DNA of 64,000 nucleotides from Nocardioides luteus (lineage in GTDB: Bacteria > Actinomycetota > Actinomycetes > Propionibacteriales > Nocardioidaceae). This document shows positions 1 through 64,000 of the stretch, one piece after another. Below the pieces are notes generated by a model, which did not search any database, was not told where the DNA came from, and saw nothing but the letters and a program-made list of their open reading frames with translations. Every line of letters begins with the position of its first letter. Positions within the stretch are counted from its first letter, which is position 1. The translations under genes and the position numbers were made by a program. Where the stretch lies: NCBI RefSeq assembly GCF_000960475.2, contig NZ_JZDQ02000023.1, positions 1 to 64,000 of the forward strand. Direction: 5' to 3'.

Positions 1-102
1 GAAACACCGCCCTGATCCTATTTGCGCAGCCCCTTGGTCGAGCCACCACGCGCCTAGCCGTTCTCCGAAATCAGGTGTCTCCGAGGCGGACCTGGTGGGC
101 GT

Positions 103-543
103 TCAGCGACTGCTGTCACTGGACAGCAAACGCTCGACGATCGCCTTGAGCGCTGCCGCGTCGTCAGGCCCGAGCCGGTCCAGCAGGTGTCGACGGGTCG
201 AGGCGTCCAGGGACGGCCCTGCCGCCTCGATCGTGCGTCGGCCCTCCGGTCGCAACGCGACTTCGACGCCGTTGGCGACCTTGTCCCGCGTCACGTAGTC
301 ACGTTTCTCCATCCTGGTCAGCTGGTGCGAGAGCCGGGTCCGATCCCAGCCCAGATCGGCGGCGATGGCGTTCTGCCGGAGGACGCCACCAGATTCGTAC
401 AGGCACACCAGGACGCTCAGTTCGGCCTCCGAGAGACCGGACGCTGCGGTCATGTCAGCGACGACCGCGGAGCGAACCGTCTCGTGCGCGCGCTTCCACA
501 GCAGCCACAGCTCGGTCGCCTCACTCGAGTCCTCTGTTGACAT
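103..543 (-). CDS. MarR-family transcriptional regulator
   Basis: A 146-residue protein with the MarR winged-helix layout: an N-terminal dimerisation helix (about residues 5-30), then a helix-turn-helix at about 55-80 containing AADLGWDRTRLSHQLTRME, followed by a wing with a basic RDYVTRD stretch. Length is typical of the family. It is divergent from the small membrane protein at 604, and an inverted repeat lies over its own start codon, which suggests autoregulation. The ligand is unknown. DNA binding is family knowledge; the target is inference from position. Confidence 0.85.
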   Translation of the reverse strand: MSTEDSSEATELWLLWKRAHETVRSAVVADMTAASGLSEAELSVLVCLYESGGVLRQNAIAADLGWDRTRLSHQLTRMEKRDYVTRDKVANGVEVALRPEGRRTIEAAGPSLDASTRRHLLDRLGPDDAAALKAIVERLLSSDSSR

Positions 544-550
544 ATCAACA
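535..550. promoter_or_regulatory. inverted repeat over the marR start codon (candidate operator)
   Basis: TGTTGA-CATA-TCAACA is a six-base-arm inverted repeat that includes the ATG of the MarR gene (complement of 541-543). It lies in the 60-base gap between divergent genes, a common place for a MarR operator. Binding is inferred. Confidence 0.45.
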
Positions 551-603
551 CCGCCCTTCTAGGTTTGCCCGTACAACCCGACCTGCGAGTAAGGACTTCC
601 GCA

Positions 604-1134
604 ATGCTCGATTCCCGACGGCCTTACCTCAGCCTGCGCGCTGTGGCGCTTCTTCCCCTCGTGCTGTTCTTCCCGATCGCCATCGCCTTCTTCGTGAATC
701 CGGACGTGGCGTGGGGAGAATACCTGGGGGTCTTCTTCCACCTTTCCATCCTCTTCCTCGTCGCGCGCCTGGAGGCGGCACCGTGGGCCAAGGCCGCCGG
801 CTACGGATGGGTGGCCCTGGACGTGCTCGCCGGCATTCTGATGATCAACAACGTCCCGTACGACACGGCCTGGGCGGTCCGGCTCGGCGGCCATGTGCTC
901 GCCGGTGTGTGGATCGTGTCGAGTTCGCTGGTCAGCAGGGCTTGGCCGGTCACCGTGATCGGCACGGTCACGGGGCTCTGGCTCGCCGCGTACTCCTTCG
1001 TGGGGGGCGTGCTTCCCGAGTCGTACCTGAGCCCGGCCGGCATCTGCATCTTGATCTGGTTCGCCCTCGTGGCGATCTTTCACCGGCCGACGGAGGAGCG
1101 ATCGGCGGCGTCGGTGAGCCCGGCAGTGGTCTAG
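604..1134 (+). CDS. small multi-pass membrane protein of unknown function
   Basis: A protein of 176 residues from the ATG at 604, which has AAGGA nine bases upstream; an in-frame ATG at 565 is less well placed. It is strongly hydrophobic, with about five or six predicted membrane segments (for example LLPLVLFFPIAIAFFV near the N-terminus and ICILIWFALVAIF near the C-terminus) and a short charged tail. I do not recognise the family. Its stop overlaps the stop of the convergent amidase by three bases. It is divergent from the MarR gene and is the most likely target of that regulator. Confidence 0.7.
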   Translation: MLDSRRPYLSLRAVALLPLVLFFPIAIAFFVNPDVAWGEYLGVFFHLSILFLVARLEAAPWAKAAGYGWVALDVLAGILMINNVPYDTAWAVRLGGHVLAGVWIVSSSLVSRAWPVTVIGTVTGLWLAAYSFVGGVLPESYLSPAGICILIWFALVAIFHRPTEERSAASVSPAVV

Positions 1135-2573
1135 AGGGCGCTCGCTGGCCGCGTAGCTCTTCGGTCCGGACGGATGTGGTGCTGCGGGTTGACCTGCTCG
1201 AAGGCTTCGGCCACCGCCATCAGGAGATCGTCGGATCCGTCCGCGCCCACCATCTGAAGACCTACGGGCAAACCATCGATGTCGAAGCCGGCCGGCACCG
1301 ACATGGCGGGCAGGCCCGTCGCCGAGATGAGCGTTGCCGCCCGCATCCAGTCCAGGTAGGTCTCCATGCGGACACCGTCGATCTCGGTCGGGTACTCCAG
1401 CGAGGCATCGAAGGGCTGTACCTGGGTCGCCGGGGCGAGCAGCACGTCATAGCGGTCGAAGAACGCCGTCGTGGACCGATGCAGGCGGGAACGGGCACGG
1501 GTCGCGGAGCGGAGATCGTCGGAGGTCAGCGCCAAGCCACGCTCGATGTTCCACTGCAACGCAGGCTTCAGCTCGTCGCGATGCTCGAGGTAGATCTGTT
1601 CGTAGGTGGTGGAGAAGTCGAGGGCGCGTGTGGTGAAGAAGACCTCGTCGGCGTCCCGGAGATCCGGAGCGGCGACCTCGACCCGGGCGCCCAGCGTCTC
1701 GAAGTGACGAACCTGCTCGGCGAGCACGGAGAGCACCGGACCCGAGACCGGGATACCGAGGCCGAGGTCGGGGGTCCACGCCACGCGTAGGCCGGAGAGG
1801 TCGCCGGCCCGCACTCGGTCGCTCACCGGGTGCTGGCCCGGCGGGTGAATCGCGGAAGACGGGTGCGAGCGCCCGATGACCGACATCATCAACCGCAGGT
1901 CGGCGACGGTGCGGGCCAGTGCGCCCTTGCGGGATATCCAGGCCCACGGGTCGTTCGCGTTGCCGAGCGGAACCAGGCCGGCCGAAGGGCGGAGGCCGAT
2001 CAGGTTGCAGAACGAAGCCGGCGTACGGATCGAGCCGCCCATGTCACTGGCATCACCGGCCGGCTGGATGCCCGCGGCCACCGCGGCGGCGACGCCACCG
2101 CTCGACCCTCCCGCGCTGCGGGTGGGGTCGTAGGGATTGGTCGTCGTCCCGAAGACCGGGTTGAAGGTGTGGGAACCCGCGGCGAGCTCGGGGACATTCG
2201 TCTTGCCTGTCGTGATCACGCCGGCAGCACGGAGCATCGCGACGATCGGTGCGTCGGTGGACGGGACCCTGTCGGCGTAGACCGCAGACCCGAGAGTGGT
2301 ACGCATCCCCGCGGTGTCGTGGGTGTCCTTGTGGGTCATCGGGACACCGTGCAGCACCGGGAGCGGTTGGCCGGCCGCGGCCCTGCGGTCGGCCTCGGCG
2401 GCGGCCTCGAGTGCGCGGTCGGCATCGAGCGTGCACACCGCGTTGATGGCTCCGTTGACCTGGTCGATGCGTTCGAGATGGGCGGTCACCGCCTCCCGTG
2501 CGGACAACCGGCGTGCGCGAAGGAGACCGGTCATCTCGAGAAGGCCGAGGTCGCAGAGTTCGGTGCTTTCCAT
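1131..2573 (-). CDS. amidase signature family hydrolase
   Basis: A 480-residue amidase-signature enzyme. The Ser-cisSer-Lys triad is visible: Lys82 in THKDTHD, Ser157 in GGSSGG, and nucleophile Ser181 in DMGGSIRTPA. The start chosen is the ATG at 2573; a longer TTG start at 2672 would add 33 residues that do not look like the family N-terminus, and neither start has a strong ribosome-binding site. The family cleaves C-N bonds in amides and related compounds, and the substrate cannot be read from sequence. It is divergent from an AbgT-type carrier, so an imported amide is a reasonable guess only. Confidence 0.88.
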   Translation of the reverse strand: MESTELCDLGLLEMTGLLRARRLSAREAVTAHLERIDQVNGAINAVCTLDADRALEAAAEADRRAAAGQPLPVLHGVPMTHKDTHDTAGMRTTLGSAVYADRVPSTDAPIVAMLRAAGVITTGKTNVPELAAGSHTFNPVFGTTTNPYDPTRSAGGSSGGVAAAVAAGIQPAGDASDMGGSIRTPASFCNLIGLRPSAGLVPLGNANDPWAWISRKGALARTVADLRLMMSVIGRSHPSSAIHPPGQHPVSDRVRAGDLSGLRVAWTPDLGLGIPVSGPVLSVLAEQVRHFETLGARVEVAAPDLRDADEVFFTTRALDFSTTYEQIYLEHRDELKPALQWNIERGLALTSDDLRSATRARSRLHRSTTAFFDRYDVLLAPATQVQPFDASLEYPTEIDGVRMETYLDWMRAATLISATGLPAMSVPAGFDIDGLPVGLQMVGADGSDDLLMAVAEAFEQVNPQHHIRPDRRATRPASAL

Positions 2574-2761
2574 GGCCACATCGTCGGCGATGTTTGCGAT
2601 CTCCGTCAGCAGGGGCGGTCGTGTACTGCTCAAGTGATGCAGATTCGCCACGGTTGTGGCCGATTCCGCCAAAGGACGGCAAGGCTGTCTGAGGTGATGT
2701 GACTGACATCCGACGTTGCTAGCGTCCCGGCCACTACCTGACCCGGCTGAGGGAGTCCATC

Positions 2762-4309
2762 ATGAGCACGACCAGCCCAGACGAGATCAACGCCATGTCT
2801 CCTGCGATGCGACGGATCTTCTCTGTCCTCGCAGCAGTCGAACGAATCGGCAACAAGCTGCCGCACCCATTCTGGCTGTTCTGGATCCTCAGTGGAGTCC
2901 TCGCGGTGGCCAGCGCCGTCATGGCGGCCGCGAACGTGTCCGTGACCCTTCCCGGCACCGACGAGACCCAGCGAGTGCAGAACCTGCTGTCGCTGGACGG
3001 CCTCACCTACGCGCTCGACTCCGCGCTGGAGAACTTCGCCGGATTTCCACCGCTGCCCGTCGTGGTCACCGTGCTCATGGGCGTGGCGGTCGCCGAACGT
3101 AGCGGTCTGACCGAAGCGGTGCTGCGGGCAACCATCGTGCGGCTGCCGGCTCGATGGGTGACATTCGCCGTCGCGTTCGCCGGGACCGTGGCTCACGTGA
3201 CGTTCGACGCCGCGTTCGTCATCTTGATCCCCATGGCGGCGCTGGCATTCAAGGCGGCGGGACGGAACCCGGTCATCGGGGTGGTCACGGCGTACGTATC
3301 GATCTCCGCCGGATACAACGCCAGCCCACTGGTCACCCCCTCGGACGCGATCATCGGATCCCTGACCACCAGCGCCGCCCAGATCGTCGACCCGAACTAT
3401 GTGGTCACCCCGACGGCGAGCTACTTCTGGAACGCCGCCTCCTCCGTCCTGGTCGCGGTGGTGGTCACCGTGATGATCGAGTTCGTCCTCAACCGGCGCC
3501 CGGAGGCGGAGTCCGACGAACTGGCGGACGGCGAGCCGATGGATCTGACGCTGTCGTCCCGGGACCGGCGCGCGATGTGGCAGGCGCTCGCCGTCGGTGC
3601 CGCCATGCTGGCGGTCGCCTTCGCCATCACGTTGCCGCCCGGCTCGCCGCTGCGCGGGGAGTCCGGCACACTCTCGGAGTCGATCATCCTGCTCAACATG
3701 GCGGTCGTCGTCTCCCTGCTCTTCGCCACCATGGGGTTCGTCTACGGGCGGCAGACCGGATCGATCGCGTCGCTGGGTGACCTGCCGGGGCTGATGGCCG
3801 AAGGCGTACGTCTGATCGCGCCGATCGTCGTCCTGTTCTTCTCCATCTCCCAGTTCCTCGCCTACTTCTCCTGGACCGGTATCGGCTCGGTGGTCGCGGT
3901 CGACGGCGCAGCGCTGCTCGAGCGGCTGGATGCGCCGACGCTGGTGATCCTCGCGATCCTGGTGGTGGTGGTCAGTGCCGTGAACCTGATGGTCACGAGT
4001 GGATCGGCGATGTGGTCGCTGATCGCCCCGGTCGTGGTGCCGATGCTGATGTACGTCGACATCTCGCCGGAGGTGGCTCAGACGGTTTACCGCATCGGCG
4101 ACTCGTGCACGAACGCCGTCACCCCGATGAGCGCCTACTTCATCCTCGCGCTGGGATACATGCAGCAGTACCGGCGCAGCGCGGGCATCGGCACCCTGGC
4201 TTCCTACACGTTGCCGATCGCGTTGGTGCTGCTGGTGGTCTGGACGCTCTTCTTCGCGCTCTGGTACGCAGCTGGGATCCCGCTGGGACCCGGAGTCCCG
4301 GTTCGATGA
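2762..4309 (+). CDS. abgT: AbgT-family transporter
   Basis: A 515-residue integral membrane protein of the AbgT family, opening with the characteristic NKLPHPFWLFWILSG segment and carrying about a dozen hydrophobic spans. The re-entrant loop sequences YNASPLVTPSDAIIGS (about 180-196) and VTSGSAMWSLIAPVVVPM (about 415-432) are typical. AbgT of E. coli imports p-aminobenzoyl-glutamate; other members have been reported to export sulfonamides, so substrate and direction are not settled here. The ATG at 2762 has GGGAG seven bases upstream. It ends 14 bases from the convergent Lrp-type gene. Confidence 0.88.
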   Translation: MSTTSPDEINAMSPAMRRIFSVLAAVERIGNKLPHPFWLFWILSGVLAVASAVMAAANVSVTLPGTDETQRVQNLLSLDGLTYALDSALENFAGFPPLPVVVTVLMGVAVAERSGLTEAVLRATIVRLPARWVTFAVAFAGTVAHVTFDAAFVILIPMAALAFKAAGRNPVIGVVTAYVSISAGYNASPLVTPSDAIIGSLTTSAAQIVDPNYVVTPTASYFWNAASSVLVAVVVTVMIEFVLNRRPEAESDELADGEPMDLTLSSRDRRAMWQALAVGAAMLAVAFAITLPPGSPLRGESGTLSESIILLNMAVVVSLLFATMGFVYGRQTGSIASLGDLPGLMAEGVRLIAPIVVLFFSISQFLAYFSWTGIGSVVAVDGAALLERLDAPTLVILAILVVVVSAVNLMVTSGSAMWSLIAPVVVPMLMYVDISPEVAQTVYRIGDSCTNAVTPMSAYFILALGYMQQYRRSAGIGTLASYTLPIALVLLVVWTLFFALWYAAGIPLGPGVPVR

Positions 4310-4323
4310 CTCGGGTGACGGGA

Positions 4324-5325
4324 TCAGGTCGCATGGGCGCCGAGAGGCAGACGCACCCCGGAGCGCTTCATCGCCTCGAGGATGACCGAGATCTGCCGAC
4401 TCTGCACCATCTGACGCCATGGCGCGGTGTCGATCAGCTCGTAGAGGGAGGCCTGGTCCGCTACCGCGACGTTGATGGCCAGGTCGTACTCACCCGCCAG
4501 CGCACTCATCTGCCGCACTCGTGGCTCAGCGAGAACGTGCTTGACGAACGTGTCGAGGCGCCCCGGAAGGACACGTACCCAGATCATCGCCTCGAACGGG
4601 AAGCCCAGCAGGGCTGGTTCGACCACGGCCCGCGACCACACGCGACGGTTGACCAGGAGCCACTCCAGCCGTCGCCGGGCGGTCGACTCACTGATCCCGG
4701 CGCCTCGAGCGATCTCGGTGGTGCTCGCCCGACCATCTCGGCGCAGCACCTGGGTGATGGCGCGGTCGGTGGGCGTGAGGGGCTCCGGCTCGCTCCCATC
4801 GGGCTGCTGCAGACCGAAGGGTGGCGCCTCGAGCGCAGCGATCTGTGCCGGGGTCAGGATCGGCGGGCGCCATTGACGTACGGACCGGAGGATGCGCAGA
4901 ACGGGGTCGGCGTGTGCCCTTGCCAGACCGACCGTGGCGGGCAGTTCGTCGAGTACGAGCCGGGGCAGGTTCGCAGTGCTCACCCTGATCTCGGCGACAC
5001 AGTCGACCCGGCCGGTGAGGGCGTATGCGAACACGCAGTCGGGGCGCTGCGCCAACGCCGTCGCCGTGCTCCGCACGGCGCCGACCGCGCACTCGGCTCG
5101 CACCATCACGGCGGCGTTGTGACCATCGAGGCTGGATATCTGGATCACCCGCTTGGCGAGGAGGTCGGTGCCACGCCTCGTGATGGTCCGCTCGGGTTCG
5201 TCCAGCACCTCGGCGATCCGTCTCCAGCTCACCCGCCCGTCGACCTGCATCGCCGCCACGATCTTGCGATCCAGCTCATCGAGCGGGGTCGCAAAGGGCG
5301 CAGGCACAGGCCCATTGTTCCCCAA
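4324..5325 (-). CDS. tandem Lrp/AsnC-family regulator, probable regulator of ACC deaminase
   Basis: A 333-residue protein made of two Lrp/AsnC units in one chain. The first helix-turn-helix is at about 16-60 (LDRKIVAAMQVDGRVSWRRI), with a degenerate ligand domain after it. The second is at about 182-230 (TDRAITQVLRRDGRASTTEI), with a second ligand domain to the end. Usual Lrp proteins are about 150 residues. The TTG start is supported by AAGGA eight bases upstream. It is divergent from acdS with only 53 bases between. Lrp-type AcdR regulating acdS is known in proteobacteria; the same role here is inference, and the duplicated architecture differs from AcdR. Confidence 0.85.
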   Translation of the reverse strand: MGNNGPVPAPFATPLDELDRKIVAAMQVDGRVSWRRIAEVLDEPERTITRRGTDLLAKRVIQISSLDGHNAAVMVRAECAVGAVRSTATALAQRPDCVFAYALTGRVDCVAEIRVSTANLPRLVLDELPATVGLARAHADPVLRILRSVRQWRPPILTPAQIAALEAPPFGLQQPDGSEPEPLTPTDRAITQVLRRDGRASTTEIARGAGISESTARRRLEWLLVNRRVWSRAVVEPALLGFPFEAMIWVRVLPGRLDTFVKHVLAEPRVRQMSALAGEYDLAINVAVADQASLYELIDTAPWRQMVQSRQISVILEAMKRSGVRLPLGAHAT

Positions 5326-5378
5326 GAGTTATTTCCTTCGTATGACCTCAGCTCAATCACTCACCGAGAGGAACCATC

Positions 5379-6386
5379 ATGTCGCTCGACGACTTCGACC
5401 GCTATCCGCTGCTGTTCGGCCCCAGCCCGATCCACCGGCTCGACCGGCTGACCAAGCACCTGGGCGGCGCACAGATCTGGGCCAAGCGCGAGGACTGCAA
5501 CTCCGGGCTCGCCTACGGCGGTAACAAGACCCGCAAGCTGGAGTACATCGTCCCGGATGCTCTCGCCAGTGGGGCGGACACGCTGGTGTCGATCGGCGGG
5601 TACCAGTCCAACCACACCCGCCAGGTGGCCGCGGTAGCCGCGAAACTCGGGCTCAAGGCCCGGCTGGTTCAGGAGAAGTGGGTGGACTGGCCCGACGTCA
5701 CGAACGACCGGGTCGGCAACATCATGCTCTCCCGGATCATGGGAGCCGACGTACGACTGGACGCGAGCGGCTTCGACATCGGCATCAGGGACTCCTGGGA
5801 ACAGGCGATGAAGGACGTACGCGACGCCGGCGGTACGCCGTACGGCATCCCCGCCGGCGCCTCCGAGCACCCGCTCGGCGGTCTCGGCTTCGCCAACTGG
5901 GCACGCGAGGTCGAGGAGCAGGAGGCCGAGCTCGGCGTCTTCTTCGACACCATCGTCGTCTGCACCGTCACCGGGTCGACCCATGCCGGGATGATCGCCG
6001 GGTTCGCCGGGCAGGATCGCCCGCGGCGGATCATCGGCATCGACGCCTCGGCCACGCTCGAGAAGACCCGCGCCCAGGTCGAGCGGATCGCACGGCACAC
6101 GGCCGAGCTGATCGGCCTCGGCCGCGACCTGCGCGACGACGAGATCACCGTCCTCGATGGCTGGGCCGGCGACCTCTACGGGATCCCGGTCGAGTCGACC
6201 ATCGACGCGATCCGGCTCTCGGGGGAACTCGAGGGCATGATCATCGACCCCGTGTACGAGGGCAAGTCGATGGCCGGACTGATCGACCTCGTCACCCAGG
6301 GTGAGATCGGGTCCGATTCGACGGTGCTCTACGCCCACCTCGGTGGGCAGCCGGCCCTCAACGCCTACGCTGGACTCTTCTCGTGA
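5379..6386 (+). CDS. acdS: 1-aminocyclopropane-1-carboxylate deaminase
   Basis: A 335-residue PLP enzyme that opens the ring of ACC, the plant ethylene precursor, to 2-oxobutyrate and ammonia. The PLP lysine is Lys50 in [11 protein letters not shown] and the proton-abstraction serine is Ser77 in [10 protein letters not shown]. The residues that separate true ACC deaminases from D-cysteine desulfhydrases are present: Glu294 in DPVYEGKS and Leu321 in [13 protein letters not shown], matching Glu295 and Leu322 of the Pseudomonas enzyme. The start has GAGAGGAA upstream. It is followed after 40 bases by an E1-like dehydrogenase that could take its keto-acid product. Confidence 0.93.
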
Positions 6387-6426
6387 TCAGGCGGGGTAAA
6401 CGCCAGGCCAGGCCCAGGGAGATCGC

Positions 6427-8775
6427 ATGACCGATGCCGATGTCGTCCGCACGACCGTCCCGACGAGCTCGCCGGAGACGATCGCCGCGCTCCGAGCAGT
6501 GGCACAACGCGTCCGCTGGCTCGCCACCGCGATCGTGGACGCGGCGAACCGTGGCCGTCCCAACCGGACCGGCGTCAAGGTCGGCGGACACCCGGCCTCC
6601 TGTGCCTCGATCGTCGAGATCATGGTCGCGCTCTGGTTCCACGAGCTCACCCGTCACGATCGGGTGTCGGTCAAGCCTCATGCTTCTCCGGTGCTGCACG
6701 CGATCAACTATCTGCTGGGAGACCTCGACGAGACCTACCTGCCGACCCTGCGGGCCAAAGGCGGCTTGCAGAGCTACCCCAGCCGGCTGAAGGACCCGGA
6801 CACCGTGGACTTCTCCACCGGCTCCGTGGGCATCGGCGCGACCGCAGCGCTGTGGGCGGCGATGTCGCATCGCTACCTTCGGTCGCACGTCGACACCGCG
6901 CCCGAGGCCGGTCGTTTCATCAGCCTGCTCGGTGACGCCGAGCTCGACGAGGGAGCGGTCTGGGAAGCGATCGCCGACCCCGCGGTCTCCCGCCTGGGCG
7001 AGCTGATGTGGGTGGTCGACCTGAACCGCCAGTCCCTCGACCGAGTGATCCCCGACATCCAGATCGAACGACTCCAGGGGATGTTCGCGGCTGCGGGATG
7101 GCAGGTCGTCACCCTCAAATGGGGACAGTCGATCTCGCGGCTGTTCGAGCAACCGGGCGGCGCCGACCTGCGTGCTCGTCTCGAACAGATGCCGAACGAG
7201 GAGTATCAGCGCATGCTGCGTGTGGACGGCTCCGAGGTCGGCGCACGCATCGTCGCCTCCGGGGCGAGCAGAGAGCTCCAGGACCTCGTCGATCGAACCG
7301 CTCCCGACGAACTCGCCGAGGCTGTTCGCGACCTGGGTGGCCACGACCTTCCGCAGCTGATCGAGACCTTCGGCTCCCTCGACACTCATCGGCCGAGCGT
7401 GGTGTTCGCGTACACGATCAAGGGGCGAGGGCTCCCGACGGAGGGACATCCCAACAACCACTCGGCGCTCCTCACCGAGTCCCAGATGTCTACGCTCGCG
7501 GAGAGCACGGGCAGCAGCGTCGAGGATCCGTGGCGACGCCTGGCGCCCGGATCAGAGGCAGCGGAGCTCTGTGCCCGGCGCGCCGCCGCGCTTCGCCGCA
7601 GCCCGCACCAGGCAGCGCCGGCCCTACCGGTCCCACCCTCGCTGGGTCACCCCTACCGCAAGCCGATCTCCACCCAGGCGGCGTTGGGAAGGTTGCTGGC
7701 CGATCTCCCACGCGATGCTCCTCTGGCGGCAGCACGGGTCGTGACCTGCAGCCCCGACGTCGCCTCCTCGACGAACCTCGGTGGATGGATCAACAAGACC
7801 GGCGTCTGGTCGGTCGAGGACCGGCGCGACTGGTTCGCCGATGATGCGGAGCGAGTCCTCAAATGGTCGGAGGTGACCAGCGGCCGCCACATCGAGCTCG
7901 GGATCGCGGAGGTCAATCTGGTCGGCCTCCTGGGTGAGCTCGGGACGACCTGGAGCCGTTGGGGCGAGCGCCTCATCCCGATCGCCACTCTCTACGACCC
8001 CTTCGTCTCCCGGGCCCTCGAACCCTGGTCCTACGGCATCTACGCCGGGGCGCAATCCATCCTGGTGGGTACGCCCTCGGGGGTCACGCTCGCTCCCGAA
8101 GGCGGAGCTCATCAGTCCATCACCACCCCGTCGATCGGCCTGGAGCAGCCTGGTTGTGTCGCCTGGGAGCCATGCTTTCCCCAGGATCTGGAGTGGACGT
8201 TCCTGCACGCAATGAGCCAGGTCGGCATCGCCGGCGGAACCTCAGCGTACTTCCGTCTCTCCACGCGTCCCATCGATCCGGCTGCAGCGTCGCTTCCTGA
8301 CGACCCCGATCTGCTCGAACGCCGCCGCCGTCAGGCGATCGCCGGAGGCTACCGACTCTCCGGCCATGATCCCCGAATCGAGGACGTCACGCTCGTCGGT
8401 GTCGGGGCGATCATGCCTGAGGTCGTGCGCGCCGCTGAGATCCTGGCCGATCAGGGTGTGGTGGCAGGAGTCGTCTGCCTGACGAGTCCCGACCTGGTGT
8501 TCCGTTCTCTCCAGCAGCGCGCGCGTCGAAACCCTGGAGAGGGCGGCAACATCATCGACGACCTGTTTCCCGCGGCGGCGCCAGCGCCCTTGGTCACTGT
8601 CATGGACGGGCATCCCCACACGCTGTCGTTCTTGGCGGGAGCCCGCGGTGACCAGATCCGATGCCTGGGCGTCACCGAGTTCGGGCAGTCCTCCGACCTC
8701 GACGACGCCTATCGAATCCACGGGATCGACACAGCCTCGATCTTGGACGCGGCACTGTCGTTGGCGGGTCGATAG
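6427..8775 (+). CDS. transketolase-like / homodimeric 2-oxoacid dehydrogenase E1-like ThDP enzyme
   Basis: A 782-residue protein that resembles the single-chain E1 of pyruvate dehydrogenase (AceE) and transketolase. The ThDP-binding region begins GDAELDE (169-175) and ends at Asn200 in VVDLNRQSLD, which parallels AceE; the usual GDG is GDA. The C-terminal domain carries DGHPHTLSFLAGARG and GVTEFGQSSDLDDAY, close to the AceE C-terminus. It is shorter than AceE (about 890) and no E2 or E3 gene is nearby. It follows acdS in the same direction. Oxidation or transfer of 2-oxobutyrate is inference; the acceptor is unknown. GGGAG precedes the start. Confidence 0.8.
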   Translation: MTDADVVRTTVPTSSPETIAALRAVAQRVRWLATAIVDAANRGRPNRTGVKVGGHPASCASIVEIMVALWFHELTRHDRVSVKPHASPVLHAINYLLGDLDETYLPTLRAKGGLQSYPSRLKDPDTVDFSTGSVGIGATAALWAAMSHRYLRSHVDTAPEAGRFISLLGDAELDEGAVWEAIADPAVSRLGELMWVVDLNRQSLDRVIPDIQIERLQGMFAAAGWQVVTLKWGQSISRLFEQPGGADLRARLEQMPNEEYQRMLRVDGSEVGARIVASGASRELQDLVDRTAPDELAEAVRDLGGHDLPQLIETFGSLDTHRPSVVFAYTIKGRGLPTEGHPNNHSALLTESQMSTLAESTGSSVEDPWRRLAPGSEAAELCARRAAALRRSPHQAAPALPVPPSLGHPYRKPISTQAALGRLLADLPRDAPLAAARVVTCSPDVASSTNLGGWINKTGVWSVEDRRDWFADDAERVLKWSEVTSGRHIELGIAEVNLVGLLGELGTTWSRWGERLIPIATLYDPFVSRALEPWSYGIYAGAQSILVGTPSGVTLAPEGGAHQSITTPSIGLEQPGCVAWEPCFPQDLEWTFLHAMSQVGIAGGTSAYFRLSTRPIDPAAASLPDDPDLLERRRRQAIAGGYRLSGHDPRIEDVTLVGVGAIMPEVVRAAEILADQGVVAGVVCLTSPDLVFRSLQQRARRNPGEGGNIIDDLFPAAAPAPLVTVMDGHPHTLSFLAGARGDQIRCLGVTEFGQSSDLDDAYRIHGIDTASILDAALSLAGR

Positions 8776-8783
8776 CGGCAGAT

Positions 8784-8803
8784 GACGCCTCGAGCGGGCG
8801 TCA
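8784..8803. terminator. weak hairpin between convergent genes
   Basis: GACGCC at 8784-8789 pairs with GGCGTC at 8798-8803 around an eight-base loop, between the E1-like gene and mftR. There is no T-run and it reaches into the mftR stop codon, so termination is only possible. Confidence 0.3.
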
Positions 8804-9412
8804 GGCCGAGACGTACGAGCGCAGGTGCGCCATCGTGGCGTCGAGCAGGTGGGGGAGCGAGGCGTCCTCGTCGGCGAGCCATGCCTGGTAGGAGGTCAGC
8901 GCCAGGGCCAGGGCGACCTGGCCGACGGTCTGGGGGAGCAGGTCGTCGGGCCGCGTGCCGGTGCGCTCGGCGACGTACTCGGCGATGACCTCGCGCCAGC
9001 TCGCGTAGCGGAGCACGGAGTGGGCCTGGAGTGCCGGCGTGGTCAGGATCAGCCGCATCCGGTCGCGGTGGCTGGGGCTGGCGTCGGCGGGGAAGTCGTT
9101 GAAGGCGAGTACGCCGCGGTGGACCGCCTCGTGGAGCGGGAGGCCTTCGGGCATGGCGCGCAGGATCTCGCGGAAGCCGTCGAGGGTGCGGTCGAACTGT
9201 CCCCAGGGGATGTCGTTCTTGGACGGGTAGTAGCGGGTGATGGTGCGTCGGCCCACCCCGATCGCCTCGCCGATGTCGTCGAGGGTGGTGGCCTCGAAGC
9301 CTTTGGTCACGAAGAGCCGGAAGGCCGCCTGCTCGATCTCCGCGTGGGATGTCACCGCCGGGCGGCCGCGGAGCGAGCTGCGCGGCTTCGCATGGGCGGG
9401 CGTGGTCGGCAT
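8801..9412 (-). CDS. mftR: mycofactocin-system TetR-family regulator MftR
   Basis: A 203-residue TetR protein from the ATG at 9412 (a TTG three codons earlier is possible). The DNA-binding domain is at about 15-65, with TLDDIGEAIGVGRRTITRYYPSKND as turn and recognition helix, followed by PWGQFDRTLDGFREIL, a sequence typical of MftR. It is divergent from mftA. Known MftR of mycobacteria represses the mft genes and responds to long-chain acyl-CoA; that response is family knowledge, not seen here. Confidence 0.9.
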   Translation of the reverse strand: MPTTPAHAKPRSSLRGRPAVTSHAEIEQAAFRLFVTKGFEATTLDDIGEAIGVGRRTITRYYPSKNDIPWGQFDRTLDGFREILRAMPEGLPLHEAVHRGVLAFNDFPADASPSHRDRMRLILTTPALQAHSVLRYASWREVIAEYVAERTGTRPDDLLPQTVGQVALALALTSYQAWLADEDASLPHLLDATMAHLRSYVSA

Positions 9413-9539
9413 CCGTCGCAATCTATCAGGAGCCGCTTCGGCAAAGAGTGCATTGTTTCTGACGTCCTTCTATCTTTTTGACCCCGAGTGTCATTAATGT
9501 GGTGTGAGTCACTTCGGAGCGGAATGAAGGAGAGCTGTC
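9413..9539. promoter_or_regulatory. mftR-mftA divergent control region
   Basis: The 127-base gap between mftR and mftA must hold both promoters. It contains a CATTAATG palindrome (9492-9499) inside an imperfect repeat running from AGTGTC (9488) to GTCACT (9508-9513), a plausible MftR site about 30 bases before mftA. I do not see convincing -35 and -10 boxes. GAAGGAGAG precedes the mftA start. Confidence 0.4.
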
Positions 9540-9638
9540 ATGAACCCTGACGAGAACACCCAGGTCGTGGACGAGGCCCTGACCGAGGAGTCGCTGATCG
9601 AGGAGGTCTCGATCGACGGCATGTGCGGCGTCTACTGA
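9540..9638 (+). CDS. mftA: mycofactocin precursor peptide MftA
   Basis: A 32-residue peptide beginning MNPDENTQVVDEALTEESL and ending IDGMCGVY. The C-terminal Val-Tyr pair is the part that the radical SAM enzyme MftC decarboxylates and crosslinks, and MftE then releases, giving the mycofactocin redox cofactor; the acidic N-terminus is the leader. IDGMCGVY is the family signature. GGAGAG lies upstream, and the stop is one base from the mftB start, so the two are translationally linked. This gene is easily missed because of its length. Confidence 0.96.
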   Translation: MNPDENTQVVDEALTEESLIEEVSIDGMCGVY

Positions 9639-9639
9639 G

Positions 9640-9927
9640 ATGACTGCCGTGAGCCTGGACAGCGCGTGGGCGCTGTCGCCGTCGGTGGCGCTGCGTCCCG
9701 AGCCGTTCGGGGCGCTGGCCTACCACTTCGGGAACCGGAAGCTGACCTTCCTCAAGCGTCCCGAGCTGGTGGCGGTCGTGCGTGCTCTGGAGTCGCACCC
9801 GGACGTACGCGGTGCGCTCGTGGCATCGGGGGTGCCGGAGGGCCAGCACGCTGCGTACGTCGCTGCGCTCTCCGGCCTCGCCCGGACCGACATGATCCGA
9901 CCCGTCGGGCAGGGAGCGAGACGATGA
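9640..9927 (+). CDS. mftB: mycofactocin peptide chaperone MftB (RRE protein)
   Basis: A 95-residue protein of the RiPP recognition element type that binds the MftA leader and presents it to MftC. Visible family features are the opening SAWALSPSVALRPEPFGALAYHFGNRKLTFLK and a helical second half. It starts one base after the mftA stop and overlaps mftC by an ATGA junction, as in other mycofactocin operons. Confidence 0.92.
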   Translation: MTAVSLDSAWALSPSVALRPEPFGALAYHFGNRKLTFLKRPELVAVVRALESHPDVRGALVASGVPEGQHAAYVAALSGLARTDMIRPVGQGARR

Positions 9928-11135
9928 AGCTGGTGGAGCACTTCGAGCTCGGCCTGGATGCGCCGATCTGCCTGACCTGGGAGCTGACGTACGCGTGCAA
10001 CCTGGAGTGTGCGCACTGCCTGTCGAGCAGCGGCCGGCGCGACCCGCGTGAGCTGAGCACCGAGCAGTGCGAGGCGGTGATCGACGAGCTGCAGCGGATG
10101 CAGGTCTTCTACGTGAACATCGGCGGTGGCGAGCCGACGGTGCGCCCCGACTTCTGGCACCTGGTCGAGTACGCCGTGGCCCACGACGTGGGGGTGAAGT
10201 TCTCCACCAACGGTGTCCGGCTGACTCCGGAGCGGGCGCGGTGGCTGGCCGCGAGCGACTACGTCGACGTCCAGATCTCCCTCGACGGTGCCACCGCCGA
10301 GGTCAACGACCGGGTGCGGGGGACCGGGTCGTACGACACCGCGATCACCGCGCTGCGCAACCTGCACGAGGCGGGGTTCCGCGACGCCAAGCTCAGCGTG
10401 GTCTGCACCCGGGAGAACATCGGGCAGCTGGATGAGTTCAAGGCGATCGCGGACCGGTTCGGGGCGACGCTGCGGTTGACCCGGCTGCGTCCCTCGGGCC
10501 GCGGTGCGGATGTGTGGGACGAGCTGCACCCGTTGCCGGAGCAGCAGCGGGAGCTCTACGACTGGCTGGTCGCGAACGGCGACAACGTGCTCACCGGGGA
10601 CTCCTTCTTCCATCTGGCTGCCTTCGGTCCTGAGGACGGCAGCGGGGCGCTGCCCGGGCTGAATCTGTGTGGCGCTGGTCGGGTGGTGTGCCTGATCGAC
10701 CCGGTCGGCGACGTCTACGCCTGTCCGTTCGCGATCCACGACCAGTTCCTGGCGGGCAACGTGCTCACCGACGGCGGCTTCGACAACGTCTGGAAGACCT
10801 CGAGCCTCTTCCAGGAGCTGCGCGAGCCGCAGACCGGTGGCGCCTGCTCGGGCTGTGCCCACTACGACTCCTGCCGGGGCGGCTGCATGGCGGCGAAGTT
10901 CTTCACCGGCCTGCCGCTGGACGGGCCCGACCCGGAGTGTGTCCAGGGCTACGGCGAGACCGCGCTGGCGGGTGCCCGGACCATCCCCGCGGTCGGCCAG
11001 GACCACTCGCGCAGCGCGCCGAGCCGCAACGCACCGGTGCTGCTCACCCTCTCCCGGCGCCGGCCCGATGCCGAGCTGGTCCCTCCGGTGAGTGCATGCG
11101 CCGAGTCGCCCCTGGCCGGCTTCGCCCCGAACTGA
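9924..11135 (+). CDS. mftC: mycofactocin radical SAM maturase MftC
   Basis: A 403-residue radical SAM/SPASM protein. The SAM cluster motif is Cys25-x3-Cys29-x2-Cys32 in YACNLECAHC, followed by NIGGGEPTVRPD. The C-terminal SPASM region carries the auxiliary-cluster cysteines, including CGAGRVVCLID, YACPF, and CSGCAHYDSCRGGC. MftC performs oxidative decarboxylation of the MftA C-terminal tyrosine and then forms the Val-Tyr crosslink. The ATG at 9924 overlaps the mftB stop; longer in-frame extensions upstream are shadow sequence. Confidence 0.95.
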   Translation: MKLVEHFELGLDAPICLTWELTYACNLECAHCLSSSGRRDPRELSTEQCEAVIDELQRMQVFYVNIGGGEPTVRPDFWHLVEYAVAHDVGVKFSTNGVRLTPERARWLAASDYVDVQISLDGATAEVNDRVRGTGSYDTAITALRNLHEAGFRDAKLSVVCTRENIGQLDEFKAIADRFGATLRLTRLRPSGRGADVWDELHPLPEQQRELYDWLVANGDNVLTGDSFFHLAAFGPEDGSGALPGLNLCGAGRVVCLIDPVGDVYACPFAIHDQFLAGNVLTDGGFDNVWKTSSLFQELREPQTGGACSGCAHYDSCRGGCMAAKFFTGLPLDGPDPECVQGYGETALAGARTIPAVGQDHSRSAPSRNAPVLLTLSRRRPDAELVPPVSACAESPLAGFAPN

Positions 11136-11164
11136 ACGAACCCCTGACAGAAGCGAGAACGAAG

Positions 11165-12391
11165 ATGCCCTGGAAGAACCCGTGGAAGCAGAATCCGTGG
11201 TTCGAGTCCGTCGCGGTGGCGCAGGAGCGTGCCCGCAAGCGACTCCCGAAGCCTGTGTACGCAGCGTTGCTGGCCGGCTCCGAGCGCGGCCAGACGATCG
11301 CGGACAACCAGCAGGCCTTCGCCGACCTCGGGCTCGCGCCGCATGTGGCCGGCCATCACGACAAGCGTGAGCTGTCGACCACGGTGCTGGGCCAGGAGAT
11401 CGGGTTCCCGGTGATCATCTCGCCCACCGGCGTACAGGCCGTGCATCCGGACGGCGAGGTCGCGGTCGCGCGGGCGGCGGCGGCCCGGGGGACCGTGATG
11501 GGGTTGTCGAACTTCGCCTCGAAGCCGGTCGAGGAGGTCGTGGCGGCCAACCCGGCGACCTTCTTCCAGATGTACTGGACCGGTGACCGGGAGGTGATGA
11601 TCCGCCGGATGCGCCGCGCGCACGCCGCCGGCGCGAAGGCGCTGATCGCGACCCTGGACTGGTCCTTCTCGATGGGTCGTGACTGGGGCAGCCCGGAGAT
11701 CCCGGAGAAGGTCGATCTCTCCGCGATGCTCAGGTTCGCGCCGCAGGTGATGAGCCGGGGGAGATGGCTGGCGGCGTACGCCCGCAGCGGCGGCATCCCG
11801 GACCTGACCGCGCCCAACCTGGCCCCGATCGCCGACGACGGCAGCCTGGGGGAGCCGCCCACGTTCTTCGGCGCCTACTACGAGTGGATGACCACGCCGC
11901 CGCCGTCGTGGGACGACGTGGCCTGGATGGCGGCGACCTGGAAGGAGCTGAGCGGCGGTAAGCCGTTCATGCTCAAGGGCGTCTGTCGGGTCGACGACGC
12001 GCTGCGGGCGGTCGACGCGGGCGTGGACGCGATCTCGGTCTCCAACCACGGCGGCAACAACCTCGACGGCACCCCGGCCACGATCCGGGTGCTGCCCCCG
12101 ATCGCCACCGCCGTGGGCGACCAGATCGAGGTCCTCCTCGACGGTGGCGTACGCCGCGGCTCCGACGTCGCCAAGGCACTCGCCCTGGGCGCCCGTGCCG
12201 TGATGATCGGCCGGGCCTACCTGTGGGGCCTGGGCGCCAACGGCCAGGCCGGCGTCGAGAACGTCCTCGACATCCTCCGCAACGGCCTCGACTCCGCCGT
12301 GCTCGGCATGGGCAAGGCCTCCGTCCACGAGCTCAGCCCCGAGGACCTGGTGATCCCAGACGGTTTCGAGCTGACCTTGGGCCGGCCGTGA
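11165..12391 (+). CDS. mftD: mycofactocin FMN-dependent dehydrogenase MftD
   Basis: A 408-residue flavoprotein of the L-lactate dehydrogenase/2-hydroxyacid oxidase family. MftD oxidatively deaminates the cyclised AHDP intermediate to the alpha-keto amide that gives mycofactocin its redox activity. The catalytic histidine region is ISVSNHGGNNLDG, with Asn where most family members have Arg, and the FMN phosphate loop is seen in LLDGGVRRGSDVAKALALGA. The start ATG at 11165 is followed by a tryptophan-rich PWKNPWKQNPWF segment. It overlaps mftE by a GTGA junction. Confidence 0.93.
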   Translation: MPWKNPWKQNPWFESVAVAQERARKRLPKPVYAALLAGSERGQTIADNQQAFADLGLAPHVAGHHDKRELSTTVLGQEIGFPVIISPTGVQAVHPDGEVAVARAAAARGTVMGLSNFASKPVEEVVAANPATFFQMYWTGDREVMIRRMRRAHAAGAKALIATLDWSFSMGRDWGSPEIPEKVDLSAMLRFAPQVMSRGRWLAAYARSGGIPDLTAPNLAPIADDGSLGEPPTFFGAYYEWMTTPPPSWDDVAWMAATWKELSGGKPFMLKGVCRVDDALRAVDAGVDAISVSNHGGNNLDGTPATIRVLPPIATAVGDQIEVLLDGGVRRGSDVAKALALGARAVMIGRAYLWGLGANGQAGVENVLDILRNGLDSAVLGMGKASVHELSPEDLVIPDGFELTLGRP

Positions 12392-13059
12392 GCCTCGTCG
12401 ACCGTCCCTGGCCGGAGATCGTGCCGGGCGGCACGGTCCTGGTGCCGGTGGGCTCCACCGAGCAGCACGGCCCCCACCTGCCTCTCGACGTCGACACGGT
12501 GATCGCGACCGCGGTGGCCGACGAGCTCGCCCCGCTCATCGGCGCCTCCGTCGCACCGGCCGTGCCGATCGGCGCCAGCGGCGAGCATCAGTCGTTCCCC
12601 GGGACCATCTCGATCGGGACCGACGCCCTGACGACCGTGCTCGTCGAGCTCGGCCGCTCGCTGACCACCTGGGCCTCCCGGGTCGTCCTCGTCAACGGTC
12701 ACGGCGGCAACCTGGACGCGCTGACCGCCGCCGTCACGATCCTCCGCGCCGAGGGTCGCGACGTCACTTGGGTGCCCTGCCAGGCTCCCGGCGCCGACCC
12801 GCACGCCGGCCGCACCGAGACCTCGCTCATGCTGCACCTGGCCCCCGAACGGGTACGCCTGCGGCGGGCCATCCCGGGCAACACCCGCCCGATCGCCGAG
12901 CTGCTGCCGCGGATGCGGGCCGGCGGCGTCGAGGCCGTCTCGGCCAACGGTGTGCTCGGTGACCCGACCGGCGCGAGCGCCGAGCACGGCAAGCACGTCC
13001 TCGAGGCGATGGTCGGCGGCGCCTACGACCGGCTCCGGATCGGCGCGGTGGCGCCATGA
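12388..13059 (+). CDS. mftE: mycofactocin peptidase MftE (creatininase family)
   Basis: A 223-residue creatininase-family metallopeptidase that releases the crosslinked C-terminal dipeptide from MftA. Metal ligands are visible in GSTEQHGPHLPLDVD (Glu, His, Asp) and NGHGGN. The GTG at 12388 overlaps the mftD stop, and the gene overlaps the following SDR gene by ATGA. Confidence 0.92.
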   Translation: MSLVDRPWPEIVPGGTVLVPVGSTEQHGPHLPLDVDTVIATAVADELAPLIGASVAPAVPIGASGEHQSFPGTISIGTDALTTVLVELGRSLTTWASRVVLVNGHGGNLDALTAAVTILRAEGRDVTWVPCQAPGADPHAGRTETSLMLHLAPERVRLRRAIPGNTRPIAELLPRMRAGGVEAVSANGVLGDPTGASAEHGKHVLEAMVGGAYDRLRIGAVAP

Positions 13060-13850
13060 GTGCGGAGGCAGCGACCCGGGTCGCACTGGTGACCGGCGCG
13101 GCTCGCGGGATCGGCGCGGCCACCGTGCGCGGCCTGGTGGCCGAGGGCGTACGCGTCGTCGCGCTGGACTGGTGCGCCGGCGAGGACTCACTGGCGGGCT
13201 ACGCCCAGGCCACGAAGGCCGACCTGGACACCCTGGTCGCCTCGCTCCCGGCCGGGTGGGTGGAACCGGTCGTGGGTGACGTACGCGACCCGGCGGCGCT
13301 GGCCACCGCGGTCGGTGCCGCGACCAACAGGTGGGGCCGGCTCGACATCGCCGTCGCCGCCGCCGCGGTGATCGCCGGAGGCCGCCCGCTGTGGGAGGAC
13401 ACCTCGCTCGACCTGCAGTGGCAGATCGACGTCGCCGGGGTCTGGAACACCGCCGCGGCCGTCGTCCCCGTGATGCTCGCCGGACCGGATCCCAGCGGCT
13501 GCCGGTTCGTCGCGCTGGCCTCCGCCGCGGGGTCACGCGGGCTGTTCCATCTCGCCGCCTACAACGCCGCCAAGCATGCCGTGGTCGGCCTGGTGAAGGG
13601 CCTGGCCGCCGACCTCGCCGGGACCGGGGTCACCGCCTGCGCCGTCTCACCGGGCTCCACCGACACCGCGATGCTGGCCGCGACCGCCGGCCTCTACGAC
13701 GTCACCCCCGACGACCTCGCCGCCCACCAGCTCCTGCGTCGCCCGCTCACCCCCGAGGAGGTCGCCGCCACCGTCGTCCACGCCTGCTCCCGGGCGGGCG
13801 CCGTGCTCAACGGCTCGGACGTCGCCGCCGACGGAGGCTTCGGCGGATGA
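13056..13850 (+). CDS. SDR-family dehydrogenase, probably mycofactocin-coupled
   Basis: A 264-residue short-chain dehydrogenase with the cofactor motif TGAARGIGAAT (about 10-20), a region around 30-60 longer than in plain SDRs, and the catalytic Ser and Tyr-x3-Lys (ASAAGSRG; YNAAKHAVVG). The usual NNAG is AVAAAA. It sits inside the operon between mftE and mftF with ATGA overlaps on both sides. Mycofactocin-associated SDRs keep NAD(H) tightly bound and pass electrons to mycofactocin; this role is inferred from position, and the alcohol substrate is unknown. Confidence 0.85.
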   Translation: MSAEAATRVALVTGAARGIGAATVRGLVAEGVRVVALDWCAGEDSLAGYAQATKADLDTLVASLPAGWVEPVVGDVRDPAALATAVGAATNRWGRLDIAVAAAAVIAGGRPLWEDTSLDLQWQIDVAGVWNTAAAVVPVMLAGPDPSGCRFVALASAAGSRGLFHLAAYNAAKHAVVGLVKGLAADLAGTGVTACAVSPGSTDTAMLAATAGLYDVTPDDLAAHQLLRRPLTPEEVAATVVHACSRAGAVLNGSDVAADGGFGG

Positions 13851-15247
13851 CCGTGCTGCCCGACGGGTTCACGGTGCGGGTACGCGACGACGTACGCCTC
13901 CTCCCGACGCCCGACGGCGGCCTGTCGCTGATCGGCGGCTCCCCGCTGCGATCCATGCGCCTCACGCCGGCCGCCGCCGGCCACGTCAACGACCGGGAGG
14001 TGCGGGTCGGCGATGCGACCACCGACCTCATCGCCCGCCGCCTGCTCGACGGCAACCTCGCCGACCCCGTGGATCTGGCGCCGGTCGACCCGGCCGAGCT
14101 CACCGCCGTCGTCCCGGCCCACGACCGCCCCGAACACCTCGACCGCTGCCTGGCCGCCCTCGACGGCCTCAGCGTCATCGTCGTCGACGACGCCTCCCGC
14201 GACCCGGCCGCCATCACAGAGGTCGTACGCCGCCACCGCGCCACCCTCCTCACGCTGTCCGACAACCGCGGACCCGCCGGCGCCCGCAACGCCGGCCTCG
14301 CCAAGGTCACCACCCCCTACGTCGCCTTCGTCGACTCCGACGTCGCCGCCGACCCCACGATGCTCGCGCAGCTGGCCGGCCAGCTCGCCGACCCTCGGGT
14401 CGCGCTGGCGGGGCCGCTGGTCCGAGGACACACCGACAAGGCTCGACCGGCCTGGTTCGAGCGCCACGACGTGGCCGCCTCCTCGCTCTCGCTCGGCGCG
14501 AGGGCCTGCTCGGTCCGCCCCGGCGCAGCCGTCGGCTGGCTCCCGTCTGCCTGCCTCGTCGCCCGCAGCGCCACGCTGAGACAGGTCGGCGGCTTCGCCG
14601 ACGACCTGCGCGTCGGCGAGGACGTCGACCTGGTCTGGCGACTGGTCGAGGCCGGACACGTGGTCCGCTACGAACCCGAGCTGGAGGCCGGACACGAGGT
14701 CCGCGGCACCGTCCGCGGCTGGCTCGGCCGCAAGCTCGTCTACGGCACCGGCGGCGCCGAGCTCGGCCGCCGCCACGGCGACGCGATCGCCCCGGCCGTA
14801 CTCTCCCCGGCCATGGCCGCCGCCGGGGCCGCGATCCTCGCCGGCCGCTGGTGGTCGGCGCCCGCGGCGCTCGCCTCGCTGGTCTGGGGGAGTCGTGCCG
14901 TCGAGACGGCGCTCCCGGACGTACCCGGCCGCACCGGCCTCGCCCTCCGGCTCGCCACCCGAGGACTCGGCTGGTCACTGCGCCAGGAGTCAGCCCTCCT
15001 GCTGCGCCACTGGTGGCCGGTCACGCTGGTGGCCTGCATGCTCAGCCGCACCGTACGCCGCATGACCCTCGGCGCCCTCGTCGTCGACACGGCCGTCGCG
15101 TTCCAGGAGACCGAGGTCCGGCCCGCCACCCTGCTCGGCCGCCGCCTGGACGACCTCGCCTACGGAACCGGCCTCTGGCTCGGCGCCACGAGAAGCCGTT
15201 CCGGGCGATGTCTCGCCCCGCGGCTCGTGCGCCGGATACCCCGATAG
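13847..15247 (+). CDS. mftF: mycofactocin glycosyltransferase MftF
   Basis: A 466-residue protein with a GT2 glycosyltransferase domain at about 85-300: TAVVPAHDRPEHLDRCL, VIVVDDASRD, DNRGPAGARNAGL, the metal-binding FVDSDVAAD, and GEDVDLVWRL. Hydrophobic segments near the C-terminus suggest membrane association. MftF adds a beta-1,4-glucose chain to mycofactocin. It is the last gene of the operon; no mftG (GMC-type oxidoreductase) follows. Confidence 0.93.
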   Translation: MTVLPDGFTVRVRDDVRLLPTPDGGLSLIGGSPLRSMRLTPAAAGHVNDREVRVGDATTDLIARRLLDGNLADPVDLAPVDPAELTAVVPAHDRPEHLDRCLAALDGLSVIVVDDASRDPAAITEVVRRHRATLLTLSDNRGPAGARNAGLAKVTTPYVAFVDSDVAADPTMLAQLAGQLADPRVALAGPLVRGHTDKARPAWFERHDVAASSLSLGARACSVRPGAAVGWLPSACLVARSATLRQVGGFADDLRVGEDVDLVWRLVEAGHVVRYEPELEAGHEVRGTVRGWLGRKLVYGTGGAELGRRHGDAIAPAVLSPAMAAAGAAILAGRWWSAPAALASLVWGSRAVETALPDVPGRTGLALRLATRGLGWSLRQESALLLRHWWPVTLVACMLSRTVRRMTLGALVVDTAVAFQETEVRPATLLGRRLDDLAYGTGLWLGATRSRSGRCLAPRLVRRIPR

Positions 15248-15250
15248 ACG

Positions 15251-15277
15251 ACTTTCGAAAATTACTTTCAAACTTTC
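15251..15277. promoter_or_regulatory. ACTTTC repeats and TTTCGAAA palindrome upstream of the sugar isomerase-like gene
   Basis: ACTTTC occurs three times (15251, 15264, 15272), the first within the palindrome TTTCGAAA (15253-15260). The cluster is about 120 bases before the next start and just after mftF. AT-rich repeats in such GC-rich DNA look like a repressor site of the ROK/LacI/IclR kind; the protein is unknown. Confidence 0.4.
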
Positions 15278-15396
15278 GCATAGTGAATGTGGACTATTGA
15301 CGCGCGCTGAGATGAAACCGTAGGTTGACGTTCGCACAACGTGACACACGTCACAGTTGCGGCTCACTTGTGGCTTCACCCTCCGAAGGAGCACTG

Positions 15397-16524
15397 ATGC
15401 GCAACCGTCCCACCCCTGCCGCGAACCACGAGGTTCCGGCTATCGCACGCAAGCTCGGGCTCAACCGTCGGCAACTGCTGGCGGCTACGACAGGCATGGC
15501 CGCGGCGGGAATCGCCCTCGGCGGTGTCCCTCTCGCCGGATCCGCTGCCGCCGACAACGCGCTGCTGATCCCCCGGCCGCGGCGCGGCATCATCCTCTAC
15601 ACGGTGCGGGACGCGATCAGCCGCGACCCCGCCACCAGTCCTTATGCCTCGGGGTTCAAGGCGGTCCTGGAAGAGCTCTCGACGATCGGCTACCGGCAGA
15701 TCGAGTTCGCGGGCTTCAGCCAGCACGCCAACGCGCCCGGCGGCAACGTCAACACCGTCGAGGGCGCACACCTGCTGCGGATGTGGCTCGATGACAACGG
15801 CCTCGAGGCCGAGGGCAACCATGGGTCGGTCCCCACCACGATCACCGATGCTTCCCTGGCTGCGTTCGACGCGGCGTGCGAGGTCGCGAACATCTTGGGG
15901 ATGAGGCACATCGGGACCGGAAGCGATCCCACCGGGTCGGCCTACCTGGCCGACTGGCAGGCCGCAGCCGATCGCTGGAACATCCTCGGAGAGCGCGCGG
16001 CCGGACACGGGCTCAAGCTCTACACGCACAACCACGACGTGGCGTACAGCTTCCTCCTGGACAGCGGACCGGCCGACGCGCTGGGCCGTCCCACCCGGTC
16101 GTCCGGGGTGCGCCGGCTGGAGTGGTTCCTGGCGAACACCGACCCGCGCTACGTCTCGCTGGAGATGGACATCTACTGGGCGCACGTCGCGCAGTTCAAG
16201 CACCACACCTACACCGCCCCCGACGGCAGCCTCGTCGAGGACCGCTTCGACCCGCTCGAGGTCGTCAAGTCCGCGCCGATGCGCTTCCCGCTCTTCCACG
16301 CCAAGGACGGCAAGAAGGACGAGACGCAGGCCAACGGCTATGTGATGGCCCCGTTCGGGGAGGGCGACATCGACTACCAGGCCTTCTTCGGCGACATGCC
16401 CGCACGGGGCTACCACAACCCGATGTGGGAGCAGGACACCGCGCCCGGCGGTGCCCTGAACCCCGGTCAGTCCCTCGCCTTCGCGAAGCTGAGCTACCAG
16501 AACATGGACGAGCTGCGCGGCTGA
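15397..16524 (+). CDS. exported sugar phosphate isomerase/epimerase-like protein (TIM barrel)
   Basis: A 375-residue protein with a probable Tat signal, LNRRQLLAATTGMAAAG, at about 22-40. The mature part is a xylose-isomerase-like TIM barrel: RGIILYTVRD, IGYRQIEFAGF, LKLYTHNHD, VSLEMDIYW and LFHAKDG supply the usual Glu, Asp and His metal ligands. The start ATG at 15397 has GAAGGAG upstream. Members of this superfamily act on sugars or cyclitols. It lies 123 bases before the glucose/sorbosone dehydrogenase-like gene, an arrangement that suggests joint work on an extracytoplasmic sugar. Confidence 0.82.
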   Translation: MRNRPTPAANHEVPAIARKLGLNRRQLLAATTGMAAAGIALGGVPLAGSAAADNALLIPRPRRGIILYTVRDAISRDPATSPYASGFKAVLEELSTIGYRQIEFAGFSQHANAPGGNVNTVEGAHLLRMWLDDNGLEAEGNHGSVPTTITDASLAAFDAACEVANILGMRHIGTGSDPTGSAYLADWQAAADRWNILGERAAGHGLKLYTHNHDVAYSFLLDSGPADALGRPTRSSGVRRLEWFLANTDPRYVSLEMDIYWAHVAQFKHHTYTAPDGSLVEDRFDPLEVVKSAPMRFPLFHAKDGKKDETQANGYVMAPFGEGDIDYQAFFGDMPARGYHNPMWEQDTAPGGALNPGQSLAFAKLSYQNMDELRG

Positions 16525-16647
16525 CCGGCCGCCACCTCTCCCACCGCGTTCTGCCGGAGCGCGCCCTCACCGGGGCGTGCTCCGGCCACCGGCGTGCTCG
16601 GGCGCCCGCCTCTGGCTTCTTCCGCCCTCGTTCTCCAAGGAATCGTC

Positions 16648-19600
16648 ATGCCCAGATACAGCTCAGCCGGCGGGGTACCCCGCCGTCGTGCCCGGCGATC
16701 ACTCCTCGCAGTGACCTCCGGATTCGCCCTCGTTCTCGCCTCGGGGCTCGCCCTCGCGACGCCTGCTGCCGCCCATGACGGGGTCGACCACGGCACCGAG
16801 CCCGGGGCCGGTCTCGCCCTGGACTGGTCCAACTACGAGAAGGTCACGCTCACCAAGGACACCGGTGAGCCGATCGACATGGCCGTCCTGCCGGACCGCC
16901 GCGTGCTCACCACCGCGCGCAACGGCGACATCCGGCTCGTCGACCCCGATGCCGGTACGACCCGTGTGGTCAACACGATCGCGACGTACAACAACTCCGA
17001 GGACGGTCTGCAGACGATCACCCTCGCGCCCGACTTCGAGGAGTCGGGCTGGGTCTACCTCTACTACGCGCCGCGCACCATGACCGGCCCGTACCCGACG
17101 ACCACGCCGTCGGGCTCGGCGCCCAACACGCTGCCCGCCGGCCAGACCGAGTCCTACTGGGACCAGTGGAAGGGCTACAACCAGCTCACCCGCGTGAAGT
17201 GGGACGAGGCCGCCGACAAGCTGGATCTCGCGACCGAGCAGGTGATCCTCAAGGTCGAGGTCCAGCGCGGTCAGTGCTGCCACGTCGCCGGTGACGTCGA
17301 CTTCGACGACCAGGGCAACCTCTACCTGGCCACGGGCGACAACACCCCGGCAGGTACGCCGGGCGCGAACGGCTACGCGCCCAACAACGACGCCCCGGGC
17401 TACAACCCAGGCTTCGACTCCCGCCGTGGCGCGGGCAACACGAACGACCTGCGCGGCAAGATCCTGCGGATCGCGGTCCAGGAGGACGGCAGCTACACCA
17501 TCCCCGACGGCAACCTCTTCGCCCCCGGGACGGAGAAGACGCGGCCGGAGATCTTCGCGATGGGTGTGCGCAACCCGTTCCGGATCGATGTCGACCCCGC
17601 CACGAACTCGGTGAGCTGGGGCGACTACGGCCCGGACGCAGGTGCTCCGAACCCGGATCGTGGCCCGATGGGGTACGTCGAGTGGCAGACGACCTCGATC
17701 GACAAGCCGATCAACGGCGGCTGGCCGTACTGCACCGGTGACCACTTCAACTACAACGAGTGGAACTTCGAGACCGCGACGCCGCGGGAGTTCTTCGACT
17801 GCGCCGCCGGTGCGAAGAACAACTCGCGCTGGAACACGGGACTCTCGACGCTTCCGCCGGCCACCTCTGCGACCCTCTACTACGGCGACAACAACACCCA
17901 CCAGCCGTGGCCCGAGCTGACCGACTTCAGCCCGGCCGGCGGTCAGGGACCGATGGGCGGTCCGGTCTACCACTACGACGCGGACAACCCCTCGCCGACG
18001 AAGTTCCCCGAGTACTGGGACGGCAAGGCGTTCTTCGCCGAGTTCTCCCAGGACTACCTGGCCGCGTTCACCGTGGACTGGCCCAGCGGTCCGGTCTCGC
18101 ACATCGAGCAGTTCCTGCCCAACACCGACCTCGAGACGAACCGGCAGCCGATCACCGACAGCCCGATCGACATCGAGTTCGGGCCGGACGGGTCGCTCTA
18201 CGTCCTCGACTACGGTGACGGCTTCTTCCGTGCCAACCCGGACGCCGGGCTCTACCGGATCGACTACAGCGTCGGCAACAAGGCACCGCGCGCGGACATC
18301 GTCGCCGACCCCATCTCCAGCAGCTCGGCGCCGCTGACCGTCGAGTTCGACGGTTCGGGCTCGGTCGACCCCGAGGGCGGTGCGCTCACCTACGACTGGG
18401 ACCTGGACGGCGACGGCACCTTCGACGCCACCGGGGCGACCACGTCGTACACCTACGACGAGCTCGGCCGCTACACCGCCCGGCTCCGGGTCACCGACGC
18501 CGAGGGGCGTCGTGGCATCACCTCGACCTCGATCAGCGTAGGCAACGTGGCGCCGACGATCGAGGTGTCCACGCCGGCCGAGGGTGGCTTCTTCGACTGG
18601 GGTCAGGCGGTGCCGTTCAAGGTGGCGACCGATGACGCCGAGGACGGGGACGCGACGGTGTGCTCCCGGGTGACCTGGACGTTCGGCCTCGGGCACGACG
18701 TCCACGCCCACCCGCTCAGCCAGGGGACCGGCTGCCAGTTCGCGATCCCGACTCCTGCCGACGCCACCGAGCACGGCGAGACGGAGAACATCTACGGCGT
18801 CGTCGTCATCGGCTACACCGACAACGGAGCCAACGGTGTGCCGGCGGCCCGTTCCGAGGTGTCGATGATCCTCAACCCGAAGTCGCAGGAGGTCGAGTGG
18901 GCCGACGCCTCCGAGGGTGTCGCCATCGCCCCGGACGAGACGGCGAGCGGCCTGCGGAAGGTCACCTCGCTCGATGCGGGTGACTGGCTCTCCTGGAAGC
19001 CCGTCAACCTCGCCGGCATCACCTCGGCGAAGCTGCGGGCCAGCGGCACCGGCACCGTGCAGCTGCGATGGGGATCGGCCGACGCGACGCCGTTCGCCTC
19101 GTTCGACGTCGACAGCCAGGACTGGTCCGAGACGACGTCCGACCTGACCGGAGCGCCGACGGGCAGCGGCGAGCTGTTCGTGACCTCCACCGGGGGCGTC
19201 ACCCTGGACCGGATCAAGTTCGTCGGCGACGGCTTCGCCGACGTCACGCCTCCCACGGTCTCCGCGACGCTCGACCCGGCTCAGCCGACCGGGCAGAACG
19301 GCTGGTGGACGGGGAACGTGTCGGTGACGGTCACCGCGACCGACAACGGCACGGTCGCCTCGCGGCAGCGTTCGACCGACGGCGGCCAGACCTGGGAGAA
19401 CGCGGCCAACCCGCTCACGGTCTCCGCGGAGGGCGTCACGACCGTGCACTACCGCGCGACCGACAACGGCGGCAACGTCTCCGAGGCCGGAAAGGTCGTG
19501 GTGCGGATCGACAAGACCGCGCCGCAGGTCGCGGTCGCCGGTGTCTCCGACGGCGCCGACGTCGGCAACTCCGGGGATGCGTCGTGGTCGGCCACCGACG

Positions 19601-20016
19601 CCACCTCCGGTGTCGGGTCCGTGGCCGCGACGCTGGACGGTGCCGCGGTCGCCGGCGACAAGCTCGCCCTGTGGCGGCTCTCGCTCGGCTCGCACACCCT
19701 CGAGGTCACCGCGACCGACAGGGCGGGACGTACGACGACGAAGAAGGTGACGTTCACGACCACCACCTCGCTGACCGAGCTCACCGCCCTGACCGAGCGG
19801 CTCGCCCGCTCCGGTGAGATCACGCCGGCCGGGGAGAGCGTCCTCGAGAAGCGTCTCAGCCAGGCCGCCAAGCACGTCGCCGCCGGACGGTACGCCTCGG
19901 CCCGGTCGCAGCTGCAGGAGTACGTCGACCTGGCGGCCAGCCCGGTCAACGTGACCGACGCCGACGCTCGTGCCGCGCTGCAGCGCGACGCCCGGGCGGT
20001 GATCAGCCAACTCTGA
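16648..20016 (+). CDS. secreted glucose/sorbosone dehydrogenase-like protein with PKD and C-terminal repeat domains
   Basis: A 1122-residue exported protein. Residues about 1-50 are a signal peptide with an arginine-rich start (PRRRARRSLLAVTSG). From about 60 to 540 is a PQQ-type glucose/sorbosone dehydrogenase propeller (DMAVLPDRRVLTTARNGDI, HVAGDVDFDDQGNLYLATGD, DYGDGFFRANPDAGLYRID). A PKD domain follows (about 550-635, FDGSGSVDPEGG, YDWDLDGDG). Then come a carbohydrate-binding-like region, an Ig-like region and a helical end (LTERLARSGEITPAGE) resembling FIMAH domains. It may oxidise sugars or bind polysaccharide outside the cell. PQQ use is not proven. The ATG at 16648 follows AAGGA. Confidence 0.82.
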   Translation: MPRYSSAGGVPRRRARRSLLAVTSGFALVLASGLALATPAAAHDGVDHGTEPGAGLALDWSNYEKVTLTKDTGEPIDMAVLPDRRVLTTARNGDIRLVDPDAGTTRVVNTIATYNNSEDGLQTITLAPDFEESGWVYLYYAPRTMTGPYPTTTPSGSAPNTLPAGQTESYWDQWKGYNQLTRVKWDEAADKLDLATEQVILKVEVQRGQCCHVAGDVDFDDQGNLYLATGDNTPAGTPGANGYAPNNDAPGYNPGFDSRRGAGNTNDLRGKILRIAVQEDGSYTIPDGNLFAPGTEKTRPEIFAMGVRNPFRIDVDPATNSVSWGDYGPDAGAPNPDRGPMGYVEWQTTSIDKPINGGWPYCTGDHFNYNEWNFETATPREFFDCAAGAKNNSRWNTGLSTLPPATSATLYYGDNNTHQPWPELTDFSPAGGQGPMGGPVYHYDADNPSPTKFPEYWDGKAFFAEFSQDYLAAFTVDWPSGPVSHIEQFLPNTDLETNRQPITDSPIDIEFGPDGSLYVLDYGDGFFRANPDAGLYRIDYSVGNKAPRADIVADPISSSSAPLTVEFDGSGSVDPEGGALTYDWDLDGDGTFDATGATTSYTYDELGRYTARLRVTDAEGRRGITSTSISVGNVAPTIEVSTPAEGGFFDWGQAVPFKVATDDAEDGDATVCSRVTWTFGLGHDVHAHPLSQGTGCQFAIPTPADATEHGETENIYGVVVIGYTDNGANGVPAARSEVSMILNPKSQEVEWADASEGVAIAPDETASGLRKVTSLDAGDWLSWKPVNLAGITSAKLRASGTGTVQLRWGSADATPFASFDVDSQDWSETTSDLTGAPTGSGELFVTSTGGVTLDRIKFVGDGFADVTPPTVSATLDPAQPTGQNGWWTGNVSVTVTATDNGTVASRQRSTDGGQTWENAANPLTVSAEGVTTVHYRATDNGGNVSEAGKVVVRIDKTAPQVAVAGVSDGADVGNSGDASWSATDATSGVGSVAATLDGAAVAGDKLALWRLSLGSHTLEVTATDRAGRTTTKKVTFTTTTSLTELTALTERLARSGEITPAGESVLEKRLSQAAKHVAAGRYASARSQLQEYVDLAASPVNVTDADARAALQRDARAVISQL

Positions 20017-20028
20017 GGTGACTCTCCT

Positions 20029-20064
20029 GTGCGGGTCCAAGGGCGAAGGCCCTTGGGCCCGCAC
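20029..20064. terminator. strong hairpin after the sugar dehydrogenase-like gene
   Basis: A 16-base stem (20029-20044 with 20049-20064, one T-G wobble) closes a four-base GAAG loop just after the stop at 20016. There is no T-run, as is common in actinobacteria. It isolates the upstream unit from purU. Confidence 0.8.
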
Positions 20065-20089
20065 GGCCGTTCCGGGCGTACCGAAACCC

Positions 20090-20119
20090 TTGACGGAGCT
20101 CTGAGAGCCGTTCTACGAT
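20090..20119 (+). promoter_or_regulatory. purU-dmg promoter
   Basis: TTGACG (20090-20095), an 18-base spacer and TACGAT (20114-20119) form a good vegetative promoter for purU. The operator-like sequence lies immediately downstream, where a repressor would block initiation. Confidence 0.65.
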
Positions 20120-20123
20120 CATT

Positions 20124-20135
20124 CTGATATATGAG
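20124..20135. promoter_or_regulatory. GntR-type operator, site 1 (purU)
   Basis: CTGATATATGAG is a near-palindrome five bases after the -10 box. A further half-site, GTGTATCAT, is at 20138-20146. It matches four other sites in the betaine island (24428, 41944, 42609, 43189). Confidence 0.6.
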
Positions 20136-20168
20136 TTGTGTATCATTACCGGCATTCAGGAGCCCAGC

Positions 20169-23592
<3,424 letters not shown>

Positions 23593-23603
23593 CCGACGGG
23601 TCA

Positions 23604-23647
23604 GGATCGGGCGTCGGCCGCGGGTGGGCCGGCGCCCGATCCGTGTT
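23604..23647. terminator. bidirectional terminator between dmg-like gene and gntR
   Basis: GGATCGGGCG (23604-23613) pairs perfectly with CGCCCGATCC (23633-23642). The stem extends inward by six more pairs with one wobble, and TTTT follows on the plus strand. It separates two convergent genes. Confidence 0.85.
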
Positions 23648-23662
23648 TTCAGCAGGGCGCGG

Positions 23663-24340
23663 TCAGAGGACGCGCCGGACCGCCGTGGCGAAGCCGTCGA
23701 TGTGCTCGCGGGTCAGCCGCTCGGCGCGCTCGGCGTCGCCGTCGGCGATGGCGTCCAGGAGCTCGGCGTGCTCGGCGATGTGGGAGGCCAGGTCGGGGAG
23801 CTTGTCGACGACCAGGCACCAGATCCGGGTCGCCAGGTTGTCGTAGCGGATCAGCACGTCCTCGAGGTGCTTGTTGCCGGTCGCGCGGTAGATCAGCCGG
23901 TGCACCGACATGTCCAGACGCATCAGCGTGGCCCGGTCCTCGCCCGACCCGTCGAGGGTGCGAACCCTCGCGGCCATCATGCGCAGCTCGGCCCGCATCG
24001 GCTCGGTGGCGGCCGTCGCCGCCCGGTGGGCCGCGAACGGCTCGAGCTGTTCGCGCAGGTCGGAGATCGCGCCCAGCTCGGTGACGTCGACGGCCGTCGC
24101 GAACGTGCCCCGCCGCGGGTAGGAGACGACGAGGTGATCGGTCTCCAGGCGCTTGAGGGCCTCGCGCACCGGGGTGCGGCCGAAGCCGAGGGACTCCGCG
24201 AGCCTGCCGTCGTTGATCGGCTCGCCCGGCCGGATGTCGAGCATGATCAGCAGGTCCCGGATGCGCTCGTAGGCGGCGTACGCCAGGGAGGTTGGCGGCG
24301 CGCCGACCGTCGGCCGGACGGGCGTCTGAAGGTCGGTCAT
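23663..24340 (-). CDS. GntR-family regulator (FCD type), first paralogue
   Basis: A 225-residue regulator with an N-terminal winged helix (about 20-85: YERIRDLLIMLDIRPGEPIN, then GFGRTPVREALKRLETDHLV) and an all-helical FCD ligand domain (about 95-220). It is divergent from glyA with one operator-like palindrome between them. A paralogue at 41216 has nearly the same recognition helix, so their regulons probably overlap. The effector is probably a pathway intermediate; this is inference. Confidence 0.9.
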   Translation of the reverse strand: MTDLQTPVRPTVGAPPTSLAYAAYERIRDLLIMLDIRPGEPINDGRLAESLGFGRTPVREALKRLETDHLVVSYPRRGTFATAVDVTELGAISDLREQLEPFAAHRAATAATEPMRAELRMMAARVRTLDGSGEDRATLMRLDMSVHRLIYRATGNKHLEDVLIRYDNLATRIWCLVVDKLPDLASHIAEHAELLDAIADGDAERAERLTREHIDGFATAVRRVL

Positions 24341-24385
24341 CCGATGTCACCGCTTTCTTTGATCTGAACCGTCTGGTCTGGACCG

Positions 24386-24415
24386 TTGACAGGTGTCTTC
24401 GCCACCAAGCATACT
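24386..24415 (+). promoter_or_regulatory. glyA-sox operon promoter
   Basis: TTGACA (24386-24391), an 18-base spacer and CATACT (24410-24415) precede the glyA start by about 50 bases. The spacing is the same as in the purU promoter. Confidence 0.6.
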
Positions 24416-24427
24416 GGTGATCCGGAA

Positions 24428-24439
24428 CTGATATATCAA
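24428..24439. promoter_or_regulatory. GntR-type operator, site 2 (gntR/glyA)
   Basis: CTGATATATCAA contains the perfect ten-base palindrome TGATATATCA (24429-24438). It lies just after the glyA -10 box in the divergent gntR-glyA region. Confidence 0.65.
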
Positions 24440-24467
24440 TCGTACTTCAAGAGTTTGGGAGTTCATC

Positions 24468-25763
24468 GTGGTTGACGTCTTGACCGCCTCGCTCGCGGAC
24501 CTCGACCCCGAGGTCCGTGCGCAGATCGACGCCGAGCTGAGCCGCCAGCAGAACACGCTGGAGATGATCGCCTCGGAGAACTTCGCTCCCGCTGCCGTCA
24601 TGGAGGCTCAGGGATCGGTCCTCACCAACAAGTACGCGGAGGGCTACCCCGGCCGTCGCTACTACGGTGGCTGCGAGCACGTCGACGTCATCGAGCAGCT
24701 CGCCATCGACCGGCTCAAGGCGCTCTTCTCCGCGGAGTACGCCAACGTGCAGCCGCACTCGGGCGCCCAGGCCAACGCCGCCGCGATGTTCGCCCTCCTC
24801 GAGCCGGGTGACACCATCCTCGGCCTCTCGCTGGCCCACGGCGGCCACCTCACCCACGGGATGAAGATCAACTTCTCCGGCCGCCTCTACCAGGTCGTGC
24901 CGTACGAGGTCAGCCGCGAGGACTTCCTCATCGACATGGCCGAGGTCGAGCGCCTCACCCTCGAGCACCGGCCCAAGCTGATCGTCGCCGGCTGGTCCGC
25001 CTACCCCCGCCAGCTCGACTTCGCGGAGTTCCGCCGCATCGCCGACCTGGTCGGCGCCCGGCTCATGGTCGACATGGCCCACTTCGCCGGCCTGGTCGCG
25101 ACCGGCCTCCACCCGAACCCGGTGCCCTTCGCCGACGTCGTCACCTCGACGACCCACAAGACCCTCGGCGGCCCGCGCGGCGGCGTGATCCTCACCAACG
25201 ACCCCGCCATCGCCAAGAAGATCAACTCCTCGGTCTTCCCCGGCCAGCAGGGCGGGCCGCTCGAGCACGTCATCGCCGGCAAGGCCGTCGCCTTCAAGGT
25301 CGCCGCGGAGCCCGAGTTCCGCGAGCGCCAGGAGCGTACGCTGCGGGGTGCCCGCATCATCGCCGAGCGGCTGCTCGCCGACGACGTCGCGGCCGCCGGT
25401 GTCTCGGTGGTCAGCGGCGGCACCGACGTCCACCTCGTGCTGGTCGATCTGCGTGACTCCGAGCTCAACGGCCAGGACGGCGAGGACCGGCTGCACCGCA
25501 TCGGCATCACCGTCAACCGCAACGCGGTCCCGTTCGACCCGCGCCCGCCGATGGTCTCCTCCGGCCTGCGGATCGGCACGCCCGCGCTGGCCACCCGCGG
25601 GTTCGGCGACACCGACTTCCATGAGGTCGCCGAGATCATCGCGGCCGCGCTGAAGGACGACTTCACCGAGGAGACGGCCGACGCGCTGCGTGCGCGGGTC
25701 ACGAACCTCGCCGAGAAGCACCCGCTCTACCCCCACCTCCTCGAGTCGAACGGAGCCGAGTGA
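24468..25763 (+). CDS. glyA: serine hydroxymethyltransferase
   Basis: A 431-residue SHMT that interconverts glycine plus 5,10-methylene-THF and serine plus THF. The PLP lysine is in [14 protein letters not shown], and [18 protein letters not shown] and [17 protein letters not shown] are family signatures. The GTG at 24468 follows GGGAG. It is the first gene of glyA-soxBDAG-sdaA and overlaps soxB. In this setting it uses the methyl carbon released from sarcosine to turn glycine into serine. Confidence 0.96.
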
Positions 25764-26980
25764 TGGCAGACCTGCTGCCCGAGCACCCCGACTTCCTCTG
25801 GCGAAACCCGGAGCCGAAGTCGTCCTACGACGTCGTCATCATCGGCGGCGGCGGGCACGGCCTGGCGACGGCCTACTACCTGGCGAAGAACCACGGCATC
25901 GCGAACGTGGCTGTCCTGGAGCGCGGCTGGCTCGCCGGCGGCAACATGGCGCGCAACACGACGATCATCCGGTCCAACTACCTGTGGGACGAGTCGGCGG
26001 CGATCTACGAGCACTCCCTCAAGCAGTGGGAGGTGCTCCCCGACGAGCTCGACTACGACTTCCTCTTCAGCCAGCGTGGCGTGCTCAACCTCGCCCACAC
26101 GCTGCAGGACGTACGCGACTCGGTGCGGCGCTGCGAGGCCAACCGCCTCAACGGGATCGACGCCGAGTGGCTCGACGCGGACCAGGTGAAGGAGGTCTGC
26201 CCGATCATCAACACCAGCGACAACATCCGCTACCCGGTCCTCGGCGCGACCTACCAGCCCCGCGCGGGCATCGCCAAGCACGACCACGTCGCCTGGGCGT
26301 TCGCCCGCAAGGCCGACGAGCTCGGTGTCGACCTGATCCAGGACTGCGAGGTGACCGGGATCCTCAAGGAGGGCAACCGAGTGGTCGGCGTGCAGACCAG
26401 CCGCGGCACGATCGCGGCCGGGAAGGTCGCGCTGTGCGCGGCCGGGCACTCCAGCGTCCTCGCCGAGATGGCCGGCTTCGACCTGCCGATCCAGTCGCAC
26501 CCGCTCCAGGCGCTCGTCTCCGAGCTCCACCAGCCGGTCCACCCGACCGTGGTGATGTCGAACCACGTCCACGTCTACGTCTCCCAGGCCCACAAGGGCG
26601 AGCTCGTCATGGGTGCGGGTGTCGATGCGTACAACGGCTACGGGCAGCGCGGCGGGTTCCATGTCATCGAGGAGCAGATGGCGGCCGCCGTCGAGCTGTT
26701 CCCGATCTTCGCCCGCGCACACCTGCTCCGGACCTGGGGCGGCATCGTCGACGTCACCCCCGACGCCTCCCCGGTGGTGGGCAAGACGCCGATCGACCAG
26801 CTCTACGTGAACTGCGGCTGGGGCACCGGCGGCTTCAAGGGCACCCCCGGAGCCGGCTGGACGATGGCGCACACGATCGCCCATGACGAGCCGCACGAGT
26901 ACAACGCACCGTTCGCACTGGAGCGATTCAGCACCGGTGCCCTCATCGACGAGCACGGCGCAGCGGCCGTGGCCCACTGA
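25763..26980 (+). CDS. soxB: sarcosine oxidase, beta subunit
   Basis: A 405-residue FAD protein ([20 protein letters not shown] at about 24-43), the subunit of heterotetrameric sarcosine oxidase where sarcosine is oxidised. His173 and His175 in [12 protein letters not shown] are at the site of covalent FMN attachment in the Corynebacterium enzyme. The ATG overlaps the glyA stop by one base (a GTG one codon earlier is also possible). Confidence 0.95.
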
Positions 26981-26992
26981 AAGGAGCCGACG

Positions 26993-27283
26993 ATGATCCT
27001 CATCAGCTGCCCCGACTGCGGGCCCCGCGACGAGACCGAGTTCCACTACGGCGGTCAGGCGCACGTCCCCTACCCGGAGGACCCGAACGCCCTCAGCGAC
27101 GAGGAGTGGGGTCGCTACCTCTTCTACCGCGAGAACACCAAGGGCATCTTCGCCGAGCGCTGGGTCCACAGCTCCGGCTGCCGCAAGTGGTTCAACGTCC
27201 TGCGCGACACCGTCACCTATCGCATCGCCGCCGTCTACCGCGCCGGCGAACCGCGTCCCACCCTGGAAGGAGGCCCGCAGTGA
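26993..27283 (+). CDS. soxD: sarcosine oxidase, delta subunit
   Basis: A 96-residue subunit with zinc ligands as in the known enzyme: Cys6 and Cys9 in ISCPDCGPR, and the His and Cys of [10 protein letters not shown] near residues 59-63. It has a GAAAGGAG ribosome-binding site and overlaps soxA by GTGA. Confidence 0.95.
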
Positions 27284-30183
27284 GCACGACGTCGCACCGC
27301 CTCACCGACGGTGGCCGCATCGACCGATCGACCCGTCTGACCTTCAGCGTCGACGGCCAGGAGTACGCCGGCCACGCCGGTGACACCCTCGCCTCCGCCC
27401 TGATCGCCAACGGCGTGCTCGAGTGCGGCCCCTCGCTCTACCGGCAGCGCCCGCGTGGCGTACTCGCCGCCGGGCTGGAGGAGTCCAACGCGCTGGTCAA
27501 GCTGAGGCGCCCCGGCGACTCGGTGACCGAGTCGATGCTCCCGGCCACGACGGTCGAGCTCGTCGACGGCCTCGAGGCCGACTACCTCAGCGGTCTCGGC
27601 GAGCTCGACCCCGCCGACGACACCGCGGTCTACGACAAGAAGTACGTCCACACCGACGTGCTGATCATCGGCGCCGGCCCCACGGGGCTCGCCGCGGCGC
27701 GCACCGCCGCCGCGTCCGGCGCCCGGGTGATCCTGATCGACGACCAGCCCGAGCTCGGTGGGTCGCTGCTCTCCGCCCGCGGCCTGAGCGTCGACGGCGT
27801 GGACAGCGACACCTGGTTGCGCGACGTCGCCGAGGAGCTCGCCGCCGCTCCGGAGGTCACGGTCCTGACCCGGACCAACGCCTTCGGCAGCTACGACGCC
27901 AACTACGTGATCGCGCTCGAGAGCCGGCTCGACCACCTCGACGCCTCCGCCAAGAAGGCCCTCGCGGGCGTGTCCCGGCAGCGGCTGTGGCACATCCGCG
28001 CCCAGCAGGTCGTGGTCGCGACCGGTGCCCACGAGCGTCCCCTCGTCTTCGGCAACAACGACCGCCCCGGCGTGATGCTCGCCTCCGCGGTCCGCACCTA
28101 CCTGAACCGCTACGGCGTGGCTGCCGGCTCGAACGTGCTGCTCGCGACGACCAACGACAGCGCCTACGAGGTCGCCGCCGACCTGGCCGCCGCCGGAGTC
28201 TCCGTGGCGGCCGTCGTCGACGCCCGCGCCGAGCGGTCCGAGGCCGCACGCCGCGCCGAGGAGGCCGGCATCGAGGTCGTCCTCGGCTCCGCCGTCCTCG
28301 ACACCGCCGGTGACCCGCGGGTCACCTCGGCGACCGTGTCGGCCATCGACGCCGACGGCGCCGCGGTCGGCGAGCGGCGAGAGATCGCCTGCGACGTCGT
28401 CGCGGTCGCCGGCGGCTGGAGCCCCGTGGTCCACCTGCACAGCCAGCGGCAGGGCAAGGTGCGCTGGGACGAGGACCTGGCCGGGTTCGTCCCCGACGGC
28501 GAGGTCGCCGGCCAGCAGATCGTCGGGTCGGCCCGCGGCAGCTACACCCTCGACGCGTGCCTCGCCGAGGGCCGGTACGCAGCGGCGACGGCCCTCTTCG
28601 CCACCGGCTTCGCCGGCGAGGCCCCGGAGGGCCCGCTCCCGGCGGCGACGGGCGACGGTACGACCCGTGCCCTGTGGCTGACCGCCGAGGAGGGCGTCGC
28701 GCTGGACGAGCTGGTCGACCACTTCGTCGACTTCCAGCGCGACCAGACGGTGCACGACGTACTGCGGGCGACCGGCGCCGGCATGCGCAGCGTCGAGCAC
28801 ATCAAGCGCTACACCTCCATCAGCACCGCCAACGACCAGGGCAAGACCTCCGGCGTCAACGCCATCGGGGTCATCGCGGCCGCGCTCAACGACGGTCGCA
28901 GCCCCGGCGAGATCGGCACGACGACGTACCGGGCGCCGTACGCTCCGATCCCGTTCGTCGCGCTCGCCGGTCGCGAGCGGGGCGACCTGTTCGACCCGGC
29001 CCGGCTGACCTCGATCCACCCCTGGCACGTCGCGCAGGGAGCCGAGATGGAGATCGTGGGGCAGTGGCTGCGGCCGTGGTACTACCCGCAGGACGGCGAG
29101 TCGCTCGACGAGGCCGTGCTCCGCGAGTGTGCCGCGGTCCGCGAGTCCGTCGGCATGATGGACGCGACCACCCTGGGCAAGATCGAGGTGTGGGGGAGCG
29201 ACGCCGGCGAGTTCCTCAACCGGATCTACACCAACGCCTTCAAGAAGCTCGCTCCCGGCTCCGCCCGCTACGGCGTCATGTGCACGCCCGACGGGATGAT
29301 CTTCGACGACGGCGTCACCCTGCGCATCGACGAGGGCCGCTACTTCATGACGACGACCACCGGCGGCGCCGCCAAGGTCCTCGACTGGCTCGAGGAGTGG
29401 CACCAGACCGAGTGGCCGACCCTGGACGTCAGCTTCACCTCGGTCACCGAGCAGTGGGCCACCGTCGCCGTCGTCGGCCCGAGGTCGCGCGAGGTGATCG
29501 CCAAGATCGCCCCGGACCTCGACGTCAGCAACGACGCGTTCCCGTTCATGACCTTCCGGGAGACGACGCTCGCATCGGGCATCCCGGCGCGGGTGTGCCG
29601 GATCTCCTTCTCCGGAGAGCTCGCCTTCGAGGTCAACGTCGAGACCTGGTTCGGCCAGCGGGTGTGGGAGGAGATCCACGCCGCCGGCCAGGAATGGGCG
29701 ATCACCCCGTACGGCACCGAGACCATGCACGTGCTCCGTGCCGAGAAGGGCTACCCGATCGTCGGCCAGGACACCGACGGCACGGTCACGCCGCAGGACG
29801 CCGGGATGGAGTGGATCGTCTCCAAGGCGAAGGACTTCGTCGGCAAGCGCTCCTACAGCCGGGCCGACACCTCCCGCACCGACCGCAAGCACCTCGTCTC
29901 GGTGCTGCCCGTCGACAGGTCCTTCCGGCTGCCCGAGGGCACCCAGCTGGTCGAGGCCGGTACGCCGATCACCCCTGCCGAGGGACCGGTGCCGATGCTC
30001 GGCCACGTGACCTCGAGCTACCACAGTGCCGCGCTCGGACGTTCGTTCGCGCTGGCGCTCATCAAGGATGGCCGCAACCGCATCGGCCAGACCCTCGTCG
30101 CGCCGGTCGGGGACCGACTGGTCGACGTCGTCGTCGCTGACACCGTCCTCTACGACCCGGAAGGAAGCCGCCGCGATGGTTGA
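27280..30183 (+). CDS. soxA: sarcosine oxidase, alpha subunit
   Basis: A 967-residue subunit. Residues about 15-80 form the N-terminal ferredoxin-like domain ([20 protein letters not shown]), 125-440 the NAD-binding Rossmann part ([21 protein letters not shown]), and 580-967 a GcvT-like THF domain ([30 protein letters not shown]). Formaldehyde formed at the beta subunit travels inside the enzyme to THF, giving 5,10-methylene-THF, glycine and hydrogen peroxide. The GTG at 27280 follows GGAAGGAG; the stop overlaps soxG by eight bases. Confidence 0.95.
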
Positions 30184-30808
30184 GACCACGATCGAGCCGC
30201 TCGACAAGTTGATCGGAGGGCTGCGCGTCAGCCCGGCCCAGCATCTCCACGGTGCCTTCGTCGACGCCGGCGTCACCGGTGCCTTCGGGGTGCGGGTGCG
30301 CGAGGAGCAGTTCCTGACCATGGTCGGTCTGCGGGTGACGGCCGGCTCGCCCGACCGGGCCCGGCTGGCCAAGATCCTCGGCGCCGAGCTCCCCGGCGGA
30401 TGCGGCGAGGTCGCCACGGGCCACGACGTGGTCGTCCTGTGGCTCTCGCCCGACGAGTACCTGGTCATCTCGCAGAGCGTGGCCGGCTCCACCCTGGTGT
30501 CCTACCTGCGCGCGGGGGTCTCCGAGGGTGGTGCCGCGGTCGTCGACCTGTCGGCCAACCGCACCACCCTCCGGCTGGAGGGTCCCTCGGCGCAGGCGGT
30601 CCTGGAGAAGGGCTGCCCGCTCGACCTCCACCCTCGATCCTTCGCGACGGGCACCGCGGTCGTCACCAACATCGGCCGGGTCCCGGTGATCCTGTGGAAG
30701 GTCGAGGCCGACTCCTACCGGATCCTGCCGCGGGCCTCGTTCGCCGACTTCCTGGGCCGCTGGCTGGTCGACGCCATGGCCGAGTTCAAGGTATTGGGAT
30801 CCGGCTGA
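30176..30808 (+). CDS. soxG: sarcosine oxidase, gamma subunit
   Basis: A 210-residue GcvT-like subunit with [42 protein letters not shown] and a C-terminal [20 protein letters not shown], all typical of SoxG. Its start overlaps soxA, with GGAAGG upstream, and its stop overlaps the sdaA start. Confidence 0.94.
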
Positions 30809-32181
30809 TGGCACTCAGCGTCTTCGACATGTTCTCGGTCGGCATCGGGCCGTCGTCGTCCCACACGGTCGGCCCGATGCGCGCGGCGGTGCAGTTCACC
30901 GACGCCCTGAAGGCGGGGTCGCTGCTCGACGCCGTCACCCGGGTGCAGGTCGAGCTGTTCGGCTCGCTCGGCGCCACCGGCCACGGCCACGGCTCCGACA
31001 AGGCGGTCGTCCTCGGTCTCGAGGGCAACCGTCCCGAGACGGTCGACACCGACAACGCCGACGCCCGGGTGGCCGAGGTCCGGGCCGCCCGGCGGCTGCG
31101 GCTCGCCGGTGCCCGGGACATCGAGTTCGACGCCGACGACGTCGTCATGCACCGCACCCGCACCCTGCCCGCGCACCCGAACGGGATGATCTTCCGGGCC
31201 CTCGGTGCGACAGCCGAGGTGCTCCAGGAGAGCACGTACTACTCGGTCGGCGGCGGCTTCGTCGTGGACGAGGACGCGGCCGGCGCCGACCGGATCGTCG
31301 AGGACGCGACCCCCATCCCGTATCCGTTCACCACCGGTGCGGAGCTGCTCGCGGTCTGTGCCGAGTCGGGCAAGCGGATCAGCGACGTCATGCTGGCCAA
31401 CGAGCTGGCGTGGCGTACGGAGGAGGAGGTGCGCGCCGAGCTGCTGCACATCTGGTCGGTCATGCAGGAGTGCGTGCACAACGGCTGCACCCGCGTGGAG
31501 CCCACGCTCCCCGGCGGGCTGAAGGTGCCGCGGCGCGCCCCCGGCCTGTACGCCCACCTGCACGCCTCCACCGACGAGACCGACCCGCTCCGGGCGATGG
31601 ACTGGGTCAACCTCTTCGCGCTGGCCGTCAACGAGGAGAACGCCTCGGGTGGCCGGATCGTCACCGCCCCGACCAACGGCGCCGCGGGCATCGTCCCGGC
31701 CGTGCTCCACTACTACGAGAAGTTCGTGCCGAGCGCCGACGAGGACGGGATCGTCAGGTTCCTCCTCGCCGCCGCCGCTATCGGGATCCTATTCAAGATC
31801 AACGCGTCGATCTCCGGTGCCGAGGTCGGCTGCCAGGGCGAGGTCGGCTCCGCCTGCGCGATGGCGGCCGGCGCCCTGTGCGAGGTGCTCGGTGGCACCC
31901 CGGAGCAGGTGGAGAACGCCGCCGAGATCGGCATCGAGCACAACCTCGGCCTCACCTGCGACCCCGTCGGGGGACTGGTGCAGATCCCGTGCATCGAGCG
32001 CAACGCCATCGCCAGCAACAAGGCCATCAACGCGGCCCGCATCGCCGCTCGCGGCGACGGCAGCCATCGGGTCTCCCTCGACGCCGCGATCAAGACCATG
32101 CGCGAGACGGGGGCCGACATGAAGATCAAGTACAAGGAGACCTCCCGCGGAGGCCTTGCCGTCAACGTCATCGAGTGCTGA
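30808..32181 (+). CDS. sdaA: L-serine dehydratase (iron-sulfur type)
   Basis: A 457-residue single-chain L-serine ammonia-lyase: N-terminal beta domain with [18 protein letters not shown], and C-terminal alpha domain with [14 protein letters not shown] and cluster cysteines in [24 protein letters not shown] and IPCIERN. It converts serine to pyruvate and ammonia, the exit of the pathway to central metabolism. Translational coupling to soxG (TGATG) shows that it belongs to the operon. Confidence 0.95.
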
Positions 32182-32206
32182 TGTCCCGGGCGAGAAGGAG
32201 AAGTGC

Positions 32207-33094
32207 ATGACCACCACCGCTGCAAGGATCGACGGCAAGCGCGTCGCCGCCGATCTCAAGGCCGGGCTCGCCGTGCGGGTGAAGGCACTGAACGAGGCCG
32301 GGATCGAGCCGGGTCTCGGCACCATCCTCGTCGGCGACGACCCCGGCTCCCACTCCTACGTCGCGGGCAAGCACCGCGACTGCGCCGAGGTCGGCATCGC
32401 CTCGATCCGGATCGAGCTCCCCGCCAGCGCCTCGCAGGCCGAGATCGAGGCGGCCGTGCAGCGGCTCAACGACGACCCGGCCTGCACCGGCTTCATCGTC
32501 CAGCTGCCGCTGCCGCCGCACGTCGACACCCACCGCGTCCTGGAGCTCATCGACCCGGACAAGGACGCCGACGGTCTCCATCCCACCAACCTCGGCAAGC
32601 TGGTGCTCGGCACCCCGGCCCCGCTGCCGTGCACGCCCCGCGGGATCATCGAGCTGCTGCGGCAGCACGACGTGCCGATCACCGGCCAGCGGTTCTGCGT
32701 CATCGGCTGCGGTCTCACCGTCGGCAGGCCCCTCGGCCTCATGCTCACCCGCCCGACCGAGCACGCCACCGTCACCCTGTGCAACATCGAGACCCGTGAC
32801 GTCGCCGCCCATGCCCGGGCCTCGGACGTCATCGTCGCGGCAGCCGGCGTCGCCCACCTGGTCAAGCCCGACTGGGTCAGCCCCGGCGCCACCGTCCTCT
32901 CCGTCGGGATCACCCGCACCATCGAGGGCATCCTGGGCGACGTCGACCCCAACGTGGACGTCGTCGCCGGCAAGATGACCGGCGCCACCGGCGGTGTCGG
33001 GCCGATGACCCGCGCGATGCTGCTGACCAACATCGTCGAGATCGCCGAGCAGCAGCTGGCTGCCAGGGAGGCGATCGTCGGGGCGCCGGCATGA
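32207..33094 (+). CDS. folD: methylene-THF dehydrogenase/cyclohydrolase FolD, variant nucleotide motif
   Basis: A 295-residue FolD that takes 5,10-methylene-THF to 10-formyl-THF. The catalytic YVAGKHRDC (Tyr, Lys) and [15 protein letters not shown] are present. The dinucleotide loop usually reads GRSxxVGxP; here it is [14 protein letters not shown], with the Arg-Ser replaced by Cys-Gly, which may change NAD/NADP preference. The ATG at 32207 has GAGAAGGAG upstream. It stands in the sox operon and supplies the substrate of PurU. Confidence 0.92.
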
Positions 33095-33972
33095 CCGCCG
33101 TGCTCTCCACCGACGTCGCTGAGCGCTGTCAGGTGATGGGCATCATCAACGTCACGCCCGACTCCTTCTCCGACGGCGGCAGGTTCCTCGAGGTCGACGC
33201 CGCCGTACGCCGCGGGCTCGAGCTCGTCCGCGACGGCGCCGACATCCTCGACGTCGGCGGCGAGTCCACCCGGCCGGGCGCGCAGCGGGTCAGCGAGCGC
33301 GAGGAGCTCGCCCGGGTGATCCCGGTCGTCGACGCCCTGGCCCGGAGCGGGGTGCCGGTCTCGGTCGACACGATGCGCGCCTCGGTCGCCCGGCAGGCGG
33401 TCGAGGCCGGCGCGGTCATCGTCAACGACGTCTCCGGCGGGCTCGCCGACCCCGAGATGCTGCCGTTCCTGGCCGAGGCGGACGTCACCTGCGTACTCAT
33501 GCACTGGCGGGCGCACTCCACCCGGATGGACGACTTCTGCTTCTACGACTCGCTCGTCGACGACGTCCGTGCCGAGCTCCGTGGCCGGGTCGAGTCGGCA
33601 CTCGATGCAGGCGTACGTCCCGAGCGCATCATCCTCGACCCCGGCCTGGGGTTCGCGAAGACCGCCGCCCAGTCCTGGGAGCTGCTCGCGGCCCTCCCGG
33701 CGCTGCGAGAGCTCGGCTTCCCCCTCCTCGTCGGAGCCTCCCGCAAGCGGTTCCTCGCCGAGGCGGCGGCGTACGGACGACGTCAGCCGGACGTCCCGGC
33801 CGACCGGGACGAGGCGTCGGACGCCGTCGCGGCGATCGCCGCGACGGAGGGCGCCTGGGGAGTGCGCGTGCACTCGGTCTCCGGCGCCGCGGCGGCCTCC
33901 CGGGTGGCCGCGCGCCTGCGCGGGACCGCGGTCGCGGCCGAGCTGGTCGGTGTCCCGGCAGGGCGGCGATGA
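33091..33972 (+). CDS. folP: dihydropteroate synthase
   Basis: A 293-residue TIM-barrel enzyme that joins p-aminobenzoate to the pterin pyrophosphate. The pterin-site motifs are intact: [44 protein letters not shown] and [18 protein letters not shown]. It overlaps folD by ATGA. A biosynthetic gene inside a catabolic operon is unusual, and it may be a second copy. Confidence 0.93.
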
Positions 33973-34823
33973 GTCGCCGCTCGGCCGCCGCGACCGTACG
34001 TCGCCTGCTGCTCGAGACTCGCTACGAGGTCCTGCCCACCGCGTCGATCGAGGAGGTCGTCACCACCGCCCTCCCCGCCGGCCGAACCGTCACGGTGACG
34101 GCGTCGCCGGCCAAGGGCCTGGAGCGAACCGTGGACCTGGCCGTCCGGCTCGCCGGCCACGGCTACGACGTCGTGCCCCACCTCGCTGCGCGCATGGTCT
34201 CGAGCCGGGCCGAGCTCGCCGAGATCACCGGCCGGCTGACGGCGGCCGGGGTCACCAAGGTCTTCGTGCCCGCCGGTGACGCGGAGCAGCCGGGGGAGTT
34301 CCCCGGCGCGCTGGAGCTCCTCGAGGCCCTCGTCGACCTCGGCGACCCGTTCAGCCACGTGGGCGTGGCCGGTTATCCCGAGGACCATCCGACGATCATC
34401 CACGACCGTCTGGTCCAGGCGATGTGGGACAAGCGCCGCCACGCCACCGAGATCGTCAGCAACCTCACCTTCGACCCGGCCGCCCTCACCGACTGGGTAC
34501 GCCGCGTGCGCGCCCGGGGCGTCACGACCCCGATCATCGTCGGGCTGCCCGGCCCGGTCGAGCGCGCGAAGCTCCTCGCGATGGCGACCAGGATCGGGGT
34601 GGGGGAGTCGACGCGGTTCCTCGCCAAGAACAAGGGGATGTTCGCCCGCATCGCCGCCCCGGGCGGCTACTCGCCGGAGCGATTCCTCATGCGTGCCGCC
34701 CCGGGCCTGGAAGGAGCAGAGGCCGTGGTCACCGGCCTGCATCTGTTCACGTTCAACCAGGTCGCCGAGACCGAGAGCTGGCGCCGCGACCTGCTGGCAC
34801 GACTGGGTGGTGACCCCCTGTGA
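33969..34823 (+). CDS. methylenetetrahydrofolate reductase-like protein
   Basis: A 284-residue TIM-barrel protein that resembles MetF over the middle and C-terminal parts (GVAGYPEDHP, IVSNLTFDP, IIVGLPGPVERAKLL, GLHLFTFNQ). The usual N-terminal SFEFFPP segment is missing; in its place is RYEVLPTASIEEVV, so the flavin-site glutamate is not where it normally is. It overlaps folP and folC. It could reduce 5,10-methylene-THF or, in a methyl-oxidising operon, run another folate redox step; I cannot tell which. Confidence 0.75.
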   Translation: MSRRSAAATVRRLLLETRYEVLPTASIEEVVTTALPAGRTVTVTASPAKGLERTVDLAVRLAGHGYDVVPHLAARMVSSRAELAEITGRLTAAGVTKVFVPAGDAEQPGEFPGALELLEALVDLGDPFSHVGVAGYPEDHPTIIHDRLVQAMWDKRRHATEIVSNLTFDPAALTDWVRRVRARGVTTPIIVGLPGPVERAKLLAMATRIGVGESTRFLAKNKGMFARIAAPGGYSPERFLMRAAPGLEGAEAVVTGLHLFTFNQVAETESWRRDLLARLGGDPL

Positions 34824-36145
34824 CGGACACCGCCATCGACCTGGACGTCACCGAGGTGGAGCGCCGGCTCCTCGCCCGCTGGCCGGAGACCAGGATCGCC
34901 CCGTCCCTGGAGCGCATCCGGGCGGTGATGGAGGCGCTCGGCCAGCCGCAACGCGGCTACCGGTCGATCCACATCACCGGCACGAACGGCAAGACGAGCA
35001 CCGCGCGGATGGTGGAGGCCATCCTGCTCGAGCTGGGCTCGAGCGTCGGCAGGTTCACCAGTCCCCATCTGGCCGACATCCGGGAGCGCATCAGCATCGG
35101 CGGCCGGCTGATCTCGCGCGACGCGTTCGTCCGGGCCTACCGTGACGTCCTGCCCGCGGCCGAGGCCGTGGACCGTGAGGGTCCCATTCCGCTGTCGTTC
35201 TTCGAGATGACCGTCGCGATGGCCTACCAGGCGTTCGCGGCCGCCGACATCGACGTGGCGACGGTCGAGGTCGGCATGGGCGGCATGTGGGACGCGACCA
35301 ACGTCATCGATGCCCAGGTCGCCGCGATCCTTCCCGTCGGCCTCGACCACGTCGACCAGCTGGGTCCGACCAGGCTCGACATCGCCGCGGAGAAGGCCGG
35401 GATCATCAAGCCCGGCTCGGTGGCCGTGACGGCTCGCCAGACCCCGGAGGTCGAGCAGCTCCTCCGGGCCCACGCCGACGCGCATCTGGCGAGGATCGTG
35501 GTCGAGGGGCGCGACTTCGGTCTGCGCGGCCGCCGGGCCTCCGCCGACGGTCAGGTCATCTCGGTCGACGGCCTCGCGGGTCACTATCCCGAGGTCCCGC
35601 TCTCCCTGCACGGGCGCCACCAGGCGCACAACGCGGCGGTCGCGGTCGCGAGCGTCGAGGCGCTCCTGGAGGACACGATCCCGCTGGACGTACTGCGCCG
35701 GGCGCTGGGGTCGGTCAGGTCGCCCGGACGGCTGGAGGTGCTGCCCGGGTCTCCGGCCGTCGTCCTCGACGCCGCCCATAACCCCGACGGCGCTCGGGCC
35801 CTGGCGGCCGGCCTCGCCGACCTGGGCCGGCGACCGACCGTCGCCGTGGTCGCCGCGATGGGCGACAAGGACCTGGCCGGCATGCTCGCCGAGCTCGAAC
35901 CCGTCGTGACCACGATGATCTGCACCCGCAACAGCAGCCCGCGGTCGCTGCCGGCCGGCGACACCGCTGCCGCGGCGCGAGACGTCCTGGGCGCGGACCG
36001 GGTCGTGGAGATCGGGCATCTCGGCCATGCCCTCCTCGAGGCGGTCCGGACGGCCTCGGCACTCTCCGGCGACGGTGGCGCTCAGGTGCTGGTCACCGGC
36101 TCCGTGGTCACCGTGGGAGAGGCGCGCAGCCTGCTGGGCCTGTGA
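34820..36145 (+). CDS. folC: folylpolyglutamate/dihydrofolate synthase
   Basis: A 441-residue Mur-ligase-type enzyme that adds glutamate to folates. The P-loop is ITGTNGKTSTARMVEAI (about 54-70); SPHLADIRERI, FFEMTVAMAYQAF and VLDAAHNPDGARAL are family motifs. GTG start at 34820 overlapping the metF-like stop. It is the last gene of the operon, and a strong hairpin follows. Confidence 0.93.
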   Translation: MTDTAIDLDVTEVERRLLARWPETRIAPSLERIRAVMEALGQPQRGYRSIHITGTNGKTSTARMVEAILLELGSSVGRFTSPHLADIRERISIGGRLISRDAFVRAYRDVLPAAEAVDREGPIPLSFFEMTVAMAYQAFAAADIDVATVEVGMGGMWDATNVIDAQVAAILPVGLDHVDQLGPTRLDIAAEKAGIIKPGSVAVTARQTPEVEQLLRAHADAHLARIVVEGRDFGLRGRRASADGQVISVDGLAGHYPEVPLSLHGRHQAHNAAVAVASVEALLEDTIPLDVLRRALGSVRSPGRLEVLPGSPAVVLDAAHNPDGARALAAGLADLGRRPTVAVVAAMGDKDLAGMLAELEPVVTTMICTRNSSPRSLPAGDTAAAARDVLGADRVVEIGHLGHALLEAVRTASALSGDGGAQVLVTGSVVTVGEARSLLGL

Positions 36146-36176
36146 CGACGGCCGCGTGAAAACGGCCCCGTGAAGA

Positions 36177-36213
36177 GGTGCTGCCCCTGACCATCGTGGC
36201 CAGGGGCAGCACC
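36177..36213. terminator. bidirectional terminator between folC and fdhA
   Basis: GGTGCTGCCCCTG (36177-36189) pairs perfectly with CAGGGGCAGCACC (36201-36213), and CCA/TGG pairing extends the stem inward. It lies in the 86-base gap between convergent genes. Confidence 0.88.
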
Positions 36214-36231
36214 GTCGTGCCGTCCGGTGCG

Positions 36232-37443
36232 TCAGCGCACCATGCCGTGCGGGTCGATGACGTACTTGGTGGCCGCACCCTGGTCGAACGCCGCGTAGCT
36301 CTCCGGAGCCTCGTCGAGGCTGATCGCCTTCGCGTTGACCGCGTCGGCGATGTGAGCCTTGTCCGCGAGGATCAGGTTCATCAGCTGGCGGTTGTACTGC
36401 TTCACCGGGCACTGGCCGGTCACGAACGTGTGCGACTTGGCCCAACCGAGGCCGAGACGTACGCCGATCTGCCCCTGCTTCGCGGCGTCGTCGACCGCGC
36501 CCGGGTCGCCGGTGACGTACAGGCCGGGGATGCCGAGGGAGGCACCGGCCCGGGCGACGTCCATGATGTCGTTGAGGACGGTCGCGGGCTGCTCGGCGGC
36601 GTCACGGCCGTGGCCGCGCGCCTCGAAACCGACGGCGTCGATCGCCGCATCCACCTCCGGCTCGCCGACGATGTCCGCGATGATGTCGGCCAGCGCGTCA
36701 CCCGTGGACAGGTCGGCGGTCGCGCAGCCGAAGCTGGCGGCCTGCTCGAGCCGGTCCGCGTTCATGTCGCCGACGATGACGGTCGCGGCGCCGAGCAGCT
36801 GAGCCGAGTACGCCGCGGCGAGCCCGACCGGGCCCGCGCCCGCCACGTAGACGGTCGAGCCGGTGGTCACGCCCGCGGTGTAGGCACCGTGGTAGCCGGT
36901 GGGGAAGATGTCGGAGAGCATCGTCAGGTCGAGGATCTTCTCCAGCGCCTGGTCCCGGTCGGGGAACTTCAGCAGGTTGAAGTCGGCGAACGGCACCATG
37001 ACGTACTCCGCCTGGCCGCCGATCCAGCCGCCCATGTCCACGTAGCCGTACGCCGCGCCCGCCCGGGCCGGGTTCACGTTGAGGCAGATGCCGGTCTTGC
37101 CCTCGTTGCACATGCGGCAACGGCCGCAGGCGATGTTGAACGGCACCGAGCAGATGTCGCCCACCTCGTGGAAGAGGACGTCGTCGCCGATCTCGACGAT
37201 CTCGCCGGTGATCTCGTGACCGAGCGTCTGACCGATGGCGGCGGTCGTACGGCCGCGGACCATGTGCTGGTCGCTGCCGCAGATGTTGCTGGTCACGAGC
37301 TTGAGGATCACCGCGTGCGGCGCGGCGCGCTTGATGCCCAGACCGCTGGCGACCTCCGCGGGGAGCTCCAGCTTCGGGTATTCGATGGACTCGACGGCCA
37401 CCTCGCCCGGCCCCTTGTAGACGACGACTCTGTTGTCTGCCAT
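36232..37443 (-). CDS. fdhA: glutathione-independent formaldehyde dehydrogenase
   Basis: A 403-residue zinc medium-chain dehydrogenase matching FdhA of Pseudomonas. The catalytic zinc region is SNICGSDQHMVRGRT and GHEITGEI, the structural zinc cysteines are in CGRCRMCNEGKTGIC, and the Rossmann motif is VYVAGAGPVGLAAA. It oxidises formaldehyde to formate with tightly bound NAD. The ATG at 37443 was preferred over a 28-residue upstream extension. The gene disposes of formaldehyde made by GbcAB and escaping from the oxidases. Confidence 0.92.
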   Translation of the reverse strand: MADNRVVVYKGPGEVAVESIEYPKLELPAEVASGLGIKRAAPHAVILKLVTSNICGSDQHMVRGRTTAAIGQTLGHEITGEIVEIGDDVLFHEVGDICSVPFNIACGRCRMCNEGKTGICLNVNPARAGAAYGYVDMGGWIGGQAEYVMVPFADFNLLKFPDRDQALEKILDLTMLSDIFPTGYHGAYTAGVTTGSTVYVAGAGPVGLAAAYSAQLLGAATVIVGDMNADRLEQAASFGCATADLSTGDALADIIADIVGEPEVDAAIDAVGFEARGHGRDAAEQPATVLNDIMDVARAGASLGIPGLYVTGDPGAVDDAAKQGQIGVRLGLGWAKSHTFVTGQCPVKQYNRQLMNLILADKAHIADAVNAKAISLDEAPESYAAFDQGAATKYVIDPHGMVR

Positions 37444-37490
37444 GGCGTCTCTTCTTCCTGCCCCGGAGGGCTTCCGACGGTTGCGGGGAT

Positions 37491-37526
37491 GTTTCTCATA
37501 GCGAAACAGAAGCGCTATATGAAACA
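37491..37526. promoter_or_regulatory. candidate IclR sites upstream of fdhA
   Basis: On the minus strand TGTTTCGCTATGAGAAAC (37508-37491) contains the inverted repeat GTTTC-N7-GAAAC, and TGTTTCATATAGCGC (37526-37512) is a second TGTTTC element next to it. The first matches 15 of 18 bases of the site before iclR at 37663. Confidence 0.55.
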
Positions 37527-37662
37527 AACTAGACCGTCGACAGCGCCGGCATCAAGACCCTGATCCGATCGATTTCGGAGGCTCGAGCGGCGGTGCCTGC
37601 GCCGTGTGCGGCGCCCGCTCGGCGGTGGGCGGCCGAAAGCAAAATCTTCAAGGGAGGCATAC

Positions 37663-37680
37663 TGTTTCGGCATGAGCAAC
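37663..37680. promoter_or_regulatory. candidate IclR autoregulatory site
   Basis: TGTTTCGGCATGAGCAAC matches 15 of 18 bases of the fdhA-side site and covers the iclR start codon at 37672. Binding by the adjacent IclR protein is inferred. Confidence 0.5.
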
Positions 37681-38454
37681 ACGAGCGAAACACGGAGCAC
37701 GACCGTTCACTCAGTGGACCGAGCCATCTCCATCCTCCAGGTGCTCGCCCGTCGGGGGGCTGTCGGCGTCACACCGATCTCCGAGGAGCTGGGGGTGCAC
37801 AAGTCCACGGTCTTCCGTTTGCTGGCGACGCTCGAGGCCCGCGGTCTCGTGGAGCAGAGCGCCAGTCGCGGTGACTATCAGCTCGGTTATGGGGTCATCC
37901 AGCTGGCTGCCGGCGCGACCCGCAAGCACGACATCTCGGTCACCAGCCGGCCGATCTGCATGGCGCTGGCGGATGCGGTCGGCGAGACCGTCAACATCGT
38001 CATCAACGACGGTGCGGAGGCGATCACGATCGACCAGGTGATCGGGAGCGCGGAGATCACGTCGGTGAACTGGGTCGGACAGCGGAGCCCCCTGCACACG
38101 ACCGCGTCCGGCAAGGTCTTCCTGGCGAACATGCCGCCCGAGGAGCGTCGGAAGATCCTCGAGGACGGCCTCGAGCGCTACACCGAGAAGACCGTCGTCG
38201 ACCCAGCGCTGCTCGAGGAGCAGCTCGCCGAGGTCAGGGAGCTGGGATACGCCTTCTCCGTCGACGAGCACGAGATCGGGCTGACCGGGGTGGCTGCGCC
38301 GATCCGTTCGCTGGGCGGCGGGGTGATCGCGGCCGTGGTGGCCTCCGGTCCGTCCTTCCGGATCACCGCCGAGAAGGCGCCCGAGCTGGCCGAGCACGTC
38401 CTGACGGCCGCCGCGGCGATCTCCGAGCGGAACGGCTTCCCGAAGGCCGAATGA
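37672..38454 (+). CDS. IclR-family regulator of the betaine/formaldehyde genes
   Basis: A 260-residue IclR protein: winged helix at about 10-70 (AISILQVLARRGAVGVTPISEELGVHKSTVFRLLATL split over the domain) and a GAF-like effector domain to residue 255. The ATG at 37672 is the best-supported start, though the GGGAGG upstream is 14 bases away. It is divergent from fdhA and precedes gbcAB, and similar DNA motifs lie before all three. The effector could be betaine or dimethylglycine; that is a guess. Confidence 0.88.
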   Translation: MSNTSETRSTTVHSVDRAISILQVLARRGAVGVTPISEELGVHKSTVFRLLATLEARGLVEQSASRGDYQLGYGVIQLAAGATRKHDISVTSRPICMALADAVGETVNIVINDGAEAITIDQVIGSAEITSVNWVGQRSPLHTTASGKVFLANMPPEERRKILEDGLERYTEKTVVDPALLEEQLAEVRELGYAFSVDEHEIGLTGVAAPIRSLGGGVIAAVVASGPSFRITAEKAPELAEHVLTAAAAISERNGFPKAE

Positions 38455-38485
38455 TCGCACCTGTCCATGCCGCGGAGTGGCACGT

Positions 38486-38522
38486 CGAAGGGCCCGCATG
38501 CCTCGTGCATGCGGGCCCTTCG
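38486..38522. terminator. strong hairpin after iclR
   Basis: CGAAGGGCCCGCATGC (38486-38501) pairs perfectly with GCATGCGGGCCCTTCG (38507-38522) around a five-base loop, 32 bases after the iclR stop. Confidence 0.88.
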
Positions 38523-38555
38523 CGTACGTCGTGAAGCGCATGTAAATCCTGCGAG

Positions 38556-38573
38556 CGAATCCAGATGGATTCG
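38556..38573. promoter_or_regulatory. inverted repeat just upstream of the gbcA -35 box
   Basis: CGAATCC-AGAT-GGATTCG is a perfect seven-base inverted repeat directly next to the TTGACA at 38574. The position fits an activator site. It does not match the other motifs in the window. Confidence 0.45.
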
Positions 38574-38603
38574 TTGACACCGTCTGGAATCTCCCGGCAG
38601 AAT
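38574..38603 (+). promoter_or_regulatory. gbcAB promoter
   Basis: TTGACA (38574-38579), an 18-base spacer and CAGAAT (38598-38603) make a plausible promoter about 105 bases before gbcA. Confidence 0.5.
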
Positions 38604-38640
38604 CGTTTCGCGCTACGCAGTAGTTGTGCAGAGTGAAACA
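38604..38640. promoter_or_regulatory. candidate IclR site at the gbcA start of transcription
   Basis: CGTTTCGCGCTACGCAG (38604-38620) and the opposed GTGAAACA (38633-38640) share the TGTTTC half-site of the fdhA and iclR elements. It lies immediately after the -10 box. Confidence 0.45.
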
Positions 38641-38709
38641 ACCGCCGTCTGGCGGACCGCCGTATCTGAACCCGGAAACCTGCCCGGTTTGAGCGTGGGA
38701 GACATCAAC

Positions 38710-39969
38710 GTGACGCGAATGAGCACCGAATCGACGCCCGTGGAGCTGGCGTCCTTGGCGGACAAGCGTGCAGCCGGTTTCGGCCTGGAGGCGCCTTTCT
38801 ACACGAGCCCGGAGATCTACGAGCAGGACCTCGATCTCATCTTCGGGCAGCACTGGATCTTCGCCGTCGCCGAGGCGGAGATCCCGGATCCCGGTGACTA
38901 CGTCACCGTCGACCTGGGACCCCACTCCGTGATCGTCGTCCGCGACGACGACGAGAACGTCCGCGCCTTCCGCAACGTCTGCCGTCACCGCGGATCTCGA
39001 CTGCTCGGGTCGGGCTGCGGCTCGATCGGCAACATCGTGTGCCCCTACCACCAGTGGACCTACCGGGTCGACGGCAGCCTGATCTTCGCGGAGTCGCAGG
39101 CCGACACCTTCGAGTACGACAAGTTCGGGCTCAAGCCGGTGAACGTGCGCGCGGTCGGCGGCCTGGTGTTCCTCTGCCTCGCCGACGAGCCGCCGGCCGA
39201 CTTCGACGAGGTCAGCCAGCTCATCGAGCCCTACCTGAAGCCCTACGGCCTCGCGTCGGCCAAGATCGCCCACCAGACCGACATCGTCGAGGAGGGCAAC
39301 TGGAAGCTGGTGATGGAGAACAACCGCGAGTGCCACCACTGCGACGCCTCCCACCCCGAGCTGCTCACGGCGTACTTCCCGATCAGCCGCTACGAGGCCG
39401 AGGACGTGCCGCCGCGCCTGCAGCAGGTCTACGAGCGCTACCTGGAGGCGCAGACCGACCTGGAGAAGGCCCGCGAGGTGATCGGTTTCCCGAACGGGGA
39501 CATCTGTCAGCTGGAGGGCAAGGCGACGGGGTTCCAGATCTCCCACCTGCCGCTGGACGGCGCGGGCGCCTCCTTCGGCCCCGACGGTCAGCAGCTCTGC
39601 GCGAAGCTGATGGGCTCCATCGAGGACCCGCGGTTCGGCGACCTGTCGCTGCACATGCAGCCCAACTCGTGGTTCCACTTCCTCGCCGACCATGCCGTGG
39701 TCTTCTCGGTGATCCCGCTCGCGGTCGACCGGACGCTGGTCCGGACGACCTGGCTGGTCAACCCGGAGGCCGTCGAAGGCGTCGACTACTCGGTCGAGTC
39801 GCTCACCTCCGTCTGGCGTGCCACCAACGACCAGGACCGGGTCCTGGTCGAGGGCACCCAGCGAGGCGTGACGGACCCCGGCTACGTACCTGGTCCGTAC
39901 TCAGAGGTCGAGGGTGAGGTCGATGCATTCGTCACCTGGTACGTCCAGCGCGTCCAAGCCAACGCCTAG
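38710..39969 (+). CDS. gbcA: Rieske oxygenase component, glycine betaine monooxygenase-like (GbcA)
   Basis: A 419-residue Rieske non-heme iron oxygenase. The [2Fe-2S] ligands are Cys91 and His93 (CRHRGSR) and Cys111 and His114 (CPYHQWTY); the mononuclear iron site has His210 and His215 in NNRECHHCDASHPE. GbcA-type enzymes demethylate glycine betaine to dimethylglycine with release of formaldehyde. The GTG at 38710 is eight bases after GGGAG; the ATG at 38719 is too far from it. Carnitine or another quaternary amine is possible, but dimethylglycine and sarcosine oxidases nearby favour betaine. Confidence 0.86.
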   Translation: MTRMSTESTPVELASLADKRAAGFGLEAPFYTSPEIYEQDLDLIFGQHWIFAVAEAEIPDPGDYVTVDLGPHSVIVVRDDDENVRAFRNVCRHRGSRLLGSGCGSIGNIVCPYHQWTYRVDGSLIFAESQADTFEYDKFGLKPVNVRAVGGLVFLCLADEPPADFDEVSQLIEPYLKPYGLASAKIAHQTDIVEEGNWKLVMENNRECHHCDASHPELLTAYFPISRYEAEDVPPRLQQVYERYLEAQTDLEKAREVIGFPNGDICQLEGKATGFQISHLPLDGAGASFGPDGQQLCAKLMGSIEDPRFGDLSLHMQPNSWFHFLADHAVVFSVIPLAVDRTLVRTTWLVNPEAVEGVDYSVESLTSVWRATNDQDRVLVEGTQRGVTDPGYVPGPYSEVEGEVDAFVTWYVQRVQANA

Positions 39970-39988
39970 CCGGAGCTCGGGAGGAGAC

Positions 39989-41155
39989 ATGACCATCATG
40001 GAGACCGACATCCCCGAGGTGTCGGAGCCCAACTCGTTCGGTCTGCAGAACGGCCGCCCGGCGGCCGTCCGCAGCCGGCGGAACCTGGAGCCCTGCTGGG
40101 CCGAGAGCGACGTGATGGACCTGGTGTGCAGCCAGGTGCTCGCGGTGACCCATGACGTGAAGACCTTCGTCTTCACGACCCCCGACCGGCGTCCCTTCGA
40201 CTTCGAGGCGGGCCAGTTCATCACCATCCGCGTCGAGATCGACGGCGAGCTGATGACCCGCTGCTACACGATCGCCTCGCCGCCGACCCGGCCCGACCGG
40301 CTGGCCATCACGGTCAAGCGGGTCCCCGACGGCATCGTGTCGAACTGGCTCCACGACAACCTCGAGCCCGGGAACTGGATCTCCATGCACGCCCCGGCGG
40401 GTGCGTTCGTCCTGCCGGAGGAGGACGCGCCGAAGTACCTCTTCCTCTCGGCGGGGAGCGGGATCACCCCGGTGCTGTCGATGACGCGGACGCTCTACGA
40501 CCTCGGGTCCGAGGCGGACATCCTCTTCGTCCACAGCGCGCGTACGCCGGCCGACATCATCTACCGCGGTGAGCTCGAGGCGATGGCGCGTCTGATGCCC
40601 AACCTGCGCGTGGCCGAGATCTGTGAGGGCGATGCCCCCACGGAGCGCTGGATGGGGCTGCAGGGACGCATCTCCAAGCCGGTCCTCGAGATCCTGGCAC
40701 CCGACCTCGACGAGCGCGAGACCTACATCTGCGGTCCGGCGGGCTACATGGCGGCCGCGAAGTCGCTGCTCGAAGAGCTCGGCTACGACATGGAGAAGTA
40801 CCACGAGGAGAGCTTCGACTTCGGTGCTCCCGCGGTGCCTGCCCCGACGGCCGCGCCGCCGGTCGAGCAGGACGCCGAGGTGGAGGCCGCTGCCGGGTTC
40901 TCGATCGAGTTCGCGCGCAGCGGGAAGATGATCACCTGCGGTCCGGACGAGACCATCCTGGAGGCGGCGATCGCCGCCGGCATGCGGCCGATGTCCGCCT
41001 GCGGCCAGGGCATGTGCGGCACCTGCAAGGTGTCGATGCTCTCCGGCGAGGTCGACATGAAGCACAACGGCGGCATCCGGCCCAAGGAGATCGCCAACCA
41101 GAAGGTGCTGATCTGCTGCTCCAAGCCGCTGGGTGACATCCAGCTGGACTGCTGA
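39989..41155 (+). CDS. gbcB: flavin/ferredoxin reductase component, GbcB-like
   Basis: A 388-residue reductase: FAD domain with RCYTIASPPTRPD (about 90-102), NAD domain with LSAGSGITPVLSMTRTL and YICGPAGYM, and a C-terminal plant-type [2Fe-2S] ferredoxin with CGQGMCGTCKV and a last cysteine in LICC. It passes electrons from NAD(P)H to the Rieske oxygenase. GGGAGGAG precedes the ATG at 39989, 20 bases after gbcA. A proline/alanine-rich linker joins the domains. Confidence 0.9.
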   Translation: MTIMETDIPEVSEPNSFGLQNGRPAAVRSRRNLEPCWAESDVMDLVCSQVLAVTHDVKTFVFTTPDRRPFDFEAGQFITIRVEIDGELMTRCYTIASPPTRPDRLAITVKRVPDGIVSNWLHDNLEPGNWISMHAPAGAFVLPEEDAPKYLFLSAGSGITPVLSMTRTLYDLGSEADILFVHSARTPADIIYRGELEAMARLMPNLRVAEICEGDAPTERWMGLQGRISKPVLEILAPDLDERETYICGPAGYMAAAKSLLEELGYDMEKYHEESFDFGAPAVPAPTAAPPVEQDAEVEAAAGFSIEFARSGKMITCGPDETILEAAIAAGMRPMSACGQGMCGTCKVSMLSGEVDMKHNGGIRPKEIANQKVLICCSKPLGDIQLDC

Positions 41156-41176
41156 GCCGGAGCCGTACGCAGCGCC

Positions 41177-41209
41177 GGTGGCTGTCAGGTCGACGACCTG
41201 GCAGCCACC
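41177..41209. terminator. bidirectional terminator between gbcB and gntR
   Basis: A 15-base stem (41177-41191 with 41195-41209, one T-G wobble) with a three-base loop lies in the 60-base gap between convergent genes. Confidence 0.85.
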
Positions 41210-41215
41210 CGGGTC

Positions 41216-41890
41216 TCAGAGGACCTGACGGATCTCGCGCTCGAAGCTGCCGATGTGCTCGAGGGTGAGCTTCTCGGCCCGGTCGGCGTCGCCGTCGGCC
41301 ACGACGGTGAGGAGCTGGGCCTGCTCGACCACGTGGTGGGCCAGGTCGGGGAGCCGGTCGATCACCATCCACCAGATCCTGATGGCCAGGTTGTCGTACC
41401 GGATCAGGATGTCCTCGAGGTGGGGGTTGCCGCTCGAGCGGTAGATCAGGCCGTGCGCGGCCTTGTCGACCTGCATCAGGGAGGTGCGGTCGCCGTCGCC
41501 GAGCTTGCCCTCGCCGATCTGGGCCGCGAGGGCACGCATCTGCTCGCGCTGCTCGGCCGTCGCGCGCTCCGCGGCCGCACGCGACGCGTACGGTGCGAGC
41601 TGGCGCCGGATCTCGGCGATCGCGCTGAGCTCGGTGGCGTCGATCGTCGTCGCGAAGGTGCCGCGGCGCGGGAAGGAGTGGACCAGGTGGTCGGCCTCGA
41701 GCCGCTTGATCGCCTCGCGGACAGGAGTGCGGCCCATGCCGATGGCCGCGGCGATCTGGCCGTCGTTGATCGGCGCCCCGGGCCGGATGTCGAGCATCAC
41801 CAGGCGCTCGCGGATGTAGAGGTAGGCCTGCTCGGCGAGCGAGCCGGCGGGGGGAGCCGCCGTCGTTGCCAGGATCTCGTCAACCGTCAT
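41216..41890 (-). CDS. GntR-family regulator (FCD type), second paralogue
   Basis: A 224-residue protein from the ATG at 41890 (a GTG five codons earlier is possible). The winged helix contains GMGRTPVREAIKRLEADHLV and PRRGTFAT, almost the same as in the paralogue at 23663, and the FCD domain is also closely similar (YDNLAIRIWWMVIDRLPDLA). Its promoter region carries one CTGATACATCAG palindrome. The two genes look like a duplication inside the island. Confidence 0.9.
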   Translation of the reverse strand: MTVDEILATTAAPPAGSLAEQAYLYIRERLVMLDIRPGAPINDGQIAAAIGMGRTPVREAIKRLEADHLVHSFPRRGTFATTIDATELSAIAEIRRQLAPYASRAAAERATAEQREQMRALAAQIGEGKLGDGDRTSLMQVDKAAHGLIYRSSGNPHLEDILIRYDNLAIRIWWMVIDRLPDLAHHVVEQAQLLTVVADGDADRAEKLTLEHIGSFEREIRQVL

Positions 41891-41943
41891 TGAGTCGTGC
41901 CCCACTTGTCCGTTCCGGCGGGTGTGCTTTTTACCATCCTAGA

Positions 41944-41955
41944 CTGATACATCAG
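41944..41955. promoter_or_regulatory. GntR-type operator, site 3 (second gntR)
   Basis: CTGATACATCAG is a 12-base palindrome but for its two central bases. It lies about 55 bases upstream of the second gntR start, close to a TAGGAT -10-like box on the minus strand, and suggests autoregulation. Confidence 0.6.
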
Positions 41956-41987
41956 TTTCCGGGCAATGGCGCGTTGGGCATGGCGGG

Positions 41988-42578
41988 TCATGGCGTCGAG
42001 AGGAAGTTCGCGATCAGAGCGGCCCCGTGCTCGCTCAGGATCGACTCGGGATGGAACTGCACGCCGACCTGGGGCAGTGACGTGTGGCGTACGGCCATCA
42101 CCACCGGCTCGCCGTGGTCGTCATCGGTCTCGGCGATGACCTGGAGCTCGGGCGGGATGCTCGTCGCGGCGAGCGAGTGATAGCGCACCGCCGAGAACGA
42201 GGACGGTACGCCGGCGAACAGCCTGTCCCCGCGGTGCCGGACCCGCGCCACGTCGCCGTGCGCGGGCGGGATCCGGTCGACGCGGCCTCCGTAGGTGGTC
42301 ACCACGCCCTGCATGCCGAGACAGACGCCGAGCACCGGGACCGTCCCCGCGCGCAGCACCTCGCCGCCGACGGCGAAGTCGACGGGATCGGCCGGATGCC
42401 CCGGGCCGGGGGAGAGGACGACGTGGTCGAACCCGAGAACGTGGGCCGCTGTCGTCGCGTCGTGCTGGACCACGGTCGGGAGCGTCCCGGCGACGCCGGC
42501 GATCAGGTGCACGAGGTTCCAGGTGTAGGAGTCGTGGTGATCGACGACGACGATCCGAGGATGAACGGTGCCTGTCAT
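41988..42578 (-). CDS. class I glutamine amidotransferase, PabA/TrpG-like
   Basis: A 196-residue glutaminase domain with SPGPGHP, nucleophile Cys in VLGVCLGMQ, and catalytic His and Glu in GVQFHPES. PabA makes ammonia for aminodeoxychorismate synthase (folate) and TrpG for anthranilate synthase; the partner PabB or TrpE is not in this window. Folate genes in the same island and a shared operator favour a folate role. The ATG at 42578 fits better than a start ten codons earlier. It is divergent from the RidA-like gene. Confidence 0.82.
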   Translation of the reverse strand: MTGTVHPRIVVVDHHDSYTWNLVHLIAGVAGTLPTVVQHDATTAAHVLGFDHVVLSPGPGHPADPVDFAVGGEVLRAGTVPVLGVCLGMQGVVTTYGGRVDRIPPAHGDVARVRHRGDRLFAGVPSSFSAVRYHSLAATSIPPELQVIAETDDDHGEPVVMAVRHTSLPQVGVQFHPESILSEHGAALIANFLSTP

Positions 42579-42597
42579 GCGCCACCTTCTCGAGCCT

Positions 42598-42620
42598 GTT
42601 GTCGACAACTAGTATATCAG
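42598..42620. promoter_or_regulatory. GntR-type operator, site 4, beside a GTTGTCGACAAC palindrome
   Basis: The perfect palindrome GTTGTCGACAAC (42598-42609) runs directly into CTAGTATATCAG (42609-42620) in the 57-base gap between the divergent amidotransferase and RidA-like genes. AACTAGTATATCAG is repeated exactly at 43187-43200. Confidence 0.6.
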
Positions 42621-42635
42621 TGGTAGGGTTCCGGC

Positions 42636-43154
42636 ATGACCGAGCGTGCGAACCGGGTGGTGCGGCTGCTGAGCCCCCGCAGATCGAGCACTGCGGTGCC
42701 GACGCCGGACGTCGTGCTGGCCGAGCTCGGCCTGCCCGTGCGCGAGGTCGCGCCGCCGGCTGTGGCCCAGGTGCCCGCTGTTCGGGCGGGATCGTTCGTC
42801 TTCACCTCGGGGCAGCTGCCCATCCGGCACGGCGAGCTCCTCGCCGCGGGCAGGGTGGGCGACACGCTCGGCGTCGCCGACGGTCAGGCCTGCGCGCAAT
42901 GGTGCGTGCTCAACGCGCTGGCTGCGATCAGGTCCGAGATCGGTGATCTCGGCCGGGTGAGGCGCGTCGTCAAGGTCGTGGTCTATGTCGCCTCGGGGGC
43001 GCTCTTCACCGATCAGGCCCTCGTTGCCAACGGCGCCTCGGAGCTCCTCGGCAGGGTGTTCGGCGACGCGGGGCAGCACGCGCGCTCCGCGGTGGGGGTC
43101 TCTGCCCTGCCTCTGGATGCGCCCGTCGAGCTCGAGCTCGTCGTCGAGATCTGA
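42636..43154 (+). CDS. RidA/YjgF-family protein
   Basis: A 172-residue RidA-like protein; the core starts near residue 45 (VRAGSFVFTSGQLPIRHGEL) and ends in VELELVVEI. Family proteins hydrolyse reactive enamine/imine intermediates; the usual C-terminal arginine motif is replaced by HARSAVGVSALPLDAPVE. Imines arise during serine dehydration and amine oxidation, so a protective role in the island is plausible. It lies between two copies of the AACTAGTATATCAG operator. Confidence 0.78.
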   Translation: MTERANRVVRLLSPRRSSTAVPTPDVVLAELGLPVREVAPPAVAQVPAVRAGSFVFTSGQLPIRHGELLAAGRVGDTLGVADGQACAQWCVLNALAAIRSEIGDLGRVRRVVKVVVYVASGALFTDQALVANGASELLGRVFGDAGQHARSAVGVSALPLDAPVELELVVEI

Positions 43155-43164
43155 CCCTTGCCGG

Positions 43165-43178
43165 TGTGATGCATCACA
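43165..43178. promoter_or_regulatory. TGTGATGCATCACA palindrome upstream of the betaine carrier
   Basis: A perfect 14-base palindrome between the RidA-like gene and the BCCT gene, 11 bases before the next GntR-type site. It is a different operator class, reminiscent of CRP/FNR-type half-sites (TGTGA-N4-TCACA), which suggests a second, perhaps global, regulator. Confidence 0.5.
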
Positions 43179-43188
43179 TATAAGGTAA

Positions 43189-43200
43189 CTAGTATATCAG
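43189..43200. promoter_or_regulatory. GntR-type operator, site 5 (betaine carrier)
   Basis: CTAGTATATCAG, identical over 14 bases (43187-43200) to the copy at 42607-42620, about 100 bases before the BCCT start. Confidence 0.6.
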
Positions 43201-43300
43201 CGTCTGAACGGGTAGCGCCCCACTGAAGTGCCGCCGCCCGGAGCCCCATGTGGCACCGACAGATGCTGCACATCCCAAGAGCCCTCGATCGGAGTGCGTC

Positions 43301-45091
43301 ATGAGATCATCTGTAGGTAGCGGAGACCTGTCACCAGTGGGTTCGCCGCGCCACAAATCCGTCAGCCAGAGCGGCGGTCCGACCCATCCCGCCCTCGACT
43401 GTCCGCCGGAGGAGACGGCCGCGCACGCCGGGGGCCTGGACCGGGTCGTCTTCGGCGTCACCGCGCTCATCGCGATCGGCTTCCTGGTCTGGGGCTTCGT
43501 CAGCACGGACTCGCTGGCCTCGGTCTCGGGGAAGTCCCTGTCCTGGGTGATGTCCAACCTGGGGTGGCTCTTCGTCACCGCTGCCTCGACCTTCGTCGGC
43601 TTCGTGCTCTGGCTCGCCTTCGGCAAGTTCGGCAACATCCCGCTCGGCCGCGACGGCGAGGAGCCCGAGTTCCGTACGGTCTCCTGGATCACGATGATGT
43701 TCAGCGCCGGCATGGGGATCGGCCTGATCTTCTACGGCGTCAGCGAGCCGGTCAGCCACTACGTCTCGCCCCCGCCGGGCTCGGTCGGCGACGGTGAGTC
43801 CGAGAAGATCCAGACGGCCATGGCCACGACCCTCTTCCACTGGGGGATCCACCCGTGGGCGATCTACGCCCTGGTCGGACTCGCGATCGCGTACAGCGTC
43901 TTCCGCAAGGGCCGCGGCCTGCTGATCAGCTCGGTGTTCGCACCCATCCTCGGGCGCCACGCTCACGGCACGGGCGGGAAGGTCATCGACATGCTGGCGA
44001 TCTTCGCGACCCTCTTCGGGTCGGCGGCGTCGCTCGGCCTGGGGGCGCTCCAGATTCGCAGCGGGCTCGAGATCGTCGGCGGGATCGGCAAGACGGGCAA
44101 CGGCATCCTGGTCGCGATCATCGCCGTGCTCACCGTCGCGTTCGTCTTCTCGGCGGTCTCGGGCGTGGCCAAGGGGATCCAGTGGCTCTCGAACATCAAC
44201 ATGGTGCTCGCCGTCGGGCTGGCCCTGTTCGTCTTCGTGGCCGGTCCGACCGTGTTCATCCTCAACCTGGTCCCGACCACCGTCGGCACCTTCTTCCAGG
44301 AGGTCGCGATGATGTCGGCGCGCACCTCAGCGGAGGGGTCTGAGACCGCGTCCTGGCTGTCGAGCTGGACGATCTTCTACTGGGCCTGGTGGCTCTCCTG
44401 GACGCCGTTCGTCGGCATGTTCATCGCCCGGATCTCGCGCGGCCGGACCATCCGCCAGTTCGTGACCGGCGTGCTCCTCGTGCCGTCGCTGGTGAGCCTG
44501 GCCTGGTTCGCCATCTTCGGTGGCGCGGCCATCGACCTGCAGAAGAGCGGCGTGGACATCGCCGGCGCGGGCGGTGTGGAGTCCCAGCTGTTCAACACGC
44601 TGGAGTCCTTCCCGCTGGCCACCGTGGCGAGCGTGGTGGTCATGATCCTGGTCGCGCTCTTCTTCGTCTCCGGTGCGGACGCCGCCTCGATCGTCATGGC
44701 CACGCTCTCCGAGCGCGGCTCCATCGAGCCGAGCAAGCCGACCGTGATCTTCTGGGGTGTCGCCACGGGTGCGGTCGCGGCCGTGATGCTCCTGGTCGGC
44801 GGCTCCGACGCGTTGAGCGGCCTGCAGACGATCACCATCGTCGCGGCGGTCCCGTTCGTGCTGGTCATGCTCGCGTTGTGCGTGTCCCTGGTGAAGGACC
44901 TCCGCGAGGACCCGCTGGTCGTGCGCGCCCAGTACGCCTCCAAGGCCGTCGAGCAGGCCGTCGTCTACGGGGTCTCGGAGCACGGTGACGACTTCGTCCT
45001 CCGGGTCTCCCGCGATCCCGATGCGCCGGCCGATGAGTCGGCCGATGAATCGGCCGGCAACGGACTGGTCGACGACGAGGAGGCCAGCTAG
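43301..45091 (+). CDS. BCCT-family betaine/carnitine/choline transporter
   Basis: A 596-residue carrier with a hydrophilic N-terminus of about 50 residues, 12 predicted membrane spans and an acidic C-terminal tail. The glycine-rich MGIGLIFYGVSEPVSHY and the tryptophan-rich WWLSWTPFVGMFIARISRGRTIR are BCCT substrate-site motifs. It would import betaine by sodium or proton symport. The ATG at 43301 has GGAG upstream. The position downstream of two palindromes and within the betaine genes supports betaine as substrate. Confidence 0.9.
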   Translation: MRSSVGSGDLSPVGSPRHKSVSQSGGPTHPALDCPPEETAAHAGGLDRVVFGVTALIAIGFLVWGFVSTDSLASVSGKSLSWVMSNLGWLFVTAASTFVGFVLWLAFGKFGNIPLGRDGEEPEFRTVSWITMMFSAGMGIGLIFYGVSEPVSHYVSPPPGSVGDGESEKIQTAMATTLFHWGIHPWAIYALVGLAIAYSVFRKGRGLLISSVFAPILGRHAHGTGGKVIDMLAIFATLFGSAASLGLGALQIRSGLEIVGGIGKTGNGILVAIIAVLTVAFVFSAVSGVAKGIQWLSNINMVLAVGLALFVFVAGPTVFILNLVPTTVGTFFQEVAMMSARTSAEGSETASWLSSWTIFYWAWWLSWTPFVGMFIARISRGRTIRQFVTGVLLVPSLVSLAWFAIFGGAAIDLQKSGVDIAGAGGVESQLFNTLESFPLATVASVVVMILVALFFVSGADAASIVMATLSERGSIEPSKPTVIFWGVATGAVAAVMLLVGGSDALSGLQTITIVAAVPFVLVMLALCVSLVKDLREDPLVVRAQYASKAVEQAVVYGVSEHGDDFVLRVSRDPDAPADESADESAGNGLVDDEEAS

Positions 45092-45134
45092 CCGAGGTCG
45101 GCCGGCTGGCACGAGTCCCGAAGGAGCGGTTGTG

Positions 45135-47444
<2,310 letters not shown>

Positions 47445-47534
47445 CGCACGGCGTGGCTGTAGATTCGTACCTGTGAAGAGGCCTCGAAGTTCCTACCGCT
47501 CACCCGCGTTCGACACGAGGGGTGAGCGGGCCTG

Positions 47535-48827
47535 ATGGACAGCCAGACATTCCTCGCGCTCGGGCTGGTGCTGGTCTTCGTGCTGGTCGGCGGCGTCTTC
47601 GCCGCGACCGAGCTCGCACTCGTGTCGCTGCGGGAGAGCCAGCTGGCGGCCATGGAGCGGCAGGGGCCTCGTGGGGCGCGGGTGGCGGAGGTCGCGCGCA
47701 ACCCCAACCGCTTCCTGGCCGCGGTGCAGATCGGCGTGACCGTCGCGGGCTTCCTCTCCGCGGCCTACGGCGGCTCGACGATCGCTCCGGACGTCGCGCC
47801 CTACCTCGAGCGGCTCGGCCTGGGAGAGGCGCTCGCCGAGACCACGGCGCTGATCGTGCTGACCCTGTTCATCGCCTATCTGTCCCTGGTGCTGGGCGAG
47901 CTGGTGCCCAAGCGGCTGGCGCTGCAGAAGGCGGCCGGCATCTCGCTGGCCGTCGCGCCCGTGCTGGACAGGTTCGCCAGTGTGATGCGGCCGGTGATCT
48001 GGCTGCTCTCGGTCTCCACCGACGCCGTCGTACGCCTGCTCGGGGGTGACCCCAAGGCCTCGGCCGAGGAGGTCTCGGAGGAGGAGCTGCGCGAGATGGT
48101 CTCGACCAACCGGGACCTCGAGGAGGACGAGCGCCGGATCCTCCGCGACGTCTTCGCCACCACCGAGACGACGCTGAAGGAGGTGATGCGCCCACGTGGC
48201 GACGTCACCTTCATGCCGGCCTCGATGCCGCTCTCCGAGGCCGCCGAGACGGTCCGCGACCTGCCCTACTCCCGCTACCCGGTCACCGGTGAGGGCTTCG
48301 ACGACATCCTCGGGTTCCTGCACGTACGCGACCTGCTCGGTGTCGACGCGACCGACCAGCGCACGATCCGCGACATCTGCCGTCCGGTGCTGGCCCTGCC
48401 GGGGAGCAAGCGGGTGATCCCGTCCGTCGCGACGATGCGCGAGGGCGGCACCCACCTGGCGATGGTCGTGGACGAGTACGGCGGCACCGACGGCATCGTG
48501 ACCCTGGAGGACCTCGTCGAGGAGATGATCGGCGACATCCAGGACGAGTACGACCACGGCGAGGCGCGCATCCGTGACTACGGCGACCTCTCCCGGATCG
48601 ACGGAGCGATGACTATCGAGGACTTCGCGGACACCACCGGCATCGAGCTCGAGGACGGCGGCTACGAGACCGTCGCGGGCTACCTCATCTCGCGGCTGGG
48701 CCACATCCCGCAGGTCGGTGAGGTGCTCGCTCTTCCGGGCGCCACCTTGGAGGTGGCCGCTCGGAACGGAAACCGGGTCACCGAGATCGCGCTGCACCCC
48801 GAGGTGACACCTCCGGCACCGGAGTGA
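47535..48827 (+). CDS. CNNM/HlyC-CorC-type membrane protein with CBS domains
   Basis: A 430-residue protein: N-terminal DUF21 membrane region (about 1-190, ATELALVSLRESQL, YLSLVLGELVPKRLALQKA), two CBS domains (about 205-330, MRPRGDVTFMP, GGTDGIVTLEDLVEEMIGDI) and a C-terminal CorC/HlyC domain (about 345-425). The family is linked to magnesium or other ion export; the old name hemolysin is misleading. Its 3' end overlaps the convergent dehydrogenase by 50 bases. Confidence 0.9.
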   Translation: MDSQTFLALGLVLVFVLVGGVFAATELALVSLRESQLAAMERQGPRGARVAEVARNPNRFLAAVQIGVTVAGFLSAAYGGSTIAPDVAPYLERLGLGEALAETTALIVLTLFIAYLSLVLGELVPKRLALQKAAGISLAVAPVLDRFASVMRPVIWLLSVSTDAVVRLLGGDPKASAEEVSEEELREMVSTNRDLEEDERRILRDVFATTETTLKEVMRPRGDVTFMPASMPLSEAAETVRDLPYSRYPVTGEGFDDILGFLHVRDLLGVDATDQRTIRDICRPVLALPGSKRVIPSVATMREGGTHLAMVVDEYGGTDGIVTLEDLVEEMIGDIQDEYDHGEARIRDYGDLSRIDGAMTIEDFADTTGIELEDGGYETVAGYLISRLGHIPQVGEVLALPGATLEVAARNGNRVTEIALHPEVTPPAPE

Positions 48828-49752
48828 GGACGGTGCCGTCGGCGAGCCAGCGGTCGAGGTTGTCGAGGGTCAGCTGCTCCATGGCGGCCCGGGTCTCGAC
48901 GGTGCCGCTGGCCAGGTGGGGGAGGAGCACCACGGTGTCGAGGGTCATCAGCTCCTCGGGGACCTCGGGCTCGTCGGCGTAGACGTCGAGACCGGCGCCG
49001 GCGATGCCACCCTCGAGCAGCAGCTCGACCAGCGCGTCCTGGTCGACCACGGAGCCACGCGCGATGTTGATCAGATAGCCGTCAGGTCCCAGCGCCTCGA
49101 GCACCGTGCGGTCGACGAGATGCTGCGTACCGCTGCCGCCGGAGGTGGCCAGCACCAGGATGTCGACGTCGGCGGCGAGCTCGGCGGGGGTGGCGGCGTA
49201 GGTGTAGGGAGAACCGGGGACCTCGCGGCGGGAGTGGTAGGAGATCGGGCAGCCGAAGGCCTCGAAGCGGGTCGCGATCGCCCGGCCGATCCGGCCCAGG
49301 CCGAGGATGCCGACCCGTTTGCCGGACACCTTGCGAGCCAGCGGATAGCCGGCGGCATCGGACCAGTCGCCGCGGCGTACGAACCGGTCGGCGGCGCTGA
49401 GGTGGCGCAGGGTGTCGATGGCGAGGCCGAGCGCGGTGTCGGCCACGCAGTCGGTCAGCACGTCGGGGGTGTGGGAGACCAGTACGCCCCGCTCGGCCGC
49501 GGTCTCGACGTCGGTCGTGTCGTAGCCGACGCCGAAGTTGATGACCGCGCCCAGTGCGGGCAGCTGCGCCATCAGCTCGCCGGGTACCCCGGTGCGACCG
49601 GTGGTCACCACGGCACCGATCGAGGGGCCGTGCTCGGCGAGGAACGCGGAGCGGGTGTCGTCGTCGGGCAGCACCAGAGCGTCGTAGCGGTCGGCGATGG
49701 TGGCGGCCAGCGACGGCTTGAGCGGTCCTACCTGGAGTATGCGGCGGGTCAC
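48778..49752 (-). CDS. D-isomer-specific 2-hydroxyacid dehydrogenase (glyoxylate/hydroxypyruvate reductase type)
   Basis: A 324-residue NAD(P)-dependent dehydrogenase: VGILGLGRIGRAIATRF (Rossmann), NIARGSVVDQDALVELL, and the catalytic Arg-Glu-His set ending in LLPHLASGTVETR. The GTG at 49752 follows AGGAG. It lies 26 bases after the KdgD-like gene in the same direction. Substrate probably a small 2-oxo acid such as glyoxylate, hydroxypyruvate or a sugar keto-acid. Confidence 0.88.
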   Translation of the reverse strand: MTRRILQVGPLKPSLAATIADRYDALVLPDDDTRSAFLAEHGPSIGAVVTTGRTGVPGELMAQLPALGAVINFGVGYDTTDVETAAERGVLVSHTPDVLTDCVADTALGLAIDTLRHLSAADRFVRRGDWSDAAGYPLARKVSGKRVGILGLGRIGRAIATRFEAFGCPISYHSRREVPGSPYTYAATPAELAADVDILVLATSGGSGTQHLVDRTVLEALGPDGYLINIARGSVVDQDALVELLLEGGIAGAGLDVYADEPEVPEELMTLDTVVLLPHLASGTVETRAAMEQLTLDNLDRWLADGTVLTPVPEVSPRGAARSR

Positions 49753-49778
49753 GGTTTCTCCTGTCGTTCGGGTGACCG

Positions 49779-50693
49779 TCACGCGACGGTCTTGACGAGG
49801 GTGGTCAGCTCCGCCAGCTCCGCCTCGGTGAGGTCGGTCAACGGGGGACGGACGGGCCCGGCCGGACGGCCGGTGGCGGTGAGCCCGGCCTTGACGATCG
49901 AGACGCCGTAGCCGGCGCCGCGGTCGCGGATCGCGATGTAGGGGACGACGAAGTCGCGGAGGCGGGTGAGCACCTCGTCGCGGTCGTGGTCGCATACGGC
50001 CCGGTAGAACTCGACCGCCCACTGCGGGGCGAAGTTGAAGATCGCCGAGGAGTAGGTGCTGACGCCTAGCTCCAGGTAGGGGAGCGCGTATGTCTCGGCG
50101 GTCGGCAGGCCACCGACGTAGACCAGGCGGTCGCCGAGGCGGGCGTTGAGCGTGGCCAACAGGTCGATGTCGCAGACGCCGTCCTTGAAGCCGATCAGGT
50201 TCGGGAACTCCTCGGCGAGACGGACGATCGTGTCGGCGTCGTAACGGGCGTTAGCGCGGTGGTAGACGATCACGCCGAGCGAGGTGGCCGAGCAGACGCG
50301 GGCGACATGTTCGTAGAGGCCGCGGCCCGGGAGCTCGGTGAGGTAGGGCGGCAGCAGCAGGATGCCGTCGGCGCCGTCCGCCTCTGCACGCTGAGTCATC
50401 GCGACGGCCTGGGAGGTGCCGTAGCCCGCAGCGCCCATCACGGGGGTGCCGTGCCCGACCTCTTCGACGGTGGCCCTGAGGACCCGTGACACCTCGTCGT
50501 GGGTCAGTGAGAAGAACTCGCCGGTGCCCCCGGCTGCGAAGAGACCGGCGACGTCGAAGGCGTTGAGGTGCTGCAGGTGTGCGCGATAACCGTCCTCGTC
50601 GAGGGCGTAGTCGGCGGTCGCGTGCGTCACGGGGAACGACAGCAGACCGGCGCCGAGGGCGTCGCGGAGCTCGGTGGGGGTGTAGCGGCCCAT
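49779..50693 (-). CDS. DapA-family aldolase, 5-dehydro-4-deoxyglucarate dehydratase-like
   Basis: A 304-residue class I aldolase. The Schiff-base lysine is in [12 protein letters not shown] and the Tyr in [26 protein letters not shown] and the SFPVTHAT opening resemble KdgD, which converts 5-dehydro-4-deoxy-D-glucarate to 2,5-dioxopentanoate with loss of water and CO2. The usual partner semialdehyde dehydrogenase is absent here, so the substrate may differ. AGGAG precedes the ATG. It is divergent from the ABC transporter operon. Confidence 0.82.
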
Positions 50694-50860
50694 GGGGTCT
50701 CCTCAGGGGTTCGACGGCGTCGGAGATCCCGAGGCTAGGTAGCGATGTCGATACGCGTCCAACATCGTCATGGCATCGCTCGATGCTGTATGGGCATCGG
50801 CTGACGTGCTTGACGTCACACAAATCCCGCTCGTACGGTTCATCCACGAATGACAACGAT

Positions 50861-50877
50861 GTCCACATATGTAGATG
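50861..50877. promoter_or_regulatory. IclR2 motif, site 1 (ABC transporter)
   Basis: GTCCACATATGTAGATG lies 28 bases before the substrate-binding protein gene. Similar elements stand before the 2-hydroxyacid dehydrogenase (58121) and the iclR gene (59012). Confidence 0.55.
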
Positions 50878-50904
50878 TCGCCGATCGACTGGAGGAACAG
50901 TCGC

Positions 50905-52458
50905 ATGAACTTTCGTCCCTCGTTGCGCTCCCGATGCGGTCTTGCAAGCGCCGCGCTCATGGCTGTCTCGCTCACCCTCTCGGCGTGCGGTGTCGCCAAC
51001 TCCGACAGCGCCGGCGACGCCGGCGACACCGTCCGGATCGTGCTCCCGCAGGAGCCACCGACCCTCGAACCGTGCGACGCCAACCTGACCTCGACGGGCG
51101 TCGTCGTGCGTTCCAACATCACCGAGCCGCTGGTCGAGCGTGACCCCGCCTCCGGTGAGCTCCAGCCGCTGCTCGCCACCGAGTGGAAGCAGACCGAGCC
51201 GACGACGTGGACCTTCACCCTTCGCGACGGGGTCAAGTTCTCCGACGGCTCCGCCTTCGACGCCGAGGCGGCGGCGCACTCCATCGACCGCGCGGTCAAC
51301 GGCACCTTCGGCTGCAACGTCGAGGGGTACGTCTTCGGTGACGATGCCATCGAGGCCAAGGCCGTCGACGCGACCCACCTCGAGGTGACCACCGTCGAGC
51401 CCGACCCGATCCTTCCGTTGCGGCTGTCGTTCATCGAGGTCGTGCCGGCGTCGACGAGCGACACCGCCAAGGTGCGCGAGCCTATCGGCACCGGCCCCTA
51501 CAAGATCGAGGACTGGCAGAACGGCACCAAGCTGACCCTCGCGGTCAACGACACCTACTGGGGCGAGGCTCCGGCCTACAAGAAGGCTGAGTACCAGTGG
51601 CGTGAGGAGGGCAGCGTACGCGCCGCCATGATCACGAACAACGAGGCCGACATCGCCACGGGTCTCGCGCCCGAGGACATCTCCGGCGACGCCGCGGTCC
51701 GCTACCCGAACAACGAGACGACCGCGTTGCGGTCGACCGGGACGTACGCCCCGCTCGATGACATCCGGGTGCGCCAGGCGATCAACTACGCGATCGACCG
51801 CGAGTCCATCGTCGACAGCCTCTTCGACGGCTACGCAGACGTCGCCTCGCAGCTGGTGCCCGAGGGCGTCGTGGGTCACAACCCCGACCTCGAGGCGTGG
51901 CCCTACGACCCCGAGAAGGCCAAGGCCCTCATTGCCGAGGCGAAGGCCGACGGCGTGCCGACCGACACCAAGATCCGGCTGATCTCCCGCAACGGCCTCT
52001 TCCCCAAGGTCGGCGAGACCGTCGAGGTCGTGCAGAAGGCGCTCGATGACATCGGCCTCAACGTCTCCATCGAGATGATGGACACGGCCGCGTCGATCGA
52101 GTACCAGTCGCGCCCGTTCCCGAAGAACACCGGGCCGTACATCATCCTCGTGCAGCACGGCAACCAGGCCGGCGACGCTCAGTTCTCCGTCGACCAGTAC
52201 ATGCTCAGCGACGGTGCCCAGTCGACCTTCGGCACGGCGGAGCTCGACGCGGAGATCAAGGCCGCTGACAAGGCCGAGGGCGAGGACCGCCAGACCGCGT
52301 TCGCGGAGATCTTCGCGGACGAGCCGGAGAAGGTCTCGCAGTTCGCCTACATCGCGCACATGACCGGGATTATCGGCGAGTCGGACAACGTCGAGTACGA
52401 GCCCAATTCGGCGACCGGCGACGAGATGCGCGTGACCGAGATGAAGCCGGCCAAGTGA
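50905..52458 (+). CDS. ABC transporter substrate-binding lipoprotein (peptide/opine family 5)
   Basis: A 517-residue lipoprotein with a signal peptide and lipobox LSAC (Cys28). The mature part is a family 5 extracellular binding protein: LATEWKQTEPTTWTFTLRDGVKFSDG, GTGPYKIEDW, IRVRQAINYAIDRESIV. Family members bind peptides, opines, nickel or plant saccharides. GGAGGAAC precedes the ATG at 50905. First gene of a five-gene transporter operon. Confidence 0.92.
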   Translation: MNFRPSLRSRCGLASAALMAVSLTLSACGVANSDSAGDAGDTVRIVLPQEPPTLEPCDANLTSTGVVVRSNITEPLVERDPASGELQPLLATEWKQTEPTTWTFTLRDGVKFSDGSAFDAEAAAHSIDRAVNGTFGCNVEGYVFGDDAIEAKAVDATHLEVTTVEPDPILPLRLSFIEVVPASTSDTAKVREPIGTGPYKIEDWQNGTKLTLAVNDTYWGEAPAYKKAEYQWREEGSVRAAMITNNEADIATGLAPEDISGDAAVRYPNNETTALRSTGTYAPLDDIRVRQAINYAIDRESIVDSLFDGYADVASQLVPEGVVGHNPDLEAWPYDPEKAKALIAEAKADGVPTDTKIRLISRNGLFPKVGETVEVVQKALDDIGLNVSIEMMDTAASIEYQSRPFPKNTGPYIILVQHGNQAGDAQFSVDQYMLSDGAQSTFGTAELDAEIKAADKAEGEDRQTAFAEIFADEPEKVSQFAYIAHMTGIIGESDNVEYEPNSATGDEMRVTEMKPAK

Positions 52459-52489
52459 GCCGGGCCGCGACGCACCCAGGAGGTCATCC

Positions 52490-53419
52490 ATGGTGACGTT
52501 CCTCCGCAGGCGAGCCCTCACCTCGCTGCTGCCGCTCGTCGTGGTGCTGCTCGGGGTGTTCTTCCTGGCCCGCCTCACCGGCGACCCGGCCAGCCTCTAC
52601 CTTCCGGAGAACGCCACCGAGGCCCAGAAGGAGACCTTTCGCGAGGTCAACGGCCTCGACCTGCCGGTCTGGCGGCAGCTGGTCGACTATCTCCAGGGCA
52701 TCGTGCACCTCGACTTCGGGACGTCGCTGAGCACGGGTGAGTCCGCGGCCGCGATGGCGTTGCGGGCCTTCCCAGCAACGCTCCAGCTGGCGATCACGAC
52801 GATGGTCCTCGCGGTTCTCCTCGCCGTCGTGATCGGGTCGTGGGCGGCGTACCGACCGAACTCGCTGGCCGACCGCTTCGCGTCGTTCCTCTCGATGACC
52901 GCCGCCAGTGTGCCCGACTTCTGGCTGGCCATCATGGGCGTCTGGGTGTTCGCCGTGATGCTCGGGGTGCTGCCGACCTCGGGTGTCGACGCCGGGCTGC
53001 TGTCGTGGGTCCTGCCCATCGCGACGCTGCTGCTGCGCCCCGTCGGCGTGCTCACCCAGGTGGTGCGCGGCGCGATGGTGGCGGCCCTGTCCGCGCCGTA
53101 CGTCCGGCTCGCGCGGAGCAAGGGTGCCGACAGCCGTCGGGTCGTCGCCCATCACGCCCTGCGCAACGCCGCCGCCCCGGCGCTGACCGTGGCCGGTGAC
53201 CTGGCGGTCGGGCTGGTCAACGGTGCCGTGGTCGTGGAATCGATCTTCGGCTGGCCGGGCATCGGCAAGCTGATGATCGACTCGATCACCGGCCGCGACT
53301 TCGCCATCCTGCAGGCGGCCGTGCTGCTCACCGCGGTGACGATCTTCCTGCTCAACATCGCCATCGACATCTGCTACGCCCTGCTCGACGCCCGTGTGCG
53401 CGACAAGGCGATGGTGTGA
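52490..53419 (+). CDS. ABC transporter permease (DppB type)
   Basis: A 309-residue inner-membrane permease with six predicted spans, an N-terminal RRALTSLLPLVVVLLGVFFLARL segment and the coupling motif ARSKGADSRRVVAHHALRNA. AGGAGGTC precedes the ATG, 31 bases after the binding-protein gene. Confidence 0.93.
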   Translation: MVTFLRRRALTSLLPLVVVLLGVFFLARLTGDPASLYLPENATEAQKETFREVNGLDLPVWRQLVDYLQGIVHLDFGTSLSTGESAAAMALRAFPATLQLAITTMVLAVLLAVVIGSWAAYRPNSLADRFASFLSMTAASVPDFWLAIMGVWVFAVMLGVLPTSGVDAGLLSWVLPIATLLLRPVGVLTQVVRGAMVAALSAPYVRLARSKGADSRRVVAHHALRNAAAPALTVAGDLAVGLVNGAVVVESIFGWPGIGKLMIDSITGRDFAILQAAVLLTAVTIFLLNIAIDICYALLDARVRDKAMV

Positions 53420-53432
53420 GGGAGGAGAACTG

Positions 53433-54353
53433 ATGAGCACCAGCTACTGGCGGATGCTGCTGCGCGACAAGGTCGCGACGGTGGCCGCCGTGATCCTCTG
53501 CGTCGTCCTGCTCGTCGCGGTCTTCGGGCCGATGCTGATCGGCGGCGAGGCCAACGCCCAGGACCTCACCAAGGGCAACCGGGCGCCGCTCGAGCTCGAC
53601 GGCTGGCTCTATGTGCTGGGCACCGACTCGCTCGGCCGCAGCATCCTGGCCCGGATCATCGTCGCGACCCGGACGACCCTCGGGGTCGCCATCCCGGCGG
53701 TGCTGATCTCGCTGGTCATCGGCTCGGTGATCGGCATGTGGGCCGGCTACCACCGCGGCTGGCGCGAGACCGTCGTGATGCGGATCGCCGACGTGATCCT
53801 GAGCTTCCCGTCGCTGCTGATGGCGGTCGTCGTGCTCTACGTCTACTCGCCCAGCCCCACCAACATCGTCATCGTGCTGGCGATCACCCGCATCCCGATC
53901 TACCTGCGCACCGCGCGGGCGGAGTCGGCCGAGCTGCAGAGCCGGGTCTTCGTCGACGCGGCCCGTACGTTCGGCGCGGGCAGCTTCAGCATCATCCGCC
54001 GCCATGTCTTCCCGATCGTGCTGCCTACGCTGCTGACGGTCGCCACGCTCGACTTCTGCTACGTCATGCTCGCCGAGTCGTCGCTGAGCTTTCTCGGCAT
54101 CGGTATCCAGGCGCCGGACGTCAGCTGGGGCCTGATGGTCGCCCAGGGGCAGAACTACCTGCAGACCGCCTGGTGGCTCTCGTTCTTCCCGGGCCTGGCC
54201 ATCGTGATCGCGACGGTGTCGGCCACGGTGCTCGCCGCGTGGGTGCGGCTGGCCACCGACCCTGCCCAGCGGTGGCGGCTGACTGTCCCGCGCCGGCAGC
54301 GCCGCCGGGCCGTCCCGACCGTCGCCCCGACTGCTATGGAGGAAGCCCAGTGA
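53433..54353 (+). CDS. ABC transporter permease (DppC type)
   Basis: A 306-residue permease starting at the ATG at 53433, with GGGAGGAG upstream. LGTDSLGRSILARIIVATRTTLGVA is the DppC signature and AARTFGAGSFSIIRRHVFP the coupling loop. It overlaps the next ATPase gene by GTGA and has a basic C-terminal tail. Confidence 0.93.
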   Translation: MSTSYWRMLLRDKVATVAAVILCVVLLVAVFGPMLIGGEANAQDLTKGNRAPLELDGWLYVLGTDSLGRSILARIIVATRTTLGVAIPAVLISLVIGSVIGMWAGYHRGWRETVVMRIADVILSFPSLLMAVVVLYVYSPSPTNIVIVLAITRIPIYLRTARAESAELQSRVFVDAARTFGAGSFSIIRRHVFPIVLPTLLTVATLDFCYVMLAESSLSFLGIGIQAPDVSWGLMVAQGQNYLQTAWWLSFFPGLAIVIATVSATVLAAWVRLATDPAQRWRLTVPRRQRRRAVPTVAPTAMEEAQ

Positions 54354-55354
54354 CCACCTCTACCGACGAGACCGTCGCCCTCGACGTCGACGGCATGAGC
54401 GTCGACATCCGCACGCCGTACGGCGTCGTGCGAGCCGTCGACAAGGTGACCTTTCAGGCACGCCGGGGCGAGACACTCGCGCTCCTCGGAGAGTCGGGCT
54501 GCGGGAAGTCGATGACCGCCACCGCGGTCGTCGGTCTGCTGGAGCCGGTCGCGGACGTGACCGAGGGTGCGGTCCGCATCACGGGCGAGAGCGGCACGAC
54601 CGACCTGCGCACCGCCTCGGCGAGGCGGCGGCGCGACATCGCGGGCAAGGAGCTGGCGATCGTCTTCCAGGACGCCCTCACCGCACTCAACCCCGTCTAC
54701 ACCGTGGGTACGCAGCTGGCCGAGCCGTTCCGGATCCACCGTGGTCTGTCCAAGAAGGCGGCCCGGGCGGAGGCGATCGAGCTGATGCGCCGGGTCGGCA
54801 TCCCCGAGCCGGAGACCCGGGTCGACTCCTACCCGCACCAGTTCTCCGGCGGCATGCGACAGCGGCTGCTGATCGCGATCGGCGTCGCGTTGTCACCGGC
54901 CGTGCTGCTCGCCGACGAGCCGACCACTGCGCTCGACGTCACGGTCCAGGCCCAGATCATGAGCCTCCTCAAGGACCTGCGCGAGGAGCGCGACATGGCG
55001 GTCGTGCTGATCACCCACGACCTCGCCCTGGTCTTCGAGCAGGCCGACCGGGTCGTGGTGATGTACGCGGGCAACGTGGTCGAGCAAGGCCCGGTCGAGG
55101 ACGTCTTCGGCGCTCCCAAGCACCCTTATACCGCGGGCCTGCTGGAGTCGGTGCCCGTGCACGCCGAGCGCGGCGCGGAGCTGAAGTCGATCGGCGGCTC
55201 GCCGCCCGAGCTGGCCGCGATCCCGGCCGGGTGCGTCTACCAGGACCGCTGCCCGATCGTCCGCGACCGCTGCCGCGAGGAGCGGCCCGCGGCGCGCGAG
55301 GTCGCCCCCGGCCACCTGTCCGCCTGCCACTTTCCCGCTGAGGTGAACTCATGA
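54350..55354 (+). CDS. ABC transporter ATPase (DppD type)
   Basis: A 334-residue ATPase: Walker A GESGCGKS, signature FSGGMRQR, Walker B VLLADEPTTAL, H-loop ITHDL, and the C-terminal oligopeptide extension with cysteines in CVYQDRCPIVRDRC. GTG start at 54350. It overlaps the partner ATPase by ATGA. Confidence 0.94.
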   Translation: MTTSTDETVALDVDGMSVDIRTPYGVVRAVDKVTFQARRGETLALLGESGCGKSMTATAVVGLLEPVADVTEGAVRITGESGTTDLRTASARRRRDIAGKELAIVFQDALTALNPVYTVGTQLAEPFRIHRGLSKKAARAEAIELMRRVGIPEPETRVDSYPHQFSGGMRQRLLIAIGVALSPAVLLADEPTTALDVTVQAQIMSLLKDLREERDMAVVLITHDLALVFEQADRVVVMYAGNVVEQGPVEDVFGAPKHPYTAGLLESVPVHAERGAELKSIGGSPPELAAIPAGCVYQDRCPIVRDRCREERPAAREVAPGHLSACHFPAEVNS

Positions 55355-56364
55355 GTGATGCACCGCTTCTCGAGGTCCGGGACCTGACCAAGATCTTTCC
55401 GGTACGCCACGCCGGAAAGCGCAAGGAGCTGCGGGCGCTCGACGGCGTCAGCCTCGACCTGCACCGGGGCGAGACCCTCGGCCTGGTGGGGGAGTCCGGC
55501 TGCGGCAAGTCGACCCTGGCCCGCTCGCTGCTGATGCTCGAGACTCCGGACAGCGGTTCGGTGCGCTTCGACGGGGTCGACCCGACCACGACCAAGGGCG
55601 CCGACCTGCTGGCGTTCCGGCGCCGGGTGCAGATGGTGTTCCAGGACCCGTTCGCCTCGCTCAACGCCCGGATGTCGGCGGGTGACATCGTGAGCGAGCC
55701 GTGGCGCACGCACACCGGGCTGCACAAGACCTCCCGCGATCGCGCGGCCAGGATGAGCGAGTTGCTCGACCTGGTCGGGCTGCGGTCGAGCGACGCCGGG
55801 AAGTATCCACAGGAGTTCTCCGGCGGCCAGCGTCAGCGGCTGGGCATCGCCCGCGCACTCGCGCTCGAGCCCGACGTGATCGTCTGCGACGAGCCGGTCT
55901 CCGCGCTCGACCTCTCGGTGCAGGCACAGGTGCTGAACCTGCTCAACGACCTGCAGCAGCAGCTCGGGGTGGCGTACCTGTTCATCTCGCACGACCTCTC
56001 GGTCGTGCGTCACGTCGCTGACCGGGTCGTGGTGATGTACCTCGGCCGGATCATCGAGCAGGGGGAGACCGAGTCGACGTTCGAGCGGCCGCAGCATCCC
56101 TACACCGGAGCGCTGCTGTCGGCAGCGCCCTCGCTCGACCATGAACGTCGTCGCGAGCAGATCATCCTGTCCGGCGAGATCCCCTCGCCGCTCGATCCGC
56201 CGTCCGGCTGTCGGTTCCGGACCCGTTGCTGGAAGGCGACCGACGTGTGCGCCACCGCGCTCCCACCGCTCGCCGTCGACCCGGTCGACGGTGGCCACAC
56301 GGCCGAGTGCTTCCATCCGTTGGGGTCGCAGGAGCAGGAGCTGGCCTCGTCGCAGGCGGGCTGA
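55351..56364 (+). CDS. ABC transporter ATPase (DppF type)
   Basis: A 337-residue ATPase with Walker A GESGCGKS, signature FSGGQRQRLGIARAL, Walker B VIVCDEPVSALD and the oligopeptide C-terminus (CRFRTRCWKATDVC). The stop overlaps the start of the TauE/SafE gene. Confidence 0.94.
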   Translation: MSDAPLLEVRDLTKIFPVRHAGKRKELRALDGVSLDLHRGETLGLVGESGCGKSTLARSLLMLETPDSGSVRFDGVDPTTTKGADLLAFRRRVQMVFQDPFASLNARMSAGDIVSEPWRTHTGLHKTSRDRAARMSELLDLVGLRSSDAGKYPQEFSGGQRQRLGIARALALEPDVIVCDEPVSALDLSVQAQVLNLLNDLQQQLGVAYLFISHDLSVVRHVADRVVVMYLGRIIEQGETESTFERPQHPYTGALLSAAPSLDHERRREQIILSGEIPSPLDPPSGCRFRTRCWKATDVCATALPPLAVDPVDGGHTAECFHPLGSQEQELASSQAG

Positions 56365-57089
56365 TGGGGCTCTCGATCGGGTCCTTCGCGCTCATCGCAG
56401 TCGCCGTCGTCCTGGCCTCGGCGCTCCAGGCGTCCATCGGTTTCGGCATGGGCATGCTCGCCGCGCCGGTGGTCGCGCTGGTCGATCCTGGTCTGCTGCC
56501 CGGCACGCTGGTCATGCTTGCCTTCGTGGTGACGGTCATGGTCGTCGTCACCGAACGACAGCACATCGATCTCGGCGGCACCGGCTGGGCTCTGTTCGGC
56601 CGGGTGCCGGGGACGATCGTGGGGGCGCTGCTCGTCGCCGCGCTGCCCGAACGGGGGCTCGCGCTGCTGCTGGCCGGCGTGGTGCTGGTCGGCGTCGCGC
56701 TCAACTCGCTGGGCTGGCGGCCGAGCCCGGTGCGCCGCAACCTCGTCGCCGCGGGCGCGGCATCGGGGCTGCTTGGCACCGCCACCTCGATCGGCGGACC
56801 GCCGATGGCGCTGGTGTGGCAGCAGAAGCACGGCGCGGTGCTGCGCAGCTCGATGAGCTCGTTCTTCCTCGTCGGCTCGATGCTGTCGTTCCTCGCCCTG
56901 GCCGCCTCCGGCTCCGTCGACCAGCGCACCCTGCTGGTCACTGCGGCGCTGGTGCCCGCTCCGTTCGCCGGGTGGGGGCTGTCGCTGCTTCTCAACAAGG
57001 TGATGGCGCCGGTGCGGTTGCGGCGTACGGCGATCGCGGTGTCGATCTTCGGTGCCGTCGTGCTGGTGGTCGACCAGCTCCTGGGCTAG
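56364..57089 (+). CDS. TauE/SafE-family permease
   Basis: A 241-residue membrane protein with eight or so predicted spans. The two family repeats show as LQASIGFGMGMLAAPVVALVDP near the start and LLGTATSIGGPPMALVW in the middle. TauE/SafE proteins move sulfonates, sulfoacetate or other organic anions, usually outward. It is translationally coupled to the ATPase (CTGATGG) and overlaps the convergent dehydrogenase by four bases. Confidence 0.86.
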   Translation: MGLSIGSFALIAVAVVLASALQASIGFGMGMLAAPVVALVDPGLLPGTLVMLAFVVTVMVVVTERQHIDLGGTGWALFGRVPGTIVGALLVAALPERGLALLLAGVVLVGVALNSLGWRPSPVRRNLVAAGAASGLLGTATSIGGPPMALVWQQKHGAVLRSSMSSFFLVGSMLSFLALAASGSVDQRTLLVTAALVPAPFAGWGLSLLLNKVMAPVRLRRTAIAVSIFGAVVLVVDQLLG

Positions 57090-58102
57090 CTTCTGGTCAC
57101 CGGGTTGCGCAGCGGCCGGCCCTCGGCCAGCGCGTCGACGTTGTCGGTGATGTCCTGCGCACGCTGGGCAAACACCTCGGCGGTGTGACCAGACTGGTGC
57201 GGGGTCAGCACGACGTTGGGCAGACCGGTGAAGTCGAGGTGCGAGGGCGGGGGAGCGTCCGGGTCGCGAGGGTTGCGCCACCACACGTCGATCCCGGCGC
57301 CGGCGATCGTGCCGGCGGTGAGCGCGTCGTGCAGCGCATGTTCGTCGACCACCGGACCTCGGGCGACGTTGACCAGCACCGCGCTCGGCAGCATCGCGGC
57401 CAGGGCCGCGGCGTCGATGAGCCCACGTGTCTCCTCGCTCATCGGAACGGTCACGACGACGACGTCGGAGGCGGCCAGCAGCTCGTGCAGGGCGGTGTCG
57501 GGGCCGACCCAGTCCAGCTCGACGCCCTCGGGCACAGGCGCGTCGGGGTTGCGGCGTACGGTTCGGATCCTCATGCCCAGGGCGGAGCCGAGGCGGGCGA
57601 CGCTTGAGCCGATCTCGCCGAAACCCACGACACCGAGGGTGCGGCCCGCGAGCACGCCACCGAAGGGATAGTCGTCGGACACGAGCACGTTGCTCCACAC
57701 GCCGCGGCGCATGTCGGCCTCGGACCGCAGGATGCCGCGCAGCAGCATCATCGACACCATCATCACGTGCTCCGCGATGGAGCGGCCGTGATGGTAGGTG
57801 TTGGCCAGCCGTACGTCATCCGGCAGTGCCTCGAGCGGGATCTTGTCCACCCCGGCGCCGGTGACATGGAGCAGCTTGAGCCGGGGCATCGAGGCCAGCA
57901 GCTCCGGCGTCGCCGGGGTCGCCGAGGAGCAGACCAGCACGTCGATGGTCGGGGCGACCTCGGCGACCCGGGGATCATCGTCCCACGCGAACGTCCACTC
58001 GTGAGGCGAGTCGCCGTTCCGCGTGAGGACGTCGGTGAACCGGGCCATGATCGGCTCGGTCACGAGCACATGCAACGGGGTGGACGGGGGAGTCGAGGGC
58101 AC
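57086..58102 (-). CDS. D-isomer-specific 2-hydroxyacid dehydrogenase, second
   Basis: A 338-residue enzyme with TLGVVGFGEIGSSVARL, NVARGPVVDEHALHDAL and the catalytic His in LTPHQSGHT. It shares the fold but is clearly diverged from the one at 48778. GTG start at 58102 with no ribosome-binding site visible, and an IclR2-type motif is 19 bases upstream, so the message may be nearly leaderless. Confidence 0.87.
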   Translation of the reverse strand: MPSTPPSTPLHVLVTEPIMARFTDVLTRNGDSPHEWTFAWDDDPRVAEVAPTIDVLVCSSATPATPELLASMPRLKLLHVTGAGVDKIPLEALPDDVRLANTYHHGRSIAEHVMMVSMMLLRGILRSEADMRRGVWSNVLVSDDYPFGGVLAGRTLGVVGFGEIGSSVARLGSALGMRIRTVRRNPDAPVPEGVELDWVGPDTALHELLAASDVVVVTVPMSEETRGLIDAAALAAMLPSAVLVNVARGPVVDEHALHDALTAGTIAGAGIDVWWRNPRDPDAPPPSHLDFTGLPNVVLTPHQSGHTAEVFAQRAQDITDNVDALAEGRPLRNPVTRS

Positions 58103-58120
58103 CTGCGCATTCTGTCAGTG

Positions 58121-58135
58121 TCTACATCTGTGGAC
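58121..58135. promoter_or_regulatory. IclR2 motif, site 2 (2-hydroxyacid dehydrogenase)
   Basis: TCTACATCTGTGGAC; its complement GTCCACAGATGTAGA differs in one base from the first 15 bases of site 1. It sits in the 50-base gap between iclR and the dehydrogenase, both read on the minus strand. Confidence 0.55.
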
Positions 58136-58152
58136 AAGGTCTCTATATGAAG

Positions 58153-58980
58153 TCAAGACCAGGTGAGGGAGTTGCGGATCGGGCCGACCACGCGGACGAT
58201 CCGGTCCGCTGCCTGCCGCAGAGCGGCGATGACCTCGGTTTCCCGCTCGGGGGTGAGCCGGGCGATCGGGATGGAGGCGCTGATCGCGTCGGAGACCGGG
58301 TCGTCGTAGTCCAGTGCCACCGCGATGCAGCGGAGCCCGAGGGTGTTCTCCTCGTTGTCGACGGCATAGCCGCGCCGGCGAGTGGCCTCGAGCTCGGTGG
58401 TCAGAGCGGCCCGGTCGACGAGCGTGTTCGGTGTGAGTGGAGCGAGCTCGTCCGGCACGTGGTCGGCGACCTCCTGCTTTGGGAGCGCGGCCAGCACAGC
58501 CTTGCCCAGCGAGGTGGAGTAGGCGGGGAGTCGGCGACCCACTCGGCTGTAGGGGCGCAGATACTGCGACGACTCGCGGGTGGCGAGGTAGACCACGTCG
58601 GTGCCGTCGAGGCGCCCGAAGTGGAACGTCTCGTCGAGCTGCTCGCGGAGCTCGACGAGGAACGGCGTCACCTGTGGAAGGTAGGGATCGGTGTCGAGGT
58701 AGCTGGTGCCGGCCAGCAGGGCGCGGATGCCGATGCCATAGAGCGTGCCGGTCGCGTCGCTGCGTACCCAACCGTGCTTGGCGAGCGTGCGGAGGAGGGC
58801 GTGCAGGCTGCTTCGCGGGACCCCGAGCGCTTCGCTCAGTTCCCGCAGCCGCACCGGTCGGTTCTGACGGGCGGCGAGGAACTCGAGGATCTCGACCGTG
58901 CGGGCGGCCGACTTCACCTCCCGGACCCCTCCGGTGGGTGTCGTGACGGCGCCCGTCTCGGGCGCGGCGGCGTCGTTCAT
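58153..58980 (-). CDS. IclR-family regulator of the ABC/hydroxyacid locus
   Basis: A 275-residue IclR protein: winged helix at about 24-90 (AARTVEILEFLAARQNRPV, LSEALGVPRSSLHALLRTLAKHG) and an effector domain with YSTSLGKAVLAALP and a C-terminal ARLTPERETEVIAAL. It is upstream of, and co-directional with, the second 2-hydroxyacid dehydrogenase, and three copies of one motif mark its probable targets. Confidence 0.9.
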   Translation of the reverse strand: MNDAAAPETGAVTTPTGGVREVKSAARTVEILEFLAARQNRPVRLRELSEALGVPRSSLHALLRTLAKHGWVRSDATGTLYGIGIRALLAGTSYLDTDPYLPQVTPFLVELREQLDETFHFGRLDGTDVVYLATRESSQYLRPYSRVGRRLPAYSTSLGKAVLAALPKQEVADHVPDELAPLTPNTLVDRAALTTELEATRRRGYAVDNEENTLGLRCIAVALDYDDPVSDAISASIPIARLTPERETEVIAALRQAADRIVRVVGPIRNSLTWS

Positions 58981-59011
58981 GTGCGCAGGGTAATGCGCCG
59001 ATTGGATGCCC

Positions 59012-59028
59012 GTCCACGTATGCAGACG
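59012..59028. promoter_or_regulatory. IclR2 motif, site 3 (iclR itself)
   Basis: GTCCACGTATGCAGACG lies 31 bases upstream of the iclR start. It matches site 1 except at three positions within GTCCACATATGTAGATG. Confidence 0.55.
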
Positions 59029-59048
59029 GTGCGGCGGGGGGTTGCTGT

Positions 59049-59993
59049 CTACTCGCTCCGCACGTGGGTCGTCTCCTCATCGGGATCCTGCTCGGGACCG
59101 GTGCGCAGCCGCTTCTGCCACGTCTCCTGGTCCCAGGTGGCGGGTTCGGTGTTTCGGATGAACTGCTCGACCGTCATCACGAAGCGCCCGGGGTCGGACC
59201 GGAACGGGAAGTGGCCGGCGCCGTGGAAGACGTCGAGGGCTGCGTACGGCATCGCCAGCCGCGCCCGGCCGGCGTGCCGGAAGGGGACGACTCCGTCGCG
59301 GTCGCCCCAGATCATCAGCGTCGGGATGTTCTCGAGCAGGTAGCTGCGGTCGAGCATCGTCACCACCTGGCCGTGCCAGTCGACCACGGAGCGCAGCGTC
59401 CGGGCGAAGGCCTGGCGGGAGCGGGCGTCGGGCAGTGCGTCGACGATCCTGGTCAGGTCCCTGGCGTCGACGCCGAGGTCGTGATCCAGGCGGCGTAGCA
59501 GCGCGAGGGCGGTGGACACCCCGGTCCGCGAGATCGGCAGCCGCAACAGCTTGAGCAGCTCCGGTGCCAACGGCAGCGTCGCCAGTCGGAGCCAGGTCGA
59601 GACACTCCGTCCGGAGCCGCCGTTGGAGACGAGCACGACCCGCTCGACCAGGTGCGGGTACTGGTAGGCGAGCTGCATCGCGACACCTCCTCCTAGCGAG
59701 TGGCCGACCAAGGTGACCCGCTCCACGTCCAGCACGGCCAGGAGATCGCGCATGCCGTTGGCGAACCCGCCGATCGAGTAGTCGGCTCGCGGCTTGTCGG
59801 AGTCGCCGTGCCCGAGGAGGTCGGGAGCGATGACGAGGTGGTTCTCGGCGAACAGGGGCAGCACGTCCTCCCACGTGCGCGAGCTGTCGCCGATCCCGTG
59901 GATGAACAGGATCGCGGAGCCCTCCCCGCCGATGCGGTACGCACGCCTGTAGCCGTGGATCACCCGCGACTGCTCCACGATCGCCCGCGTCAT
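59049..59993 (-). CDS. alpha/beta-fold hydrolase
   Basis: A 314-residue hydrolase with the nucleophile elbow GHSLGGG, acid in IWGDRDGVVPF and histidine in FHGAGHFPF, preceded by oxyanion loop FIHGIGDSS. The length and sequence suit esterase, lactonase or epoxide/haloalkane-hydrolase-like roles; no substrate can be named. ATG at 59993 (a GTG three codons earlier is possible), without a clear ribosome-binding site. Confidence 0.85.
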   Translation of the reverse strand: MTRAIVEQSRVIHGYRRAYRIGGEGSAILFIHGIGDSSRTWEDVLPLFAENHLVIAPDLLGHGDSDKPRADYSIGGFANGMRDLLAVLDVERVTLVGHSLGGGVAMQLAYQYPHLVERVVLVSNGGSGRSVSTWLRLATLPLAPELLKLLRLPISRTGVSTALALLRRLDHDLGVDARDLTRIVDALPDARSRQAFARTLRSVVDWHGQVVTMLDRSYLLENIPTLMIWGDRDGVVPFRHAGRARLAMPYAALDVFHGAGHFPFRSDPGRFVMTVEQFIRNTEPATWDQETWQKRLRTGPEQDPDEETTHVRSE

Positions 59994-60041
59994 GGACGGC
60001 ACGCTAGCCGCCGTGGGTTTCGAGCATGTTGCGGCCTCGCC

Positions 60042-60073
60042 GTGACGATGCAGTGACGATGCCGCGACGATGC
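60042..60073. repeat. three 11-base direct repeats
   Basis: GTGACGATGC at 60042 and 60053, and GCGACGATGC at 60064, repeat every 11 bases, about one helical turn. They lie between the hydrolase start and the hairpin after the SpaA-like gene, in a position to act on the hydrolase promoter. Confidence 0.5.
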
Positions 60074-60077
60074 CCGA

Positions 60078-60107
60078 CGGGGCCGCCCGGCGAACCGGGC
60101 GGCCCCG
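60078..60107. terminator. hairpin after the SpaA-like gene
   Basis: CGGGGCCGCCCGG (60078-60090) pairs perfectly with CCGGGCGGCCCCG (60095-60107) around CGAA. It lies 20 bases beyond the stop of the minus-strand gene at 60128. Confidence 0.85.
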
Positions 60108-60127
60108 CGGATGGGGTGATGTGGGGA

Positions 60128-61843
60128 TCAGGGATCGACCACGATGGTGCAGGTGATCGTCCGCGGTGACGGGTCGATCGCGATGCCCTTGTGGGTGATC
60201 GTCTTGTCCCAACCGGACGCCGTGGTGGTGTCCGCGGTGGTGCCGGTGTTCTCGCAGGTCATCGACGTCACGCTGGTCTCGCCCGAGCCACCGTCACGGA
60301 CGTTGACCTGGATGTCGGCGAGCGGCGCGTTGGTGAACGTCGCGACCGCCGCTCCGGTCGGCTGGTTGTCGGTGCAGTTGGTCCCGCTGACCACGGTGAC
60401 GGTCTGTGCGCCACCAGGGGCGTCGGCGTAGCCGGGAGGCGGCGACGTCTCCGTCACGTCGTAGTCCCCGAGCGGAAGGCCCGATACGCAGACCTCGCCG
60501 ACGTCGGAATCCTCGTCACCGGTGCCGTTGTCGGTCACGCTGGTGCCGTCGTAGGAGAAGACCGCTCCGGCGTTGCTGACCGCTCCACCCTTGGTGCTGT
60601 TCTTCAGGATCCTCAGGGCCCCGCGCTGGAGCTCGTTGGTGTAGGTGCAGTCGAGTACGTCGGTGTCGTTGTCGATCGCGAACGTCACGGTCGCGCCGTT
60701 GATGCTCGGTGTGACCCCGGTGCTGGCGTTGCAGTTCACGCTGACGAACTTCCAGTCGGACGGAATCACGTCCTCGGTAACGGTGTAGCCGCTGCCGAAG
60801 AGCACGGTCTTGCCGTAGTTCTTGACCCCGTCGTCCTTGAGCGTGAACGTGTTCGCCGAGGTGGGATCGGTGCCGAACGACTTGGTGTAGCCGAAGTCGG
60901 TGGTGTTCGGGTCCTCGTCCGGGAGCGTCTGCTTGCGGATGATCACCTGGCCACAGTTCTGCAGGTTGATCCCGACCGGTGCCACGAAGTCCTTCAGCTG
61001 GGAGGTGAAGGAGTCCGAGGACCGGCTCTTCAGCATCGCGCTGCCGAACGACGTGCACTTGTTGGGCTGGAACAGGAGCCGCAGGTCGATCTGCGCCTCG
61101 CCGAAGGTCCGTGCCTGCTTCTCCCCGGAGGCGATCAGCCCGTCGGAGGCCGCGGCCGGGATCGTCGAGGAGTTGATGGTGCCGGCCGCGCACGGAGCAC
61201 CGCCACAGGTGGCGGAGGGGACGTCGAGGTCGGTGGTCGGACCCCAGGCGCTGCCGGTCCACCGGCGTGCGGTGATGTCGGCGCGGGATCCACCCTGGTC
61301 GATGGCGTACTCGATGAGCAGGTCACCGGTGGTGCGCACCACGTTCGGACCGGAGGCGCACTTGGTGCTGGACTGGTTGAACTCGAAGTCCATCAGCGTG
61401 GTGCCGCTCGGGTCGCTGACTCGGCTCCAGGCCAGGTTGAGGAACCCCGGGTGGCTGCCGCTGCCGGCCTCCCGGTAGACGTGGAAGCTCAACAGGTCGC
61501 TCTTGTTCGGCGGGATCGAGTCGGTCACCGCGGCGGGACAGGAGGTGTCCTCCTTGACGCCGCCGGCGTACGAGTCGTCGCCGGTGCCGTTGACCTTGTC
61601 GGTGGCGCGGATCTCGCTGACGTTCGCCCAGTCGAGCGAGGGTGATGGGTCGTCGACCTTGAGGTTGGCGTCGACGTCGATCTCGAAGTTGCTGCCGGCG
61701 AGACTGGCCTCCGGGTGGGACGCCGAGGCGCCGGAAGAGACGAGTGCGGTGACGACGAGGACGGTGGCGCTCAGCGCCGCCAACCTCTTGTAGAACCTCG
61801 GCTTGCTGGCGCGAGGCATGAGTGGGCTCGGTGTCGAGCGCAT
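60128..61843 (-). CDS. secreted protein with SpaA-like prealbumin-fold domains
   Basis: A 571-residue exported protein. A signal peptide covers about 1-42 (LAALSATVLVVTALVSSGASA). The N-terminal half (45-300) is a cysteine-containing region of unknown family; then come two or more prealbumin-like repeats (IIRKQTLPDEDPNTTDFGYT, SGYTVTEDVIPSDW; LRILKNSTKGGAVSNAGAVF, GDYDVTETSPPPGY) as in SpaA pilin domains. No LPXTG sorting signal or C-terminal membrane anchor is seen, so it is probably released. AAAGGGG is eight bases before the ATG. Confidence 0.8.
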   Translation of the reverse strand: MRSTPSPLMPRASKPRFYKRLAALSATVLVVTALVSSGASASHPEASLAGSNFEIDVDANLKVDDPSPSLDWANVSEIRATDKVNGTGDDSYAGGVKEDTSCPAAVTDSIPPNKSDLLSFHVYREAGSGSHPGFLNLAWSRVSDPSGTTLMDFEFNQSSTKCASGPNVVRTTGDLLIEYAIDQGGSRADITARRWTGSAWGPTTDLDVPSATCGGAPCAAGTINSSTIPAAASDGLIASGEKQARTFGEAQIDLRLLFQPNKCTSFGSAMLKSRSSDSFTSQLKDFVAPVGINLQNCGQVIIRKQTLPDEDPNTTDFGYTKSFGTDPTSANTFTLKDDGVKNYGKTVLFGSGYTVTEDVIPSDWKFVSVNCNASTGVTPSINGATVTFAIDNDTDVLDCTYTNELQRGALRILKNSTKGGAVSNAGAVFSYDGTSVTDNGTGDEDSDVGEVCVSGLPLGDYDVTETSPPPGYADAPGGAQTVTVVSGTNCTDNQPTGAAVATFTNAPLADIQVNVRDGGSGETSVTSMTCENTGTTADTTTASGWDKTITHKGIAIDPSPRTITCTIVVDP

Positions 61844-62094
61844 AGCGTGTCCCCTTTCAGAGACCTCGCGGTCGCTGTCTACGTGGAAGGGCGGGTCCGC
61901 TCCCCGGCTGCGGGCTCCGTCGGCGCGTTCGGCTGCGGCCTGGACGGGTGTTGGCTCGAGGGGAGGGCATCGGTTCGGGGTCGATGCTCGCTCCTCGTCA
62001 TTCGATCGTTATCCCGGCCGGGGTATGGGCGCATGCCGAAGATCGGGTAACTGACGTACGGGTGGAATGACTCCCGACGCGCCCGGCTGAGGCG

Positions 62095-62988
62095 TCAGTC
62101 CGTCGTGGCGTGCAGCTGCGTCATCAGGCGTGCCCTGCCGCTGCGGTCGAGCCAGGTGGCGAAGTCCATGACTCCTGGGTGAGCCTTGCGTAGCGGGGCG
62201 AGGTCGCTGTCGTAGTAGGTGGCGTCGGCCCAGGTGAAGACCTTCGCGACCTCGGGGTCGTGCTGCCACAGGAGGTCGACCGGGATCTGGGAGTGGGGGA
62301 CGGGAACTCCGGCCGCCGCACTGAGCGCTTCGGCAATCTCCGGTGCCGTGAGCCGGTCCCCGGTGATCTCGATGGCCTTGCCCAGGTAGGTGTCCGGGTC
62401 GGCGAAGGCGAGAGCGGCGAAGGCGCCGGTGTCGTCGATGGCGATGAGCTGCATGACCAGGTCGTCGCGCCACGGGACGTTCAGCGAGCCGTTCTGGAAG
62501 AACCTCGCGGGGCTGGTGAAGTCCTCCATGAACCCGGCGGGACGCAGGATGGTGGCGGGAATGCCCAGTGCGCGGATGTGTTCCTCGATCTGCCACTTCT
62601 CGATCTGTCCCCAGCCCTGCTGCTGGTAGAAGCGATTCTGGCTCTCCGCGCCGCCGACGGAGGAGTACACCAGGTGTTCCACGCCGGCGGCCTTGGCGGC
62701 GTCCGCGACGTTGATGCCCTGGACCAGCTCGTTGTCGTTCGCGGACTGGACGCTGTAGAGCCCGTACGCGCCGCGCGCCGCCTCCACGACGGAGGCGCGG
62801 TCGTCCAGGTCGCCGCGGACGACGTCGACCCCGGCTGCGGCAAGCGCAGCGGCAGCCGGCGTGGTGTCGTCCCTGACGAGGGCGCGGACGTGCCAGCCGT
62901 CTGCGAGGAGGTGGCGGGCCGTCGCGCCGCCCTGGTTCCCGGTCGCGCCGGTGACCAGGATCGTCTGGTCACGAAGGGGCTTGTTCAT
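62095..62988 (-). CDS. NmrA-family NAD(P)-binding oxidoreductase
   Basis: A 297-residue Rossmann protein with ILVTGATGNQGGATARHLL, VYSSVGGAESQNRFYQQQ and PAGFMEDFTS, as in NmrA/HSCARG-like proteins. These act as redox sensors or quinone reductases. The ATG at 62988 has AGGAG upstream. It is divergent from a TetR gene with a palindrome between, the usual arrangement for a TetR-controlled oxidoreductase. Confidence 0.85.
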   Translation of the reverse strand: MNKPLRDQTILVTGATGNQGGATARHLLADGWHVRALVRDDTTPAAAALAAAGVDVVRGDLDDRASVVEAARGAYGLYSVQSANDNELVQGINVADAAKAAGVEHLVYSSVGGAESQNRFYQQQGWGQIEKWQIEEHIRALGIPATILRPAGFMEDFTSPARFFQNGSLNVPWRDDLVMQLIAIDDTGAFAALAFADPDTYLGKAIEITGDRLTAPEIAEALSAAAGVPVPHSQIPVDLLWQHDPEVAKVFTWADATYYDSDLAPLRKAHPGVMDFATWLDRSGRARLMTQLHATTD

Positions 62989-63025
62989 TTCTCGACTCCT
63001 GTCGGTAGGGGGTGGTGTGACGATA

Positions 63026-63048
63026 TGACGATTTTTCAAAATTCGTCA
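63026..63048. promoter_or_regulatory. palindromic operator between the NmrA-type and TetR genes
   Basis: TGACGATTTTT-C-AAAATTCGTCA matches its complement at 10 of 11 positions in each arm. It lies between divergent starts at 62988 and 63098 and is the obvious candidate for the TetR protein. Confidence 0.65.
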
Positions 63049-63097
63049 ACTGTAAGTTCGTTTGACGGAATCTCGAATCCGGTCATACGGTCCTGAC

Positions 63098-63808
63098 GTG
63101 AGCGCCAGCACCGAACGACTCCGTGAGCCGCAGCAGCGAGCCGAACGGGCGGCGCGCATCCTCGACGTCGCGGCGGAGCTGCTGACGCGGCACGGCTACC
63201 GACGCGTGACCATGGACGACGTGGCCGGCGAGGCGGGGATCGGCAAAGGCACCGTCTACCTCCACTGGAAGACCCGCGAACAGCTGTTCGGTGCGGTCTT
63301 CGCGCGTGAAGTGCTCCGGGCGGCGGACGACGTTCGGCAGGCGCTCCAGCAGGACCCGCGGGCCTGCCTGCTGCACGACTTCGCCCGTGTGTACTTCCTG
63401 GCGATCGTGGACCGTCCGCTGCTGAGCGGGCTGCTGCTGGGCGATCTGCATCTGCTCGGCAAGTTGACCAGCTCGCCCGACACGGCCCGCGACGAGCGGC
63501 ATGCCGCGATGTTGCACGGCTACCTCGGGCTTCTCGCCGAGCATCGTCTGCTCCGCGACGACCTGGGTCTGGATGAGATCGGTGATGCCTACCAGGCGAC
63601 GTTCGAAGGGTTCGTACGCGCCCAGGGTTCGAGCTCGACGGACGATCCGAAGCGGCGTGCCGACCTGCTCGCGCGCACGGTCCAGCGTGCCTTCGAGAAC
63701 GAGCCGCCTCCGGACCTCCCGTTCCAGAGCCTCGCTGCCGCCACCGTCGCGCTGCTCGGCGACCTGATCGACGCCGACCGCACCGCAGCCGGTCTGCCCG
63801 AGAACTGA
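63098..63808 (+). CDS. TetR-family regulator
   Basis: A 236-residue TetR protein: helix-turn-helix at about 15-65 (ILDVAAELLTRHGYRRVT, VAGEAGIGKGTVYLHW) and a helical ligand domain to the end. GTG start at 63098; a TTG at 63062 would add 12 residues. It probably controls the divergent NmrA-type gene. Confidence 0.88.
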   Translation: MSASTERLREPQQRAERAARILDVAAELLTRHGYRRVTMDDVAGEAGIGKGTVYLHWKTREQLFGAVFAREVLRAADDVRQALQQDPRACLLHDFARVYFLAIVDRPLLSGLLLGDLHLLGKLTSSPDTARDERHAAMLHGYLGLLAEHRLLRDDLGLDEIGDAYQATFEGFVRAQGSSSTDDPKRRADLLARTVQRAFENEPPPDLPFQSLAAATVALLGDLIDADRTAAGLPEN

Positions 63809-63973
63809 GCGCAGCCGGCCGGCGCGCCTCGGGTCACCTGCGCCTCTGCTCGCCGTCTTCGTCCGAGCGCACAGAAGGTCGCCTCGGGATTGGCGCGACG
63901 GCACTAACTCGGTGGGTGCCTCGGCGCCCAGACTCCTGGGGATCAGCCCACCGGACCGAGGAGACGTGACACC

Positions 63974-64000
63974 GTGGAAGACGCACTCAGGACGATGCTC
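63974..64000 (+). CDS. possible 5' end of a gene cut by the window edge
   Basis: GTG at 63974 follows GAGGAG by ten bases and opens a frame (VEDALRTML) that runs off the end. Nine codons are too few to name it. Confidence 0.25.

Follow-up and report, generated by a model that had tools for sequence, protein, structure and literature searches.

The 64,000-nucleotide stretch of Nocardioides luteus DNA analysed here (contig NZ_JZDQ02000023.1; hereafter the window) carries five genes of interest. An amidase-signature hydrolase is encoded on the minus strand at 1131..2609 (PF01425, 331.4 bits, cut-off 27), and an AbgT-family transporter on the plus strand at 2762..4309 (PF03806, 440.1 bits, cut-off 27). 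These are followed by a tandem Lrp/AsnC regulator on the minus strand (4324..5325; PF13404 in two stretches, PF01037 in one), by acdS for ACC deaminase on the plus strand (5379..6386; TIGR01274, 542.5 bits, cut-off 392), and by a short AceE-type ThDP E1-like gene, also on the plus strand (6427..8775), whose product has E. coli pyruvate dehydrogenase E1 as its nearest fold. The latter three are open frames, each with family matches, and 40 bp lie between the acdS stop and the start of the E1-like gene; acdS and E1 would be cotranscribed as one operon. The functions given to all genes of the unit are predicted ones. The initial annotation confined the unit to 4324–8775; its three genes are real, but the linked amidase and AbgT genes were left outside. 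Its terms "private" for the E1 and "plant-associated" for the strain are interpretive labels, not observations. Linked acdS-E1 members also occur in Brevibacterium and in a marine strain.

The window AcdS is a true ACC deaminase on both its model score and its marker residues, as had been proposed from its Glu and Leu. It matches the ACC deaminase chain 1rqx with 460 bits, and in this alignment E295 and L322 of the Pseudomonas numbering correspond to E294 and L321 of the window protein. Glu295 and Leu322 are given as marks of ACC deaminase in PMC4048297. Among 54 distinct AcdS sequences the Leu is present in all 54 and a Tyr-Glu motif in 53, the motif not being found in the remaining one.

The divergent regulator was described as two Lrp units in one chain, and this description agrees with the two AsnC-type HTH stretches recognised by Pfam. 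Of the two ligand domains, one is recognised by Pfam and the first is not. The predicted fold shows an HTH and an alpha/beta domain twice, albeit at a mean pLDDT of only 65.7 and from 3 sequences. The signal sensed is probably an amino acid. Tandem Lrp genes also accompany amidase relatives where acdS is absent, and the regulator may act on the amidase no less than on acdS.

The E1-like protein is 782 residues long, of which residues 16–777 align to E. coli AceE 72–853. E. coli pyruvate dehydrogenase E1 is the top structural match of its model (Z 38 over 711 residues), with residues 8–782 superposed on AceE 66–858. The score with TIGR00759, for homodimeric pyruvate dehydrogenase E1 (AceE), is 204.8 bits, below the cut-off of 859.9, while this model is matched by all 49 members of group A1. 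Similarly, the score of 206.7 bits with TIGR03186, for MdeB-type E1, falls below the cut-off of 1408.3. The same genome also encodes its own AceE, which shares 28% identity with the E1-like protein. The short E1 is a member of an AceE-type ThDP family often annotated as transketolase or pyruvate dehydrogenase.

Residues of this family were counted in a set of 125 E1-like sequences, biased by acdS-centred fetches and reduced to 110 distinct ones (the near-identical L096 and L099, both linked to acdS, were merged); L080 was omitted from the counts as incomplete, leaving 109. The AceE-like character of the protein and its GDAE in place of GDGE had both been pointed out initially, and both hold. 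GDAE is no oddity, because it is invariant across the 109 aligned members; its interpretation as the mark of a changed or dead enzyme was rejected for the same reason. The equivalents of AceE His106, His142, Tyr177, Asp230, Asn260, Lys392, His407, Glu571, Tyr599 and His640 are kept in 109 of 109. Gln140, Gly231, Asn258 and Glu522 are substituted in every one of them, Gln140 by Lys and Glu522 by Val. We take the AceE residues listed to be ThDP and active-site residues; no weight was placed on the Ser109 equivalent. A171, K83, D198 and V445 form the signature of the short family, in which GDAE and three further substitutions are invariant. The loop His, presumably the residue used by AceE in lipoyl transfer, is likewise kept in all 109. 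The N-terminal region of AceE, which we take to be the E2-binding region, is absent from the window E1, whose model aligns from AceE 66 and whose start has only 9 in-frame codons upstream. The upstream in-frame room is less than 60 codons in 55 of the 110 members, and in the other 55 the room leaves the N-terminal question undecided.

The neighbour survey suggested by the initial annotation was carried out on relatives of the E1. Because the set of 110 sequences is biased by acdS-centred fetches, counts are given on 80 named loci, the best 80 of 236 relatives, in which remote members are under-sampled and one locus, the partial L088, carries no label. Among these best 80 of 236, conserved linkage was found: acdS lies directly upstream on the same strand in 13, a methionine-gamma-lyase-like gene lies beside E1 in another 12, a CoA-transferase (CoA-transferase III) is paired with E1 in 10, where an aldehyde dehydrogenase follows at about 1 kb, an aldehyde dehydrogenase adjoins E1 in 3 (L063, L065, L113), and no recognised partner is present in 27. 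The lack of linkage with acdS that the initial annotation had named as a refutation is thus not what the loci show. Two actinobacterial lyases that were scanned score 329.7 and 298.3 bits, below the methionine-gamma-lyase cut-off of 549.7. ACC deaminase and methionine gamma-lyase have 2-oxobutyrate as their common product. Since acdS and the lyase-like partners would both yield it, the arrangement fits the E1 of a 2-oxobutyrate dehydrogenase, and the initial suggestion of this substrate gains support from the repeated neighbours.

Several further bacterial genera show the acdS-E1 pairing. At least 9 changes of the acdS label are needed on the E1 tree, a quick tree with flagged long branches made from a set enriched in acdS-centred fetches. 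One locus holds acdS, Lrp, lyase and E1 all together, Ruegeria pomeroyi has the order Lrp, methionine gamma-lyase, E1, and in Kribbella acdS/E1 and E1/tandem Lrp each overlap by 4 bp, with starts set mechanically. The pairing is not general among the acdS genomes of the order, where it is adjacent in 7 of 92. Of 40 chosen acdS-centred stretches, 6 contain E1 and 1 contains the amidase and AbgT.

Neither a cognate lipoyl E2 nor an E3 was found near the window acdS-E1, in agreement with what had been noted at the outset; the genome has three E2-type genes and lipoamide-dehydrogenase matches, all on other contigs. A lipoyl E2 does lie beside some E1 relatives, in both Actinomycetota and Alphaproteobacteria. 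These are a minority: among the 80 named loci (the best 80 of 236) there are 3, and among 12 plasmid regions with annotation there are 5. On the Rhodococcus R79 plasmid the order is acdS, lipA (lipoyl synthase), RidA, E1 and E2. The E3-binding domain is absent from six partner E2s of Rhodococcus and Aeromicrobium. At L100 a gene downstream of E1, a candidate E3 by size, was rejected as a cytochrome P450, and therefore only the upstream E2 was counted there. A shared E2 is inferred for the window E1 because the genome has no private one, and it is probably that of pyruvate dehydrogenase.

We propose, with a probability of about 0.72, that the unit is a catabolic module in which AcdS is followed by the E1 of a 2-oxobutyrate dehydrogenase with a lipoyl E2 as acceptor. 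AcdS would convert ACC to 2-oxobutyrate and ammonia, and E1 would decarboxylate the 2-oxobutyrate on ThDP. The propionyl group would then pass from E1 to the lipoyl domain of E2, and propionyl-CoA would be formed with E3 and NAD.

Alternatively, the E1-like protein may be a non-oxidative 2-oxo acid decarboxylase or use a non-lipoyl acceptor (the latter suggested as a possibility by the initial annotation), with 2-oxobutyrate giving propanal for oxidation by an aldehyde dehydrogenase. The absence of E2 near the window E1 and from beside most relatives, the replacement of AceE Glu522 by Val, and the aldehyde dehydrogenases, adjacent to E1 or, in the CoA-transferase group, about 1 kb away, are compatible with such a route. 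A non-lipoyl acceptor was looked for, and instead E2 and lipA genes were encountered beside some relatives; together with the loop His invariant in the family, they make this route unlikely. The CoA-transferase and aldehyde dehydrogenase partners also leave room for other substrates or an aldehyde product. It is conceivable that E1 serves another 2-oxo acid, or that acdS mainly acts on another substrate, in view of partners as varied as CoA-transferase III, aldehyde dehydrogenase, a threonine-synthase-like gene (L090) or none. Nevertheless, the product common to the ACC deaminase and methionine gamma-lyase reactions, and an AcdS that passes both model and residue checks, render this quite improbable. 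Least of all do we expect a sugar-phosphate enzyme of the transketolase type whose position beside acdS is incidental. Such a name is carried by 21 of 40 plasmid records among the matches listed, the N-terminal part matches human transketolase 6rjb with 82.8 bits, and transketolase folds reach up to Z 34.5 against the model. However, AceE is ahead in whole-length profile comparison (233 bits against 103 for the best transketolase) as well as in fold, the transketolase model TIGR00232 gives 47.4 bits against a cut-off of 682, and the repeated pairing with 2-oxobutyrate producers and the lipoyl E2 genes of some loci also speak against a transketolase.

The unit is larger than first described and takes in the amidase and AbgT, which accompany acdS-E1 in a few lineages. 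Amidase relatives near acdS-E1 are found in Kribbella L076 (69%), Arthrobacter mangrovi L085 (57%), G307/L134 (68%) and Rhodococcus R79 (48%). AbgT orthologues at 74% or more are present in 3 of 391 genomes of the order, one of which is the window's, and all three lie no more than 2 kb from acdS or E1; the AbgT relative near acdS-E1 in L085 reaches only 56%. With 372 bits against a TIGR00819 cut-off of 753.55, the window AbgT lies outside that subfamily. The window amidase scores 95 bits to malonamidase E2 and higher to urethanases and GatA. Amidase homologues outside the unit were surveyed in 17 stretches, 15 from 27 non-own genomes and two from plasmids: a tandem Lrp lies within 2 kb in 9 of the 17, two of these at only 25–29% identity, and an acdS or E1 match was found around none of the 17. 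This weakens the case for the amidase as an ACC-specific partner.

The role proposed for AbgT is uptake of the substrate or of a conjugate of it. Speculatively, the amidase would free ACC from an amide, and the company of the two genes hints at the uptake of an ACC conjugate. As a whole, a five-gene pathway for conjugated ACC stored by plants, with AbgT taking up an amide (N-malonyl-ACC, for example), the amidase freeing ACC, AcdS opening it and the short E1 oxidising the 2-oxobutyrate, is a doubtful but thinkable extension. If true, it would be a bacterial route into the plant store of the ethylene precursor, feeding an uncharacterised E1 family of which some actinobacterial E2 partners are without the E3-binding domain; should ACC conjugates be the substrates of both amidase and AbgT, the plant's stored ACC would be open to bacteria. 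Even the smaller unit would place the likely next enzyme after AcdS directly downstream in several genera. It offers a substrate hypothesis for this wide protein family with its frequent transketolase or pyruvate dehydrogenase names, and suggests a pared-down dehydrogenase complex with an E1 lacking the N-terminal region and an E2 lacking the E3-binding domain. The acdS-E1 unit was named in no title or abstract start among the papers listed by a literature search with most subscription journals outside its reach, in which two listings covered the first 15 of 89 and 15 of 195 matches.

Compared with actinobacterial acdS accompanied by the GntR-type acd-AR, as described in PMC4048297, the window AcdS has the same Glu and Leu, and GntR lies near acdS in 19 of the 40 acdS-centred stretches; unlike in that system, no GntR match stands beside the window acdS, and E1, amidase and AbgT are linked to it. 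The word "dehydrogenase" is absent from the main text of that paper. The window E1 resembles homodimeric pyruvate dehydrogenase E1 in fold and catalytic residues, yet differs from AceE in its sub-cut-off TIGR00759 score, its shortened N terminus and its own signature residues. E. coli AbgT-AbgAB serves the use of p-aminobenzoyl-glutamate; there too an AbgT transporter stands beside an amide hydrolase, whereas the window hydrolase is of the amidase-signature type and coupled to acdS. In Pseudomonas putida, mdeA-mdeB-mdeR encode methionine gamma-lyase, a 2-oxobutyrate E1 and an Lrp-type regulator. The window likewise has a 2-oxobutyrate-making PLP enzyme together with an Lrp-family regulator and an E1 of the AceE type. 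Its E1, however, is short, without the AceE N-terminal region and below the cut-off of TIGR03186, which we take to be the model for MdeB, and its 2-oxobutyrate producer is AcdS in place of MdeA.

The three genes named in the initial annotation are all open reading frames with family matches. AcdS (5379–6386, + strand) scores 542.5 bits against TIGR01274, for which the cut-off is 392, shows homology along its whole length to ACC deaminases of solved structure (1rqx, 460 bits), and retains the family's marker Glu and Leu. The regulator (4324–5325, − strand) contains two AsnC-type HTH stretches, and its predicted fold is an HTH followed by an alpha/beta domain, twice (low-confidence model, mean pLDDT 65.7). 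The E1-like gene (6427–8775, + strand) starts 40 bp after the acdS stop. Directly downstream of it, and convergent with it, is a mycofactocin cluster (8801–15247), where NCBIfam matches identify MftR, MftB, MftC, MftD, MftE, a coupled SDR and MftF; a 32-aa peptide at 9540–9638 ends in a motif that we take to be MftA-like.

The E1-like protein falls below the cut-offs of both TIGR03186 (206.7 bits; cut-off 1408.3) and TIGR00759 (204.8 bits; cut-off 859.9). With a 49-sequence profile of its family, E. coli AceE scores 233 bits versus 103 bits for the best transketolase. The AlphaFold2 model (mean pLDDT 80.9) aligns with AceE at Z 38.4 over 711 residues and with transketolases at Z up to 34.5. 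The first AceE residue matched is 66, and since only 9 in-frame codons precede the start, the AceE-like N-terminal region, presumably the E2-binding one, is absent from the window E1. Fewer than 60 such codons are available in 55 of 110 family members, while in the other 55 the upstream room leaves the region undecided. Because in 109/109 aligned members the catalytic residues are conserved and each of four AceE positions has the same substitution (Gly231→Ala, which is the GDAE noticed initially, Gln140→Lys, Asn258→Asp and Glu522→Val), the E1-like proteins are, as judged from sequence, a distinct and coherent subfamily of Actinomycetota and Alphaproteobacteria. Among the plasmid matches listed (40 of 138, 39–59% identity), 26 bear the name transketolase or pyruvate dehydrogenase, 12 are unannotated and 2 are named otherwise; the 138 records pass E 1e-30, a limit that a true AceE could pass too. 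A proper AceE, with 28% identity to the E1-like protein, is encoded elsewhere in the window's genome. In another genome of the order (G122, C1:1148755–1151054) the E1-like gene is split across two reading frames, so that either this copy is broken or the sequence contains an error.

At 13 of 80 loci, the best 80 of 236 E1 relatives, acdS lies immediately upstream of E1 on the same strand; these come from Nocardioides, Kribbella, Arthrobacter, Homoserinimonas, Brevibacterium, Kocuria and the marine strain PHSC20C1. The partner in the same 80 is a methionine-gamma-lyase-like gene at 12 loci, CoA-transferase III at 10, aldehyde dehydrogenase at 3, E2 at 3 and an Lrp gene alone at 11; 27 have no recognised partner and 1 is partial. 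ACC deaminase and methionine gamma-lyase both produce 2-oxobutyrate, and it is mainly because both recurring producer partners yield it that 2-oxobutyrate is proposed as the E1 substrate. Against this, both actinobacterial lyases scanned fall below the methionine-gamma-lyase cut-off, E1 has other partners too, and the pair is missing from most acdS genomes. Among 391 Propionibacteriales genomes, E1 occurs in 40, AcdS in 92 and both in 16, with the two adjacent in 7 of the 16 (coordinates compared by eye). On a tree of 110 distinct E1 members and AceE, a set including acdS-centred fetches, a minimum of 9 changes is needed for the acdS label and 6 for that of the lyase, so pairing with a producer gene was gained or lost repeatedly. 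One genome holds acdS, Lrp, lyase and E1 all together, and Kribbella turkmenica shows 4-bp overlaps (mechanically set starts) both between acdS and E1 and between E1 and the tandem Lrp gene. Another recurring context is CoA-transferase III, E1, an AraC-type regulator and aldehyde dehydrogenase (loci L037, L043, L066–L069, L073, L075, L077, L078). The Ruegeria pomeroyi megaplasmid (L158) carries Lrp, methionine gamma-lyase and the E1-like gene. A table of transcript responses in PMC9870897 gives megL SPOA0318 a value of 28.9; SPOA0318 is probably the lyase gene of this locus.

Lipoyl E2 genes adjoin E1 relatives at two loci of Aeromicrobium endophyticum, in a Solirubrobacterales MAG, in Novosphingobium and on the Rhodococcus plasmids of R79, YC-JH2, R85 and BAA870. 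The last five make up 5 of 12 annotated plasmid regions; in the gene table used for all 12, which is incomplete, no E2 was found beside E1 in the other 7 (Ruegeria, Cereibacter, Azospirillum, Arthrobacter NicSoilE8, Mycobacterium avium, Shinella and Rhodococcus BX2). In the apple-rhizosphere strain R79 the genes run acdS, lipoyl synthase, RidA, E1, E2. Given such E2 neighbours and this lipoyl synthase, the non-lipoyl acceptor suggested initially is unlikely; the dedicated ACC unit proposed with it is supported in part, by the recurring acdS linkage, and from gene content 2-oxobutyrate probably has a dedicated use. Six Rhodococcus and Aeromicrobium E2s (L161 9354–10475, L162 9331–10476, L168 9323–10444, L169 9370–10518, L042 10283–11350 and L053 10303–11403) each contain a single lipoyl and a single catalytic domain, with no Pfam E3-binding domain found. 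That domain is present in the Novosphingobium and Solirubrobacterales E2s and in the main E2 of the window's genome. Its loss may be matched to the N-terminal loss in E1. Three E2-type genes are present in the window's genome, on contigs C16, C2 and C37; the C37 gene is fused to a 2-oxoglutarate-dehydrogenase-type E1, and the C2 gene lies near an E1 alpha, taken for branched-chain type. Since none of the three is near the window E1, it would work with a shared E2 of the genome.

An amidase gene (1131–2609, − strand) and an AbgT transporter gene (2762–4309, + strand) lie ahead of the span first assigned to the unit. AbgT orthologues at 74% or above occur in 3/391 genomes of the order, its own included, each at most 2 kb from acdS or E1; the next tier, at 54% or below, includes a paralogue in the window's own genome. 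The linked AbgT of Arthrobacter mangrovi, at 56%, is near this lower tier. Amidase and tandem Lrp accompany acdS–E1 in Kribbella, Arthrobacter mangrovi, the genome G307 (Lrp cut by the stretch end) and Rhodococcus R79; in R79 the place of AbgT may be taken by an Nramp-type transporter. Amidase and AbgT are found together in only 1 of 40 acdS-centred stretches. Around amidase homologues outside the unit, no acdS or E1 match was found in 17 stretches, and tandem Lrp was present in 9. Actinobacterial amidase–tandem Lrp pairs with acdS not nearby are L181, L182, L184–L186, L191 and L195–L197. Because the two occur without acdS, the regulator goes with the amidase, and there is no need to assume that this enzyme is specific to ACC. 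According to PMC4227472, the amides in which ACC is stored by plants are those with malonyl, gamma-glutamyl and jasmonoyl groups, and a plant malonyl-ACC hydrolase is reported, with the enzyme behind the activity not known. Speculatively, the putative amidase might free ACC from a plant-type conjugate.

In the 2014 acdS survey (PMC4048297), GntR genes are described as adjoining actinobacterial acdS, and the word "dehydrogenase" is absent from the main text. Among the literature matches listed, no title or abstract start describes an E1 partner of acdS. In the window unit, a PLP enzyme that yields 2-oxobutyrate would be coupled to an E1 of its own. The unit presumably works like the mde operon of P. 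putida, although by score the window E1 lies outside TIGR03186.
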